Positions 1 through 64,000 of a stretch of DNA of 64,000 bases are shown here, in pieces. Origin of the DNA: Sergeia podlipaevii (taxonomy: Eukaryota > Euglenozoa > Kinetoplastea > Trypanosomatida > Trypanosomatidae); contig JASANZ010002230.1 in assembly GCA_030849805.1 (NCBI GenBank), forward strand, positions 18,856-82,855, written 5' to 3'. Position 1 is the first letter of the stretch. The number at the start of each line of letters is the position of its first letter. The notes below the pieces were generated by a model. That model made no database searches, was not told the DNA's origin, and was given only the letters and a program-made list of their open reading frames with translations. A program made the position numbers and the translations under genes.

Positions 1-449
1 CCTGTTCCAGTTGGTGCGCACACGGCCACGTCCTGTGTAGCGTAAACATGCTGTAAGATACGCGCCTGCACCATGGTAAGGCCATGAAACTGACGTCGGT
101 CATCACCACGCGCAAGCGCACTTGCTGGACTCAGCTCAGACGCTACATCAGAAAAATGAGTCTCCAAGTAGGTGACAAGCTGGGGAGGGAGACCGGTTCG
201 CTCCGGCGCTAGCTCGGCAATGGGCTGCTGAGCCAGAGCGCGACCATGTTGCGTGCTAAGAGCCGTATTATCTATCAAGATATCACTCAGCTGTGACACA
301 TCTTGAAGAGGCGCCGGCCTCTTGGCAGTGAACACCATCGGTCTATTGTCCGCAGAGCGCAAGTCGGTGAACTCCTCAGGCGAATCGCGAAACCGTCGCG
401 GCAGTCGCTTTTCCGGCCGCCACCGTAACCACCTGGCCAGCCGCAGCAT
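1..449 (-). CDS. DEAD-box RNA helicase, N-terminal part (cut by window edge)
   Basis: The frame is open from the ATG at 449 to the left edge, giving 149 residues plus part of codon 150; the stop lies outside the window. Residues 1-20 are rich in Arg, Leu and Trp with no acidic residue except Glu13, which resembles a mitochondrial targeting leader. Around residues 121-133 there is a Q-motif-like segment (F-x2-LT-x-VQ-x2-ILQ). The frame ends in APTGTG (residues 145-150), the start of helicase motif I, which binds ATP. Together these identify a DEAD-box ATP-dependent RNA helicase; the leader suggests work on mitochondrial RNA or ribosomes. No other ATG occurs in this frame before an upstream stop near 555. 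Which helicase it is cannot be told from this fragment. Confidence 0.82.
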   Translation of the reverse strand, partial: MLRLARWLRWRPEKRLPRRFRDSPEEFTDLRSADNRPMVFTAKRPAPLQDVSQLSDILIDNTALSTQHGRALAQQPIAELAPERTGLPPQLVTYLETHFSDVASELSPASALARGDDRRQFHGLTMVQARILQHVYATQDVAVCAPTGT

Positions 450-1403
450 CTCGCTCAAGCTATGTCCCGGTGATATGTATCGGTAGAGACAGCAAGTTGA
501 GCGCACACACCCCGCAGACGCGCACACCTGCACCACTCTGTTATATTGAGTGTTTCACTAGTGTTTAGTTAAGTAGGGTATATCTTATTAGAAATATATG
601 TATAAAGCAAAAGTGTAGCTAGCAAGCACCTTACTGTCTCTAACATTTGTGAAACGTACAAGGTGGAACTAGTGAAGCAAAGGGGTATGTATATATAATG
701 AAAGAAAAGGAGGGAGTGGATGAGTTTAGAAGCAGGTGATATTGCAAAGTGAAAAAGAAAAACATGTTAAAATTGTATTATTATTTTTCCTAAAAGGGTC
801 CTTCATGGCTCACAGAATGGTTATTGGTGACGAGGTGGGACAGCTGTCGTAGACAATATATGCACACCAAAAAAAAAAAAAACACGGACGCAGCCGTTCA
901 CTATTCCCTCTTCTTCTTTTTTTTTGTTAATATATAGACCTTCCCCTACACTCGCAGCTATATTCAATATAGCTGCGCTGGCAATCAACAGAAATTCATT
1001 GTGATTTAAAAAAAAAAAAAACGAAGAGAGATTCACGTATTGAAATCACCAGCTGGCGTCTTTTTTGCCTGACAAGCTTTTTGTTGTTCCTTTTCTTCTC
1101 TCTCACGCTGCACGAATCTGATGAGCTGCTACTACTATTCATTGTCATTGTATGACAACAACAACAACAACGAAAAAAAAACCTACTACTGTGTGTATGC
1201 ACAGCCTTATAATCCTCTAAAACATGTTCAAACTGCGTAACGTTCTGTTTCTTTAATAGAGAGCAGGTTGCAACACAAAGAACAACGTGTAGTACTCGTC
1301 GCGATCCACGTACCAACGGTTTATGTTGTCCCCTTCTCTCTCGCCCGTCCCCCTCCAATTCATAGAAGTCGGAAGTCAACTTACAATGGTATCGCTGAGC
1401 TCG
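450..1403. other. Intergenic spacer
   Basis: AT-rich spacer between the acidic-repeat gene and the helicase. It holds A-runs near 868-881 and 1008-1021 (T-runs on the coding strand) and a purine-rich stretch near 695-770 that would be a pyrimidine tract for the helicase mRNA. I see no gene in it. Confidence 0.6.
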
Positions 1404-1706
1404 CTACTCTTCCTCAGCCGCTTCCTTCACAGCGCCAGAGTCGTCAGCGCCAGAGTCGTCAGCGCCAGAGGCGTCAGTGCCAGAGGCGTCAGCGCCAGAG
1501 GCGTCAGCGCCAGAGTCGTCAGCGCCAGAGTCGTCAGAGCCAGAGTCGTCAGCGCCAGAGTCGTCAGCACTGGAGTCATCCTCAGAGGGGCGGTTGACGG
1601 GGAGGTTAGAGCCAGGCTGGTACTGGGGGCAGCGGTGCCTCATAACTTCGAGGGTGGAGCAGCCAGTGTAGGTGGCGCCAGAGCAGATAATGTTAAGAGC
1701 GGGCAT
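1404..1706 (-). CDS. Small acidic protein with Asp-Ser-Gly-Ala pentapeptide repeats, hypothetical
   Basis: A 100-residue frame starting at the ATG at 1706. Residues 1-40 are ordinary mixed sequence with three Cys (a TGC pair and an HRCPQYQPG segment). From about residue 43 it becomes an acidic low-complexity tail of about ten copies of a five-residue unit (D-D/A-S-G-A/S/T), ending in EAAEEE. The DNA there is a 15-bp tandem repeat. I recognise no family and propose no function. The minus frame is preferred because it matches the direction of the array and has a non-repetitive N-terminus. The repeat leaves other frames open too, including two plus-strand frames, which makes the coding call less certain. 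A frame one codon longer would need a GTG start, unlikely in a eukaryote. Confidence 0.5.
   Translation of the reverse strand: MPALNIICSGATYTGCSTLEVMRHRCPQYQPGSNLPVNRPSEDDSSADDSGADDSGSDDSGADDSGADASGADASGTDASGADDSGADDSGAVKEAAEEE
1437..1572 (-). repeat. 15-bp tandem repeat inside the acidic protein gene
   Basis: About nine to ten imperfect copies of a 15-bp unit. On the plus strand the unit is close to gtcagcgccagagtc. Substitutions swap Asp/Ala and Ala/Ser/Thr codons, and the unit length keeps the frame, so copy-number change would not break the protein. Confidence 0.85.
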
Positions 1707-2150
1707 CACAGATTAAATGGTGGTTGTGTACTAGAAAACCTTTAAAGCAATATTTCTCTATTTCATACTAGAGACAATTATTGTACATGCGTTTTGTTTG
1801 TGAAAAGAAAGCAAAGTAAAACAAGTGGGAGGTAAAAAAAAAAAGAAGGGAGTATATGGTTTTGCTATCAGCAAAATGCCACTCAAGTAAAACAAAAAAA
1901 AGAAAAGGATAGTAACTTTTTCTATGCGCATCAGAATACAAAACTAGAAAAAAATAATATGAACTAGAAAAAGCTATAGTATGCTATCACTTTTTTTATG
2001 GAGCTCTATTTCCTTCGCACTTTTTTTTTTCGAACTTTCTTGCCAACACTGCAGTATAATATATCATAATACAAAAAAATAAAGCTACAAAGCCTCCCAG
2101 AGAAGCATATTAGACACACCGCAATCTGTACAAAGCTAGTCCTACTACTA
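1707..2150. other. Intergenic spacer
   Basis: AT-rich spacer between the TPR gene and the acidic-repeat gene. Several A-runs (for example 1835-1848 and 1893-1905) give U-rich tracts on the coding strand just upstream of the acidic-repeat gene. No gene seen. Confidence 0.6.
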
Positions 2151-4082
2151 CTACAAGAACAGTGGCACAAAGTGATCAAAGGGTAGCAGTGGCGCGCTCG
2201 CCTCTAGCTCCGATGCCGAAGCAAAGAAGTCAACACTAACATCTGACGCCCCCTGCGCCGCACGCACCGCGCCAAGGCCGGCATACGACTGAGGAAGCTG
2301 GGGGCTGTGCCTCACCGCTTTCGTAAATGAATCTGCAGCTGCATTTAGCTTCGCCACTCGCTCAGACTTGGACACACTAGGCTGCGACGCCTCCAGCAGT
2401 CTTAGCACTCCGGTCAGGCAGTATGCTTCTCCATTGTACGGCATTACCTCGATAGCTTTGAGAATGCAGGTGAAAATGGTGTTGAGTGCTTTAGCACAAG
2501 CCACCGTGACTTCATTCGCAGCGATCGCCTCCTCCGCACTGGCGTCTGTCCACATGCCAGTGCCGCTCGTCGTGCCTGCCACAAAAGAAGCGCCAAGAGA
2601 AAAAAAAGGCGTGCGGGATGTCATGGCAGGTAGCGCGGCGGCCGCGGCCCCTGGTGAGCCGCTGGTGATGCCTAGTAAGTTCAGCTCCGTTACCGGGGTA
2701 CGCACCGGCATGCTTTCTGCCAGCTTCATGAGGGAGAGACGAGCACGCGTGCACAGCAAACGGGAAAACGCGTGAGCAGGGAAACTCTTGCACTCGCTCA
2801 CAAAGTCCAAGCCGGCATCAACTGCCACCTCCGCAATAGTGAAGCACCCAGCACGGCTAGCCACATAAGCAAGCAGTGCCCACTGCTCTGCAGCTCGCCG
2901 CTGGGCCTGTGAAGTTGCAAAGAAGCAGTCTACTGCAGCGCTGCCACCGCTGCTCTCCATCTGCTGCTGCTGCTGCTGCTGTCCTCCCTCCGCCTCTCCA
3001 GGTGCGTAGCGCATGCACAGTGATTTTAATGTTTTCTTCCTGCCTATGTCCTCCGTGTTGCCCATCATCTTCGCGGCTGACGCAGCTGCCTGCACTCTCG
3101 CCAGCACCACTGCAAGCTCCTCCAGCATGGTATCAGAGGAGTGGTGAAAAGAGGCTCCATGGCGCGACTGCGCATCGCTGTTCATGCCGCTGCCTTCCGA
3201 CGCTACCTGACGCAGCGCCATCCCAAGCAGCGCAGCCGCTACATCATTGGAGTGCGTCACCTCTACGTGCATCGTCACGGCAATAGCAGCTTCATAGTCG
3301 CCGTCTGCGGAGTGCAGAAGCGCCAAAAGCAAGCAGCCCAGGTAGTGACGATCATCATGCTTCAGCACTGTGGTGACATAAGTATGAACCTGAACAGACC
3401 TTCCCAGCAGACACAAGATCCACGCAGCACGGGCAAGATATCCAACGTCGTCTGTTGTCAGCGTCCCCGCGTTGTCTGAGCACCTCTGTATTTGATCGGC
3501 TGCCTCGACGGCAACGGCAGCAGCAGCGCTGCTATAATCCTCCTTCTCATCAGGTCCACACACTAGCATACCCATCTGGTAGAGCGCTTGTGCAAGCGTA
3601 ATGGAGGACATTGGGCACTTGAAAGTGGCCACCGCAGTCTCCGCGAGGTGTACGGCGGTCTGCACGTGCGCAGCGGTGCCTCGATCCAGCGCGGCCAGAG
3701 CACCAGCCACCAGCACATGGGCAGCTTGCAACTTCTTTGTCGGATGAAGTGAGACAAACCCTTCCGCATGTGCTGCCTGCCGCTCGCCATCGTCATCCTC
3801 CACAGGGCTGTACATGCCTTCATTATCGACATGGTCGATAATTGCTGACGGGGCAGCTGTGATTCCCTGCGTCTCTTCGTCTACAAGCACTGCGGCAGCC
3901 TCCTCACACATAGAGATGGCCCGATCATGTAGTTCATCACTCTCTCGAAAGAGAAGCTGCGTGATAATATTGATCCATTGGTTGCCCGTGGTGGGAGGTG
4001 GCACCGGTGCCGACGTGTCCATCTTCTTGTCTTTACCTCCATTGTATGGGGCAAGGACAGAAAGCTTCACATTCTCTGTCAT
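2151..4082 (-). CDS. TPR-like helical repeat protein
   Basis: 643 residues from the ATG at 4082. Four codons upstream the frame could use only a TTG, so I reject the longer form. The protein is Ala/Leu-rich and almost wholly helical, with repeated pairs of amphipathic helices. The clearest are near residues 225-285 (a CLLLALLHSADGDYEAA segment) and 545-620 (AYCLTGVLRLLEA, then SYAGLGAVRAAQG), which match the TPR pattern. A polyglutamine tract of seven residues lies near residue 370. No signal peptide or membrane helix is visible. TPR proteins are adaptors for protein complexes. The long helical body with C-terminal TPRs resembles the TTC7/YPP1 scaffold of the PI4-kinase complex, but that is only a guess. 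Confidence 0.78.
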   Translation of the reverse strand: MTENVKLSVLAPYNGGKDKKMDTSAPVPPPTTGNQWINIITQLLFRESDELHDRAISMCEEAAAVLVDEETQGITAAPSAIIDHVDNEGMYSPVEDDDGERQAAHAEGFVSLHPTKKLQAAHVLVAGALAALDRGTAAHVQTAVHLAETAVATFKCPMSSITLAQALYQMGMLVCGPDEKEDYSSAAAAVAVEAADQIQRCSDNAGTLTTDDVGYLARAAWILCLLGRSVQVHTYVTTVLKHDDRHYLGCLLLALLHSADGDYEAAIAVTMHVEVTHSNDVAAALLGMALRQVASEGSGMNSDAQSRHGASFHHSSDTMLEELAVVLARVQAAASAAKMMGNTEDIGRKKTLKSLCMRYAPGEAEGGQQQQQQQMESSGGSAAVDCFFATSQAQRRAAEQWALLAYVASRAGCFTIAEVAVDAGLDFVSECKSFPAHAFSRLLCTRARLSLMKLAESMPVRTPVTELNLLGITSGSPGAAAAALPAMTSRTPFFSLGASFVAGTTSGTGMWTDASAEEAIAANEVTVACAKALNTIFTCILKAIEVMPYNGEAYCLTGVLRLLEASQPSVSKSERVAKLNAAADSFTKAVRHSPQLPQSYAGLGAVRAAQGASDVSVDFFASASELEASAPLLPFDHFVPLFL

Positions 4083-4461
4083 TCTTGCTCTCAAGGCTAT
4101 CTAATTATATGCAAGTATGTAGGTGTGTACTATATCTTGTGGAGGGAAAACAAAGTCCGCTAAAGAGTGTGCTCGACTGATCGCTTTTTCATTTCATTTG
4201 AAAAGAAAACAGAAAGAGGGAGGGAGAGAGAGATCACTCTAATACTAAAGACAATCAAACAGTACGATCCCACTTTAAACAACGCAAAAAAAAAAAAAAA
4301 TTGTCAGACGCGCATTTTAAAAACATAAATATTTCATGATCTCGGTCACTGATTTATTTTTTTCTTTAGAAGAGATTCGAGATCTTTAATGTAGCAAGAC
4401 AAAAATGCAAAATTTAATGTTAAACAAGCACAACCCCCTCCTCCTCCCCCCCCCTATGCTT
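4083..4461. other. Intergenic spacer with G-run
   Basis: Spacer between the RRM gene and the TPR gene. Directly after the RRM gene's stop the coding strand carries a run of about ten G (plus-strand C-run at about 4446-4455). An A-run lies at about 4286-4300. No gene seen. Confidence 0.6.
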
Positions 4462-6159
4462 CTATACCCAAACTCGGTCGTTAACCGTGACATTGAAAGA
4501 CCTAGGAAGTGTCTCTCCCAACGGCTGTAGAACGACGTTGCCGTCTCGCAGCGACACTACGTCCAGCTTTTCATCCAATACGCCGCTTACAAGTTCGATG
4601 CCCTGATACAAGGAGCCGTGCATCGCCTCAGAGAGTTGCAAAGCTGCCTGTACGGTCGCCATGCGTACCAGAACCGCCCCGGTGAATGCGCCGGAAAGAT
4701 CGTCAATTGCCAGTCGTAGTTCCTCGATAGTGCCGTAGTCCTGAAACAGTACCTTCAGCTGATCTTCTGTGATCCAATACGGCAATCCGTCCACCAAGAT
4801 GTCTGGAACAAAGTTGCCTTCCTCATCCTCCTCGCTGCTACTAGTGGTTGTGCTTGACGTGCTGCTGCTACTACTGTCGGACGACGATGGTAAAGGGGAG
4901 CCTGAGCGGCGACGACGACGCTTCCGTTTCTCTTTGAGATTCCCATCTGTCTCTTCACCACGTCTGTGCTGGCGCTTGCGAGTCGGTTGCTTCACTAGTG
5001 CAGGTGGGTCCACTCGATACACGGGAATGCATTCGGAAAGCATGCGATCAAGGTCTGCCACACACAAGCAGTTGTGCCCTGGGTTGCTGGGAGCAATGAA
5101 GATCAATTCCTTGTAGTAAGCTCGTTCTACCGCGTGAAGCGCATTCTCGCGCGAATCCACGGAAACAATGAAATCTTGCATAAACAGCTCATGCGCCTCA
5201 CACTGCGCCTGAAGCGCGAGTGCCACAGCGGCCTCAGCACTCAGCAGTGGCATGGCCGTCTCGCCAGTAGTCCCAGGCACGCTTGCGGCTGGCGTGAACG
5301 CGGTCTCTGACACGCGCACAGAGCGCACCAGCTCGCAGCCTACCTGACCATAACGTCCAAAGAACGGGTTCAGCGTCTCCTCGTTGAGCTCGGAGCGATG
5401 AATCATGCGCACGAAAATGCAATGTCCACTGTCGCGGTGCAGCTGGTGTGGCTGTCTCGGATCTTGCGCAGAGTTCGGGCGCACATAAAAAAGTGGCTGA
5501 AGCGCAGTTTCTACGCGAGCATGCGTTGCAGCAGCGGCGTGTTTGGGCGACTGACTAGCGGTGTCCCCTCTCATCCCTCTTGTAGTGGTGGCAACAGCAG
5601 CGGCTATACCCTCCGCACTAGCACCGTCTCTTTCTATCGTCATCTCCTCCGCAAGCGTGCCAGAGGCCGCGCGGCGATCCAGCTGGAGAGGAGATGGCAC
5701 AGAGAATCGACTGGGAGACGCTGTAGGTGTGCCCGCTGCGGCTGTAGCGGCCTCGACCCCAGTGATAGCGGGAGAGGCGAGAGGCGTTCCTTCGGTCGTC
5801 GCGTGGGCTTTCAAGCTCCGGGTTTTATCCATCTCCGCTGCCTCCTGAGCAGCCAGCACAAGTGATGACGCGGGCACCTCCCTCGAGACAAATTGTGGAA
5901 AGGAGAGGTACTCCAGCACGCGCTGGGTAACAGTGCGTACTGCGTGTGCCTTCCCAGCATCTTCTACCGCCTCAGGAGCCAGCCAGCGCCTCAGACAAAG
6001 CATGACACGCAGTGCCTCCGCCTTTGCTCTAGGGTCCAGGCAGGAGTACAGCATAGGGTGTGTAAACGCATTTTGGGTATATACTTGCTTCAGCTCCGCA
6101 GTGAGATGCAGATTGCGCGCCAGGTAGTAGCTTCGCAAATCTTTTTCTGCTGAGTCCAT
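4462..6159 (-). CDS. RNA-binding protein with C-terminal RRM and Arg/Ser-rich linker
   Basis: 565 residues, starting at an ATG 20 nt downstream of a good AG acceptor. The C-terminal part (about residues 453-535) is an RNA recognition motif: an ILVDGLPYWIT strand corresponds to RNP2, then LKVLFQDYGTIEELRL, then AFTGAVLVRM as an RNP1-like strand. A second, interrupted RRM-like region lies around residues 245-370: CIFVRMIHRSELNEETLNPF, then a long insertion, then a helix-strand segment. Between them is a basic stretch (KRKRRRRRSGS) and a Ser/Thr/Asp/Glu tract, suggesting nuclear location or phosphorylation. RRM proteins control mRNA processing, stability or translation, which matters in trypanosomatids because transcription is not controlled gene by gene. 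The target RNA cannot be told. Confidence 0.82.
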   Translation of the reverse strand: MDSAEKDLRSYYLARNLHLTAELKQVYTQNAFTHPMLYSCLDPRAKAEALRVMLCLRRWLAPEAVEDAGKAHAVRTVTQRVLEYLSFPQFVSREVPASSLVLAAQEAAEMDKTRSLKAHATTEGTPLASPAITGVEAATAAAGTPTASPSRFSVPSPLQLDRRAASGTLAEEMTIERDGASAEGIAAAVATTTRGMRGDTASQSPKHAAAATHARVETALQPLFYVRPNSAQDPRQPHQLHRDSGHCIFVRMIHRSELNEETLNPFFGRYGQVGCELVRSVRVSETAFTPAASVPGTTGETAMPLLSAEAAVALALQAQCEAHELFMQDFIVSVDSRENALHAVERAYYKELIFIAPSNPGHNCLCVADLDRMLSECIPVYRVDPPALVKQPTRKRQHRRGEETDGNLKEKRKRRRRRSGSPLPSSSDSSSSSTSSTTTSSSEEDEEGNFVPDILVDGLPYWITEDQLKVLFQDYGTIEELRLAIDDLSGAFTGAVLVRMATVQAALQLSEAMHGSLYQGIELVSGVLDEKLDVVSLRDGNVVLQPLGETLPRSFNVTVNDRVWV

Positions 6160-6807
6160 CGTATAGTTATCGCTTCGCGCTGTGTATGTGCACAGAGAAG
6201 CACTTTCTCCGCTTGAGCAACCAACAATGCAGATGCAAGGGAGTAAGTGAATGTGCTATCACCACCTACTCGGCCTAATTTTCTCTAGCACACACGCACA
6301 CACACTGCCTAGGTATCTCAGGCTCTGTTACGCTGAAACAATAGCTCTCAGCCCTGCTATTCTATGACGTAAACTATTGATAAAAACGGGTGCGAGCACC
6401 TAAAACTAATAAACAATAAATAATAATAATAATAATAAATGCAGGCACAAAGCACAAAAAGTAAAAGCACAAGTGATCATTAATATACATTATTATTCAA
6501 GCATTTGTATGTTATTTTGATACTATATGCACCTGCAGTAGCAAAGAACAGTTATGCTTCTTCCATATTTTTTTTTTCTAAAAGGAGCATATAATAAACG
6601 TTTTACTGTTGTTGTGGTGGCTGCCATTTTCTTCTTCTTCTTTAGGAACTTTATTAGCACCCCTTTCATTTATGTGCATTTATACGATCACATTTTGCAA
6701 TTCATACTTCGCTTTAACGAACATAAGTAATCAAAAGAAGAGAGAATAGTCGCACTGACCCCCCCCCCCCAATCGTCACCAAGCTACCGTAATGGCATTT
6801 GACTATC
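6160..6807. other. Intergenic spacer
   Basis: Spacer between the exosome-subunit gene and the RRM gene. It includes the RRM gene's short leader, an AAT/AAC-rich trinucleotide stretch near 6411-6440, and a run of ten C at about 6763-6772 (G-run in the exosome-gene 3' UTR). No gene seen. Confidence 0.6.
6180..6181 (-). promoter_or_regulatory. Likely SL trans-splice acceptor for the RRM gene
   Basis: On the minus strand a CTTCTCTGTGCACATACACAG tract ends in AG here, leaving a 20-nt leader before the ATG at 6159. Inferred from pattern only. Confidence 0.45.
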
Positions 6808-7692
6808 TCATGCCGCGCTGAGGACTGCACGAGTAGAGTCGGCATTCGCCTTGCATGCGTGAATCGCAGCCACCAGCACGTTAGACAGCAGTGGGTACTG
6901 ACCCAACTGTTGAAGATCAACCACATCCCCAGCCTCATCCAAGGTGACAGTCAGTGTACCGTCCACTACATACTCCTCAATCGCACTCATGTCAGAAAGT
7001 AGACGCACTGGAGCACCACCAAGCACACCCAGAGTGCATGCTACCGGCACACAGGAAAAGTTTAGCACCCGCTTGGCAACCCCTACTCCATTCGGAAGTC
7101 GTGCACGTGGTAGAACAAGACCATGCAAGGCCCCTACCGCAGCGTGAAGCGCGGCGCCGCGAAGACCTCCGTCTGCGTTCAGCAGCGTAAGTGTCACGGT
7201 GAGCACCCAACATGCCTCGCCAGGGATGATGGCAAGCTGCCCAAGATCGAGACAAGACGCCAATACACTCATCACAAAGCCTTCTACCTGCTGTAGCGGT
7301 AGGTCCGCTAGTCCGTTGGTGACTGCTGCGTTGCTGTGACCTCCAGCAGAGGTGAAGCCTTGCTCTTGGATGAAGGGCGCTGCAAGACGCACGTTGAGGC
7401 GTCCCTCACTGGGCGTCTGCGCACGTGGTGGTCCGAAAACACCATGCACGGTGCCGCTAATGCAAGTCCCCTTATCGTCAGTGTAAATTACAGACGAGAG
7501 CAATCCACGCGCACCCGCCTCTGAGACAAAAGATGCCGGCGAAGAGGAGCCTGCCACCTCACGCACAATGCTAGGACGACGTGTTTGGTCAAACCGACGG
7601 CCGTCAAGGCGTTCGTTATGAGACAACAGCTGGCGCACGTGCTGGCTGAACGCAATCAGCTCCACCGAGCCAGTGTCTGGTGGCAGAGACAT
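6808..7692 (-). CDS. Exosome complex subunit, RNase PH fold (RRP42/RRP43/RRP45-like)
   Basis: 294 residues from the ATG at 7692; a longer frame would need a TTG start and encodes AT-rich non-protein-like sequence. The N-terminus carries the hallmark of RNase PH-type exosome subunits, an amphipathic helix then H-N-E-R-L-D-G-R-R near residues 28-36. It continues with the fold's central strands (GRLNVRLAAPF; then GFVMSVLASCLDLGQLAIIPGEACWVLTVTLTLLNADG) and a C-terminal segment (TLTVTLDEAGDVVDLQQLG) typical of RRP42/RRP43/RRP45. The exosome ring processes and degrades RNA 3' to 5' in nucleus and cytoplasm. In eukaryotes the ring is structural, and I see no reason to assign catalysis here. Which ring position it fills needs a phylogeny. 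Confidence 0.83.
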   Translation of the reverse strand: MSLPPDTGSVELIAFSQHVRQLLSHNERLDGRRFDQTRRPSIVREVAGSSSPASFVSEAGARGLLSSVIYTDDKGTCISGTVHGVFGPPRAQTPSEGRLNVRLAAPFIQEQGFTSAGGHSNAAVTNGLADLPLQQVEGFVMSVLASCLDLGQLAIIPGEACWVLTVTLTLLNADGGLRGAALHAAVGALHGLVLPRARLPNGVGVAKRVLNFSCVPVACTLGVLGGAPVRLLSDMSAIEEYVVDGTLTVTLDEAGDVVDLQQLGQYPLLSNVLVAAIHACKANADSTRAVLSAA

Positions 7693-9312
7693 ACTATATG
7701 AATGTATACGTATATATATACAGGGCAGACTTTTTTGATTAATGAAGGTAGATATAAAATATCCTGATACCCTCAAGAGGTGCTGAACTGTTGCGTATAT
7801 TTTATATGTGCAGCCAGAGGTTCCCCTAAGAGACAAAAGCAATACCTTCGGTAGCTTAGTAGAATAATAATGAAAATGAAATTAATAAAAAAAGAGAGTA
7901 GAAAAGAAAAAAATCAAGAGATCAATATAAGTTGATTGAACAGCAACAAAAAAAAAAATGCCGTCTTTCACTAGCCAACAATAATAATGATAAAGAATAT
8001 CTGATATGAATAATGCAATAATGAAAAATGATATATACAAAAACAACAAAAAGCCCCGTAGGTTCTTTTCAAGATAATATATATATAGGAGCTAAAGCCG
8101 TCGATCTATAAGGTGCACAACTTGCGAACGCAAAAACTTTGTTCTTTCCCACCCTCCTCCTTGCAGTGCACTACTTTACCGTTTTCACAAGGAAAAAAAA
8201 TGAAACTGTCCAGCAATTCAGCAAGTATACAAGTGGGGAATAAAAAAAAAAATTAAAGAAATGAAAAACAATAAAAAGAACCAATATCAATGATGCCCCC
8301 TCCCTCCACCTCTCATTGATCTCCTAGCATGCCCCACACTCAACATAGATGTCTAACCTTCTTAAGGCAAAAGCTACCCAAACAAATACCAACAAACGGT
8401 ATGCGAACAAAAGAAGTGATAAACTTAAATACGAAATTGTAAAAAAAAAAAAAAATAATAATAAACCAACGCTCCGGAGATCAAGACACCTCTACATAAG
8501 TGTACTCCAAGTATCTAACCCCATAAAAAAAAGTTACAAATAAATCGCTCTCCTTCCATCCCAAAACCTCCACCGTTTTAGCAAAGCACAGCCCAAATAG
8601 ATATAAATAGCGATGCTCCATCTATCAATCTCTCTCACCAGCTCAAAAGATGAGCACTCTAAGGTAAACATATAAAAATTGTCAAATTTTCAACTTAAAA
8701 AAAAAAAACGCACAAACGTATAAGCACAAATGCCAGTTTCAAATATCCCACAAACAAACACAATAGGAGGAGGAGGGGGGGGGAAAGCAGTTGAAGCAAC
8801 GATTGTGTGGACGACACTTCTGTCGATGCATCTCCACACAGCACAAGCCGCGCAAGTAGCAAGGGAGAGCAAAACCGTACTTGTAACTTCATGAATATGT
8901 CCGCTACACACGCATATTTAAAAAATGGTGGAGAACATATAGTAAAAAAAAAAATCATAAAATGTTTCAGCCGCTACGTTTTAAAAAAGAGAAAATCGCT
9001 AAAAGAAACAAACAATGATACTAAAATGTTTCCGGTGGCACATAAACTTCTCACTTTCACTTTATCCTCCACTAATACTCTTCGTCCATTGCATCATCAC
9101 CCACTGTGCGTCAGCACACTAGTCGAAACGCCCATTCTCCACACTATTTCCTCTCAAGGCTCCAGATCCCTCTCCATAGATGTATCTCGAATGCGTGCCT
9201 TTTTTTTCACTATTTCATTTTCCTCCTTTTTCTGAAAATATACTGTCAGCACACCGTCTGCTACAAAAAAGGGCAACAAAATTGCTGTCAGATTCCTTTT
9301 CATCCCTTTCTT
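7693..9312. other. Long intergenic spacer
   Basis: 1.6 kb between the ZC2HC gene and the exosome-subunit gene, very AT-rich with many A-runs, plus pyrimidine-rich plus-strand stretches at 8131-8170 and 9031-9310. One feature stands out, an inverted repeat with a G-rich loop at 8286-8320. Short frames here are low in complexity; I accept none as genes. Confidence 0.6.
8286..8320 (-). other. Inverted repeat with G-rich loop
   Basis: Perfect 8-bp arms, ATCAATGA (8286-8293) and TCATTGAT (8313-8320), enclose 19 nt. On the transcribed strand the loop contains GGTGGAGGGAGGGGG, four G-tracts that could form a G-quadruplex. Function unknown. Confidence 0.5.
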
Positions 9313-11244
9313 TTACAGCTTCATGCCACAGTGACCACAAAACTTCTGCGGGGACGACGGGAGCGCGGTGCCGCAACCCGTACAGAATGACTGCTTAGTA
9401 GCAGCGGAATCTCTGGCAGGCCCGCCAGGCGCGGGGGGCGAAGTAGTAGGCGTCTTCCGGGCAGCCCCAGTAGATCCTCGAGGAGTAACAACGCTGGTGG
9501 CACTTGGTATATTGCGAGGCTTCGCACCTGGTGGTTTATTTCGCTCAATACACACGCTTTGGTGCTTCTCCACTCGTTCAGGGGTGAACTTGCGGCCACA
9601 ATAGCAACAGGGAGTAAGAGTCGTCTCGGTATTGTGCATTTCCATCTTCAACCGCGAGGGCACGTTCTTAAAGCGTGAGACGTTATTGAGTGGAATCTTG
9701 TTCCGCGGCTGGGCACCATCGCCACCACCAAAGCTGTCTGTACCAAACCCGCTGCCACTCACTTGACTCAATCCGGTGCTCTCCTCATGCGCGGCTGGTG
9801 GCGCCTCCACTGCAGTCATGGATGAGCGAGTAGAGGGCTTGCGCCGTTGCTGCAGCTGCAGATTCGGCGCTGTCACAAGGGGTTCAGCCACATCGCCATT
9901 GGCCGGCTGAAAGAGGGAAGGAGAAGAGGAGCTCACTTGGTCAAGAGACAGCGCCGCAGAGGCGTCATCTGCACTGATGTACGATGTCGGCTTCATGTCA
10001 GCTGGACGGTGGGGGGTAGAACTCTCCGCGAGAGCCTCCCGCTGCACTGAGGCGGACAAGCGACGCTCGCTAGCGCGTCTTGGCTCCGCATCATCATCAC
10101 CCGCAAATGCGCTGCTGCTATCGTTGTCACTATTGGCCACACGCCGCGCATCTGACACTGGAGGAGACTGCACGGAAACCTTCCGCTGTAGAAGCGGGAC
10201 TGAAGTGAGAGAAGAAGTCGCATGAGAAGCGACGCCGGAGGAGCGGCGACGGGTGGCAGTCACAGCAGGGGGCACATTGTTGCAGTCAGCAGAGGGGCTG
10301 GGCACGGCATAGGTGCCTGAGGCCTTGATCGGCACGTTGTCCGCATCAGCAGCAGCACTGTCAGCGAGCGGTTGGGAGGGTCGCGTCGCACTTGGAGACT
10401 TGTCGGACGTCCCAGGAGGGACCGCGTCAATACCCAAATCCGCTGGTACGCTGTAGCCACCGGATGTTCGAATCGGTGCCTTCTCAAAGTCGCCAGCCCA
10501 CAGCTGTGGCGGTGGGTGGGACACACTTTCGGCTGGCCTGCCGGCGCCTGGAGCAGCCACCGTAGCCTTGGCGGGAGCGGCGCGACTGACCGGCTTGGCG
10601 CTCGACCCAGGCTTGCAGCTACGCAGGTGCACCTCCAAACGGTCCGGCAAGAAAGTGCGCCCACAGTTGGGGCACGCCTTGAGTGCGTTTGTATTGAATT
10701 GGTCAAATTGAATCTGATTGTAGAGCTCCGTGGGGTCAGTTGCGCCTGCTCTACGCTTCCCCTTTGTCATGCCGTCACCACCGTTGCGAGTGGTCCCGCT
10801 TCCGCCCACAACCTGAATCTCTGCCACCTTCTGCTGAACCATCCTGTCGTGTGTTGCAGGATCAATAGGCTTGGGGCCGCGCAGTTCCGGCTTCGTGCGC
10901 TCCCACTCGATCATCTTTTTGAGATAGCACTGGGGGCGATGGAACTCAATACTCGCCTTGCCGAACTGGCGTCCACAGAGATAGCAGAACACAAAGGCCG
11001 GCGCGGTGCCGGGGGCTCTGCTAGTAGACTTGCGCTTCTTTCCTTGTGAGCCACGTGTTTCCGCAGCATCCTCGGGACGAGGCTTGCGCAGCTCCTTATC
11101 TAGAATCTCCTGCAACCCTCGAGCAACGATAAGATCGCCATCCTCTGGGGTGCCCGTGCGCCGCATGGAGCGAGGAGTGCGTGGAGTCACAGTTCCACCA
11201 TTTGGATCTTGGTATTGACTAATGCTTCGCCGTGCCGCACTCAT
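9313..11244 (-). CDS. Zinc finger C2HC domain protein (ZC2HC1/FAM164-like)
   Basis: 643 residues from the ATG at 11244. Three short C2HC fingers (C-x2-C-G-R-x-F-x8-H-x3-C) are visible. The first has Cys87, Cys90, His102 and Cys106; the second Cys191, Cys194, His206 and Cys210; the third lies near residues 540-565 (PCCYCGRKF). The C-terminal 25 residues form a zinc-ribbon-like pair of Cys knuckles (FCTGCG and FCGHCG). The rest is Ser/Pro/Ala-rich and probably disordered. The C2HC finger type is that of ZC2HC1A/B and relatives, whose molecular role is poorly known though several occur in flagellated organisms. An AG acceptor at 11327 would give an 82-nt leader. Identity of the finger family is solid; function is not. 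Confidence 0.83.
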   Translation of the reverse strand: MSAARRSISQYQDPNGGTVTPRTPRSMRRTGTPEDGDLIVARGLQEILDKELRKPRPEDAAETRGSQGKKRKSTSRAPGTAPAFVFCYLCGRQFGKASIEFHRPQCYLKKMIEWERTKPELRGPKPIDPATHDRMVQQKVAEIQVVGGSGTTRNGGDGMTKGKRRAGATDPTELYNQIQFDQFNTNALKACPNCGRTFLPDRLEVHLRSCKPGSSAKPVSRAAPAKATVAAPGAGRPAESVSHPPPQLWAGDFEKAPIRTSGGYSVPADLGIDAVPPGTSDKSPSATRPSQPLADSAAADADNVPIKASGTYAVPSPSADCNNVPPAVTATRRRSSGVASHATSSLTSVPLLQRKVSVQSPPVSDARRVANSDNDSSSAFAGDDDAEPRRASERRLSASVQREALAESSTPHRPADMKPTSYISADDASAALSLDQVSSSSPSLFQPANGDVAEPLVTAPNLQLQQRRKPSTRSSMTAVEAPPAAHEESTGLSQVSGSGFGTDSFGGGDGAQPRNKIPLNNVSRFKNVPSRLKMEMHNTETTLTPCCYCGRKFTPERVEKHQSVCIERNKPPGAKPRNIPSATSVVTPRGSTGAARKTPTTSPPAPGGPARDSAATKQSFCTGCGTALPSSPQKFCGHCGMKL

Positions 11245-12724
11245 GCTTTCCCCGTATGTTCGTCAAATAAATTGTTTAGTATGTTGAATGTCAAATTTCT
11301 CAACTTGTGAAGCTATTCAATGGGCACTATTCAAAAAAAGAAAAAAAAAATGGTAATAATAAGAAATCCTGCGGTACACACACGATAAAAAAAAATATGC
11401 ACCTTTAAGCGTGTGTATGTGTACGTTTTCTCTTTTCACCTTTTGTATTTCCCCTTACTCCTCTTCACTATCCTCAAAATACTGAAAGAGTCTCCTAGCA
11501 ATTGTAATGAATTTCCTTGTTTCTTTTTAGTTCAATAATGCAATCGTTTCAGTCCAAAAGATCCCTGATAGAGGCGCACAACGCAGTAAAACAAAATTAG
11601 AAAAAAAACCGAAAAGATGAGCACGAAAAATTGAATATTGTGGTTCAATTAATATATATATCAGATGGCAGCGCATCCATACGCACACAGTACATACCAC
11701 GAATTGAGTGAAGCACTAGGACGTGACCATCCTCTTTTTTTCGTATCGCTCAGCAAAACATCTACCTATACACCATATCACCACTATTAATATGCTACCT
11801 CCCTATGTATTATCATTGCTATAATTGTATGCTCTTTTCCTTCCCAATCGTGTTATTTTTTTTGAATCTTTATTCGCTTCGGTTTTTTTTTCTCTTTTGT
11901 TTCCACAACTCCTCGCTCGCGCTCGCACATATAGCCTTCCGTGATAATCAAGTGGAGTTCCAAATAGACGCAGAATATATCACCAATAGTTATCATCCAT
12001 GTCCACACAGTGACACGTGTACACACGTATACATACGGGAAGAGCCAGGAGACATACATATATATTTACGAGTAGTCCGTCACTCCCATTTTTATTCCTT
12101 TTCACCGTCCTTTCAAAAGACCTTCATTGTGCTCTGGACGTACGACGTGAACACAAAGTATATGTGACCGCGCACACCACACGCTATGATGCACCACACA
12201 CACACACAAAAAGAAAGGAGGGCAGAAGTAGAAAGGAGAGGAGGGATTGGGAGAAAATAATGGCACGCAACCGCAGTACATCTCCCCTTAGTCTCTCCTA
12301 CTACTATCCCACAGCTTCACCCGCGCACACCTGCAATCCTATATTTCTCTATTAAAACAAACACGCAGTTCCGTATTTTTTTTATAGTTGAAAAAAAAAA
12401 AAAAGTGACAAGAAGTGGACGTAAATGTACGCAAAGTCCTCGGAGCTTCAATACCCAAACCTCTCAACATATAGCATCCTTATTATATTCGTTCGCTTTT
12501 TTTTTTCAATTACATACGAGGTGTCTTGACAAACGCTGCGCATTTTCTTTTCTTTTTTTCCATCGTCGCTCTAACCGTAAAAAAAAAAAAAAAAGAATGA
12601 AAAGGAAAAAGATAAAGATAAACAGTAGGAAGACGAACAACAACAACAAAAAAAAAAAAGTAGAAGAAAAGCACTTGAAAGCATCCTCCAGCGCAACAAT
12701 TTGGTGCCTACAAGATGGTATGAA
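11245..12724. other. Intergenic spacer
   Basis: 1.5 kb AT-rich spacer between the 96-residue protein gene and the ZC2HC gene, with A-runs at 11341-11350, 12391-12404 and 12579-12594. Small frames here are homopolymer-driven. No gene seen. Confidence 0.6.
11327..11328 (-). promoter_or_regulatory. Likely SL trans-splice acceptor for the ZC2HC gene
   Basis: A coding-strand tract of ten T, C, then seven T (plus 11334-11350) is followed by GAATAG, whose AG is the first after the tract. It leaves an 82-nt leader. Confidence 0.55.
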
Positions 12725-13015
12725 TCACTTCTGTATCTTCTTTTGAAGGTGCTTAGGGACGTACGGAGCTGCACCGCCCATCATAACGGTGTCCATCTCC
12801 AGCTCGCTAAGTAAGTGAGGACGGAGGTTGGCGGGAAGATCATCAAAGCTCTCGTAGATGATCCTTTCCATAGGTCCACGGGCTCCCTTCTGAGCCGCAA
12901 ACTTCGCTGAAGCCTCTCTCACAGAGTGTGAAGCACTGCCGCTGCTCTTGGCAATTGCGTAGGTGAACACGATGGATGGCACGCGGTGGCACACAAGAGT
13001 AGGGCGAAAGAGCAT
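12725..13015 (-). CDS. Small protein, possibly mitochondrial, hypothetical
   Basis: 96 residues from the ATG at 13015. The N-terminus (MLFRPTLVCHRVPSIVFTYA) has Arg and hydrophobic residues and no acidic ones, as in a mitochondrial presequence. The remainder is hydrophilic, with ESFDDLPANLRPHLLSELEMD and a C-terminal YVPKHLQKKIQK. Base composition is coding-like and much less AT-rich than the surrounding spacers, which supports a real gene. I recognise no family; small kinetoplastid-specific mitochondrial proteins of this size are common, so a role in a respiratory complex, mitoribosome or import machinery is possible but not shown. Confidence 0.6.
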   Translation of the reverse strand: MLFRPTLVCHRVPSIVFTYAIAKSSGSASHSVREASAKFAAQKGARGPMERIIYESFDDLPANLRPHLLSELEMDTVMMGGAAPYVPKHLQKKIQK

Positions 13016-13582
13016 CCTTAAAAAGGGAAGAAATGTTTACTTCAACTGGTTTAACCGCCTTGCTTCTCTTATCTTTTCGCTTTCAAAAATATTTCGTCTT
13101 GTAATTCAACAACAAAAAAAATAGGACAGATGTTTGCTCGAGTAAAATAGAAAACACGTCCCGTATTGTAGTTGTTGCCTTACGTAAACAAACAAAAGTA
13201 AAGTAAATAAATAAATAAGTATAGTTAAAAGGCAAAAGGCTAAGTAGCAAAGAAAAAAAAAGCTATCCTTGTTGTAGCGCGATGTGTGATATTTATCGTT
13301 GAGAGAACCTTAATCAAAAAAAAGTAGTAGCACACACACACAAAAAAAAAAAGAAATAAGCAGTGTCAAGTAGCAAAAGAGAGTGATATCAATTTAAACT
13401 GCACACTTAACATTGAAGTGAAAAATGTAAAAGAATAAACTGGCAGAAGTAGTGCTAAACAAAAAGAAGGTGAATAGACAATTATTATTATTATTATTCT
13501 TCTTTAGGATCTGTGGAAAGAAGCAGAATGTTTAAAAAAAAAACACGAGGGAGAGGAAAACATACCACAACTCTAACAACAG
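13016..13582. other. Intergenic spacer
   Basis: AT-rich spacer between the TrmA-like gene and the 96-residue gene, with an ATT repeat at 13480-13497 and several A-runs. No gene seen. Confidence 0.6.
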
Positions 13583-15745
13583 CTAGCAATTGATGTCTAC
13601 CACGCAATAACCAACAAACGACGCAGCCCATGCATCCACATCTGCCACACCCGCTTCGACACCATCCACAGACATGCCAGAGGTCGCGCCATCTACAGTA
13701 GAGATGATAAGAGATACTACGTGCTGCAGCAAAGATAGCTTCATATCGCTACAACACTGCGCGAGTACCAGTCGAATGTGCGTGCACTCTTCACTACTGC
13801 TACCACCTGCCTGCGGTGGCTGCTGCCGCTGCTGCGCTTGGAGGGAAAGGATGAACTTGCACAGGAACGAAGCATCTTTCGCTGCATCCGTCAAAACAGC
13901 CAGCACTCTATGCTGGTGAGCACTTGAAGCTGCGCCGGTAGAAATACTGACTGCTTGCTCTGGCGTGAGGCGCGTCGTTTCATCAGCAATGCAGGAGAAA
14001 TGTTGTACGTTATGATGTATAGTTGGCAAGGAAGAGTCCTCTTGTTGAGCGAGATTAGCAACAACAGACGACAACGCACCAAATAGGACGTGACTTGCAG
14101 GTCCAGGGTCTGATACAGAGCAACTATTATGGAACTGTGGTTGCACTTGTGCCTGCAGCGGGTCACCCATGTATGTCCATAGCACCTGCCCCCCTGAACT
14201 CGTAGTGCCACTGGTGCGCTCGACACCTTCAAAAAGGAGAGAGCAGAGAACAGAAGAAGCTGCCTCGAGAGCACCAGCATGTCTCCAGAAAGGAATCTGC
14301 ACGCACACCTCATCCCCTGGCCTCTTCCTTTGTTGCTGCTGAGCGGCGAGCGACCTCGTGAGCCACAAGGACTCGTGTACGACTGGCAATGTAGCACGTG
14401 CTGCGCGCTGGAGTGGGTCGCACCAGCACTCCATCATTTGCTGAATGGGCAAAGCACGCGAATGTGGAGGGAAAGAAGAATGAGTTCCCCTCGCACCCGG
14501 CTCCGCTGATAATACCTCTTTCTTTCCTTCGTTGTGCTGCTGCAGTGGTAGTGGTGCAAGAAGAAGCGTGTCAAGAGTCTGCCCTCGTAACGGTGGGGAC
14601 GGATAGAGCCGCTCTGCAACGCCTGCTTCGTCCACGAAGCTTACCAACACCTCAACATCCTTCACAAGCGGCGCAGCAGCCAGCACTGCCTCCACAAGGC
14701 CCTGCTCATCCACAGAAAGCACGTCCGGTGGATGGGAGGGGCCACACAATGGGCTCTGCGGACCCCAGTTATGCACGTCTCGCTCTACGCGCAAACACAC
14801 CCGCAACACCGCGCACTCCCACGACCTTGTAGCGCTACAAGCTGTGGGTTGAGAAATAAGCACGTGCCGGATGGTGCGCTGTGCGCTCGTTGGCAGCCTG
14901 CATGCCCATGAGGAAAGAAGCAGCTGCAAGCGCTTCTGCTCCAAAGTGCACAGCACACAGGCAGCGCACGTGTTTGGGTCTGTATCGCCGCCTGGTGTAA
15001 AACTAAAGCCCCCCTGTGTCACGCCCGCTGCTTCGCCCCCCGCCTGCTCGCCAGAGAGACTACTACTGGAGGATGGAGGAGTATAAAAAAGATTCAATTG
15101 CTGCAAAGAGTTTAGTGTGTGAGGCACAGGGAAGGGCTCCAGGTATCTAACTTTGTGAGTGGCACTTCTCATGCCCTCCATCAAGCCCTCTCGCAATGCT
15201 TCTGCCTTGATCTCGGCGGTTAGCTGCGCACCTCCAGCCCGCCATGCCCCCATCCACGGACAACGCCTGCAGTCACCACAGGCTGCCTTCGCGCACGGCA
15301 GAGGTCGTAAAAGCGGCGCTGCACTCGTAGGCGATGTACTGCTGCCCGTTATGTCCTTGGCAATGCAGAGGCGTAACGGGGGAAGGAGCTCGCCCTTGGT
15401 AACGCAATCATAAAACCTCGATGGAGCGCGCACAGCCACTCCTGGCGCCAGCTGTGATAAAATGACATGTTTTTTCTTCACCACCACAGATGTTTGTTGT
15501 TGCTGCTGCTGCTGTGTGTCGCTGCTACTGGTGCTGCTGCTGATGCTAGAATCAGTAGTAGTAGTACTATTACCGCGCTCAACAAGAGAGATGGTGGCCT
15601 CACACCCAGTTGGAATCATGCGCGTCGACACGATACTGATAAAGCTCTTCATCATACCTCCGCTTGGCACAGTGAGTGATCTGCTGATTTGCTTTTGTCT
15701 TTTGCCGCCTGCGCGCAGCAACTTGGCAAGCCTCTGGCTAACCAT
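13583..15745 (-). CDS. TrmA/RlmD-like protein with N-terminal cysteine cluster, divergent
   Basis: 720 residues from the ATG at 15745. The frame runs further upstream, but the next ATG (15817) precedes the T-run and AG that look like the splice acceptor, so it would be spliced away. The N-terminus is basic (MVSQRLAKLLRAGGKRQKQ), like a mitochondrial leader. Around residues 150-162 Cys151, Cys156, Cys159 and Cys162 form C-x4-C-x2-C-x2-C, followed by a helix and the HKVRYLEPFPVPHT and GGFSF segments. This order resembles RNA m5U methyltransferases of the TrmA/RlmD family, which hold an iron-sulfur cluster. I cannot find a clear SAM-binding DxxCGxG segment or the family's catalytic end in the C-terminal half, so it may be a non-catalytic relative. 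Ser/Thr and polyglutamine tracts occur near residues 58-84. Confidence 0.62.
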   Translation of the reverse strand: MVSQRLAKLLRAGGKRQKQISRSLTVPSGGMMKSFISIVSTRMIPTGCEATISLVERGNSTTTTDSSISSSTSSSDTQQQQQQQTSVVVKKKHVILSQLAPGVAVRAPSRFYDCVTKGELLPPLRLCIAKDITGSSTSPTSAAPLLRPLPCAKAACGDCRRCPWMGAWRAGGAQLTAEIKAEALREGLMEGMRSATHKVRYLEPFPVPHTLNSLQQLNLFYTPPSSSSSLSGEQAGGEAAGVTQGGFSFTPGGDTDPNTCAACVLCTLEQKRLQLLLSSWACRLPTSAQRTIRHVLISQPTACSATRSWECAVLRVCLRVERDVHNWGPQSPLCGPSHPPDVLSVDEQGLVEAVLAAAPLVKDVEVLVSFVDEAGVAERLYPSPPLRGQTLDTLLLAPLPLQQHNEGKKEVLSAEPGARGTHSSFPPHSRALPIQQMMECWCDPLQRAARATLPVVHESLWLTRSLAAQQQQRKRPGDEVCVQIPFWRHAGALEAASSVLCSLLFEGVERTSGTTSSGGQVLWTYMGDPLQAQVQPQFHNSCSVSDPGPASHVLFGALSSVVANLAQQEDSSLPTIHHNVQHFSCIADETTRLTPEQAVSISTGAASSAHQHRVLAVLTDAAKDASFLCKFILSLQAQQRQQPPQAGGSSSEECTHIRLVLAQCCSDMKLSLLQHVVSLIISTVDGATSGMSVDGVEAGVADVDAWAASFVGYCVVDINC

Positions 15746-16412
15746 TTTTATGACTAAGGCGAAGAACGCGTAGACGTGTATGCTTGAAGTTACTTTCAGT
15801 AAAAAAAAAAATATCATTTTTATTATTAAAGAGAAAGAAAGAGAAAAAGGAATCAAGCATAAAGGGGATTGGGGAAGCACAGAGTGTAAAAGTTTTTGAG
15901 CGCCACATTTTTTTTTTTTTAATTGTCGATGCCATTTGTTTAGATATCAAAAAAAAAAAAAGCAACACTAAGCATACAGTTGAAAAGTCTGTACATTTAC
16001 GATAACAACAACAACAACAGAAAGAAAGTTAGAATGAAATTGGCTGAAAGATACAAAGCTGAAAAGATAGGAACAAGGCGGCTCATACTATTAAGTCTCT
16101 ACGCCTTCCCTCTATGCACGCACATGTATTTGTGTATGCGCTAAACACACAGACACACATACCACTACAACCGTAAGGGTAGTAACTGTGATCTTGGATT
16201 CTATGCTTGGGAATGGCAAAATGTAGAAAGAACATACCAGTGGTGGTTGAGCATGCGCAGCTATGCACCTTGCCTTCACATCGCACCACCGCCTATCTAC
16301 TACACAAAGCCTTCTATTGTTATAATGAAAAATGACACACTATTCGCTCATTTCTCCCCTTTATTTCGTCTCTTCCTTTGAGAGGGATACGTCTAATGCC
16401 CCATTGATGTGG
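15746..16412. other. Intergenic spacer
   Basis: Spacer between the FAM161-like gene and the TrmA-like gene. A less AT-rich stretch at 16083-16320 has short inverted repeats but no convincing gene; a 68-residue minus frame there shows no recognisable domain. Confidence 0.55.
15793..15794 (-). promoter_or_regulatory. Likely SL trans-splice acceptor for the TrmA-like gene
   Basis: A run of eleven T on the coding strand (plus 15801-15811) is followed by ACTGAAAG; this first AG leaves a 47-nt leader. It decides the start, because the upstream in-frame ATG at 15817 falls before it. Confidence 0.6.
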
Positions 16413-18866
16413 TTACGCAGAGGACGACCCGGAGGATTCAAAACTGTCGCTATCATAACCACCTTGCTTTGCGGAGATGGTAGAGGAAGAGGAGGAGCTA
16501 CCGCTGCTGGATGACGACGAAGAAGAGCGTGAATGGGTAGCTGCAGCAGCGGTGCCGCTAGTGTCCTTCTTCTTAGACCCACCTTCTCCTTCCGAATCAG
16601 ATGCAGCGGACTCCTTGACTGCCTGGGCGTCTTCACCAAATGTCTCGGTGGTTGTGGTAGCGTCAGCAGCTGGATCCGCAGATGAGGCTAAAATGCCTTC
16701 GATGGTAGCACCATTCAGCCCCGTCTCCTTGAGCATGCGCATGATTTCCAGCTCCGTCTCTGCACGTGCGCTGGCAATGTCATTCAAATGAACCGGTTCA
16801 GCAAACACCGGCGGCATCATGGCCACCCGCTCCTTCATCTCAGCAAGTCGTGCCTTGGCCATCTCCTCGTTCTCACGCATCGCGCGTCGCAGTTGCTTCA
16901 CCTTGGCAGCAATTACCGCCTCGTGATCCGCCCTGGTGTCAATGAGATACTCCGAGACTCGCTTGCAGATCTCCCTGCGCCTGCGCCGAGCTGCCTTCTG
17001 CTCCGCCAAGACAGCATCCACCTCTGCCGAGCTCGGAAGCAGAGCAACAGCAGCGTCCGCATGTGCACCATCACTCTCAGCAAGTGCCCGCTGCTTCTCC
17101 TGCATGTATTTAGAGTAGATCGCCTCCGTGCGCAAGGCATGAGCGCGAGTTCCCTTCGGAATGCTTGCCCCTGCCTCTACAGGAGCCGCAGCAGGCGGCG
17201 ATGCCGCCTCTCCCTTCACCTTCGACTTCACTTTGCTGATCAGTGCTCGCCTTTGTACCTGCTGCATGCGCAGCTGGTGCTCGCTTACTGCTGGTCGCTT
17301 GCCAACCACTACGTCTTCCTTTGCGGATAGTGTAATGGCAAACGCTTTGGGTACCGTGACCGGTTTGCTCTTCTTACGCTCGGAAAGAGCCACTCTATCC
17401 TGTGCCCAAAGAGCCTGAAAGTCAGGCACGCCAGGCTTCACGTTGGGCTTGAAGGTGAGGTTGGAATTGTACTTGCGAACAGCGTCAAGGGAGGCGTCTC
17501 GCTTGCCTGCAACTGGTGCGGAAGCTAACGCTGGCGGCGATGCTGTGGTGCTCGGGGCGAGGACAGCAGCAACGCCTGGAGTGGGCGATGAGGCAGTTGC
17601 AACAGCAGTGAGAGCGGGAGCAGGCACTGCCGCAGCTCTGGGAACAGCGCCTACAGGACCAGCGGCAGCAGGTACCGCTGAAGCGCCGGTGGCGGTCGCA
17701 GGCAGCACAACAGGAGCAGCCAGGGATGGCGCGCCAGCAGCAGGAGCAGCAGGGGCAGTCTGGGCAAGCACAGGCTGCCCAACTCCAAACGCAGCCGTCC
17801 CAGAAGTCGCCGCAGGTTGTGCAAGCAGAGCAAAAGAGGTCGGTGGAAGCGGCATGGCCAGTCGTGCATGCCGCTCCGTTTCCTCCCTATCTGCTGTCTC
17901 CTTCAGCTGCACTGCTCGCTGCTTGACGCGCTCCTTGCGCACCTGCTCGTGCTCCTTCATGGCAGGCCACAGCTTTAGCTGCACCTCAAGCGGCACCACC
18001 TCACGTCTCCGGCTGCGGCTACGGCTGCGGACCCGGACCCGCTCTTCTTGCTCTGCCTGCCTTCTGCGCCACTCACTTCGACTTAGAGGTTTATCATTGG
18101 CATCGTAGACCACGCCCATAAGCTCTTCACGTGTCTCCCTCAGGCCAAGCGCAGCAAGGCGGATATACTCCTGTTCTTCCTTTGCTATCTCTGCGCGCTG
18201 ACGCGCCAGCTCCTGTACCGCCGCCTTGCGCACCCTCCATTCCTCAACCATGAGGTCGTACTTGGGCAGAAACGTCACAGGTGGGACTGGTGAGGCACTG
18301 AAGCGCGACACCTTGGCCTGCTCCTTCTTCTCTTGCTGCCTCTCCTCCTGGCACCTCCGCTGGCTTGTACCCTGTGGTCGCAGCTTTTCTCGCTTCTCGA
18401 AGGAGAAGGGCTTCGCCTGACGCAGGCGCTCTTGACGCCGCGCCTCGTACCCTTCCTGGTCACTCACAGCGTGGAAGTACCGACGCATCGCCTCCTCTGC
18501 GCGGCGCTGGTACTTGCTCTTGAGCTGCTCCACCTCGGCAAGTCGCTCTGTTAGAGAAAGGACTTGTTCCCCATCCATCGTTGGACCTATTACAAGTGCA
18601 GCTGCTGCCGGTGCTGCTGGCGGTGTGTGAGACGGTACACCACCACCACCGCAGGAGGCCACTGGTGATGAAATGTGTAGCTGCTGTTCTAACTGCTGCT
18701 GTTCCCGAGACAAGTGCGCCAGCTCCTCAGACAGCGCCTGCATATCATGGGAGAGGGTCACGTCCCCGGTAGTCGGGTTTTGTGCACCTGCAGGGTGAGA
18801 CAGCACGACTGCCGCCCGTGCGTATTCTATGTGATGAACCTCATCATACACATTGCCGCTGTGCAT
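16413..18866 (-). CDS. Coiled-coil protein, FAM161 (UPF0564)-like
   Basis: 817 residues from the ATG at 18866; the frame extends 32 codons upstream only by using a TTG. Much of it is charged helix typical of coiled coils (EEQEYIRLAALGLRETREEL, KEHEQVRKERVKQRAVQLKE and others). Two short segments resemble FAM161 signatures: KPFSFEKREK near residue 152 and SKPVTVPKAFAITLSAKED near residue 499. The order of a KPFSF motif, basic helices and a VPxPF-like motif is that of FAM161 ciliary and centriolar proteins, which would suit a flagellate. An Ala/Pro-rich linker lies between about residues 330 and 470. The C-terminus is a Ser tract ending in YDSDSFESS. The coiled-coil nature is clear; the family call is tentative. 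Confidence 0.68.
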   Translation of the reverse strand: MHSGNVYDEVHHIEYARAAVVLSHPAGAQNPTTGDVTLSHDMQALSEELAHLSREQQQLEQQLHISSPVASCGGGGVPSHTPPAAPAAAALVIGPTMDGEQVLSLTERLAEVEQLKSKYQRRAEEAMRRYFHAVSDQEGYEARRQERLRQAKPFSFEKREKLRPQGTSQRRCQEERQQEKKEQAKVSRFSASPVPPVTFLPKYDLMVEEWRVRKAAVQELARQRAEIAKEEQEYIRLAALGLRETREELMGVVYDANDKPLSRSEWRRRQAEQEERVRVRSRSRSRRREVVPLEVQLKLWPAMKEHEQVRKERVKQRAVQLKETADREETERHARLAMPLPPTSFALLAQPAATSGTAAFGVGQPVLAQTAPAAPAAGAPSLAAPVVLPATATGASAVPAAAGPVGAVPRAAAVPAPALTAVATASSPTPGVAAVLAPSTTASPPALASAPVAGKRDASLDAVRKYNSNLTFKPNVKPGVPDFQALWAQDRVALSERKKSKPVTVPKAFAITLSAKEDVVVGKRPAVSEHQLRMQQVQRRALISKVKSKVKGEAASPPAAAPVEAGASIPKGTRAHALRTEAIYSKYMQEKQRALAESDGAHADAAVALLPSSAEVDAVLAEQKAARRRRREICKRVSEYLIDTRADHEAVIAAKVKQLRRAMRENEEMAKARLAEMKERVAMMPPVFAEPVHLNDIASARAETELEIMRMLKETGLNGATIEGILASSADPAADATTTTETFGEDAQAVKESAASDSEGEGGSKKKDTSGTAAAATHSRSSSSSSSSGSSSSSSTISAKQGGYDSDSFESSGSSSA

Positions 18867-19296
18867 GTTTTTTTTTTTTTGTAAGCAAACGGTACGTGGT
18901 GTTAATAAAATATGTACTGTCTTTGTCCCTCTCGATTGCTCTCTAGATAGCAAGGGAATCAAATTGAAAAGTAAGTACTAATAGATATAAAGAAATGAAA
19001 GAAGGATGATTACAGAGATTTCTTTTTGGGGGAAAAAAAAAATACAAGAAACTACTTCACATTTGTACGCAAGTCTTCACAACAATAAAATACCGCAGTG
19101 GGAAAAACAGAAAGATATCCCACAAAATTAGTAATAAAAAAAAAAAAATGTCCTCAACAGAGTAAAAGGCAAACATGCAAATAAATAAAATAAATAATAA
19201 AAAAGAAAAAAAACAGTGTCGCAGCTCCAAAAAAAAAAACACCAAATTTACTTCCTTGCCTCCTGCCAGATTTCTCGTCTTTCTCTCTCTCTTCCC
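18867..19296. other. Intergenic spacer
   Basis: Short AT-rich spacer between the DOP1 and FAM161-like genes, with A-runs at 19032-19041 and 19137-19147 and a pyrimidine-rich plus-strand stretch at 19252-19300. No gene seen. Confidence 0.6.
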
Positions 19297-22200
19297 TCAG
19301 ACGTGTGTGTCAGGGTCAGTCTTGCTCAAATCTGCTACTAGCATTTCTCGCAGGAACTCACTGTCCCATCCATCCGCGTACTGTACCCTTGTTGGTGCCA
19401 TCGCTACCGCAGCCTTGCAGTCCTCGTTCCTTCTCTCGTTGCCAGTCGCAAGTGGGAGACGACCAGGTGCAAGCGAGGTGAGAGCCGCGAGCGCTCCTGC
19501 GCACACACGTACCCCGCTAAATCGCTTGTAGTGCGTCTCTGGAACTGTCAACAGCGGTCGAGGCAAACCTTCACAGTATCTATTCGATGGTCCACTGGCC
19601 GCCGGCTGGCCGAGAAGCGCAAAGGCACTCGCCGAAGCTGGTGGCCTCGTACCCGCAGCAGCTGCGGAAAGAGAAACGCTACTTTCAGCATCCCCTGCAG
19701 TTATATGAGCCCATGCAGGGGATGCGGCGAGTGGTCCATCGTCGTGGCAGGCATGATCCAGTTCTGACAACAAAATTGAGGGGTCTCCCCACCCACATCG
19801 CGTGTACCACGCAGCTCGCTCCTTGAGAAGCGGAACAAAAAAAGTGAACCACGGCGTCGCCAACCCCCGGGCCTCCTCACGCGCCTCTGTACTGGTCGCT
19901 GGCCGCACTGGTGCACTCGTGATGAGAGGTACTGGCAATGTGTCGCAGTCATCACTGAAGAACCAACGAAATGCGCTGAATCGCTCTGGGCACACCAACT
20001 GGCCCATGTCGACCACCTTCAGAGCCTCTATCTGCAGCGCCTGGATATCCTGGGTCTTGGCCTCCGTCAACACCGTAGCGGCAGCCGCACGCCGCTCCGC
20101 CTTGCTCGCTTTGGCCCCAGGAGCGGTAGACGACCCTGTCCGTCCGTTGGGTTGCTCCAGCACGTAGAGAGATAAGGCACGCAGCACTTCTGGAAGCACC
20201 AGAGGCCACAGCGGCGCAAGCTGCGCCTCACGCGCACGCACGAGAAGCACTCTAAACAGAAACAGCACCGCCTTCACAGGCTTAAAGACGACGGTTCCAT
20301 CATTGACTTCTTTCACAGTTGGAATAGGTCCCGCACCCGTACTCGCCGGAGAGAACGTGCGCAGCGTCTCTTCTATGCGCTCCTTGACAAAGTTGAGAAG
20401 CTCGCGGTCACTGACGCCAGTCGATGGAAGTGCTAGAATGTGTGCCGCGAGGCATCGCAGCTGTTGGGCCCTGTTCGCCGCCTCTGTCTCAAACGACGTC
20501 AAGAGAGCAGTGAAGATGCGTGACGCTGACGTATCCGGCGAGAAGCGATCAAACGCAATTGCCTTAAAACTTCGGTCTACACAGAGTTGTCTCCAGGCCA
20601 GCAGCCACTCACGCAACACCGTCCGTGGAAGCCAGAAGAAGTGCTCCATGAAGAGCGTGTTAAAGAGTTCCACACGCACGCGCCTCGCCACCGGCATCAC
20701 AGAAGAAGTAGCGGCAGAAGCTGCATGAGGCTGCTGCTGCTGCTGTTGTTGTTGTGACACTTCACTAATAGTGAGTAGAACACGCAGCAACCGCAAGGAG
20801 GCAATGGCGCCAGGAGCGCGCGCGGTAAGATCAGCTTCAGAGGGTCTGTGTTGCTGCGAAGTGAGTGTAATGCCAGCCTGTATTGCGGGAATAAGCGCGT
20901 GTGTGCACAGCGTGCATGCTGCCTGCACCACCTGGGCGTGTCCATCCACCTGCATGACGTCAGAGAGAGGGAAAATGTCAGGGAGGAGTGCTGCGGTTGC
21001 GTGAAGAGTGAAGCGCCACGCCTTTGGGCAGCTCACAGCCTGCGCAGCCGTACCGGATTGTTCAGCCGATGTACCGGTATTGTTGTGTGTCGTCGTCAGT
21101 AGAGAAGCCGCTGGAACGCATGTCTCCGTGGTATAACTAGCAGATATGCATTCTAGTGCCCGCTGTACCACTGTCGAGAAGCGAAGGTCCTTGTAGAGAT
21201 CTGCACGTACCGCAGCGCCAATACGCGCTATGTTCGACACACGTGAGACCACGCGGTTGAGCACACTGAGAAGCAGCGCCACACACACTGGCTCTGGGGC
21301 CTGCCAAGATCCACCGTTGCTGGAGTTTAGGCGTTGTGTGAGTACTGCTAGCAGCGCATTCACCTCCTCTGAAGAAGGCCGCCACTCCTTGAATCGTGCC
21401 GCATGCGCCTTCAGCGTAACATCAAGAAAGAAGAAGTACAGTAGCTCTCCAGGAACAGTCTCCTCAGTTGCACCGTCGACTGACTTTCCTTTACTCCATT
21501 TTGCTACCCTTGAGCTCATCAGTGCGGTGGACATGGTACCCACTGCTTCAATGAGCTGAGCCGCCGTCGCTCCCGTGTCGTCCAAAACCATCAGCGCCAC
21601 ACACTCTGCCTCGGAAGAGCTACTACTGCGTGTCACAGCAGAAATAGATCTTTGATCTGACATTCTGTTAAACTGATTTTGTCGCTGCTGGCCCCCACCG
21701 CCACCACCTCCGATTCGATAGCTATGCGGGAAGTACGGAATCGGTGCACTGGGGGCCTCCTTGCTCTGCGCCTCAGCAGCACTAGCAGCGCCTGCCTGAC
21801 CTACTGAGCTCTCCAAAGCAGGAACCGCCAACAGACTCCACAGATCAGGAGCAAAGCGGGAGCCCCAATACAACACAAAGGCACGAAGAAAGTCTAATCT
21901 TGCTTCCTTCAACAGCAGCGTCAACGTCGCACGCGCACTGGCAATCAACGCGCCACGTCCTCCTGCATTCACAGAGGATACTCCTTCCCCATGGCTCGCA
22001 GGCTCATACTCGTCGCTGCTCAGTGTGCGACAACAGCACTTCAGCAGTCGCGGCAGTGCGTGTCTGGCGGGCTCCAGGAGAGGCGACAACGCCCACAAGC
22101 TCGCCTCTTCAGCATCAGCACCACCGCTGTTGGCGGGTCCACTGGAAAACCATCCGCCATTGTTCGTCTCGCGTTCCTTGGCAGACCCCCGCTTCTCTCC

Positions 22201-25200
22201 ACACGCCAGTCGCGCTGCTTCACACGTAAAGGCAATAATGCGCGCAGCAGTATTGTAGCACACCAGCTGGGTCTGTAGTGCTGCTGGGTCATAAGATGCC
22301 GCGGCTGATATGTTGACCGATTGCTCGAGCACGGAAAGAAGAATGTCTAACAAGTGGTTGGATGCCACCGCGAGCTCGCGGTGCAGATGTGGAAGGGCGT
22401 CGATCATAAACTGCGACCACACATGAAGCATGGCGCCGTTGGCGTGTCCATGATGAAACGCTGCGCGGCCAACACCTTCCTCGATCACGACGTACAACTG
22501 CGGGAGTGAAAAAATGCGAGCCGCCTGACGCTTCAGCTCCGCCGCCACGGATGTGTCCTCGCGGGCACCTGAATTTGCTGTCGTCTGTTTTGGGGCTGCG
22601 AATGGCGCGGATGTCCACTGCGAGATAGAGCGGGCAAGCACATCATAGGCACTTTCAGGGCCATGTCGATCGCACCGGTCGAGCAGTCGTACGACATGAA
22701 GAAGGAGCTGCAGCAGAGGGGACTGCGCAGGGTCGACGTCTTGAACAACAGCCGCGTGGAGCAGCACAATCAGCTGTCCTGAGGCTCTCGCCCAGGTGTG
22801 TCTCACCAAACTTATAGCTGTTGCCTCAGTGATGGTTGCAGAAGACGACATTTCGAGAAGACGATCAAGGCAGGAGAGAAGCGTGACAAGCTCGCGCACG
22901 CGACTACTTCGACCTCCGCCCAGCATACTCTCTGATACAGCAATGCTGGTGGAGGAAGGCGGGGAGGGTGACAACACAGTCCCATCCCTTATCACTGGAG
23001 GGAGTAGCACGCGGCGAGCGAGAGTAATAAGCAGTGAGATGATTGATGCAAAGAGCGGGGGTTGAGTGTGGTCTCCAGTGTTGTTGTTGTTGTTGTTGCC
23101 GATATCGCTACCATTTGTAAAGGCATTAGGCTTGGATGCACCAGCAAAGGATGACCCAGAGGCAGGAAGGCCATAATGAGGTCCAAGATCGCTCTCAAGC
23201 ATCTGAAGAAGTGAAGTCACGCTAGATGGAGTGCAAGAGTGCATGCATGCTATGTAGCCCGCCTGCGCGTTGGGAAGCAACATCAGCGCGTGGAGAAGCT
23301 GCACCAGCTCTGATTCGGTCAGCGGCACATATTCATAGCGCCCTTGACAAACAGCAGGTACGCTATTCTCCGCCTCAGCACCGTCTCCTTCACCACGTTG
23401 TGGTGGCACTGTCGCGCCTGTGAAAGACACACACTGCCGCAGCCGCCAGTATCGACTCACGCTCACCTCCTCCTCCGCGTCAGAGAGCATTTCTGGCTTG
23501 AGTGACTCAGGCCCTCGCTCCACCGGCATCGCAGAGAGAGGAGCAAAAGTAGCAAATAGAAGCGGTAGAGCGAGGCTCAGCGGAAAGGCGGACATCTCGT
23601 GAAAGAAGGGCATTGCCACTTCGCTGCAGCGTGTTGTGTTGACCGTTGCGCCTCCGCCTTCTTCCCAGATGGGTTGGGGGAGCAGGCTACTCAGCAATGT
23701 GTGATATCCAGTAAATAAGAGCGCCATAACGCGGCCCATTTGCTCCTGTGGTGGTGTAGCACTTTGACTGTGATGATGCTGTTGCTGTCGCCATGTCATG
23801 CACATCAACACCGCGTGACGCAGGAGGGCAACAACTTTCGTGGCGTTGATGGGATCTGTCGCAGCTCCAAGCATCAATGCATCTAACGTGCGCTTGCATG
23901 CGGGTAGACGCACAAGACGCATCAACAAAGCCGTCGCTCGACTGTCTGTTTCAGAGTCGTGCACCGCGAGCAGCAGCCACAATCGCGACACCACCGGTAC
24001 GCTAACAGACTCCTGCCGCGCGTGGTAGCGCACACAATCAGGCAACAACACGGCAGTGTCCACTGCTGTCGACGCAATGATGGACGCAATCTCAAGCGCT
24101 ATCGTGCGTGGGGCCGCAGCGATGGTGACCGCCAGTTGCGTGAGCCAGCGCATGAACGCAGTGTTATACACAGGGGCTGTCGCCTCCACTGTAGAGTTGT
24201 CGCCCATCTCTGTGTGTACTTGATCTCCTTCCTCGTCTCCATGGCCCTCAAAAGGTATGGATGGCGGGGAGAGACCCCACACCGCGTCCGCCTTGGCCCG
24301 CCACAGTGTTAGCAAAATCGCCATATCTTTACACATGCCACACATGCGATTAAATAGGTCCTCTGTCGCATCTCCAGCAACACAGCCGCCGGCACTCATG
24401 CTACTCATGCTGCCGCTATTGCCCCCAATGCAAACCGTGCTGGCCATTGACCCACACACATGCAATAGACGAGGCAGCAGCTCGCCTTCAAGGCCGAATA
24501 AACAGGCAGGACCCAGGCGGCGCGGCCATATCCGATCCTGAAGACCCGCCAGCAGTCCTAGAGTCAAGAGGCGCAGCACCTGTACGCTCCCGTCTACCAG
24601 CTGCATAGCCACATAGTGCCGTTCAAGCACATCACTACTCTGCGGCTCCTCCTCGCAGCCACCGCGAGCGTCCCTCAGAACTCCACATGCGGTGGTCACC
24701 ACCCTCGTGAGGGTCAGCGATGTAACCAATATTACACTTGCCAACTGTTCCGCCTGCTGCTCGCGGTCCTTCACGTGGCTCATGACGTACTCCTCCAGTA
24801 TTTCCAGGGTACCGTATACCCTGCAGAAGCGTTCCTCAAGTCGCAACCGAACGGACAGCCAGTTCTGCTTTTTCTCATCATCGCCGCCTTCTTCAGTATC
24901 GTCATCGCTATGGCTTTCTCTATCGCTATCACCGTCTTTGATGTTGCTCTTCTTGAAAAGCCGATCGGCTTCTGCAGCAACCAAAGCTACAAGACCAGAA
25001 ACATACAAAATAAAATGATTCCATGGAAGCACTTCAAAGAGCTTCCCTAGAGTGGCGGCCATTAGGCGACTGAAGCCCTTGCCATCAAGACGCTGATGAG
25101 CGGCTTTGTAAGATTCCAGAGAGGTAAGCAGATCGCATAGATGAGGCAGCAACATGGGTGCTGCAATGGCAACAAATGGTGTTCGTGCACCGCCAGACAG

Positions 25201-27063
25201 AGATGAAAAGGGAGTTACCGCACCTTCAGAACTGGCCGCCACAGGCGAACTCGCCACCCCACCCGCATCCGTCTCTTCATCGTCGTTGTCATCCTCCCCA
25301 AGCTCTTCGTCCGGTACTGGGGACACTGAAGTCGCAGCGTTGGTTACCGTCTCCACGGTGAAGCGAAAGAGGCTCAGCAGAGCACGCAGCCACACCACTG
25401 GTACGCATTCAGCATCGAGCAGTCCGTCGGCAATCAACGGCAAATTGCTGCCGCCTCGCAGCCGCGCTGCTTCAGTTGCCTGCGCCATTCTTCCTTCTGT
25501 CGCAGCACATAGTGCGCGAATCGCCGTCTCTTCTCTAGGCGCGAGCGGCCGAGAAGCGTCGGCCTTATCAGCGGGGAGGTCGGCTCCGTTAGTACTCACG
25601 CTGTACCGCGCACCCCAGCCTTGTAGTGTCATACGAAAGGCACAGCACAAGATGTGGCCAGAAATGAGCTCCAAGTATGAGCCACTACCGCCAGCAGGGT
25701 AGTTGGGTGGGTAGAGCCACGTCGCAACGCGCCGTACAAGGCTACTAGTTGCTCCTGGAGTTCCTATGAGATGCATCGCAGCTGCAACGAGCAGTGCCAT
25801 CTCCTGGGGAGAGAAGCTACTGCTGAGCGCTATTTTAGTGCTACCGTGACCCCCGCCCACGTCGCTGCTGCCGCTCTCGCCACCGCAATGTAATGGAAAG
25901 TAGGCAATGATAATGTCAAGGACTGCTCTTGATGTCTTCTCGCCATCGTGGCTCTGCAAGGCACAAAACAGCGCCGCGTGCACACGCGTGTGGTCGGTCC
26001 CACCCCAACACACGTAGCGCAGCCTCTCGTGCCTTGGCACAGACGAGGGCTCACTTGTCTCCTCTTCACCAATTGGAAGTGAAGCGGGAGAAGACGCAAT
26101 AGGCGCTGTCTCAACATCACCGCCCTCCGCTGCCAGGCGCCGAGCCTCACGTTTCTCCTCATCGGCAAGAAGCAGGCGCAGCAGCGTCGCAGCAGGCGCA
26201 CGTACACCCGGTGCATGCCCCAGCAAGTCCCATAGTACAGCAAACACACAAGCTGAGCCCTCAGCGCGTTGTTCCTCGTCAGATGCCCCTCGACTTAGCA
26301 GTGGGTCTGCACTCACCGCATCGCTGACACGGTGCCGCGCAAGCAGCATCAGCTCCATCGCGCGACGGTACATTGGATTTCCTTCAGACTCTTCCAGAGA
26401 GGGCAGGAGCGCGGTGAAGAGCGCACGTAGGCAGACCCGCAACAGACGCGGGGGTAAAGCGCGGACAATGAATCTTTCCACGAAGGAAAGCAAGTCCCCT
26501 TTCAGCTGCACACTAGACTGCGGGATGAGCTTCAGCACACCAAGTAAAAGAAATGGAAAGTCATGTTGCATCGCGCTTGTATGTGAAAGTCGATCCCCGC
26601 CTCCCACTATTCTGCTGCCACCCTGCCGCACCTGCTGTTGCATCTCCTTCTCCCATGGAGACGCATGCATGCACTCCGCGTAGAAGACCAGCACCTCCAG
26701 TGCCTTGCGGTGCACTCCAAGTACATTCTGGGGGTCCAGTGCCCGCCACAACGCGCGGCAAAACAGCAAAGGATCAGGCAGCCGCACCACGCCTACTACC
26801 TCTTTATGAGACTCTAAACAGCGCAGCAGCTGTGTCAGCAGAGAGGACTGGGTAGCCCAGTCAGAGTGAGGGGTGGTCTCAAATGAGGCTAGCAGCTTGT
26901 TGAAACTACTAGCCAAGCGGCTAGAGGGCTTGCCTTGCTCAATTTTAAGAGCGGCGCTAATATCGCTGCTGGCGCGCCGCGCAGTAGAAGTCCGTGACGA
27001 AGATGATGAAGTTGAGCTACTGTCAGCGGCATAACTCCTCGCTGCATCAGCGGAGGAGGGCAT
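19297..27063 (-). CDS. DOP1: DOP1/Dopey-family protein
   Basis: 2,588 residues, the largest gene here, starting at the ATG at 27063. After a Ser/Thr-rich head, residues 75-310 match the Dopey N-terminal region: LGVHRKALEVLVFYAE, then LPPRLLRVCLRALFTALLPSLEE with a downstream YRRAMELMLLARHRVSDAV and FAVLWDLLGHAPGVRAPA. Near the C-terminus (about residues 2,350-2,370) the segment IEALKVVDMGQLVCPERF followed by FRWFF fits the Dopey C-terminal helices. The middle is long, helical and Leu/Ala-rich with low-complexity inserts, including a Gln tract near residue 2,105 and a Gly tract. DOP1 acts with MON2 and flippases in Golgi-endosome membrane trafficking and organelle positioning; that role here is inferred from the family. 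The length exceeds yeast Dop1 (about 1,700) and is close to animal DOPEY. Confidence 0.83.
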   Translation of the reverse strand: MPSSADAARSYAADSSSTSSSSSRTSTARRASSDISAALKIEQGKPSSRLASSFNKLLASFETTPHSDWATQSSLLTQLLRCLESHKEVVGVVRLPDPLLFCRALWRALDPQNVLGVHRKALEVLVFYAECMHASPWEKEMQQQVRQGGSRIVGGGDRLSHTSAMQHDFPFLLLGVLKLIPQSSVQLKGDLLSFVERFIVRALPPRLLRVCLRALFTALLPSLEESEGNPMYRRAMELMLLARHRVSDAVSADPLLSRGASDEEQRAEGSACVFAVLWDLLGHAPGVRAPAATLLRLLLADEEKREARRLAAEGGDVETAPIASSPASLPIGEEETSEPSSVPRHERLRYVCWGGTDHTRVHAALFCALQSHDGEKTSRAVLDIIIAYFPLHCGGESGSSDVGGGHGSTKIALSSSFSPQEMALLVAAAMHLIGTPGATSSLVRRVATWLYPPNYPAGGSGSYLELISGHILCCAFRMTLQGWGARYSVSTNGADLPADKADASRPLAPREETAIRALCAATEGRMAQATEAARLRGGSNLPLIADGLLDAECVPVVWLRALLSLFRFTVETVTNAATSVSPVPDEELGEDDNDDEETDAGGVASSPVAASSEGAVTPFSSLSGGARTPFVAIAAPMLLPHLCDLLTSLESYKAAHQRLDGKGFSRLMAATLGKLFEVLPWNHFILYVSGLVALVAAEADRLFKKSNIKDGDSDRESHSDDDTEEGGDDEKKQNWLSVRLRLEERFCRVYGTLEILEEYVMSHVKDREQQAEQLASVILVTSLTLTRVVTTACGVLRDARGGCEEEPQSSDVLERHYVAMQLVDGSVQVLRLLTLGLLAGLQDRIWPRRLGPACLFGLEGELLPRLLHVCGSMASTVCIGGNSGSMSSMSAGGCVAGDATEDLFNRMCGMCKDMAILLTLWRAKADAVWGLSPPSIPFEGHGDEEGDQVHTEMGDNSTVEATAPVYNTAFMRWLTQLAVTIAAAPRTIALEIASIIASTAVDTAVLLPDCVRYHARQESVSVPVVSRLWLLLAVHDSETDSRATALLMRLVRLPACKRTLDALMLGAATDPINATKVVALLRHAVLMCMTWRQQQHHHSQSATPPQEQMGRVMALLFTGYHTLLSSLLPQPIWEEGGGATVNTTRCSEVAMPFFHEMSAFPLSLALPLLFATFAPLSAMPVERGPESLKPEMLSDAEEEVSVSRYWRLRQCVSFTGATVPPQRGEGDGAEAENSVPAVCQGRYEYVPLTESELVQLLHALMLLPNAQAGYIACMHSCTPSSVTSLLQMLESDLGPHYGLPASGSSFAGASKPNAFTNGSDIGNNNNNNTGDHTQPPLFASIISLLITLARRVLLPPVIRDGTVLSPSPPSSTSIAVSESMLGGGRSSRVRELVTLLSCLDRLLEMSSSATITEATAISLVRHTWARASGQLIVLLHAAVVQDVDPAQSPLLQLLLHVVRLLDRCDRHGPESAYDVLARSISQWTSAPFAAPKQTTANSGAREDTSVAAELKRQAARIFSLPQLYVVIEEGVGRAAFHHGHANGAMLHVWSQFMIDALPHLHRELAVASNHLLDILLSVLEQSVNISAAASYDPAALQTQLVCYNTAARIIAFTCEAARLACGEKRGSAKERETNNGGWFSSGPANSGGADAEEASLWALSPLLEPARHALPRLLKCCCRTLSSDEYEPASHGEGVSSVNAGGRGALIASARATLTLLLKEARLDFLRAFVLYWGSRFAPDLWSLLAVPALESSVGQAGAASAAEAQSKEAPSAPIPYFPHSYRIGGGGGGGQQRQNQFNRMSDQRSISAVTRSSSSSEAECVALMVLDDTGATAAQLIEAVGTMSTALMSSRVAKWSKGKSVDGATEETVPGELLYFFFLDVTLKAHAARFKEWRPSSEEVNALLAVLTQRLNSSNGGSWQAPEPVCVALLLSVLNRVVSRVSNIARIGAAVRADLYKDLRFSTVVQRALECISASYTTETCVPAASLLTTTHNNTGTSAEQSGTAAQAVSCPKAWRFTLHATAALLPDIFPLSDVMQVDGHAQVVQAACTLCTHALIPAIQAGITLTSQQHRPSEADLTARAPGAIASLRLLRVLLTISEVSQQQQQQQQPHAASAATSSVMPVARRVRVELFNTLFMEHFFWLPRTVLREWLLAWRQLCVDRSFKAIAFDRFSPDTSASRIFTALLTSFETEAANRAQQLRCLAAHILALPSTGVSDRELLNFVKERIEETLRTFSPASTGAGPIPTVKEVNDGTVVFKPVKAVLFLFRVLLVRAREAQLAPLWPLVLPEVLRALSLYVLEQPNGRTGSSTAPGAKASKAERRAAAATVLTEAKTQDIQALQIEALKVVDMGQLVCPERFSAFRWFFSDDCDTLPVPLITSAPVRPATSTEAREEARGLATPWFTFFVPLLKERAAWYTRCGWGDPSILLSELDHACHDDGPLAASPAWAHITAGDAESSVSLSAAAAGTRPPASASAFALLGQPAASGPSNRYCEGLPRPLLTVPETHYKRFSGVRVCAGALAALTSLAPGRLPLATGNERRNEDCKAAVAMAPTRVQYADGWDSEFLREMLVADLSKTDPDTHV

Positions 27064-27065
27064 AA

Positions 27066-27067
27066 CT
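27066..27067 (-). promoter_or_regulatory. Likely SL trans-splice acceptor for DOP1, 2 nt before the ATG
   Basis: The coding strand reads GCATTTTTTTTTTCTTTAG directly followed by TT and the ATG. If this AG is used, the leader adds only two nt to the spliced leader. No other AG lies between the tract and the ATG. Confidence 0.55.
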
Positions 27068-27965
27068 AAAGAAAAAAAAAATGCTATATCCTCACTTCAC
27101 AAGCAGCAGCAAAGGCAAAAGTAATAATGAAAGATAACCGTAAATGGCTTGGGTATGTGGATGTCAAAAAAAAAAAAATTTACACAATTGTCTTTAAACC
27201 TACTTCTTCACACCGTCAATATATATATATATATATCTTTTCCCTTTATCTAGAAATACAACTGTCGTACCAAGAAACAAATGCAAGGTCAAAAGCAAAG
27301 CAATAAAAAACAGACAAGTTATGCCTTTGTTGATTGCGATATGTATGTGTACTGTGAGGGAGTTCAATGAAATTGATTTGATTGACAATGAAGTGGAAAA
27401 AAAGATGGAACTCCTATTGATTTGTTTACTATGGAAATAATGACAGGAAAGAAAAAAAATGTAGAAGAAAATTGTCACGATAAAATGAAGAAATAAATAT
27501 AAAAAGAGAAATATGACAGCTCCTCATTGAACAAAAAGAATAGAAAGGGAGCATAAGTATACAAGAAACGTGCGTTTGAATATGTCTCTACATTGCCCTA
27601 AATAGTAACTGTGAGACAAACCGGCACCACCAGAAAAAGACCACTGTCTTCTTGAATTAGCAAGATTTCTTGTTCTGATAGTTTATTGCAGCCAAAAAAA
27701 TATAATAATGAAGAAAATGACTGCGCGTTAAATAAATAAAAAAAATAAGTTAAGTCACTCTCACACTCGTCCTATCTCTCTCATACACTCTCTGAGGTGG
27801 ATACCCCATAAGGTACGTCAAAAAAAAATAATTTCTTGTCTCCTTCGCGAGCGCACACACTCTCTCACTCTTTCCTCTACGGATTACTTTCTCTTGCACC
27901 CCCTCCCCTTCTCTCTCATCTACGCTCTCCCTTTCTACGCTACCTTTTGGCATGAGGCCGCCAGT

Positions 27966-27970
27966 TGTGT

Positions 27971-28037
<67 letters not shown>
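27966..28037. repeat. (GT)n microsatellite
   Basis: A GT dinucleotide array of about 31 uninterrupted units (27976-28037) preceded by a few units and one A interruption at 27975. On the coding strand it is a CA array in the spacer downstream of the MYND gene. Confidence 0.95.
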
Positions 28038-28038
<1 letters not shown>

Positions 28039-28192
28039 CGCTGCGTATACACACATTGCTGACGTGTGCTCGCGTGTGTCCGTGCGTGTGTGCAAGTATG
28101 CGTTCACCACCAACTAACGACCTTGAGAAGGTAAAGACACAAGAGACACACACACACACAGCATTGATCATCAGCAGAATACAGTAGGGTAG

Positions 28193-28216
28193 GTAGAGAG
28201 AGAGAGAGAGAGAGAA
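28193..28216. repeat. (GA)n microsatellite
   Basis: About eleven GA units; on the coding strand this is a CT tract, a possible polypyrimidine signal. Confidence 0.85.
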
Positions 28217-28465
28217 AGGCGGGGATAGAGAGAAAGAAAGAAAAAGATTACACATTCTCCTACGCCGCTGTGCAATCTCATCTCTTCCGCTAATCTGCTC
28301 CTTTCAATAAAAAGATACAAAAAATTGATATATATAGAAAAAAAACACACACAAACAACAACCCAAGTCATCCTCATCAGTACTCCAGTCTCTTCGCCAT
28401 ACGCCTTATCGCCTTTTCGCACAGAACCCCCATGACAGCCCACACACAAGAAAGCAATCGTCTTC

Positions 28466-30241
28466 TTAGTTGCGCGAAGCAATTGGCTTACTCTTGTTGT
28501 TGACGCGCTGCTGCTCGCCCTTCTCCACTCCGCTCTGCTGTTGATGTGACTGGCCGCGGGACTCCCGGATAAGATTCTCTCCCGTGGCTCGAAGCCCTTT
28601 CGCCTCCTCGTCTTTGGATTCATCCTTGAAGAGAAGAAGCATGGCGGCAAGACGCAGGCAGGACATACCATGAAGGTATGGATCGCCCTTGACACGCTCG
28701 TCGTCGCTGCACTGACGCAGACACTTCTCACCTTGGTCAAGCCAGCGGGTGGCTTGATCCGCAGGAGCGCGGACGGCCATCATGACAAAAATACGAGAGA
28801 GGAGTGAGAGTATCTCGCACTGTTGCGCAACAAGAACGTTACGCATCTCCGCAAACTCGCCACACGGGTTGCTTGCGTTTACAGTGAAGAGTGCGATGAC
28901 AACGTCCTTGGCAATTTTAATGCGACGCCAGAACTCCGTCGCGATGGAGCTCTTCAGTGCGTACTCGACCTGCAGCGCGGCAAGTGCATGCAGGGGACGA
29001 GAGAAAGAGACATATTCCTCCACGGTTGAAATGGGGCCCTCAAACTCCTCGCAATGAAAGGCAGTAAAAAAAAGCACGTGCGCTTGAATAGTTATCTCGG
29101 ATGATGGACTGAACACGTATAGATGATCGAGGCACGCTGCTGAGAGTGACGCGCAGCCTTCTAGGATGGCACTGCGGTTCACCTCACGCAGCAGTACACA
29201 CGAAAAGTCAATCACTTCCTCCTCGCTTGGCACCGGCGGGGACGCACTGGTCGCTGACGTGGAGGGCGAAGATGACTTGGGGGTAATGAAGCGATACTGG
29301 AGGCCTTCCTCCTTGGCAGGTTTGAGTGTGCACAAGGTGAACTCCACAGCACAGCCAAGAGCATTGCCGCTGTCCACAAGAATCGTGTAGTATGTATTGT
29401 CCAAACACGCCCACCACGCCACAAGGCCTGTGTCATCGCTAACTTCAGTGGCGACAACACCAGAGCGGTAGCGGTACTTCTCCTTTAGCAAAGGACAGAG
29501 CAGTCCATGACCCTTCTTCATGTGTGCGTTAAGGCACTCGCGAGAGCAGTACTGAGTCATCTCACAGTCATCACAGGTGTAACCGACTGAATAGGCGGGG
29601 TCCAGGCAGTTGGTGCAGCGCTTGCCATAATAGGGCTTCAGTAAGAAGCGAATTGGGCGGGGCAGCTGCACAGGCTTGCCTCCCGCAGTAGCGGAAACGG
29701 TGCCCATGTGCCACCCACACGCCTTGTAACCCCCGCAGCTGAGTACCACGTCACGTAGTTCCTCGTTGAGTCCAAGCACTTCACCTTCCAGTCGCTCAAA
29801 ATGCACTTCCAACCGAAACGTAGAGGCGCCGCTATCTGGTCCGTCTTGATTGCGGCATGTCCCTTCAATCAGCACGTGGCACTTGCGATCTTTCTGGTGG
29901 ATAGGAACAATAGGAATGCCATCAGGAGCAGTGGTGTTGCTCACCGCACTGCCATCTCTCTTAATACCCCGCGCTACCGGGCTTGCCAGCGATGCGGTCG
30001 GTGAGAAAACTTTAGCCTCACCCTTGACGAAGCATACCTCGTTCTCCACATTCATGCGGATCAGCACATGCCATTGACTGAACTGAGTAAGTGAGCACAC
30101 CTGCGATGGACCAGGAGAAGGAGACGAGTTCGCCTCTGCAGCATCAGGCTGCGGTGCCGCCGCTGCTGACTTCTCCGGAGGGAACACGTTAGAGAAGTGC
30201 ATCGTGTACAGCCCCGAGTGACCCTCGCGACCCACCTCCAT
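28466..30241 (-). CDS. MYND zinc-finger protein
   Basis: 591 residues from the ATG at 30241. An in-frame ATG exists 48 codons upstream (30385), but the extra segment is AT-rich, Tyr/Phe/Leu-biased and spans a pyrimidine-rich region typical of a splice-acceptor tract, so I prefer the shorter form. Residues 209-249 are a MYND finger: Cys209, Cys212, Cys223, Cys226, Cys232, Cys236, His240 or His245, and Cys249, with the usual QYCSRECLNAH centre. MYND fingers bind proline-rich partners and often sit beside SET or scaffold domains; I see no SET motif here. The C-terminal half is helical (RARAPADQATRWLDQGEKCLRQ-type repeats), perhaps TPR-like. The C-terminal tail is Gln-rich and basic. Domain call certain; role unknown. 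Confidence 0.88.
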   Translation of the reverse strand: MEVGREGHSGLYTMHFSNVFPPEKSAAAAPQPDAAEANSSPSPGPSQVCSLTQFSQWHVLIRMNVENEVCFVKGEAKVFSPTASLASPVARGIKRDGSAVSNTTAPDGIPIVPIHQKDRKCHVLIEGTCRNQDGPDSGASTFRLEVHFERLEGEVLGLNEELRDVVLSCGGYKACGWHMGTVSATAGGKPVQLPRPIRFLLKPYYGKRCTNCLDPAYSVGYTCDDCEMTQYCSRECLNAHMKKGHGLLCPLLKEKYRYRSGVVATEVSDDTGLVAWWACLDNTYYTILVDSGNALGCAVEFTLCTLKPAKEEGLQYRFITPKSSSPSTSATSASPPVPSEEEVIDFSCVLLREVNRSAILEGCASLSAACLDHLYVFSPSSEITIQAHVLFFTAFHCEEFEGPISTVEEYVSFSRPLHALAALQVEYALKSSIATEFWRRIKIAKDVVIALFTVNASNPCGEFAEMRNVLVAQQCEILSLLSRIFVMMAVRAPADQATRWLDQGEKCLRQCSDDERVKGDPYLHGMSCLRLAAMLLLFKDESKDEEAKGLRATGENLIRESRGQSHQQQSGVEKGEQQRVNNKSKPIASRN

Positions 30242-30779
30242 TTTCTCTCTCTTTTTCAATGCAATTGTTGGAGGTGAGAGGTGGTATAGGTGGTATAGAA
30301 TGTAGTGATACGACAAAAAAGATGAACCTAAAATGTGTGAGTTCAGCGTATAAAAAATAAAAAATAAACCGTAACTACTGAGCATCCAATGAGAAAAGGA
30401 TTAAAAAAAAAACAGGAAAATCAGTGACAACGTCAGGAATAATATTAAATCTGATGTCCATGTGCTCTACAGCAAAGGGAGACCACAGAAAGAAAAGGTA
30501 ATTCTCCTCGCAAAATGTATATGTACATATATACGTATGGAGTGAATAAATAAAGCAAACATACAAAAAAAAAAGCCTGCAACATGTGTATCTAGTTGAA
30601 ATGAGTAAGTGTCAAAGACACTTTTCAGTTAACGATTTTGTTTTCTTTTTTAGAGCATTAACATGCCAAAAAAAAAGTAGAAGAGAAAGGTCATATAGCC
30701 AGTAAACAGTGCCCTGCCCCTCAATTATGGATCTTCACTATTGAAGATTGGAGATGCACTTTCAGTCCTTCTCACTCTT
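30242..30779. other. Intergenic spacer
   Basis: AT-rich spacer between PUS7 and the MYND gene. The coding-strand pyrimidine-rich stretch at about 30255-30315 is the likely trans-splice signal for the MYND gene. No gene seen. Confidence 0.6.
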
Positions 30780-33191
30780 TCACGCACGGGACCACCACTC
30801 GTCGCAGAACAGCACCTCGCGAAGAAAGACAGTCGCATAGCAGGAGGATGGCAAATAAAACGACAGTCGCGCATCCATGTCACCTGTCTCACTCGTGCTG
30901 GTCTCTAGAGATGCATCCTGCGGTACAACAAGAAGCGCACGCCATGATCCCGGCACAGGCACTCCCGCAACCTTCTTCTTATCAGATAAGTCTACAGAAC
31001 TCAAGCCCATCGCCTCACATGCATAATCCCCCGCAGAAGCCACAAGACCCTCAACAGATCTTTCTTCTGTGGGACTCAGCACGACAGCACTCGCGCGATC
31101 ACTGTCAATGCAATAGCCTCCTAGTGGAAGCCGCAACGATGCAAGTGCATCGCTTTGACTTTGCGTCAGCCGCCCTGCCTGCCGCTTCTGAACTATGAAA
31201 GAAGCGGAGAGATTGAAGAAGAGACTTTGAGCTGCATGCACCCACATGCTGCGCAAGGCAAAGGGCACACCATCGCATATCGCACGTTCACACACCCGCG
31301 TCCACAACGGTGACTCCTCTTCAACGTCCTGCTTAGAAAGAGAAAACTCAGAAAAATACATCCGGTACGTCTGCCGCAGCGCGTGCGTCATCACCTGCGC
31401 GTCACGAGACGCACGAGGAGCAAAGCGGGACTCCATCTTGGCTGGAAACTCTGCGTATACCTCTGGACAAGCCCGATACAACGACCGGACAGCGGCCACG
31501 TAACGCCCAGCGAAGAGATGAACTCCCGTGTGATCCTGCACATTCAACACCGACTCACTGAAGCGCTGCTGGCCAAAGTAGTTGATGAAGCCGCAATTCG
31601 TCACCATCTCAAAACGCGCTCGCAGCGCATCCAACACCACCACCTTTGCAGCTGCATCTACAGTGCCAGCAGCATCACTCTCACGTGAAACGTTCTCGCA
31701 AGAGCCCCAGATCACGCTGCGCAGTCGTACGCTGAACCAATTACCACTAAGCTCGCCAATATGAATAGGCGCCTTGAAGGTCCTGGGTGCGCGCCACAGC
31801 ACCTGCAAGTAGCTCCGCTGAGGATCAGTTGGCCACCGCAATGTGAGAAGAGTCCCGCACTTGTGCGCATCACCATCCAGTGCTGGGCTACCTAGCGCAC
31901 CAGAAGCCTTAGTAAGAGGCACAGAGCACCGCTGATACGTGACAGCCTTCTTGTCCTTCATCCCCGCAATCGTTACCTGGCCCTCAGTCGCAGATAGGTG
32001 CATAGCCAACAGCTTCCTCATCTCTGCTGTATCCAAGTTTCGCTTCTTGACAATCATATACACGTACTCGTCAGTGCTTGCCGCTACTGCTTCCGTACCA
32101 GCAGAAGCAGAAGCATCACCATCCTCATTTCGGCCGCGGCGTACACCAGCCATGTGGCTCCGTGGTGGCTGCACGCGCATCGTAACGCAGCCTTCCGTCA
32201 CCTGGCATTTGATGAACGGATAGAAGCGGCGCATGATGCCATGAAAGGCTCGCCGTAAATCCTTCTCGGAAAGTGTCGCCATCGCAGCATCTGCCGTCAC
32301 ATCGTTCGCCTCCAGTGGTGGAGCCTCCCGATAATAAGCTCGGAGTACTTGCCCAGATAATGATGGAGAAGCAGAGGAGAGGGAGGCGCGGGCAGAAGAA
32401 GTAATGCTCTTGGCTGATAATCTGTGAAACAGTTCACGGTCGGCGTCTGCCAGCTTCGGGTCGGCCAGAGTCTGCGCTCTAGACCAGAGGGCTATTGCTT
32501 CTGCCACCTCCTGATTAAAAAGATAAGTGAAGAAGAGATAATGCGGATCCACAATCGCGTAAAGCACTTCATCCTTCTCTTCCCCTTCTGTGCTTCCAGG
32601 TGAAAAATCATTAGTAAGGCGAGTGCGCGTGCGTATGTACGTGTAACTAGCTCTCACCCCGCCATGAAGCAACTTGCGCTCAGTCTTTGAGTAGGCCGCC
32701 CAGCTGAGAATACACTCCCTCTGAGACCACCATGGCCGATTCTTCATCTCCTCGTCATCTGCGGCTGAAGAAGGCCTACCAGTAGATATCTCATGAACAA
32801 GAAGACTCAGCTCATTACTGGTAAGAGAGAGAGCCTGGGCGGCCACCGCCTCTAATGTACCTAACGTGGCAACGAGGCGTGTGTCACTGGCGTCGAGAAG
32901 CGCCTCAACATCGAGGATGGGCTCTGGCGCAGTAGCGCTCTCTGTCACGTCAACAGATGCATCGGTGACATCCCCCAGGACAGATTCACACACGTTGACG
33001 GATGCTGGGAAAGATGACGCAGAAGCTCCTCCTGCGCCTTCAGCAAAGTCGTACGTGGCGCTGTCGGTCCGCTTGCCCGCACGGTCCACCTCAACCACAA
33101 CGAAGTCCTCTGGCTCTGACTTCAGCTGGCCAGTAAGAGGCTGGCCAGTTGGTGGAACCCAGAAAGCTGAGATACCACACGCCCGGAGCAT
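30780..33191 (-). CDS. PUS7: tRNA pseudouridine synthase, TruD/PUS7 family
   Basis: 803 residues from the ATG at 33191. TruD-family hallmarks are clear. An N-terminal EDFVVVEVDRAGK strand lies at about residues 28-40. The catalytic segment GMKDKKAVTYQ has Asp413 as the expected nucleophile. The sequence NYFGQQRF lies further on, with a C-terminal VLSPTEERSVEG segment. KKRNLDTAEM (about residues 382-391) matches the conserved lead-in to the active site. PUS7 isomerises uridine to pseudouridine in tRNA, U2 snRNA and some mRNAs, in nucleus and cytoplasm. The protein is longer than bacterial TruD (about 350) and similar to yeast Pus7 (676), with low-complexity insertions around residues 50-150, 260-280 and 355-375. 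Family assignment is secure. Confidence 0.95.
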   Translation of the reverse strand: MLRACGISAFWVPPTGQPLTGQLKSEPEDFVVVEVDRAGKRTDSATYDFAEGAGGASASSFPASVNVCESVLGDVTDASVDVTESATAPEPILDVEALLDASDTRLVATLGTLEAVAAQALSLTSNELSLLVHEISTGRPSSAADDEEMKNRPWWSQRECILSWAAYSKTERKLLHGGVRASYTYIRTRTRLTNDFSPGSTEGEEKDEVLYAIVDPHYLFFTYLFNQEVAEAIALWSRAQTLADPKLADADRELFHRLSAKSITSSARASLSSASPSLSGQVLRAYYREAPPLEANDVTADAAMATLSEKDLRRAFHGIMRRFYPFIKCQVTEGCVTMRVQPPRSHMAGVRRGRNEDGDASASAGTEAVAASTDEYVYMIVKKRNLDTAEMRKLLAMHLSATEGQVTIAGMKDKKAVTYQRCSVPLTKASGALGSPALDGDAHKCGTLLTLRWPTDPQRSYLQVLWRAPRTFKAPIHIGELSGNWFSVRLRSVIWGSCENVSRESDAAGTVDAAAKVVVLDALRARFEMVTNCGFINYFGQQRFSESVLNVQDHTGVHLFAGRYVAAVRSLYRACPEVYAEFPAKMESRFAPRASRDAQVMTHALRQTYRMYFSEFSLSKQDVEEESPLWTRVCERAICDGVPFALRSMWVHAAQSLFFNLSASFIVQKRQAGRLTQSQSDALASLRLPLGGYCIDSDRASAVVLSPTEERSVEGLVASAGDYACEAMGLSSVDLSDKKKVAGVPVPGSWRALLVVPQDASLETSTSETGDMDARLSFYLPSSCYATVFLREVLFCDEWWSRA

Positions 33192-34004
33192 CTACGAAGC
33201 GACTGCGGCTGCTAATTTTTTAAAAAAGAAAAAGACAATTTACGTGAGGCCTAAACATAAAGTGAAAACAGCATATAATGATAAAAAAAATGAGTAGCGC
33301 AGATACATAAAAAAAAAAAAAATTGAGAGAAGAAAACACAATATGTAGTGAACAGCGAAGGGTTCTCTCTCCAACCCAATTTATGCACTCGAAAAATAAG
33401 TCCATGTAAAAAAAGAAAAATGCTTACTCATAAAAGCAAGAGATTAGCAGAAAGCAACAGACAGCATTTTTTTCCCTTCTTGAAGTGAATGGTGGATACT
33501 GGAGATATTCAGAACGGTAAAGCGAAAACAAAGTATATAAATATTTTCTGTTAGCTGTGTGTGTCTGTGTGTGTGTGAGAGAGATACAAGGTACAAAGAG
33601 TGCGGCCTACACTCTGCATGAAAATAAAAAGAAAAGCGATCCCGCCGTTAAATAGAAGTAAAGACGGAGAGTCCTATTGTATTTCCCCAGCAAAATCTAA
33701 CTTCGCTTGACATGTGACTGGATCGCAAGCACATAAAAAAAAAAAAAAATCACCCCGCGGAAAGTAATCATGATAATAAGAACGTCAACGAGTATCAATG
33801 GGATAAATATGTATCGTTCCGCATCTCCCTTGGCGCCTGAAAGTTCATTTTTTTACTTTTACTATTGCTGTTGTGTGTGTGCTCCTCAGCTGAACCGCCT
33901 CATTGCTTGCTGAGAGGGCACATCTCTTCTATCCAAAGCTACGTGGCAATAATAATAATAATAAAGTGCTCTCAAGTGTACATGGGCAACGAAAGAAAAC
34001 ATAT
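33192..34004. other. Intergenic spacer
   Basis: AT-rich spacer between the lipase gene and PUS7, with A-runs at 33308-33321 and 33735-33749 and an ATA array at 33950-33964. No gene seen. Confidence 0.6.
33212..33213 (-). promoter_or_regulatory. Likely SL trans-splice acceptor for PUS7
   Basis: The coding strand has GTCTTTTTCTTTTTT, then AAAAAATTAG; this AG leaves a 20-nt leader. A second AG follows three nt later. Confidence 0.5.
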
Positions 34005-36179
34005 CTACCTCTGCATCTCCAAAGACTCAACCTTGGTGGCTTCGGCAAGAAGACATGTGTAGCGGTTCCGCAGCCTGTGAATGGTACGAAGATAGAAGAC
34101 GGGAAAGTGGTGAAACACAGCCTTTGGGGTCGTCATAAGCTGCTTGCGCCACGCAGCCTCCACAGGCACCTCCAGCAGGGTCCGCTTCAGACGATCTGGT
34201 GTGTTAAGGAGTGTGCCAGGAATCGCCAGTGTCGGCAGGCGCGCATCCGTCACGTCTTGAAAAATGCGTCCAGATCCACGGGTCCCATGCTGCTCCGCCT
34301 CCCCCTTTCCGTCCTCATTACAGTTTGCTTGGTTGCAATCATCGCGCAAGAACGTGTTCCGTATTGCGCGCACCTGAAGACGACTTACCATATCCTCCCC
34401 AAAGGAGAAGGTGATGAGTCTGGAGCCAGAGCGCACCTCCTCCGCGCGCAGCAGCTCGTTAAGGCGACACACCACCTTCTCCTCTACAACAGGAGCGGCC
34501 GCGAGTGCCACTGTCTGCACGCGGCTGAAGGGAACAAGAGATGTGCTGCTGATAGAAGGTGAATCACCAAAACAAAAAAACAGATGGAAGAGCGTAGCCA
34601 GTATGCCACCGAGTGAATGCCCGGTGATAATGAGTTCGTATTGAGGGTATAGAGCGTAGACCTTCCTAAGCGCAGGCAGCACGTGCACGCTCGCCTCCAT
34701 GATAGAAGCATAGAAACCTAGTGGAATACGTGTGCGCAGCTTCTCTTTACCCTCTGCTGCTCCATCATCAGATACCTGAGAAACGCGATTGTACGTAGTG
34801 CCTAGTCTGGCTTGAACGACAGTAGGCAGGCTATCGAGAGACTGTATCGCGGTCGTCGCGCCTCCCACCTGCACGCCATACAGCTCCGAGGCAGGCCCCA
34901 GCAAGTCCACCTCGGCGTAGCCCTCTGTCATGTCCACTACCACCTCAGCCATGCAAGCTGTGCCCCGAAACGCGAGCACAACCCGTTTAGCGTTATGATC
35001 CAGCACGATAGAATAGCAAGGCTGGTTCAGGTGTATAGAGTAGCGGCTAGCAACCACTTCAAGCAAAGGATCCTGGTGCTCACCTTGCAGCATACGCCGC
35101 ATAGACTCAACCTGCTCCTCAGAGGTTGCGCAGACATACCGGCGGTGGGGCTCCGCAGCCAGCATGGCAGCCTCCTGAAAGCTGTTAAAGTAGCCCAGTT
35201 CATAGGGAAGCCCGTAGACTGCGACTGCAAAGCGAGCAGTGTAGGCGGCGAGCTCAAGCAGATCAGTACGACCAGCGAGATACTTGATGCGCTGTGCCGC
35301 GTCACGCTCTTTAGACCTCTGCCGCTGCAGCTGGTTCTCCGCCTCTGCCCACGCCCTGTACTGGGCAGCGTAGTAGATACTATTAGAGAGCGCTTGCTTC
35401 CCGTGGGTGGCAAGAGCACGACTTGATATACCGGAGCGCCGCAGTTGGGCATAGAACTCGTTGGTGACCTGGCGAGAAAAAGTAGAGAAAGACGGCCTCC
35501 CCAAGACCTGGACAAGAAAGGGATCTAAGTAGCGCACCTCCGCCACCTCTGTGTCGTCCATAAAGGTGCTGCCAATGTCACTAGAAATGGGCTGCAAGAT
35601 CGCCTCCTCCTCGACCTCCTCGTCCTCCTCGTCCTCGTCTCGTTCTGCCTCGCTACCCCGTTGCGGCGCAGCTATCGCGAGAGCGCCAGTCATCGACGCA
35701 ACATTCCCTTCTGCAGGCATCTCCGCTGTTCCTGTCACATCCCCATCCGTTTCCTGAAACCCATCACAAATATCGCACCGATAGCATGCAGGGCGATGTG
35801 GCACGACATTCGGATGACAAGACTGGGTCGTTGCTCGCCCCCGCCACAAGCGCCGTCCCTTCCACATGACACGACCGTTACCCGGCAGCAATGACTGAGA
35901 CACAGGCTCCTCCGCGCCGCTGTTACTTAGTGGCGGCCTCGTTGGTCCAGCAATACACGTGGTAACAATGTACGGCGAGACCCGCGGGGTACACAGTGTG
36001 TACAGGGGGTATCGGCAGCGGCAGACAGGGTCTGGATCGCCCTCTTGGGGGATACGATGCGGTACGGTATAGACGCAGAGTGGAGCAGTCCATGTCTTGA
36101 CAAGAGACTGAAGGCGTGATGAGGCAGTCCGCTGAGACTCCTTGGAGGGAGCCATGCGGATGTGCCGAAGCATGGACAT
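34005..36179 (-). CDS. Class 3 lipase (diacylglycerol lipase-like)
   Basis: 724 residues from the ATG at 36179. The longer frame would need a GTG start and lies upstream of a T-run and AG. The alpha/beta-hydrolase core is clear: VVLAFRGT (about residues 400-408, oxyanion region) and ITGHSLGG with the nucleophile Ser522. A downstream FGEDMVSRL supplies a likely catalytic Asp, and an HH pair in VFHHFPVFYL a candidate His. This order is that of class 3 lipases related to sn-1 diacylglycerol lipases. These release fatty acids from diacylglycerol or other glycerolipids. The roughly 270-residue N-terminal part has paired Cys and His (CHPN, CYRCDIC) that might bind metal, and an acidic tract (DEDEEDEEVEEE). 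No convincing membrane helices are seen in the chosen form, unlike animal DAGL. Confidence 0.88.
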   Translation of the reverse strand: MSMLRHIRMAPSKESQRTASSRLQSLVKTWTAPLCVYTVPHRIPQEGDPDPVCRCRYPLYTLCTPRVSPYIVTTCIAGPTRPPLSNSGAEEPVSQSLLPGNGRVMWKGRRLWRGRATTQSCHPNVVPHRPACYRCDICDGFQETDGDVTGTAEMPAEGNVASMTGALAIAAPQRGSEAERDEDEEDEEVEEEAILQPISSDIGSTFMDDTEVAEVRYLDPFLVQVLGRPSFSTFSRQVTNEFYAQLRRSGISSRALATHGKQALSNSIYYAAQYRAWAEAENQLQRQRSKERDAAQRIKYLAGRTDLLELAAYTARFAVAVYGLPYELGYFNSFQEAAMLAAEPHRRYVCATSEEQVESMRRMLQGEHQDPLLEVVASRYSIHLNQPCYSIVLDHNAKRVVLAFRGTACMAEVVVDMTEGYAEVDLLGPASELYGVQVGGATTAIQSLDSLPTVVQARLGTTYNRVSQVSDDGAAEGKEKLRTRIPLGFYASIMEASVHVLPALRKVYALYPQYELIITGHSLGGILATLFHLFFCFGDSPSISSTSLVPFSRVQTVALAAAPVVEEKVVCRLNELLRAEEVRSGSRLITFSFGEDMVSRLQVRAIRNTFLRDDCNQANCNEDGKGEAEQHGTRGSGRIFQDVTDARLPTLAIPGTLLNTPDRLKRTLLEVPVEAAWRKQLMTTPKAVFHHFPVFYLRTIHRLRNRYTCLLAEATKVESLEMQR

Positions 36180-36862
36180 CCTGACACACCAACTACGCAA
36201 CACAGAGTAAATCTTTAAGGATTCGTCGCTTCTTCCCAATACAAAAAAAAAACAGCAGATACAAGACAAAAAAAAGATGGAAAGTAATAATAATAGTGCT
36301 TGTGAGATTTTATGCGTATAGGTGTGCCGCCTGCACTCGTTGCTCACCGTTCTCCGGCAGTCACAAGAAGAAGTCCAGAGAATGAGAAATGCACACGCGA
36401 GAAAGCAATAATGTACTTCTGTCCTTATACACCTTTGATATATATATATAAAAAAATGGAGGATGTTTAAAAAAAAGAAAAAAATGTTTTATGCTAAATA
36501 GAGTAGAATGTAGTGTGCAAGTAGAATGCTAGTGATAGAGCATATCATCAAGTGTGTTCTTACACACCAAACAACGACCATATATCTACCGAAAAGATGT
36601 TTTGTATTCGAATTCCCTCTCATTTTGAAGAGAAAAGAAGAGGGGGCTGTAAATGTGTATGCTCATTACACCTCTACACGGTCTCTTTCATAGCCGAACT
36701 GTCATGAAGAGAGAAAGGAGGGTAGGTAGGTGTGGAAGTACCTACATAAAAAGATTTTAAAAAGAAAGAATTGTACAAGAAAAAGAAGACGCAAAAAAAA
36801 AAAAATGCTATTCAAGCACATACAAAATACAAATATACAAGATAATGGTTGCACAAAGCTCT

Positions 36863-36905
<43 letters not shown>

Positions 36906-37142
36906 GGAGAGAGAAAGAGGGGGAGAAAAAGAAAATAACTAAAATGAGTCACGTGCCGTTCAAAAAAAAAGTGAGGGATATAATAGAGAAAAGAGAGATA
37001 TCTTTAAAAATATATATATATAATCTAATGCAAGACCCTCACCGTCATTTCTATACTCACCACACAAATGTACGAACTTTTCTCACTCTCTGTGTCTCTC
37101 CCCCTGTCGCCTCCTTCCTCTTCCCATCTTTTCTAAATGAAC
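36180..37142. other. Intergenic spacer with microsatellites
   Basis: Spacer between the B-box gene and the lipase gene. It has a TA array at 36863-36886 running straight into a GA array at 36886-36905, plus many A-runs. No gene seen. Confidence 0.6.
36232..36233 (-). promoter_or_regulatory. Likely SL trans-splice acceptor for the lipase gene
   Basis: A run of ten T on the coding strand (plus 36243-36252) followed by GTATTGGGAAG; this AG leaves a 52-nt leader and excludes the longer GTG-initiated frame. Confidence 0.55.
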
Positions 37143-40100
37143 CTAGTACAAGTCGCTAATCGGTGCCACGCATATCTTAACAATGTTGTCGCGCGCAAGC
37201 TTGTCTGTGCGCATGAGGTCCTTGCGCCTCAGAAAGGGAAACACACCCCAACCCTTACCACTGAAGGACTCGGTCCACCCGTTCACCTTCCACTCTGTCC
37301 ACGATACCTCTGAGAAGGCGATGACACGAAAGTCAAAGCGCATGCGGTGCCCGCACGGAAACAGAAAGAGGCCGAGCCACTGCTCCTCTCCAGCGGCGTT
37401 CGTAATAGACGCATCCTCAAAGGGGCTAGACGCACGGCCAAAGTTAGTGCCAGTAGACTTGTGACGTCCCACAAGACCGCCTGCCAGATGGGATGGCTCA
37501 TTATATTGAGATGGTGGCTGCCGAAGGTCGGGTCTCGATGAAGGCGGGTCAATGAGAAGCGGTGGAGGTGTACGGACTCCATCGCTGGCTCTCGCAGACG
37601 CAGCACCAAAGTCAATCTCATACGGGTTAGGAGCAGACCCATCGGTGCATCCATACGCAGGTGCGGTGCTAAGAGCGGCAAGACCACCACCTCCACGGCC
37701 TCTACCATCGGCTGCGAAAGAAAAACTTAGCGCTGCATCTGAAGACGCTGGCAGGGGGGCAATACGCAACTCCCACTGCACGCCTAGTAACCGGAATGGA
37801 GTAGAACACACCGCCATGGTCTGCCCCGGGCAGAAGAGCTGTGTAGCGTCCTGTATAGACCATATGTGCCCGCGCTGTAGATCCAGCAGGCACCTCTCCA
37901 TCAGAGGAGATGCACGGTACGTACCACCGCCTGGGCTGCGACAGCGTCGGCCTGTGCTCACGGAGCTTGTGTCTCTGCCTGTGTGTCGATCTCTATTTTG
38001 AGAAGGTTGCGGCTGTTGTGCATCATCAGCCTCGCTGAAGGAAACAGACTGTCTGCTAACAACCCCAGAAGGACTGCGTATTGGCGAAACATTCGTAGAC
38101 CAACGGTCATAGCGCGACGATGAAGGTGGCGAGGAGGTTGTTCTGCGGATACCTTCCGTGCCGGTATTGATGTGCAAAATGTGACTGTTCACTGCATCAG
38201 TGGCAACCGGTGAAGCCACTCCCGGTGCCACTGCTGAACTCCTCTTGTCGCTGTCAGTACCATCTCCTAATGCTTCAATCTGGCGACGAATAAGATCCAC
38301 GTTGATTGCCCCGAGCATGACGTCCACCCGCTTGTTGGCGCCTCGTACCATATCAACAGCGCTCGCCAATCTGGTTTCCTCCGCCTTATCAGCCAGTTTG
38401 AAAGAGTTCTGTGCGTCACACATCAAACGTGGTCCCAAACGGGAAAACTGTAGTAGGGCACCCAGTGGGGGTTGTGTCGGAGCGGCAACCTGTCGTTGAT
38501 TACCTGCCGACTGAGGGGGAGCCCTCAAGGAGGCAAGCGCGTGCTCCAACGGTGCGAGAGCACGCTGGTACTTGGCCCTCACCTCACTAGCCTCCCGCAC
38601 TGGCGGTGTTAAGAGACCGGACTGTTCCGTCAGCTGCCTAAACAGGGACCGCTCTCGCGCATCGAGTGCCTTGCGTAGCTCGGCAAACTGACCACGCAGC
38701 TGTAGAACGCGATGCCGATGCCGTCTCTGCATTTCCGTCTGCTCCGCAGCGAGTTGTGCCTCTACACGGGCAAAGTGATCCCGCCACTGGTTCAAGTCGT
38801 GACACAGCGCCTGCATCTGTCGCCGCACCCGGGCAGCGTGCACCTGTGCCTCCTCCACCTCATGACCCCTGTGCGTGCCAACACTGGCGCAGTATGGGCA
38901 GATGAGCTCGTCGCACAGTATGCAGTGTAGGGCGGTAAGCTGTTGTGGGTGCACAGGACACTGAATTGGATTGAAACGTGGCCCAGAAGCAGCAGCACCA
39001 CCACCAGCAAGAGACCTCAATGGCCGCTCGTGTGACGGAGACGACTCAAGTGCGGGCGGCATGGAGGCACCTGGAGGAAGCGGTCGTGAAGCATCACCAC
39101 TGTATGCAGACCGCATCAGCGACGACGAGGCAGGTAGCTTCCCAGACACAGCAGCGCCTCTGCTCGGGCTGTGCAAAGCGTAACCAGAAAGTGGCGCGCC
39201 TGTGTTCATTGAAAGTCCGTTATCGTTACTGCTGATTTGACGCCGTGGGTTGGGTGGAGGGGAGTACCGGCCTGGGCCTCCCTCCGCGGTCGGCTCTCGC
39301 GCAGAAAAGCGCGGTGGACTCGCGGCGCCGCTCCCGCTCGGGTCGTAGCGATACTGAGAGGAGGGCAGATCCGTAGTTGACTGCTGCATCCCTGGCCGCC
39401 TCGACAAGGACCCCTGGGGACTAGAGCTGTCAAGAGAGTCCTCTCGCCTACGCGGTGACATCTGTCGTTGTTGCTGCTCACGCCGCGGATGCATTCTACT
39501 TGCTGAAACACTTCTCGGGCTTGGCGCTGGCGATGAGGCCAAGAGCAGCGGGCCTTCAGCATAACTGACGTGCATGTTGGGTGCACCGCGATGGCTATGA
39601 TTGTCATCTCTGAGAAGAGCCGCGTCTGCGCTGCTAGGTCGTGCTGGCGCCACACTCGGTCTTATAGACTCGCCCGCGATAGGTGCGGCAGCCGCTACGG
39701 AGTGCGAGCGACGTCGCCTACCGTTTCCCAGTGTAGAGCTATAGAGCGACCCGACAGACGCATCCAGCTCATGTTCACGACTTTGCGGCGATAATATCGA
39801 ATACACTTCCGCAGCTGGAAACGCCTCCGTGGAGGATGCCGGCAGGAGAGGTGGTATCGTGCTGGCACCCGCGCCGACCCAAGATGGAGATGTAGATGGA
39901 CTGGGTGAGGAAGGGCTCAAACCGCCCTCTCCACCGGCACCTGATACTCCACTGGGCTCATCACGCTTGCGCGGAAACACTGTCAGGACATATCTCGGGA
40001 GTGCTTGATGGCTCACATGCACTCGCACTTGCGTCACGTAAGGTAGCTGCCGGGTCCATTGCATTGCCTTTGGTCGCTGATCTCGCAGGTTGGTGTCCTC

Positions 40101-41000
40101 GCTGTAATAAAGACTATCATACCCATCCGGGGGTGTCACAGGAGCTCCGCTGTTGGTCAGCGGCACATCAGAGAACCAGCTGCGGCCCGGGGCTACCTCG
40201 CACAAGAGCACCTTCTGTCTCGCCTCCATCGCAGCCTTCTTGTCATCCGCGTTGAGCATGCTAGAGGCAAAAATAAACGGATTCTGACGAGTACTTGCGC
40301 AACTGTTCCTGCCGTTGGTCCCGATTTCTGGAATGCTCAGACTTTTCATTGTGTTGTGAATGTCCTTCCTCATACTGCCAATTGCATTCGTGCAAAGTGC
40401 CGCTTCCTCCGACCGAACTGGGATCCCATCTCGCAGCACAAAGCCGTACTGCAACACCTCTGTCGTACTCCAAGAGTTGTTAGTGTAGTACAGCAGGCGC
40501 ACCTTGTCATGGTCGCCGTGTAGTATACCACCTTCCTGTCGAGTCTGGTCAAACATGCGGGTGAGATAGGGGTACTGTACACGAGTAGCTTGCTGTAGAT
40601 CAAAGGCAATGTATCTGTTGCCCATCATGCGTTGAACGTGATTGGAGAGTTCCAAAAACTCGGCGCGGTCCTTCTCTGGGTCCAGTGGTACTAGCACAAG
40701 CAGTGCAGATTCAGCCCATAGCTGAGCTCGATAAGTAGAAAGAGAGGTAGGAAGCATGCTGGTGGTAGCAGCAGGGCTTGCAGATGCCAGAAGCGCATCA
40801 GTCTGCCGAAGCTGTTGAACGTTCTCTAGTAAGTCGTAACGGGAAGTGCTGTAGTTCCAGTAGGAGATTAGCTTCGCATGGCGCTTGGTACGCTGCTCGA
40901 GGATCTGCCGTAGTTCTGCGAGAGACCCAGGACAGCTCATGATGGGTAGTACTAGAGGCGTCTTCTCTGCATCGCAGTACACAATGATATTGAGCTGCAT
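37143..41000 (-). CDS. B-box, coiled-coil and MATH domain protein (TRIM37-like layout)
   Basis: 1,285 residues from the ATG at 41000, 13 nt after an AG acceptor; the upstream extension is AT-rich and precedes that acceptor. The first 350 residues are compact and unrecognised (IIVYCDAEKTPLVLP start). A long Ser/Pro/Arg-rich linker follows. Residues about 680-712 form a B-box zinc site: C-P-V-H, HCILC, CPYC and H-R-G-H. A coiled coil of about 80 residues follows (DLNQWRDHFARVEAQLAAEQ onward). The C-terminal region (about residues 1,030-1,285) looks like a MATH/TRAF domain: SPFRLLG-like start, WELRIAPLP, a Ser/Gly-rich insertion, WLGLFLFPCGHRM, then SFSGKGWGVFPFLRRKDLM. B-box, coiled coil then MATH is the TRIM37 order, but no RING is seen, so E3 ligase activity is not supported. 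Confidence 0.8.
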   Translation of the reverse strand: MQLNIIVYCDAEKTPLVLPIMSCPGSLAELRQILEQRTKRHAKLISYWNYSTSRYDLLENVQQLRQTDALLASASPAATTSMLPTSLSTYRAQLWAESALLVLVPLDPEKDRAEFLELSNHVQRMMGNRYIAFDLQQATRVQYPYLTRMFDQTRQEGGILHGDHDKVRLLYYTNNSWSTTEVLQYGFVLRDGIPVRSEEAALCTNAIGSMRKDIHNTMKSLSIPEIGTNGRNSCASTRQNPFIFASSMLNADDKKAAMEARQKVLLCEVAPGRSWFSDVPLTNSGAPVTPPDGYDSLYYSEDTNLRDQRPKAMQWTRQLPYVTQVRVHVSHQALPRYVLTVFPRKRDEPSGVSGAGGEGGLSPSSPSPSTSPSWVGAGASTIPPLLPASSTEAFPAAEVYSILSPQSREHELDASVGSLYSSTLGNGRRRRSHSVAAAAPIAGESIRPSVAPARPSSADAALLRDDNHSHRGAPNMHVSYAEGPLLLASSPAPSPRSVSASRMHPRREQQQRQMSPRRREDSLDSSSPQGSLSRRPGMQQSTTDLPSSQYRYDPSGSGAASPPRFSAREPTAEGGPGRYSPPPNPRRQISSNDNGLSMNTGAPLSGYALHSPSRGAAVSGKLPASSSLMRSAYSGDASRPLPPGASMPPALESSPSHERPLRSLAGGGAAASGPRFNPIQCPVHPQQLTALHCILCDELICPYCASVGTHRGHEVEEAQVHAARVRRQMQALCHDLNQWRDHFARVEAQLAAEQTEMQRRHRHRVLQLRGQFAELRKALDARERSLFRQLTEQSGLLTPPVREASEVRAKYQRALAPLEHALASLRAPPQSAGNQRQVAAPTQPPLGALLQFSRLGPRLMCDAQNSFKLADKAEETRLASAVDMVRGANKRVDVMLGAINVDLIRRQIEALGDGTDSDKRSSAVAPGVASPVATDAVNSHILHINTGTEGIRRTTSSPPSSSRYDRWSTNVSPIRSPSGVVSRQSVSFSEADDAQQPQPSQNRDRHTGRDTSSVSTGRRCRSPGGGTYRASPLMERCLLDLQRGHIWSIQDATQLFCPGQTMAVCSTPFRLLGVQWELRIAPLPASSDAALSFSFAADGRGRGGGGLAALSTAPAYGCTDGSAPNPYEIDFGAASARASDGVRTPPPLLIDPPSSRPDLRQPPSQYNEPSHLAGGLVGRHKSTGTNFGRASSPFEDASITNAAGEEQWLGLFLFPCGHRMRFDFRVIAFSEVSWTEWKVNGWTESFSGKGWGVFPFLRRKDLMRTDKLARDNIVKICVAPISDLY

Positions 41001-41013
41001 TGTCGTAAAGTAT

Positions 41014-41015
41014 CT
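41014..41015 (-). promoter_or_regulatory. Likely SL trans-splice acceptor for the B-box gene
   Basis: The coding strand reads GATTTCTTTTATATTTTTAG here, leaving a 13-nt leader. If used, the structured elements further upstream are not part of the B-box mRNA. Confidence 0.5.
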
Positions 41016-41106
41016 AAAAATATAAAAGAAATCAAGAGTGAGCTTTTGCAAAGAAAGAAAAAGAGATCTAGGTATATATAATGTAAAAAAAATAGGTAAA
41101 AAAAAA

Positions 41107-41130
41107 ATTGCGCTCACTAAAGGGAGCAAT
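41107..41130 (-). other. Inverted repeat
   Basis: ATTGCGCTC (41107-41115) pairs with GAGCAAT (41124-41130) with one bulged base; eight base pairs and an 8-nt loop. Strand assigned by direction of transcription only. Confidence 0.55.
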
Positions 41131-41157
41131 CAACAACAACAAAAAAAAAAAAACGAA

Positions 41158-41201
41158 ACAAGGGATAGAAGCAGAGGACTACTTTTCTATTTATCCCTTG
41201 T
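41158..41201 (-). other. Inverted repeat, perfect 10-bp arms
   Basis: ACAAGGGATA (41158-41167) and TATCCCTTGT (41192-41201) are exact reverse complements. Inside, a further six bases on each side (ATAGAA and TTCTAT) can continue the helix in an alternative register. A hairpin this long is unexpected by chance in a spacer of this size. Confidence 0.7.
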
Positions 41202-41211
41202 TCCGTCCCTC

Positions 41212-41233
41212 GGGTGTGAGTCTTCACACACCC
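41212..41233 (-). other. Inverted repeat, perfect 7-bp arms
   Basis: GGGTGTG (41212-41218) and CACACCC (41227-41233) enclose an 8-nt loop, only ten bases from the preceding inverted repeat. Confidence 0.6.
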
Positions 41234-41573
41234 AACTAATCAAAGAAAAAGAAGGAAAAACAGCAGCAGTAAGCCGCTATTATTATGTAAATATATATAT
41301 ATATATATATAATGGAGAGAAAAGAAACGAGAGATACATAATGGATGAAAGAGGGCTCACTCTCAGCGCTATTGACGTATGAGTCCAGAGATAGAAGTTC
41401 ACATACATACACTCTGTGCATTCTCACCAGAACACAAACACCATTTCACATCATATGTTTCCTTCCTTCGATTTTTTTTCTTTTTCTTTTAAAAGGCTCC
41501 GACGCAAAAAAAAAAAAGCTGGAATAGATATCACGCATTGAAAAGAAAAAATAAAGGGGAAGAAAGGATTCTC

Positions 41574-41689
41574 TCTCACATGACTCAGGTACGCTGAAAA
41601 TGAAATTTTTCTGCTTCAGCTCCGCCACGCAATGAGTAACCTCAGCGTGACAGAGCAGGTGAAGCTTTCCGCACCCTTAATGGATGAGA
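41574..41689 (-). ncRNA. Structured RNA element, copy 1 of 3
   Basis: Read on the minus strand: outer helix P1 is UCUCAU (41684-41689) with GUGAGA (41574-41579). Then comes an invariant internal loop, CCAUUAA on the 5' side and GAGUCAU on the 3' side. Helix P2 is GGUGCG (41670-41675) with CGUACC (41588-41593), including a G-U pair. The apical part is a strong hairpin: GCUUCA (41660-41665) pairs with UGAAGC (41613-41618), and twelve further pairs join 41645-41656 to 41619-41630, two of them U-G. On the plus strand those wobble pairs would be C-A mismatches, so the RNA is minus-sense. A pyrimidine-rich tract follows the element on the coding strand. I do not recognise the RNA class; an independent small RNA and a UTR element are both possible. 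Confidence 0.72.
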
Positions 41690-41746
41690 TTAGAGTCGAT
41701 ACACACAAAGAGACACAGGAATATGGACACGGAGGGGGGGACTCTC

Positions 41747-41869
41747 TTTCACATGACTCAGGCGCGCCGGAAATCGAGCTTCCAACGCCCCCTCCCCCAC
41801 TCCTGCCTTAGGTATGACGTAGGCAAAAAGAAAAGGAAGGAGCGCGATGCGCACCCTTAATGGATGAAA
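41747..41869 (-). ncRNA. Structured RNA element, copy 2 of 3
   Basis: Same plan as copy 1. P1 is UUUCAU (41864-41869) with GUGAAA (41747-41752): both strands differ from the other copies at the paired position, a C-G to U-A double change. The CCAUUAA/GAGUCAU loop is unchanged. P2 is GGUGCGC with GCGCGCC, a G-C pair replacing the G-U or A-U of the others. The apical part is a pyrimidine-rich strand facing a purine-rich strand (GGAGUGGGGGAGGGGG), closed by GCCU/AGGC; many pairs there would be G-U, so its detail is less certain than in copies 1 and 3. Confidence 0.7.
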
Positions 41870-41901
41870 TTCTGCGGGGAAAATAAAGGAAGAAAAATCT
41901 T

Positions 41902-42021
41902 TCTCACATGACTCAGGTACGCTGTGAATGAAAAAAAGAATCACTACTCTGTATTCTCAAATCTATCGTTTCCAATAGCAAATGTAGAACACAAAGTTTT
42001 ACGTACCCTTAATGGATGAGA
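41902..42021 (-). ncRNA. Structured RNA element, copy 3 of 3
   Basis: P1 is UCUCAU (42016-42021) with GUGAGA (41902-41907); the CCAUUAA/GAGUCAU loop is identical to the other copies; P2 is GGUACG with CGUACC, here with an A-U pair where copy 2 has G-C. The apical hairpin is strong: twelve pairs between 41986-41997 and 41946-41957, then an inner stem CUAUUG/CGAUAG (41973-41978 with 41963-41968) closed by a GAAA tetraloop. All three G-U pairs in the apical hairpin are valid on the minus strand only. A coding-strand pyrimidine tract ending in CGCAG follows (AG near 41874), just before copy 2. Confidence 0.72.
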
Positions 42022-42311
42022 TAAAAGCAAAAATCTGACTTCTTAAGAGTCGTATATATAATGTTACTTTTTTTTGATTTGATTAGATGTGTACGCAGGC
42101 TAGCTTGATTTTCTTCTGCTTCTTTCCCGATTTGCAGTTTTCCTTCTCTATGAAGAAGCAAAAAAAAAAAAAAGAATGTAGAAAAGCAAAGATAAGAGGA
42201 ATTTGTACTTTTTTTTAAAGAAAAGGAGCATTGTTTTAAGAGAGACGGAGTGCATGCTTTAGCCAAAGTGGGGAGCCCTTTTAGAACAAAAAAAAAGCTC
42301 GCTAGTGCCAT

Positions 42312-42341
42312 ACACACACACACACACACACGTGTGTGTGT
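42312..42341. repeat. CA/GT palindromic microsatellite
   Basis: Ten AC units followed by five GT units; the central 20 bases are a perfect palindrome. Confidence 0.85.
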
Positions 42342-43721
42342 AACGATGATACCCTACGATTTGTACCCCCATCGTCCAATGCGCATTTCATGTTGTTGTT
42401 GTCGTTGTTGTAATATATGTACCCTTTTTTTTGATGATTAGAGAGTGTTTCCAGTGGGTAGTAGAGCGCCACAGTCAGTGCAAATAAGAAAAAAAAATTA
42501 AGAGCTGCAAGCGTCCAAGAATAAAAAAAAACGAGAACAATTTTAAAAAGAATACGAGATAAATACATACGTGGCGAACTCATTTGGTGAAAAATGCAAA
42601 TCCTCAATAATAATATATGCGTTTGATATATAATGTACATTAATAAGTAAAAAAAAAAAAAAAGATAACCAGATACCAAAAAAAAAAAAGAGAAAAAGGG
42701 CGTACTGAGAGGCATTTCCTCTTCAAAATTCTCCAACATCATAATAAAGCATATTGAGCTGCATGTAAGACTATGAAATGAATCAGCCTCCTCCCTCCCC
42801 TCCCTCACTTCTTATGCTACTAGAGTGCGCCATCTTCGCAAAAAAAAAGCAGGATTTCAACTATTCCATATTGACCTTCCTCTCCTAGTTTCAAACGTTT
42901 CCTCCACTCCTCCGTTTTCCGCAACATTTTTCCAGTTCTCTCCCCTCCTTTGCACTCGCAAAAAAAAAGTATTATTGGTGGAAATTTTTAAAAAAGCAGA
43001 AAAAAAAAGGCAAGCGTCATAGGTTGCCTAGTATACGAAAAATAAGTATATCAACCATAAAAAAAGAAAAGAAATAAAAAAGAGAACATGCAGTGTGACT
43101 CTATATATTGCTACAGGAATATACATATAAAGGTGGTAATGTAATCATGATAGCAGACAGAGACACAATCGCTTATCTGGCGGTTCTTTTTCCCCCATTT
43201 CTTCCCTTTCTTAGAGCAAAAAAAAAGAGAGAAAAAAGTCATTACACCGCAGCATAAGGACGAGGTAACAACGTAGACAAACAAGCACCCTTGAAAAAAA
43301 AAAAAAAGTGAAGTTTCCATTCAACAAAAAGTAACAATAACAACAATAAAAAAGAAGATAAAAAAAAGGAGAAGTCAATTGGTGTAGGTCAATATACTCG
43401 CAAGCCGCAATGGCTTCTCTCATCCCCGGCTTCCCCTCACCATCGCTCTGCGTCTTCCGTGGTTTCCTTCCTTTTTCTTCTTTCTGGCATAGCAAACGAC
43501 GCACATAGAATCATCAGAAACACAATGCATAAAACATCATATATAATTTTTGTTTACAAAAAAAAAAAAGTTGTTTTACATGCGCGGAGTGCAATAAAAA
43601 AATAAGAAATGAGAGAGAGTGCAAGGTAGAAAAAAAAAAAACAGCAACAAGTCTCCGTCCTTATCCACCAATAAAAGCGTAACGAGCTCCTCTTCTTTAT
43701 ATATATGATGGTTTTTTTTTG

Positions 43722-46700
43722 TTAGTAATACGTGTCCTCTATATCATCTTCTGTCACATCCAGCATTGCCAGCATCGCCAAAATAGCAGCCTTCATCTTT
43801 TCATAGGGGAAGACCTCCTGGCGCTGCAGGCCGTAAATGTGCTCATAGGCGCTCAGCTCGTGATAGCAGTCCTTCAACGTCTCTATCGTGCCCTTCAGCA
43901 GCTGGACACTTTGCTCCTGTCCCTGTGAGAAGTGCGGGCCAGCAGTGCTCATGCTTCCAACCGCTGAAAAGCCCTCATAATTGCTGCCGCCTATCTCCAA
44001 TCCAGTGGCGAGTGCCTCCGCCCGAGTCTTCGTGCCTGCAAGAGCGGCTTCGTCTTGATCAATTGCGGCCTCCATGGACTGTATGAGCGCCATGTCCTGC
44101 TCTTGTTTGCGATCATTGAGATACTTACGGAGAAACTTGAGGTGCTGGCGCTGGCTAAGTACCATCTCATATTTAGTCCATAGTAGGCGCCAGTGATCGC
44201 GGCGGGCACGCGTGCGGGACTCTTCATCGACGAAGATGCGGTACGCCTGGGATTCGGTGTTGAGAGCGCGCGCACTCGCAAGCTCATAGACGATTCCTAT
44301 GTTACCAAACAGATTCTTCTTCCCTGCGTGTGGTGACGATCCCCGGTATTTCTGTTGCACCTTTGCCTTCTGTGACATAGTCGATGGGGGACTCATCAAA
44401 GTCTTCTCTCCGCTGCTCTGCATATTCGCCTTGGCTGGCGTAGTGGTAGCGCTGCCTGATTTCTTTGGCGTAGAACTAGCAGACCCAACTCCTCCATGCG
44501 GGCTGCCAGCCACCTTTGTCGAGGCCACATCGGACCTCTGGGGTGAAGCGCTACTCGGCGCACTCGCTGCATCGGCTTCCTCCTCCTCTTCCTCCTCCTT
44601 TTCTGCTACAGAAGTGAAGCAGTAGTAATGCAAGTTGCGCATCTCCATGTAGTGGATGGGCCGCGTGAGGCACCCCTCCTGGATATGTTGATGAACATCA
44701 TGAGTAACAATAATGCGAATGCCATACTCCCTGCAGATCTGCTCAAGCGGAAACATAAGAGGTATGCAATGCGAAAGAATCGAATAGTGCTTGGACACGT
44801 GAAATCCAACACGTCCACGCATCGAGGTTGTATCTTTGGAAATGACTATGGGGCAGTAGAGCATCTCCTGCGGCACAAGACGGTTCTCGGGGAAGTCCAT
44901 GTAGTTTTCAAGACACTCTTGAATCAGCAGAGCAGCTCGTGCAGCGCGTTCCTCCGCTCTGATATGGTACGTTTGGCCTCCAATCACCAAGCTTCCCTCA
45001 GCATCCTTAGTAGTGCTGCTCATGAGGCTACAGATGGATGGCTCTCTCATATGCTCGACGACAGAGCTAGACCTGAGCGCTGCGGACATTTTCTCTGCAT
45101 CGCGGCCAGTACGGAACTGAACGAGTGCGCCGTCGCTGCTAATCTGCACGAGCTCTCCGCCATACAGGCTCGCAGCGTAGCGAATGCACGCAAGCGAGTA
45201 GTTGAGGGCGGCGGCGACGGGGGAGAGTGGTGTGCTGCTGCTGTCTTCCCCAACACCTCCTCCTTCAGATCCATGAGCCGACAAGGGATTGTAGCTCACT
45301 TGGCTATTCGTACTTCCCCGGTGCTCCGCCTCGTACCGGCGCTGGCGGTACTTGAGATCGTCGCACTGCGTTGCACCAAATGTCTTACCCATCGAATGCA
45401 TGGAATTGTTGCTGTCCCATTGCTCGCCATCGTGCACGATCACCACGTCGGCTGCATCTGCGCTGCCGGCACTGTCGTGACGCCCACCACCGCACAATCC
45501 AGAGCAGCACCCATCCTTCTTCTTGTCATACTCTGTCACCTCCTCTCTCTGGCGGCGCAGCTGTTCCTCACGCAGAGAATAATGCTGCTGCGCAGTCACG
45601 AGGGCCTCTGAAAAATTAAAAGAGCGGAAAGAAAAGAACAAGTATGTCGCCCTAGTCGCCTCTAGGCCTTCCTGGAGATTTACAGAGAACTTCTTCTCCA
45701 GCACAGATGGTCCAAGGCGTGCCATCCCATCCACATCGTACTGGAGCGGCTTCATCATGTAGTCCGGTATGAAGGGCTTCACAAGAAGTAGAGGATGAAC
45801 CGCCTGATGGATGCGCAGCTGCATCTGCGTTGCCTCCGTCAGCTTCATGCTCTCTCCTTTGAACTGATACATGAGTGCCATGTGTGTCTCCGGGTGGGAC
45901 AAATAGCAGGCCACCCCTCGGTGAGCGCTGGCAATATCTGCAGCCGCTGCCATGCCGCTGTCGATCTGTAGACGGCCACCGGCGGCATCCGCAGGATCGC
46001 CACTGCGATGCATTGGAGACGCCTGCCCGGGCGCAGTCATGGCACCAGGGCCAGAGATGGAGAAAAAGGCGTCTTTAAATCCCTGCTGTTCAGCACCACC
46101 ACCACCAGCAGCAGTAGCGCCATCAAACGGATCACCCCCAGCCACGCACACCTCCGCCGCAGAAAGATCAATCTCCTCGAAGCTGCCCAGCTTCCAGCAA
46201 TAGTAGTCAAGCACGCGCAGAGTGCTCGCCTTCACCGCGACCGCCTTATCCTCCAGAGCAAAGTCTTGCTTCACGATGCGCTGCTCGCGTGTAAAGCGCC
46301 GACGGTTCAGGGTGTTGATTAAGAGTAAAACAATGCCAGTGATACTGACGATACATATAACAGCAAAATGAGAAAAATCAGTCACGTAGAACTTGTAATC
46401 GACCTTGAAAGAGTTCATGTTCATCCACGAAGAAGAAAGAAACGAGTGCACGGGGCCCATAGCCATAAGTTGCGAAATAGAAGGTTCAACAATGGGCACC
46501 TGAGGCAAAAGACCCGTCACCGCCTCCTCCTGACAATTCATGATGTCAGATGCAACTGGACCATATACAGTACTGATATAAGAAGCAGTGATAGGGGAGC
46601 ATATAAGGTTGGAGCTGATACCTTGAATGGCACGGTCAGACGTCACTGGCTTGTTCTCTTGAAGCCGCAAAATACCTTCTGACCGCAGTTGAGACCAGGC

Positions 46701-47495
46701 GAGCGAGAAGACATAGGCTAAGTTGCTCACCATAGAAGAACGTGCAATGAGCCGCTGGGTAGTGGCCTTCGACAAATACGCAAAGAGCGTACTGAACGAT
46801 TCAACGGCCAACTGGCATTCCTTCTTTTCGAGGTGGCTGACAGCAGCGTCAAGCAAGTCGTTGAGCTGCTGCTTTGAGCTTTTCATGAGTTTGTTAATCT
46901 CCTTGCGAATAGAAGATATTTCAGACTCAGGAATGACGACCACGCTGCCATCAATATTCGCCGCTGCGCACAACATCCCTGTTGACATGCCCACCTCGGA
47001 CACCTGCAGTGCGAGCGTGCCGATACGACTCATTTCCTTGTCATGACTCATGTCAATAACATCTTCCACCAACAGTGCGAGCACCGTCACAGCGCAGGCC
47101 AGAAGAGCAATGAGCAGATGGATACGCCATTCTACAAATAGCCACTGAAAAGTGTTCCCGCAGCATCCATCCCTATGATTCACCTCCTCGTCGCCTGAGG
47201 TGCTGCGCTTTGAAATCACTGTGCCGGAGCGCGAGCGCTGTATCTGGCCCGCGTTCGAAGCGTCTCTCCAGTCGTCACCATTAATGGGTTCACTCAGCAG
47301 TGCGGTGTGAGGGTGCTGTGACGCTGGTATAACTGCAACGCCACGCATGTGTTCCTCATCCGTAAAGAAAGGATTTTGGTTAGGACTCCTCGTCCATGCA
47401 TGGTACGCCGGGCTGTTGCTGTTTTTGTTGTTGTTCCCGTCTCTGGCATCGAGAAGTGGGTTGTCCGTGCTTGGAGAAGGCGTGATTGCATTCAT
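43722..47495 (-). CDS. Two-span membrane protein with degenerate class III cyclase domain
   Basis: 1,257 residues from the ATG at 47495. Hydrophobic segments at about 125-145 and 375-395 bracket a roughly 230-residue region, probably extracytoplasmic. The cytoplasmic part resembles a class III adenylate/guanylate cyclase broken by insertions. A strand near residue 618 reads ATYLFFSFRSFNFSEAL where active cyclases have F-x-D-I-x-x-F; GGELVQISSDGALVQF near 785 matches the second metal-binding strand; and ILSHCIPLMFPLEQICREYGIRIIVTHDVHQ near 902 matches the late helix and strand. The first metal-binding Asp appears to be missing, so catalysis is doubtful. A polyglutamate run and a Ser/Thr/Pro-rich linker follow. 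Topology recalls trypanosomatid receptor cyclases but with an extra helix and no obvious signal peptide. Confidence 0.75.
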   Translation of the reverse strand: MNAITPSPSTDNPLLDARDGNNNKNSNSPAYHAWTRSPNQNPFFTDEEHMRGVAVIPASQHPHTALLSEPINGDDWRDASNAGQIQRSRSGTVISKRSTSGDEEVNHRDGCCGNTFQWLFVEWRIHLLIALLACAVTVLALLVEDVIDMSHDKEMSRIGTLALQVSEVGMSTGMLCAAANIDGSVVVIPESEISSIRKEINKLMKSSKQQLNDLLDAAVSHLEKKECQLAVESFSTLFAYLSKATTQRLIARSSMVSNLAYVFSLAWSQLRSEGILRLQENKPVTSDRAIQGISSNLICSPITASYISTVYGPVASDIMNCQEEAVTGLLPQVPIVEPSISQLMAMGPVHSFLSSSWMNMNSFKVDYKFYVTDFSHFAVICIVSITGIVLLLINTLNRRRFTREQRIVKQDFALEDKAVAVKASTLRVLDYYCWKLGSFEEIDLSAAEVCVAGGDPFDGATAAGGGGAEQQGFKDAFFSISGPGAMTAPGQASPMHRSGDPADAAGGRLQIDSGMAAAADIASAHRGVACYLSHPETHMALMYQFKGESMKLTEATQMQLRIHQAVHPLLLVKPFIPDYMMKPLQYDVDGMARLGPSVLEKKFSVNLQEGLEATRATYLFFSFRSFNFSEALVTAQQHYSLREEQLRRQREEVTEYDKKKDGCCSGLCGGGRHDSAGSADAADVVIVHDGEQWDSNNSMHSMGKTFGATQCDDLKYRQRRYEAEHRGSTNSQVSYNPLSAHGSEGGGVGEDSSSTPLSPVAAALNYSLACIRYAASLYGGELVQISSDGALVQFRTGRDAEKMSAALRSSSVVEHMREPSICSLMSSTTKDAEGSLVIGGQTYHIRAEERAARAALLIQECLENYMDFPENRLVPQEMLYCPIVISKDTTSMRGRVGFHVSKHYSILSHCIPLMFPLEQICREYGIRIIVTHDVHQHIQEGCLTRPIHYMEMRNLHYYCFTSVAEKEEEEEEEADAASAPSSASPQRSDVASTKVAGSPHGGVGSASSTPKKSGSATTTPAKANMQSSGEKTLMSPPSTMSQKAKVQQKYRGSSPHAGKKNLFGNIGIVYELASARALNTESQAYRIFVDEESRTRARRDHWRLLWTKYEMVLSQRQHLKFLRKYLNDRKQEQDMALIQSMEAAIDQDEAALAGTKTRAEALATGLEIGGSNYEGFSAVGSMSTAGPHFSQGQEQSVQLLKGTIETLKDCYHELSAYEHIYGLQRQEVFPYEKMKAAILAMLAMLDVTEDDIEDTYY

Positions 47496-48373
47496 GATAA
47501 GGTCTCGCTCAATCTCTGACTGCGTGTGTGTTAGGGTAAGAGAACGAGAAAGTGTACGTGTGTTTGTACAAAGATGAACTAAAACGATTTCAACACAATA
47601 AATAAAAAAAGAGCAAACAAAATCAACGTAATACTTTTCCCTCTCCCTTGAATGTCAAATAGGCTTTGAAAAGGCACTAGCCTCTCCTCCTCGCGTTCAC
47701 TTGTGTTTGTTGCTAGTTTAATGCCTTGAGGTGAGTATCTAAAGAGAGAAAAGTACAATAATAACAAAAAAAGAGGCTCTTTTTTCCTTAAATAAAAGAA
47801 GTAAACTAGGCGTAGAGGGAACAAGTTCCTCTAACAATACTTCAGTAACAACATTATTTTTTAAAAAAAGAAAATGTATTTTATAAATGCAAAAGAAAAA
47901 ACGGTGAGAAAAAAGAAAAGCGATTAAAGAGTGTGCAGATTAGCAAACACTTAAAATTGCAAAAACTCACAAAGAAGCTGAAAAGCAAACTGACTGAGAA
48001 CAGTGATGAAAGTCCCTTGTCCTTTCCCTTCCGCCCTTCACTTATGGTATAAAAGTTTTTAAAATCTGTTGTTGGGATTCTTAAAACATAAGCGTTTTTA
48101 TCTGGCGATAGTATTCAATACTCGCAACTCTCGCAGGGATGAACAAATGCAATAATGCAACTACAAACTGATCCTCACCACAAATGAATTGTGATGAACT
48201 TACGCTGATAAACTGTAAAGACTCGAGACGAGAAAAAATAATAATAATAATAATAAATAAATAAATAAAATGTTATCCAATACGCTCGTTTTTTGATTGT
48301 TTTTTCCCTCAATCTTTCTTTCTTTCTTTCTTGTGACTGCCGCTAGCACAATACGCATTTTAAAGAAAAATGC
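47496..48373. other. Intergenic spacer
   Basis: Spacer between the helical-repeat gene and the cyclase-like gene, with an AAT array then TAAA units at 48237-48268. No gene seen. Confidence 0.6.
47520..47521 (-). promoter_or_regulatory. Likely SL trans-splice acceptor for the cyclase-like gene
   Basis: A coding-strand pyrimidine tract (CTTTCTCGTTCTCTTACCC) is followed by ACACACACGCAG; this AG leaves a 24-nt leader. Confidence 0.5.
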
Positions 48374-51300
48374 TCATAGCTTGGCGCCACTGCGTGATGC
48401 CTTTGAAATACGCTTCGCCTTGATGCTCTTCGAGGCCGTCTTCATCACACTCGACTTCTTCGCGGCTGCCTGCACGGACCGCGCCCCCTCCGTTATGCGT
48501 TCATCTACAGAAGCGGCGTCCTCAGCGGTAGAATCTATCGCTGTGTTCAGCTCCTCAATGGCAGTCTCAAAAGAGAAGGACGAGACCACGTCAGTCGCTG
48601 ACCTTGTAACAGTGTCAGCCGCAGCCGAATACCCGCGCTCCGTTAGCGCCGCTGATGAGAAAAGCGGTAGGCTGGGTAAGCGTGGGCGGCGCGGTTTCTT
48701 GTTCACTGCAGCCCCGATTCGATCTGACCACGAAGATGCCCTTGTCAGTCCTCCACTTGCAATAGTATTATCAAACATGTCATCCGGCGCAGGCGCAGCC
48801 GACAAGCTGGAGAAAAGTCCAGTGCGCTTCAACTCCGCCTTCAGCTCTGGCACCGCGACAACGGTATTAATGCACGCTCGCACGTAGTCCTCCAAGTGTG
48901 GCGTAAGTGCACGCTGCTGCTCTCCTCCCTCTTCCTTATTTCCTTGCTGCTGCCCCCACCCCTCCACGACGGTGGTCCATGCGATGTACTTCGCCTTGTG
49001 CTGGGGCAAAGTAGGAATGCACGCGGTGTGTAGGTCATGCAGAGCCACCAGCACCTCCGCCGCCGCGCAGCCATCAGAGATGCCCGTGTCAGACGCATTT
49101 CGAACGGAGCCTTCGGTGAGGTGTGCGGCAAAGGCGTCTGCGCCTACCGCAAGCAATGCCCATTCTCCGTCGCAGAGCGGTGTCCGTAGCTGCACCCGCG
49201 CTAGTGTAGTGATGGAGCGGTACAGCTGCAACCCCGCTACCGCTGGACGTACACTAGGTGAAGGTGCCGCTTTTGGCTCATAAGCGCTTGTTGAAACAAC
49301 GCTGCTCGCTACAGCAGCCGCACCAGCAAGGCGCAATGCACACAGCTTAAATGTTTCCTGAAGGACTGCGTCATCATTCAGCACGTGAGCAGAGGAGCCA
49401 GTCAGCGGTCCAGGCGACGAGTAAGCAGCAGCGCTGTCAACACCAAGGAGGGTTCCACGTGAAGTGCGACGCACTGCTTGAACACTGCGAACCACTTGTA
49501 GCATCGCGCTGACCACGCACACATACTGATCATCCGTCAGAGCAATAGCGACAGCTTTGGCATCTGAAGCCGGCCTGTGCACTGTCCTTGGCGCTGATTG
49601 AGCTACGATGGTGTCCTTAGTAGCGAGCAAAAAGTCTTCATGATAGCACGAGAGTGCCCTTAGCGAAGTCCACGTGCTGGTCATCTCCTGCGCCGTGAAG
49701 TCGCCAAGTACAAGGCAGGCTCGGTCGCACAGGGGAGCTGTCACCTCGCTGTGTCGTCCAATTTGTAGCTTCACCATGCTGTACAGCACTAGTGTGATAT
49801 CCCGCGCGCTAGCCTGCCCGCCTGCGATCCTCAGCCGCGCCAGGATCTGCTGAACAACACGTATAACGCCTTTGATAACAAAGGTAAAGACGTAGAGAAG
49901 CAGAGAGAGGTCGTGCACGCTGGCGTGGCCACGTGTGATGCTCGACGTACCCTCCAGCAAGTGCACTGCGGCAGCGGTGAAGAGGTCGATATTGCGGTAC
50001 CCCAGCACAGCAAGTGAGAAGAGATGCTCTGTCAGGTGGCTCGCTTCAAACGCAGCTAGGTTACCTTGCACATAGCTCACCACGCCGCCGATGAGCTGGC
50101 TGTCCCTCAGTCCGCTCCGCTGCATGGCCTCGAGCAGCAGACGCACCTCCTCCGGCGTCAAGTGCTTCTCCCACCCTCGGGTTTTGTTCGTCAGCGCACG
50201 GAATATAGACGGTAGTAGCTGCGCCTTCGCGCATGGCAGTCCTGCAAGACACGCCACAAGCTCCACCTGCGTCCGCCTCGATGTGTTAGCGGCAGCAATG
50301 GTGATGGCGGGCATGTACTGCGCCAAAACCTCGCGACCTCCGTAGGCCTGAAGCGCCATCATGCTGGTAGTGAGCTGCATCAACCGCTCCGAAGACTCAT
50401 TGGTGGAGATATCGTTCGACTGCCGCAGGTGTGTCGTAATTGCGCGATAAAATACTTCCGGCTGGATGTCTGTGGGCAGTACGTTGTGGGCCTCCTTGGC
50501 AATGACAAGCAGGCGGGAGTTAAAACTTCTAACCGCCTCCGCAGCAACAGCGTCCAAGACGGCGGTGATGATGACACCCGCGGAGTCGGCGAAGTACTTG
50601 CGGTCCCCAGCGTGTAGCATGGTAAAGATTGTGTGAATCATGTGAGCCAAATCTGCAGAGGCATTTCGAAAGCGTGTGTGTGCAGTTTGTTGCGTCACCA
50701 CCGTGCTACCTTTGCCGCCCTCGCCGGGAAAGTACACCTCAACCAGCCTCTCTGTGGCGGCATTCATGATGGTGACGTGCATGACACCTCGCTTCATGCA
50801 CTTGGTGAGTAGCTCCAGCAGCTCATGGCCATCCGCGCTCGCCAAGGTCCGAACAGCTGTCTCAGCAAATGCCAAGAGAGCAGGTGACTCTTGCTGATCA
50901 GACTTATTTACGGTGCAATAATCACCAACAGTCTCGCCGCTACCACTGTCTATGCGGGCAGTGTATCTGTGTGTCATAGACGACGATGGCGCTGACGCCG
51001 CCGCTTCCAGGCCGCTATCAAAACTATCAGACAGCCTCCCCGCGCTCATTGCCATGAGCGACATTACAGGCTGTCCCAAACTCTTGTAGTATTCGATCAC
51101 CAAGTTCAACTGCGCCGGCGTCATAAAAGCCGATGTAGCAGTAGTGGAAGAAGAGGGCGACAATGAAGAACCAAAAGTGGACGTGGCCGCCGTCTCGCTA
51201 CTCCCACTATGGGACACAATGAAGCTCTCCGCAGCGGCGAAGAAGTCTGAGTAATACGTGACCCTCTCCGCGTGCAGTATCTCAATCACACGTAGCAGCT

Positions 51301-52015
51301 GGCTGGCGCTAAAGTTATCCATGGTACGTACGCAGTGCTCCGCCAGTGTGGACCACACCTCCTCCTGGTGCACCCCCACACGCTGCAAGGCCTCCATGAG
51401 CATAACCATGTCCTCGCCGCCGCTCATGACGGTGCCACTATTCGTTTCGTTAAAAGCCAGTGCTGAGGTGCCCATAAGATGGGCAGTGCCGCCATTTCTT
51501 CTTCTCATTGGAACAGAGAAAGAAGAAGAGTCACTACCACGCAACACGTGGATGAGTAGTGGCAATACGGAGAGGGACGCCTCCTGCTGCCCCAGCGCAC
51601 AGCACGCAGCCAGCGTAGCGCAAAGCTCTCGGCTATTCATGTAGGGTAGTGAGTGTTGAGCAAGCAGGACAGCGTCCGTAGCGATTGCGCTCTTACCAAG
51701 CTCAAAGTACGCTAAGCACTCTAACAGCTGGCTGACTGCAGATGGGGCAGGAAGAAATTGATTTGCCGCCACTGGCAATGCACCACTGTTGAGACTCCCG
51801 CTGCTAGTGCAAGACCACGACTGGGAAGAGATGGCGACAGATGAAGAAGGTGATGATGATGGGAGGGAAGCATCAAATGCGGCTAAAGCAGGCTTCAAGT
51901 TAAGCCGCGACAATTTTCCCTTCAGAATGCGAGCAAGGGTCTGGTCTGGCATGGCGACGTGCACACGCCTGAGGTGATACAGGTCAAATATCACCCTGGA
52001 AAGTGCCGCGTTCAT
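48374..52015 (-). CDS. Large helical-repeat protein, probably mitochondrial
   Basis: 1,213 residues from the ATG at 52015. The N-terminus (MNAALSRVIFDLYHLRRVHVAMP) is Arg-containing and amphipathic, like a mitochondrial presequence. Much of the chain is built of about 35-40-residue helical pairs, for example MNSRELCATLAACCALGQQE, FSASQLLRVIEILHAERV, LTPAQLNLVIEYYKSLG-like, LTPEEVRLLLEAMQRSGL and FEASHLTEHLFSLAVLGYRN. This pattern resembles octotricopeptide/heptatricopeptide or FAST-kinase-type repeats used by organellar RNA-binding proteins. I see no clear RAP domain at the C-terminus, which is Lys/Ser/Ala-rich (KSIKAKRISKASRSGAKL). A role in mitochondrial RNA or ribosome biology is therefore an inference from repeat style and the leader. 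Confidence 0.7.
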   Translation of the reverse strand: MNAALSRVIFDLYHLRRVHVAMPDQTLARILKGKLSRLNLKPALAAFDASLPSSSPSSSVAISSQSWSCTSSGSLNSGALPVAANQFLPAPSAVSQLLECLAYFELGKSAIATDAVLLAQHSLPYMNSRELCATLAACCALGQQEASLSVLPLLIHVLRGSDSSSFSVPMRRRNGGTAHLMGTSALAFNETNSGTVMSGGEDMVMLMEALQRVGVHQEEVWSTLAEHCVRTMDNFSASQLLRVIEILHAERVTYYSDFFAAAESFIVSHSGSSETAATSTFGSSLSPSSSTTATSAFMTPAQLNLVIEYYKSLGQPVMSLMAMSAGRLSDSFDSGLEAAASAPSSSMTHRYTARIDSGSGETVGDYCTVNKSDQQESPALLAFAETAVRTLASADGHELLELLTKCMKRGVMHVTIMNAATERLVEVYFPGEGGKGSTVVTQQTAHTRFRNASADLAHMIHTIFTMLHAGDRKYFADSAGVIITAVLDAVAAEAVRSFNSRLLVIAKEAHNVLPTDIQPEVFYRAITTHLRQSNDISTNESSERLMQLTTSMMALQAYGGREVLAQYMPAITIAAANTSRRTQVELVACLAGLPCAKAQLLPSIFRALTNKTRGWEKHLTPEEVRLLLEAMQRSGLRDSQLIGGVVSYVQGNLAAFEASHLTEHLFSLAVLGYRNIDLFTAAAVHLLEGTSSITRGHASVHDLSLLLYVFTFVIKGVIRVVQQILARLRIAGGQASARDITLVLYSMVKLQIGRHSEVTAPLCDRACLVLGDFTAQEMTSTWTSLRALSCYHEDFLLATKDTIVAQSAPRTVHRPASDAKAVAIALTDDQYVCVVSAMLQVVRSVQAVRRTSRGTLLGVDSAAAYSSPGPLTGSSAHVLNDDAVLQETFKLCALRLAGAAAVASSVVSTSAYEPKAAPSPSVRPAVAGLQLYRSITTLARVQLRTPLCDGEWALLAVGADAFAAHLTEGSVRNASDTGISDGCAAAEVLVALHDLHTACIPTLPQHKAKYIAWTTVVEGWGQQQGNKEEGGEQQRALTPHLEDYVRACINTVVAVPELKAELKRTGLFSSLSAAPAPDDMFDNTIASGGLTRASSWSDRIGAAVNKKPRRPRLPSLPLFSSAALTERGYSAAADTVTRSATDVVSSFSFETAIEELNTAIDSTAEDAASVDERITEGARSVQAAAKKSSVMKTASKSIKAKRISKASRSGAKL

Positions 52016-52883
52016 GACTATTTCTTTTCTTTTGTTTTGGTGTCGCTTTAGATGATATTACTTCCTTTAAGCTTCGGTGATTAACAGTAAGATATGTGAT
52101 TGTGCGTGTCTAAATAATATTTTTTAAAAGAAGATAGCAAAGAAAAAAAGGACAGTGAAGCCTACGCAATGGCTTGAATTAGCCTCACTATACAAAGATT
52201 GCCAGGTTTCTGTAGTGTTCTGTGAAAAAGCACTCACACCAGCGGCAGTAACACCAGCGCAAAAAAAAAAAAAACAAGAGATAAAGAAAGAAATAGTACG
52301 TTAAAAAGGGAATATTCAAAAAAACACTTCATCTCTTCTATAAATAGACCCAACGCGTGTCACGCGACAGAAGTCAACCGCCTCCAGCTACAGTTGAAGT
52401 ACGGTCCAACCAATGTATGTGCATTCTCTCTTTTTCTTCATGTTATAAATACAATTGTCCGATTTTCCTTCTCCTAATATATATAAAAAGAGAAAAATAA
52501 AACCTCATCGACCACACTTCACCGCCACAGCAATACAACTGATCCAGCTGCCATTCCGTTATGTATCTAGATATATATGTGCTGAGAAGAAAAAAAAAAA
52601 AGGCAATGCTACAAAACATGTGACGTGGTAAAAGTGAATCACAATCACCATTCAGCAGGATAAATATGTTCAAGCACAATATCACAGGCGCAATCAAAAC
52701 AAATTGAGCACTACAAAGAAAAAGGCTGAAAAAAGTCGAAAGAAAAGTGCAGACGACACAAATATAGAGTAATATGTAGATAGCATAACTAAAAAAAAAA
52801 AAAATGTGAAAACGGAAAAAAAAAAACATGTGCTACTTCTCCGAGAATAAACTACTTACTTACCAACTACATTCGGTGCAGCT
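52016..52883. other. Intergenic spacer
   Basis: Spacer between the one-helix protein gene and the helical-repeat gene. A less AT-rich stretch at 52150-52260 has two direct copies of a nine-base CGCTGGTGT motif on the coding strand. No gene seen. Confidence 0.55.
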
Positions 52884-53231
52884 CTAGGCTGCTGCGCGCG
52901 GACCGCCAGCACTCCACGATGGTTGTGGCAGCTCGCCTTCCCTAAAGCTCTTCACCTGGTCAACAGACCACTGGCGAGCCTTGACCTTCTGAATCTCCAA
53001 GTTCGTTTTGGCCTCGTTCTTCTGCTCCTTGATGGAGCTTGCGGTCTGCTTGAGCCCCGTGCCAAGATCCACTCCGAAGAAGAGCATCACAAAGAAGAAC
53101 ATCGCCACACCGGACCATGGGATCATGCGGAAAGTACGCACAAAGATGCCGTCTGAATGATCCTCTCGGCGAAGGATCTCACGCTCCCAGCGCTGGATGT
53201 TGACAAAGTCACGAAACATACGAAACCCCAT
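52884..53231 (-). CDS. Small one-helix membrane protein, hypothetical
   Basis: 115 residues from the ATG at 53231; 26 upstream codons are open only with a TTG start. The chain begins with a basic, aromatic region (MGFRMFRDFVNIQRWEREIL), then one hydrophobic segment near residues 42-58 (IPWSGVAMFFFVMLFFGVD). It ends in a charged helix (SSIKEQKNEAKTNLEIQKVK) and a Pro/Ala tail. Composition is coding-like. The layout of a short basic N-terminus, one helix and a hydrophilic tail is common in small mitochondrial inner-membrane subunits, but I recognise no family and infer location only weakly. Confidence 0.65.
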   Translation of the reverse strand: MGFRMFRDFVNIQRWEREILRREDHSDGIFVRTFRMIPWSGVAMFFFVMLFFGVDLGTGLKQTASSIKEQKNEAKTNLEIQKVKARQWSVDQVKSFREGELPQPSWSAGGPRAAA

Positions 53232-54724
53232 TTTTTTTCTTTTTTCCTTCTGCCTTTGCTCCGAATGGTATGTGCAGTGCGTGAGTATGTAATGGGTGCT
53301 GCCTAGCAATGCTCCTTTTCACAAGAAAGCTGTGAATGATTTCCCTTCTTTCTTTAATGTGTGATTCCCTCCTTGTGTATGACTGTGCTAGTTTCGGTAA
53401 ATATATGTGTGTGTTCCTGCTCACAAGGAAGAGGAGTGGATTACGACAACAAATGATATGAAGTGCGCACAGGGTATATGTGTGCGTGTTTAAGGCCACT
53501 ACTTGAAAAAAAAAACGAGAAATATAAAGTGAAAGTATTGGAAAAAAAAAAAACGTAGGTGATGAAGTACCTAGTACAGCAATGTCATGTAACAAAGACA
53601 CCCGCACACACACAAAAGAAAAAAAAATACAGCAGAGAGCTAGATGCTCCATTGCTGACTATACAGCGCAGCATTACTGCTCGCCACAGATAACGTGGTC
53701 ACGCAAGAGGGTGGAGTATAGATATATGCGCACACTCACATGTCTACACCAAAGAGCCCCTCCCCCCTCTGCATGCTTCTTGATTGCCAACATATATATT
53801 TACGGATAAAATGAAAATTTTAAAAAGAGAGGCAGAAAAAAAAAAAAGAGAGTAGAGGAAAGCAGCAACAACACGCATCGTGCCCCATACTACTTCGACT
53901 AATACGATTAGAAATGTATTTCTCGCAGCTACACTCTATCGTCAAAGCTCCTATATAAAGACCTTGTCGCACATATTCTTTTTTTTTTCTCGACACCTTT
54001 CTTTCCCCACAAATCTCGTGCGTTCTCTCTTCACATCAAAGCACGCGAGCTAAATATAAGTGGCACACCACAAGCACATATATATATATAAAGTAAAACA
54101 ACAAAAAGAGCATATCAAAAAAAAAAAAGTGAGAAACATATGTATCTCCATACGGCTGACGCATGTCGTGAAGGAAGGAAGGAGGAATTGTATATTTGTG
54201 TTTCATCAGCTTACTCAACTATTTCTCTCCATCTTCCATCCCCTCCCCTTCTCACTCCCTCGACACCGCTGTTCCTGGGCAATTACTCCGTAAAAAGAAA
54301 AAAACTTCTGTACAAGAATCTAAAAAGATATGGAAAATACCAATCTACAAAAAAAATTCATATGCTACATATATATCTATATATGTATATCCTTTCTTCT
54401 CTGAAAGTTCCTACCCAGTGCCTCCCTGACAAAAGTGTATGTGTGTACGTGATTATTTTCTGGGTGTCCTAAAAAAAAAAACGGCAATTGACAACAGACG
54501 AACGTATAGCACAAAAATAATAATAAACCAGAGATCTCAGTGTAAAGGTGTAGATAAGAAGAAAACGGGCTAACAAATAAAAAAAAGTATATATATATAA
54601 GAAAAGAAAAAATGTAAAAGCCTAATTGAATCTCCGTACAAGGACAAAAAATAATTTTTTAAAAGAAATGATCCTTCCTCCCATGGCACCTTGACTACTC
54701 CGTAAATTCCTCTCTACATCTCGC

Positions 54725-54769
54725 GCAACGTATCCGTCTAGTTGCCTGCATAAAGCCCAGCCGCTGGGC
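54725..54769 (-). other. Two adjacent inverted repeats
   Basis: GCCCAG (54755-54760) pairs with CTGGGC (54764-54769) around a CCG loop, and GCAAC (54725-54729) pairs with GTTGC (54741-54745). The patch is clearly GC-richer than its surroundings. Confidence 0.5.
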
Positions 54770-55193
54770 AGTAATTTTATATCAGGAAGAACCAAAAGAA
54801 AGGGGGACACAGCATAAAGAAAACAAATAAAGAAAGGCATACATATATAGTGCAAAGTGTCCCATAAATCTAAGTATCTATCACACGTGATGAAAAAAAA
54901 AATGTATCCTAAAACGCTCCTAAATTGGGGTGAAAAGGAAAAAATAAACTGAAAGCCTCTCTATATGCCAAAAAAAAAAAAAAAATGTAAATGTGTGCGT
55001 GTGCGTGCGCATGCAAGCACGTATAGCTTTGCCGTATAAAGAAAAGTACTGCATGAAGACGTATCTAGGTATTTCACTTCAAACCCAGTAAAACTCCTCC
55101 AGAAAAAGACCGTGCAACAATATACAGCATAGAGAAGTTTGAAAAAAAAAACAGTTGAAAACTGCCAAAACCTTTTTTAAAAAAAAAAGAAAA

Positions 55194-55231
55194 GAGCTGT
55201 TCCATGAATAGCTCATTTCCCTAATGGGAAA
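55194..55231. other. Tandem short hairpins in the cyclin 3' region
   Basis: TTTCCC (55216-55221) and GGGAAA (55226-55231) flank a TAAT loop. Directly beside it GAGCT (55194-55198) pairs with AGCTC (55210-55214). They lie about 270 nt past the cyclin stop on the coding strand. Confidence 0.5.
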
Positions 55232-55498
55232 GAGACATGTACAAGCGCACTCGTGAATCTATGAGAAAGGTAACAGTTGCACTCATCATCTTCGTCGTCC
55301 CTGATCTTTCTTTCCTTTACTTTTCTTCGCAAAATGCGTGCAATGTGTCCCTAGGGCAATGACTGTAAGTGACGGCGTACTTCCTATCTACACGCGTGCC
55401 CACACAATACTTGGCTGGGGGAGTCCATCGCACACACACACACACACAAACGGGGAGAAAGAGAGAGAGTTGCATGAAAGAAAAAGAAGGACTCTCTC

Positions 55499-56755
55499 CT
55501 ACTGGTGAGGAAGTTCATTGGGCATCATCATCACCTTGGCAACTTCGCCGTAGCGAGAGCTCACGTACTTGCGGCGTACGGCCTGATATTTGGTCGTTGG
55601 CACGTAGTTCACATACTCCAGAATGACCTCAGCGCAGCCACGAAAGTCGCGCACCTCCGCCCTGCTGTAATGGCGCAGCGTCTCAGGCCATGCGCGAGTT
55701 GGCAGAGGCACGTCACAATGCCCGTACAAGCTAACCAGCGCGAGAAACACCGACGCACTTGCCACTTGCGAGGGGGTGAACTGCAGGCACTTGTAATCTA
55801 ACAGCGCATGTTCCATAAAGAAGCAGCTTGCGTGACGCAGAAGAGAGTGCTGCTGACGGCGCACCTCCTCAGTGGGGTTGGTGCCAAGCAGGTCCTCGCC
55901 ATCCAAAACAGTGAAAAGACGAGTTGCAAAGGGAAACGGGGTGGGTACTGTCAGGCGGAAGGAAAGTGCGGTGCAGATGTCACGCTCCATGTGAATGATT
56001 TCCTCGCGTGTGTAAGTGTTGGCGCTGATGTGCACACATTCCTTCACCTCCGGCGGCCATATCTCCTCGTACTTGGCAGCCAGCAGCATCGCGCTCACAC
56101 CAACTAACTGCAGCTGCCCACGTGGCACAAAAGTAGCAGCGTTGTGCTTTGTGTTATTGCACGATAAGTAGCGATCAATAATGTTAACAGCAAGATACAT
56201 GGTCTCTGGATGCAGCTTGAACTTAAGATGAACATCAATAAGCCAGTCAATCAAAATCATGCGCATCTTCTCGTTCACCTCTGGCTGGTAGCGCAGGTAG
56301 TGAGGAGAGGCATAGTAACGGTAAATCACGCTGGAGCTCTGGTTTGCGTCAGCCCCTTCATTAAACCGGCGCACCGCCTGGTACTCACGTTCATTCAGTT
56401 TATCTGCAATATCTCCAATGAGGTCAGAACAGTAGATCGGATCAGCAGCGTGGCGCGCATCCACCTTGGGACTGAAGCGCTGCTGCTGCTGCTGCTGGCC
56501 CACTGCTACGCCAAGTCTACCAGAGCCCGCGGCTGCGATGGTGCTATCCATACTGACGCTCGAAATAGATGACTGAGAGCTCATGAACGAGTAGCCACCA
56601 CGCTGGATCGCGCTAGCGCGGTAGCTGTTCTCCTGCGGCTGTGGGGGCGGTGGGGGCACATAGGTACCCGCTATAATGCGTGCGGCCTGACGGTGCTTGG
56701 TATCTCCAGGAATGGCGCTTGCCAAGTTGGACACCTCGCGGAGGGGCTGTGACAT
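55499..56755 (-). CDS. CYC6: Mitotic B-type cyclin (CYC6-like)
   Basis: 418 residues from the ATG at 56755. The N-terminal 100 residues are Ser/Pro/Gln-rich with a short polyglutamine tract; no clear destruction box is seen (a DTKHRQAARIIAG segment is present instead). The cyclin fold spans about residues 155-390: EVNEKMRMILIDWLIDVHLKFKL and ETMYLAVNIIDRYLS are the B-type cyclin box signature, with LVGVSAMLLAAKYEEIWPPE and ICTALSFRLTVPTPFPFATRL completing it. B-type cyclins activate a CRK kinase for mitosis; in T. brucei CYC6 with CRK3 does this. The neighbour upstream is dihydrolipoamide dehydrogenase, the same pair I recall from other trypanosomatids, which supports CYC6. Confidence 0.9.
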   Translation of the reverse strand: MSQPLREVSNLASAIPGDTKHRQAARIIAGTYVPPPPPQPQENSYRASAIQRGGYSFMSSQSSISSVSMDSTIAAAGSGRLGVAVGQQQQQQRFSPKVDARHAADPIYCSDLIGDIADKLNEREYQAVRRFNEGADANQSSSVIYRYYASPHYLRYQPEVNEKMRMILIDWLIDVHLKFKLHPETMYLAVNIIDRYLSCNNTKHNAATFVPRGQLQLVGVSAMLLAAKYEEIWPPEVKECVHISANTYTREEIIHMERDICTALSFRLTVPTPFPFATRLFTVLDGEDLLGTNPTEEVRRQQHSLLRHASCFFMEHALLDYKCLQFTPSQVASASVFLALVSLYGHCDVPLPTRAWPETLRHYSRAEVRDFRGCAEVILEYVNYVPTTKYQAVRRKYVSSRYGEVAKVMMMPNELPHQ

Positions 56756-56785
56756 TTTGATGCGATTGCTTTGATAAATGTGTGC

Positions 56786-56787
56786 CT
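56786..56787 (-). promoter_or_regulatory. Likely SL trans-splice acceptor for the cyclin gene
   Basis: A coding-strand tract CTCTTTTTTTTTTCTTTTT is followed by a TA-rich stretch and ACGAG; this AG leaves a 30-nt leader. Confidence 0.45.
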
Positions 56788-57796
56788 CGTAAAAATATAT
56801 ATTAAAAAGAAAAAAAAAAGAGAACCGAAAGGGAGAAATATATATATATATATGCGTGTAGAAGGGTGCAAGGAAGTTATCTAAAGGGTTGAATCTAAAG
56901 GAAAAGAAAGGTTAAAAAAAAAAAACACTTATTCTTTTTCTGCCAAAGCTACGTCCTATATATATATGTATATATACAATTTACTATAACTACAGACAAA
57001 ACTATCAAATTAAAAGAGAATTATTTTTTAAAAAAAGGGATAAAGTACAGTTCTCAGCGGCATTTCTTTTTCTTTTTTCTTTAAGGGAACGGAAGACCGC
57101 AGCACAAAAAAAAAAAGGCTCGTGAGTACCTCAGCTAGTAAAAGTGCTCTTTCCCTTTTGCATAACTTTTCCTCATGCCATAGAAGATACATCAAGGGTT
57201 GATATAAAAGCAAAAAAAAAGAGATAATAAAGAAAAGCTATCTTCAATATCTCTCCTTTTTATGTATGCCTCTTCATTTCTTTAATGGTCTGTCACCAAT
57301 ATTTATATCTCACTTCACTCCACCAGTAGCTTTGCATGAATGCTTTTGGATACGGTATAAGGGTCATAAAACAGAAACATAAATGGTAATAATAATAATA
57401 ATAAAGAACCTCGAGAGAAGAGAGCAACAGTCCTCGGCAAGACATATTTTTAAAAAAAAAAAAACTCCTAAAAAAAAAGAGACAAATGAAGAGAAAGCAA
57501 TGCCGTGGAGCATCGTACATCATGCAGCACTGTACTCCCTTCCAAAAGCCTTACACGTGTGCCTCGCTACTCGCACCTTCATCACTTCATCCATTCATAC
57601 ATATACTCCTAAGTGTAATGATAAAAAAAAAAAAGAACGAGCCGTACGTAAACATCCTCTCTCCCTCTTTCCAGAATCGCTCGATTCATATCACTGAGGG
57701 CACAAAAATATTGATCGTTTAACAAAAAAAATAACGAGTTAACGCAGATGATGCTCCTACTCTTGTATGTTAATGTATGTCACTGCCAATGAATTT

Positions 57797-57821
57797 GCTT
57801 GTCTATTATAAACAGACAAGC
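57797..57821. other. Inverted repeat, perfect 8-bp arms
   Basis: GCTTGTCT (57797-57804) and AGACAAGC (57814-57821) enclose a 9-nt AT-rich loop, about 420 nt past the dehydrogenase stop. Confidence 0.55.
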
Positions 57822-58080
57822 TCCTCATCCTTGAGTCATCCTCTCACACTGATTTAGCACAATATAAATATACTTTTTATATCCCTTTTGAATGTTGTGT
57901 TGTGTCGGTGCCTCATTGTCTCGTTCTCCTTTTGAGAGCTATTTTTTCGATCTAGCGACAGAGAGAGAGAGAGAGAGAGGGGGAAAAAAAAAAAGACGTG
58001 CGTGTGTGTTCGTTCTGCGGTGGAGATGCATGCACCTGTTGATGTGTAACTAGATCTTCACCTCATATCTTCCTTGTCAA

Positions 58081-58105
58081 TATATATATATATATATATA
58101 TATAT
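58081..58105. repeat. (TA)n microsatellite
   Basis: About twelve TA units in the 3' region of the dehydrogenase gene. Confidence 0.9.
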
Positions 58106-58240
58106 TAAGCTACGGCTTGGGGTTGCGGCGCATCATCGATGCGATAAATACAGTAGCACATCCATAGACACCGCTTCGCCGCCCACACACACATACATAT
58201 ATGCCTCTCTCTCCCTCGTCCTCTGGGCCAACTTGCCCGC

Positions 58241-60136
<1,896 letters not shown>

Positions 60137-61354
60137 TTAAAACAAGCCATCCATGATCGCCTTGCGCTGCTCCTCGGAGATGACATTAGGCAAAGAAAAC
60201 TTCACTGTGAGGTACAAGTCACCACGCTCCGAGGGCTTATGAAAGCGCGGCATACCCTTCCCGACGATCTTCAGCACTGTGCCATAAGGAGTCACCACAC
60301 CCGACCTACGCACCAGCACCTGCTCAACGCCATCCAAGTGCGTCATAGACATCTCAAAGCCGAGCAAGGCTTCCTTGAGAGACACGTGCATCGTCGCCTC
60401 CAAATCAACGGCATTGCGGCGTCGCTTAAAAACTGGATGTGGAGCCTCCTGCACGGTCAAGATGAGGTCGCCAGGGATCTGATCAGGTGACTCCTCAGCC
60501 TCCATGTCAAACACAATTTTATGGCCCGCAGGTGTGCCAGGCTCCAACTCGGCCAGCAAGGTCATCTTTTTACGCACTACGCGACCGCCATGGCAGACAT
60601 TACACGTGTACTTGGCAGTCTTCCCCGTCCCCTGGCAGTGTGGGCACATCTGGCGGATCTCCTGATACATACCAGGGCCCATCTGCAGCCTCTGCCTAAC
60701 CTCCCCATGACCACGACAGTGATGACACTGCCCAAGTGGTGAGTTGCGCTCCGCCCCAGTTCCCTTGCAGTGCCTGCACACTTGCTGCTTCTCAATCTCG
60801 AAAGGAGCGTTGCCGCCAGAGAACAGGAAGCTAAGAGACACTTCGGTGACGCCCTCCGTATTGGGCCCTTTCAAACTACCAACACCGCCGCCGCCAATGC
60901 CAAAAAGTTGTTCGAATGGATGACGTGAGCGGCCAGCGTTATCGCCGCCCTTCAGGTACGTTTCCAGCTGCTCCACACCCGTCTCGCCACGCATGTCATA
61001 CATTTTACGTTTCCGCTTGTCAGAAAGTACCTCGTAGGCGCGATTGATCTCCGCGTAGCGGCGCCTGTCAGCTTCCGTGCCCGCGACATCGGGGTGGTGC
61101 AGGCGCGAGAGCCGGCGGAAGCTCTGCTTGATGTCCTTCTCCGTTGCCTCCTCCGCTTGTTCAAGCTCGAGAGCCTTATAGTAGTCCACTTCATTCCGTT
61201 GGCTGCCTTGCCCTCCTCCACGCCCGCCAGTAGACCCCTGATGACCACCAAAAAACGCCGCAGCAGGTGATGCGTCGAGGCACAGCAAGAGGGCTAGCAG
61301 TGTAAGCAGGAGCAATGACCTTGTGCCGTTATGAATAAGCATGATGGAAGGCAT
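60137..61354 (-). CDS. ER-type DnaJ (class A Hsp40) co-chaperone
   Basis: 405 residues from the ATG at 61354, 23 nt after a clear acceptor. The N-terminus is a signal peptide (about residues 12-34, LLLLTLLALLLCLDASPAAA). The J domain (about residues 53-115) has DYYKALELEQ and the HPD triad near residue 85 that stimulates Hsp70. A Gly-rich segment follows. The zinc-binding region (about 191-265) has four CxxC knuckles: CRHCKGTG, CHHCRGHG, CPHCQGTG and CNVCHGG. The C-terminal substrate-binding domain follows and ends in KAIMDGLF without a KDEL-type signal. This is the ERdj3/Scj1 layout, a secretory-pathway partner of BiP that helps fold proteins. Confidence 0.95.
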   Translation of the reverse strand: MPSIMLIHNGTRSLLLLTLLALLLCLDASPAAAFFGGHQGSTGGRGGGQGSQRNEVDYYKALELEQAEEATEKDIKQSFRRLSRLHHPDVAGTEADRRRYAEINRAYEVLSDKRKRKMYDMRGETGVEQLETYLKGGDNAGRSRHPFEQLFGIGGGGVGSLKGPNTEGVTEVSLSFLFSGGNAPFEIEKQQVCRHCKGTGAERNSPLGQCHHCRGHGEVRQRLQMGPGMYQEIRQMCPHCQGTGKTAKYTCNVCHGGRVVRKKMTLLAELEPGTPAGHKIVFDMEAEESPDQIPGDLILTVQEAPHPVFKRRRNAVDLEATMHVSLKEALLGFEMSMTHLDGVEQVLVRRSGVVTPYGTVLKIVGKGMPRFHKPSERGDLYLTVKFSLPNVISEEQRKAIMDGLF

Positions 61355-61937
61355 CCGATGTCGTGTAAATGGCAAGGCTATAAAGAAAAAAATGACACTA
61401 GCAGAAGTACGTTCCCTTGGAATTCCCCTGTCCTACTTTTCGCTGATAAATAATGCGTGCGTGCGTGTGTGTGTGTGTAAGAGAATAAGAAAGAAATAAG
61501 AATATACGTTTGCGAGAGAGATAGTTCTAAGAATGCCGCAGTACGTCCAGTTTCCTCTTTCCTCCTCCTCTTCTGATTCTATTCTTCCCGCAGTGTATAG
61601 TATACTACTTTCTCTTGGAAAAAAAAAAACAAGAAAAAAAAAGGTGTTGTGAGAAATTTAAAAAAAAAAAAAAAATCAGGAATGAAGGAAATCATTCGTG
61701 GCATAGTCCTTTTTATTATCGTATTGCATTATGCAGTCAATGCGTGTGCACGCGCGTATTTGGGAGAAACACAAGAGCACAATAACGATATCCTGATAGG
61801 GAAAAAAAAGAAATATGAACTGTAAACAACGACGAGATAACGCCTCCAATACCCTAACATGTGATAGAAGAAAATAATAAAAGAAAAAAGAAGAGACAGC
61901 GCGCACAAAGTCTATGTCCCTCTCTCCCCTTTGCATC
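61355..61937. other. Intergenic spacer
   Basis: AT-rich spacer between the two-helix protein gene and the DnaJ gene, with A-runs at 61619-61629 and 61659-61675. No gene seen. Confidence 0.6.
61378..61379 (-). promoter_or_regulatory. Likely SL trans-splice acceptor for the DnaJ gene
   Basis: The coding strand reads CATTTTTTTCTTTATAG here, a tight tract and AG leaving a 23-nt leader. It excludes the longer frame that would start at a TTG. Confidence 0.6.
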
Positions 61938-62636
61938 TTATTTACCAGGCATGGACTTATACCCAGTCTGTGCTACTGGTGTCAGCACCTGATTGCCCAG
62001 CTGCAGGTTCACATCCACAGGCCCAGTCGACAAACCCTGCGACACGCGCTGGCCGCTGCGATTCTCATTGACGTGAGCCTCCGCCTCGCGCATCAGCTGC
62101 TGCTGCTCCTCCCGCGTCACCTCTCGTGTGGCCGTGCGCTTGAACATCATACCAGAGCGCTGTGACAACATCAGCCGGCGTACATGAAAAGAGAGGTTGC
62201 TGTCCTTCTCATCTAGGTCAAGAACGCGAGTAACAAACCATTGCTGCACCACCATATATGGGATCGTGGCAGCGGTGAGGCCAAAGAGCGTCTTGCCAAT
62301 CGTAGGGACATGCCGCACCCACTTGCTGCTCTTGTCATCTGCCAGGGGTGCCACCGCCTTCAGCACGCGGTTCCATCCAAAGCGCGAGCTGATTTTGTAC
62401 CCCAAAAAAAAGAAGAGGGGCATACCAAAAAAAGTACCTGCCATACCCTTCTCCACGAGACGCTTCTCAGTTTCGTTGAGGTTCTCTTGATAATTCTGCA
62501 AGAAGCCAATCATGTCCTGACGGGTGTAGGGCTTAGTCTTGTTGTCAAAGTTCATGATGGCCATGCCAGCTGTTACAGTGCCGAGCTCACGCACGCCGCC
62601 ACCGCCACCACCTGAGTTCTGTACACCGCCACTCAT
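61938..62636 (-). CDS. Two-helix membrane protein, hypothetical
   Basis: 232 residues from the ATG at 62636, with an excellent acceptor 22 nt upstream. A Gly-rich head (SGGGGGGVREL) is followed by a hydrophilic segment. Two hydrophobic segments come next, near residues 66-82 (AGTFFGMPLFFFLGYKI) and 113-131 (GKTLFGLTAATIPYMVVQQW). The C-terminal third is charged (TREVTREEQQQLMREAEAHV). I recognise no family. The hairpin of two helices with basic flanks would suit a mitochondrial or other organelle membrane protein, but no targeting peptide is seen. Composition and the acceptor support a real gene. Confidence 0.78.
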   Translation of the reverse strand: MSGGVQNSGGGGGGVRELGTVTAGMAIMNFDNKTKPYTRQDMIGFLQNYQENLNETEKRLVEKGMAGTFFGMPLFFFLGYKISSRFGWNRVLKAVAPLADDKSSKWVRHVPTIGKTLFGLTAATIPYMVVQQWFVTRVLDLDEKDSNLSFHVRRLMLSQRSGMMFKRTATREVTREEQQQLMREAEAHVNENRSGQRVSQGLSTGPVDVNLQLGNQVLTPVAQTGYKSMPGK

Positions 62637-64000
62637 CTTCGTAGTTTCTCTATAGTGGCTGGTAGAAAGAAAAGAAAGAAAAAAACAGACACTCTATGAA
62701 GATAGATATAGATCAGATGCGTGTGGTTGGTGTGCCTTGTTACGCTTAACGAGAGGAGCACACCTAAGCCGTTTGCAGTAAAACTGTATATATATATATT
62801 TAATGTATGGAGAGGCTACTGCCCAGGGGAAGCAAGAAAAAAAGTTGAGTTCGACCTTCGTGAGTCAATAATAAATACTATTTCGCTAACTATCCAAAAA
62901 GAACTATTAAAAGCAGTAATAAAAATAATAAAAATTAAATTTGTTAGTTCATGATCAATGCACATGGTAGTAACATATATATAAATAGAGATAGGCAACA
63001 ACACGTCGTACGTTTTGGCGTTCAGAAAAATGACCAAAAGAAGAAAGTATGTAGCAGCACGACGTGTGCCGTGAATGTAATCAGCGGTCTCACATTGATC
63101 ACTTTTGTAAGGCACCTCACGATAGTGTTGCCAGCACATGATGATGTTTCTTATATATGTGTGTTTATTTCTGTATGCATTTTTTTTTTGCTACTGTTTT
63201 GATTAACTTGTGAGTGCGCACGTGTTCGACCGCGCATAATATGGTACCGACCGCAATATAGAACCCTGCACCAAAAAAAAAAGAAGAAAAGATGTAAAAA
63301 TATATATATCACAGGAAAGAGGAGATGAGTACAATGACAGTGCATCTTCTTATGACTGTCTGCATGTACATAAATCAACAACGATTGTAAATTAAAAAAA
63401 GCAATGAGGCATGTGGTTGTGAGAAGACTTCCAAAATCACGCAATGGAATGCATACATTTCCCAAACTCTTCTGTAAAGAAAAAAATATATATATGACCA
63501 CACTCCTCCATCATCGCTGTATTTTCACACACATTTTTCTCTTTCCCTCCTATTCCTCTTTTCATTTTTCTGTTTCTTGTGGATACATGTTTACGTCCAC
63601 ACATGCAGGTCACAACACACATATAAAACTTGTATTTACACTACATGCACTCTCATATATATAAGCAAATTGACAAGGAAGTTAAAAAAAAAAAAAAAAA
63701 AACGTGTCACGTGTATCATGCGCACTGAAAGCCTCACAGAGGTAAGATTTGGAAGAAAAATGGCCAATAGAACGAAGCCATAGAAGAAAAAAAAAAAAGC
63801 ACACAAAGGAGAAAAAAAAAATGCAACTGGAGAGAAATCACACATAGCGGAGAAAAAGAAAAGTAACGAAAAAGCAACAAAAAGAGAACTAAATATTTTT
63901 TTTACCTCTCCTTGCACATTGAAATAATAATATAAAGTTGTGTTCATGATGTGATGAAGAAAGAGTCTAAAAAAAAAAAAAAAAGATATCAGCCACACAC
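62637..64000. other. Intergenic spacer to the right edge
   Basis: AT-rich, with many A-runs (for example 63683-63701 and 63972-63984) and short pyrimidine-rich stretches. It should contain the 3' UTR of a gene beyond the right edge. No gene seen. Confidence 0.6.
62659..62660 (-). promoter_or_regulatory. Likely SL trans-splice acceptor for the two-helix protein gene
   Basis: The coding strand has CTGTTTTTTTCTTTC followed by TTTTCTTTCTACCAG, a textbook polypyrimidine tract and AG, leaving a 22-nt leader. Confidence 0.65.

Follow-up and report, generated by a model that had tools for sequence, protein, structure and literature searches.

Three tandem genes of Sergeia podlipaevii very likely encode an AGA-box H/ACA-like snoRNA directed at helix 69 of LSU rRNA

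The anatomy of trypanosomatid H/ACA-like RNAs was derived from 100 known members in the paper describing Psiscan (PMC2613932). According to that paper, these RNAs form a single hairpin with one apical loop, whose perfect stem I of 5 to 8 bp is directly preceded by A (or C), usually A, and is followed after 1 to 3 nt by an AGA lying 13 to 16 nt below the target. The upstream side of the pseudouridylation pocket measures 5 to 11 nt, the guide duplexes extend over 3 to 9 nt on each side of the UN, and a perfect stem II with a minimum of 3 to 7 bp lies next to the pocket (PMC2613932). The known members have a total size of 57 to 91 nt, which is a description of the set and no mechanistic requirement. 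In T. brucei, pseudouridines 518, 522, 524, 528, and 530 of helix 69 (H69) of the LSU rRNA are guided by TB9Cs2H1, TB7Cs1H1, TB9Cs5H1, TB3Cs2H1, and TB11Cs6H1, respectively (PMC10662448). As stated in the same source, Psi530 is reduced in a TB11Cs6H1 single knock-out and restored by add-back of the wild-type RNA, while partial loss of Psi530 alters monosome composition and the translation of a subset of proteins. TB11Cs6H1 also guides Psi46 of U2 (PMC6698659), and this report is inconsistent on the rRNA site of the guide, which is given as 1377 in a figure legend and as 530 in the main text. Yeast 25S rRNA contains Psi2258, 2260, 2264, and 2266, and snR84 guides the last of these (PMC8307265). 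Trypanosomatids often carry snoRNA genes in tandem, as exemplified by the 1,504 snoRNA genes in 42 clusters described for L. donovani (PMC8959184).

The sequence analyzed here is a 64,000-nt stretch of S. podlipaevii DNA (the window). Its first-pass annotation had proposed three tandem copies of a structured RNA, and units of the given lengths were indeed found on the minus strand, following one another head to tail from 42021 down to 41574: copy 1 at 41574-41689 (116 nt), copy 2 at 41747-41869 (123 nt), and copy 3 at 41902-42021 (120 nt). Each copy consists of a 6-bp basal helix (P1, equivalent to stem I), an internal loop, a second helix of 7 to 8 bp (P2, equivalent to stem II), and a head. 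The 7 x 7 internal loop, CCAUUAA facing GAGUCAU, is identical in all three, in agreement with the invariance claimed before. Likewise, the minus strand proved to be the direction in which the RNA folds, with z scores of -5.45, -3.09, and -5.50 for copies 1 to 3 (none of 200 shuffles of each was as stable) vs -1.71, +0.41, and -2.05 for the plus strand. The changes from C-G to U-A in P1 and among G-U, G-C, and A-U in P2 are as described, and all 39 cells of the two helices in the three copies are paired. The compensatory change inferred from them holds in that 2 of the 13 pairs are altered on both sides, but since 109 of 500 shuffles of the three sequences reach the same level of covariation, it is weak proof when taken alone, and folding is the stronger evidence. 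The apical parts differ in sequence and yet fold, as had been noted, into a branched head predicted to comprise one long and one short hairpin (a three-way junction) in each copy. Because the head folds despite the divergence of its letters, pairing there may be under selection, although three copies are too few for proof.

The first-pass annotation knew no family with this loop, but its comparison ended at the end of the helix and overlooked an AGA located just 3' of P1. When this trinucleotide is included, the RNA agrees with the H/ACA-like snoRNAs that carry an AGA box. Stem I is a perfect helix of 6 bp preceded by A at position -1, and the invariant AGA follows it after 1 nt in every copy (41570..41572, 41743..41745, and 41898..41900 in copies 1, 2, and 3; all features on the minus strand). 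The distance from the top of the pocket to AGA is 14 nt in all three. The left guide strand CCAUUAA (41677..41683, 41857..41863, and 42009..42015) provides an upstream pocket side of 7 nt and stands opposite the right guide strand GAGUCAU (41580..41586, 41753..41759, and 41908..41914), while stem II, of 7, 8, and 8 bp, lies beside the pocket. Guide duplexes of 7 to 8 and 4 nt can be drawn with the conserved eukaryotic H69 for each copy, i.e. within the 3 to 9 nt of the published anatomy. Two features count against the guide reading. With the mature ends placed by the published rule, which starts the RNA at the A preceding stem I and ends it 3 nt past the AGA, the predicted RNAs occupy 41567..41690, 41740..41870, and 41895..42022 of the minus strand, and at about 124, 131, and 128 nt they are larger than the known members; moreover, the head is branched in all copies instead of carrying a single apical loop. 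Apart from size, all Psiscan sequence rules are satisfied in the three copies. Since all of them match the published anatomy, the RNA does not represent an unknown family, and its internal loop is best read as a pseudouridylation pocket, the letters of which are dictated by the rRNA target.

AUGACUC-UC-UUAA was taken to be a part of LSU H69 before the rRNA sequences were scanned, an order that counts against the assignment. In all three copies, the right strand GAGUCAU pairs with AUGACUC over 7 nt, with an additional G-U in which a letter of stem I takes part, whereas the last four letters of the left strand pair contiguously over only 4 nt (UUAA with UUAA), a shortness that counts against the guide reading. 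The target reads AUGACUC[UC]UUAA, and among the eight uridines of the conserved stretch the one following AUGACUC is the sole fit. In the LSU rRNA of S. podlipaevii itself, the predicted target stretch would be AUGACUCUCUUAA. This rRNA was not found in the assembly: the H69 pattern gave one place with 1 mismatch, whose flank looked unlike rRNA by eye, and a sarcin-ricin pattern gave six places, two of which were put through cmscan and contained no rRNA. The target was for that reason deduced from conservation in other eukaryotes.

To rank the uridines with no site picked in advance, the scan covered five LSU, four SSU, and three 5.8S rRNAs (12 stretches with 6778 uridines), taken from five of eight eukaryotic rRNA loci found within prokaryote genome records. 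As the loci had been picked via the H69 stretch, its presence was given and only its rank is informative. The H69 uridine ranked first in all five LSU rRNAs, with 12 pairs of which 11 were Watson-Crick, while no other site in any of the 12 stretches surpassed 10 pairs, 7 of them Watson-Crick. When 2000 shuffled pockets were run against one rRNA set, 5 attained 11 Watson-Crick pairs anywhere, and a control pocket with swapped strands formed 5 such pairs; a pocket with reversed strands gave 11 pairs (8 Watson-Crick), which counts against the assignment. Among 1,000,000 random targets, 17 equaled this pairing, with 7 and 4 nt as the minimum. With regard to the source of these rRNAs, the eight prokaryote records (L041-L048) carry the eukaryotic LSU H69 stretch, and eukaryotic rRNA genes were present in the five that were checked, so that contamination is likely. 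One of them, L046, has a group I intron shortly after H69, which was kept in the scan. Viral contigs yielded no H69 stretch.

When the predicted target is set as position 530, numbering the other H69 uridines in the conserved stretch accordingly gives exactly the 518, 522, 524, 528, and 530 of T. brucei, and their spacing also reproduces yeast Psi2258, 2260, 2264, and 2266. This bears on the main rival of the guide reading, namely an "AGA-like" RNA that would have the hairpin, the AGA, and the complementarity to rRNA, but would be independent of CBF5 and serve another role, e.g. in rRNA processing. PMC2613932 describes CBF5-independent RNAs of this sort, several of them larger than conventional ones and some of about 150 nt by primer extension, and a size of 124-131 nt would suit such a molecule. 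We nevertheless regard it as very unlikely, because every pocket and spacing rule of a true guide is satisfied here and the target uridine is known to be pseudouridylated by guide RNAs in both T. brucei and yeast.

The units lie within a 2.7-kb gap between the minus-strand reading frames 43722-47495 and 37143-41000. Eighteen of the 25 long reading frames are on one strand, and each of the remaining seven overlaps one of those 18, an arrangement that, like the lipoamide dehydrogenase match described below and the RNA itself, points to a kinetoplastid; a spliced-leader exon pattern gave no match in the assembly. Such a location between two minus-strand genes is what would be expected of a cis-acting element in the 3' UTR of the upstream gene 43722-47495, or of a protein-binding riboregulator, with the fit to rRNA being due to chance, and tandem structured elements do occur in UTRs. 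This explanation predicts neither an AGA at guide spacing, nor A at -1, nor a first rank for a site that is known to be pseudouridylated, and it would have to accept a coincidence that shuffled pockets equaled at the frequency given above; we consider it extremely unlikely. Once the rRNA fit had been found, we no longer considered a riboswitch or an element of a 3' UTR.

As to the neighboring genes, the 1257-aa protein encoded by 43722-47495 (minus strand) has no Pfam or PDB match, and its one relative among the scored candidates is a distant, 28% identical metagenomic protein of 1361 aa (P0001). The 1285-aa product of 37143-41000 (minus strand) contains a B-box zinc finger and is TRIM-like over the B-box and the stretch that follows. 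A gene for a TruD-type pseudouridine synthase (30780-33191, minus strand) is located at a distance of about 8 kb from the three copies, a proximity that is probably a coincidence. About 16 kb away, at 58241-59671, there is a lipoamide dehydrogenase gene, for which the best PDB sequence (796.6 bits) was 2qae, the T. cruzi enzyme. The putative counterpart of this gene in T. brucei is Tb927.11.16730 on chromosome 11 (PMC4288722), which weakly fits the TB11 name. Pyrimidine-rich tracts at 41530-41569 and 41872-41897 follow copies 1 and 3 immediately on their 3' side (minus strand); for solitary snoRNAs that are up-regulated, PMC4855143 describes a U-rich motif on the 3' side.

The search of Rfam suggested by the first-pass annotation returned no matching model: there was no hit in Rfam 15 at the gathering cut-off, and a relaxed threshold gave six sub-threshold matches with E values up to 5, none of them convincing, though this kind of RNA is nonetheless in print. 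A tRNA scan found none. A relationship to snR30/U17 or to the H/ACA domain of telomerase-type RNAs, with a function in processing or elsewhere outside guiding, might account for the enlarged, branched head, but has practically negligible probability, as there is no Rfam match and the geometry and letters of the pocket suit ordinary guiding at one known site. A covariance model built from the three copies scored them at 121-130 bits in the window, followed by a next match of 13.3 bits. BLAST and pattern searches saw no additional copies in the 23.4-Mb assembly, where much diverged copies are possible. The left-strand pattern with up to 1 mismatch occurred in the assembly at the three true places and at three single-mismatch ones; the right-strand pattern with up to 2 mismatches occurred at at least 122 places vs 89 for a control, with three exact occurrences among the matches listed; and two-part patterns hit five places and one place, three of the six being the known copies. 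The three single-mismatch left-strand places, as well as the other three two-part places (L028, L032, and L033), were rejected as copies because the architecture was absent when they were folded. The two-part pattern was found in neither the prokaryote nor the viral contigs. Separately, TTTCATCCATTA, which corresponds to copy 2 from its start through most of the left guide, recurs without the right half at 41337-41350 (minus strand), about 220 nt past copy 1, and is either a decayed fourth copy or a product of chance.

These findings led us to conclude, with high confidence, that the window contains, in tandem, three genes of an H/ACA-like snoRNA with one hairpin and an AGA box, which would direct pseudouridylation of an LSU H69 uridine. 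The earlier interpretation thus stands insofar as it held the elements to be functional, structured, tandem, transcribed from the minus strand, and selected for their loop letters, while "unrecognised" was wrong or unsupported. Starting from the anatomy, the AGA box, and the rRNA fit, which are read from the sequence, we infer that the RNAs would be expressed with the polycistron from the intergenic stretch and excised from a trans-spliced, polyadenylated precursor, as reported for T. brucei snoRNAs (PMC4855143). The mature RNA would assemble with CBF5 and its partners, and its pocket would bind pre-LSU rRNA through the GAGUCAU and UUAA strands. Since these flank the UC of H69, CBF5 would isomerize that U, equivalent to Psi530 of T. 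brucei and Psi2266 of yeast 25S rRNA, and the triplication would raise the level of the guide.

As the predicted target is Psi530, guided in T. brucei by TB11Cs6H1, the window probably holds the counterpart of that RNA, with orthology judged by function; guiding of LSU Psi530, by which such an orthologue would be recognized, is indicated here by the sequence fit only. A search for U2, the second target of TB11Cs6H1, found none in the assembly, in a setting where the RF00004 control itself was positive in 0 of 14 genomes. What had been an unknown RNA becomes a testable assignment at LSU Psi530. It further means that a guide can be both tandem and enlarged, and that Rfam models and searches limited to about 90 nt, as in the Psiscan rule, would miss such RNAs. 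The three copies constitute a natural experiment in which the guide strands are fixed while the heads diverge. A more far-reaching proposal, which we consider rather unlikely, is that, in this triplicated guide for a pseudouridine ranking among the most consequential of the trypanosome ribosome, the enlarged head with its maintained pairing serves a further purpose (a chaperone role, an additional target, or binding of a lineage-specific protein would be candidates) and that, in addition, copy number tunes Psi530.

This kind of RNA and what is very probably its T. brucei counterpart, TB11Cs6H1, have already been published, so that what is unusual here is the enlarged branched head and the number of copies. 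The RNA shares stem I, the pocket, stem II, the AGA spacing, and the A at -1 with other trypanosomatid H/ACA-like snoRNAs, and differs from them in having 124-131 nt and a three-way-junction head instead of 57-91 nt and one loop. It resembles TB11Cs6H1 in the predicted target uridine and in the AGA-box single hairpin expected of the class. In T. brucei, however, each H69 guide, TB11Cs6H1 included, is said to come from a solitary gene that holds one snoRNA (PMC10662448; TB3Cs2 appears as a small H/ACA-only cluster in PMC2613932), unlike the three tandem copies found here. Like TB11Cs6H1, the copies stand alone between protein genes, and short of a systematic search no neighboring snoRNA was recognized. 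Finally, the rRNA position is, by spacing, equal to the one served by snR84 in yeast 25S rRNA, but yeast H/ACA RNAs are of the two-hairpin ACA type, whereas the RNA of S. podlipaevii would do this work with a single hairpin and an AGA.
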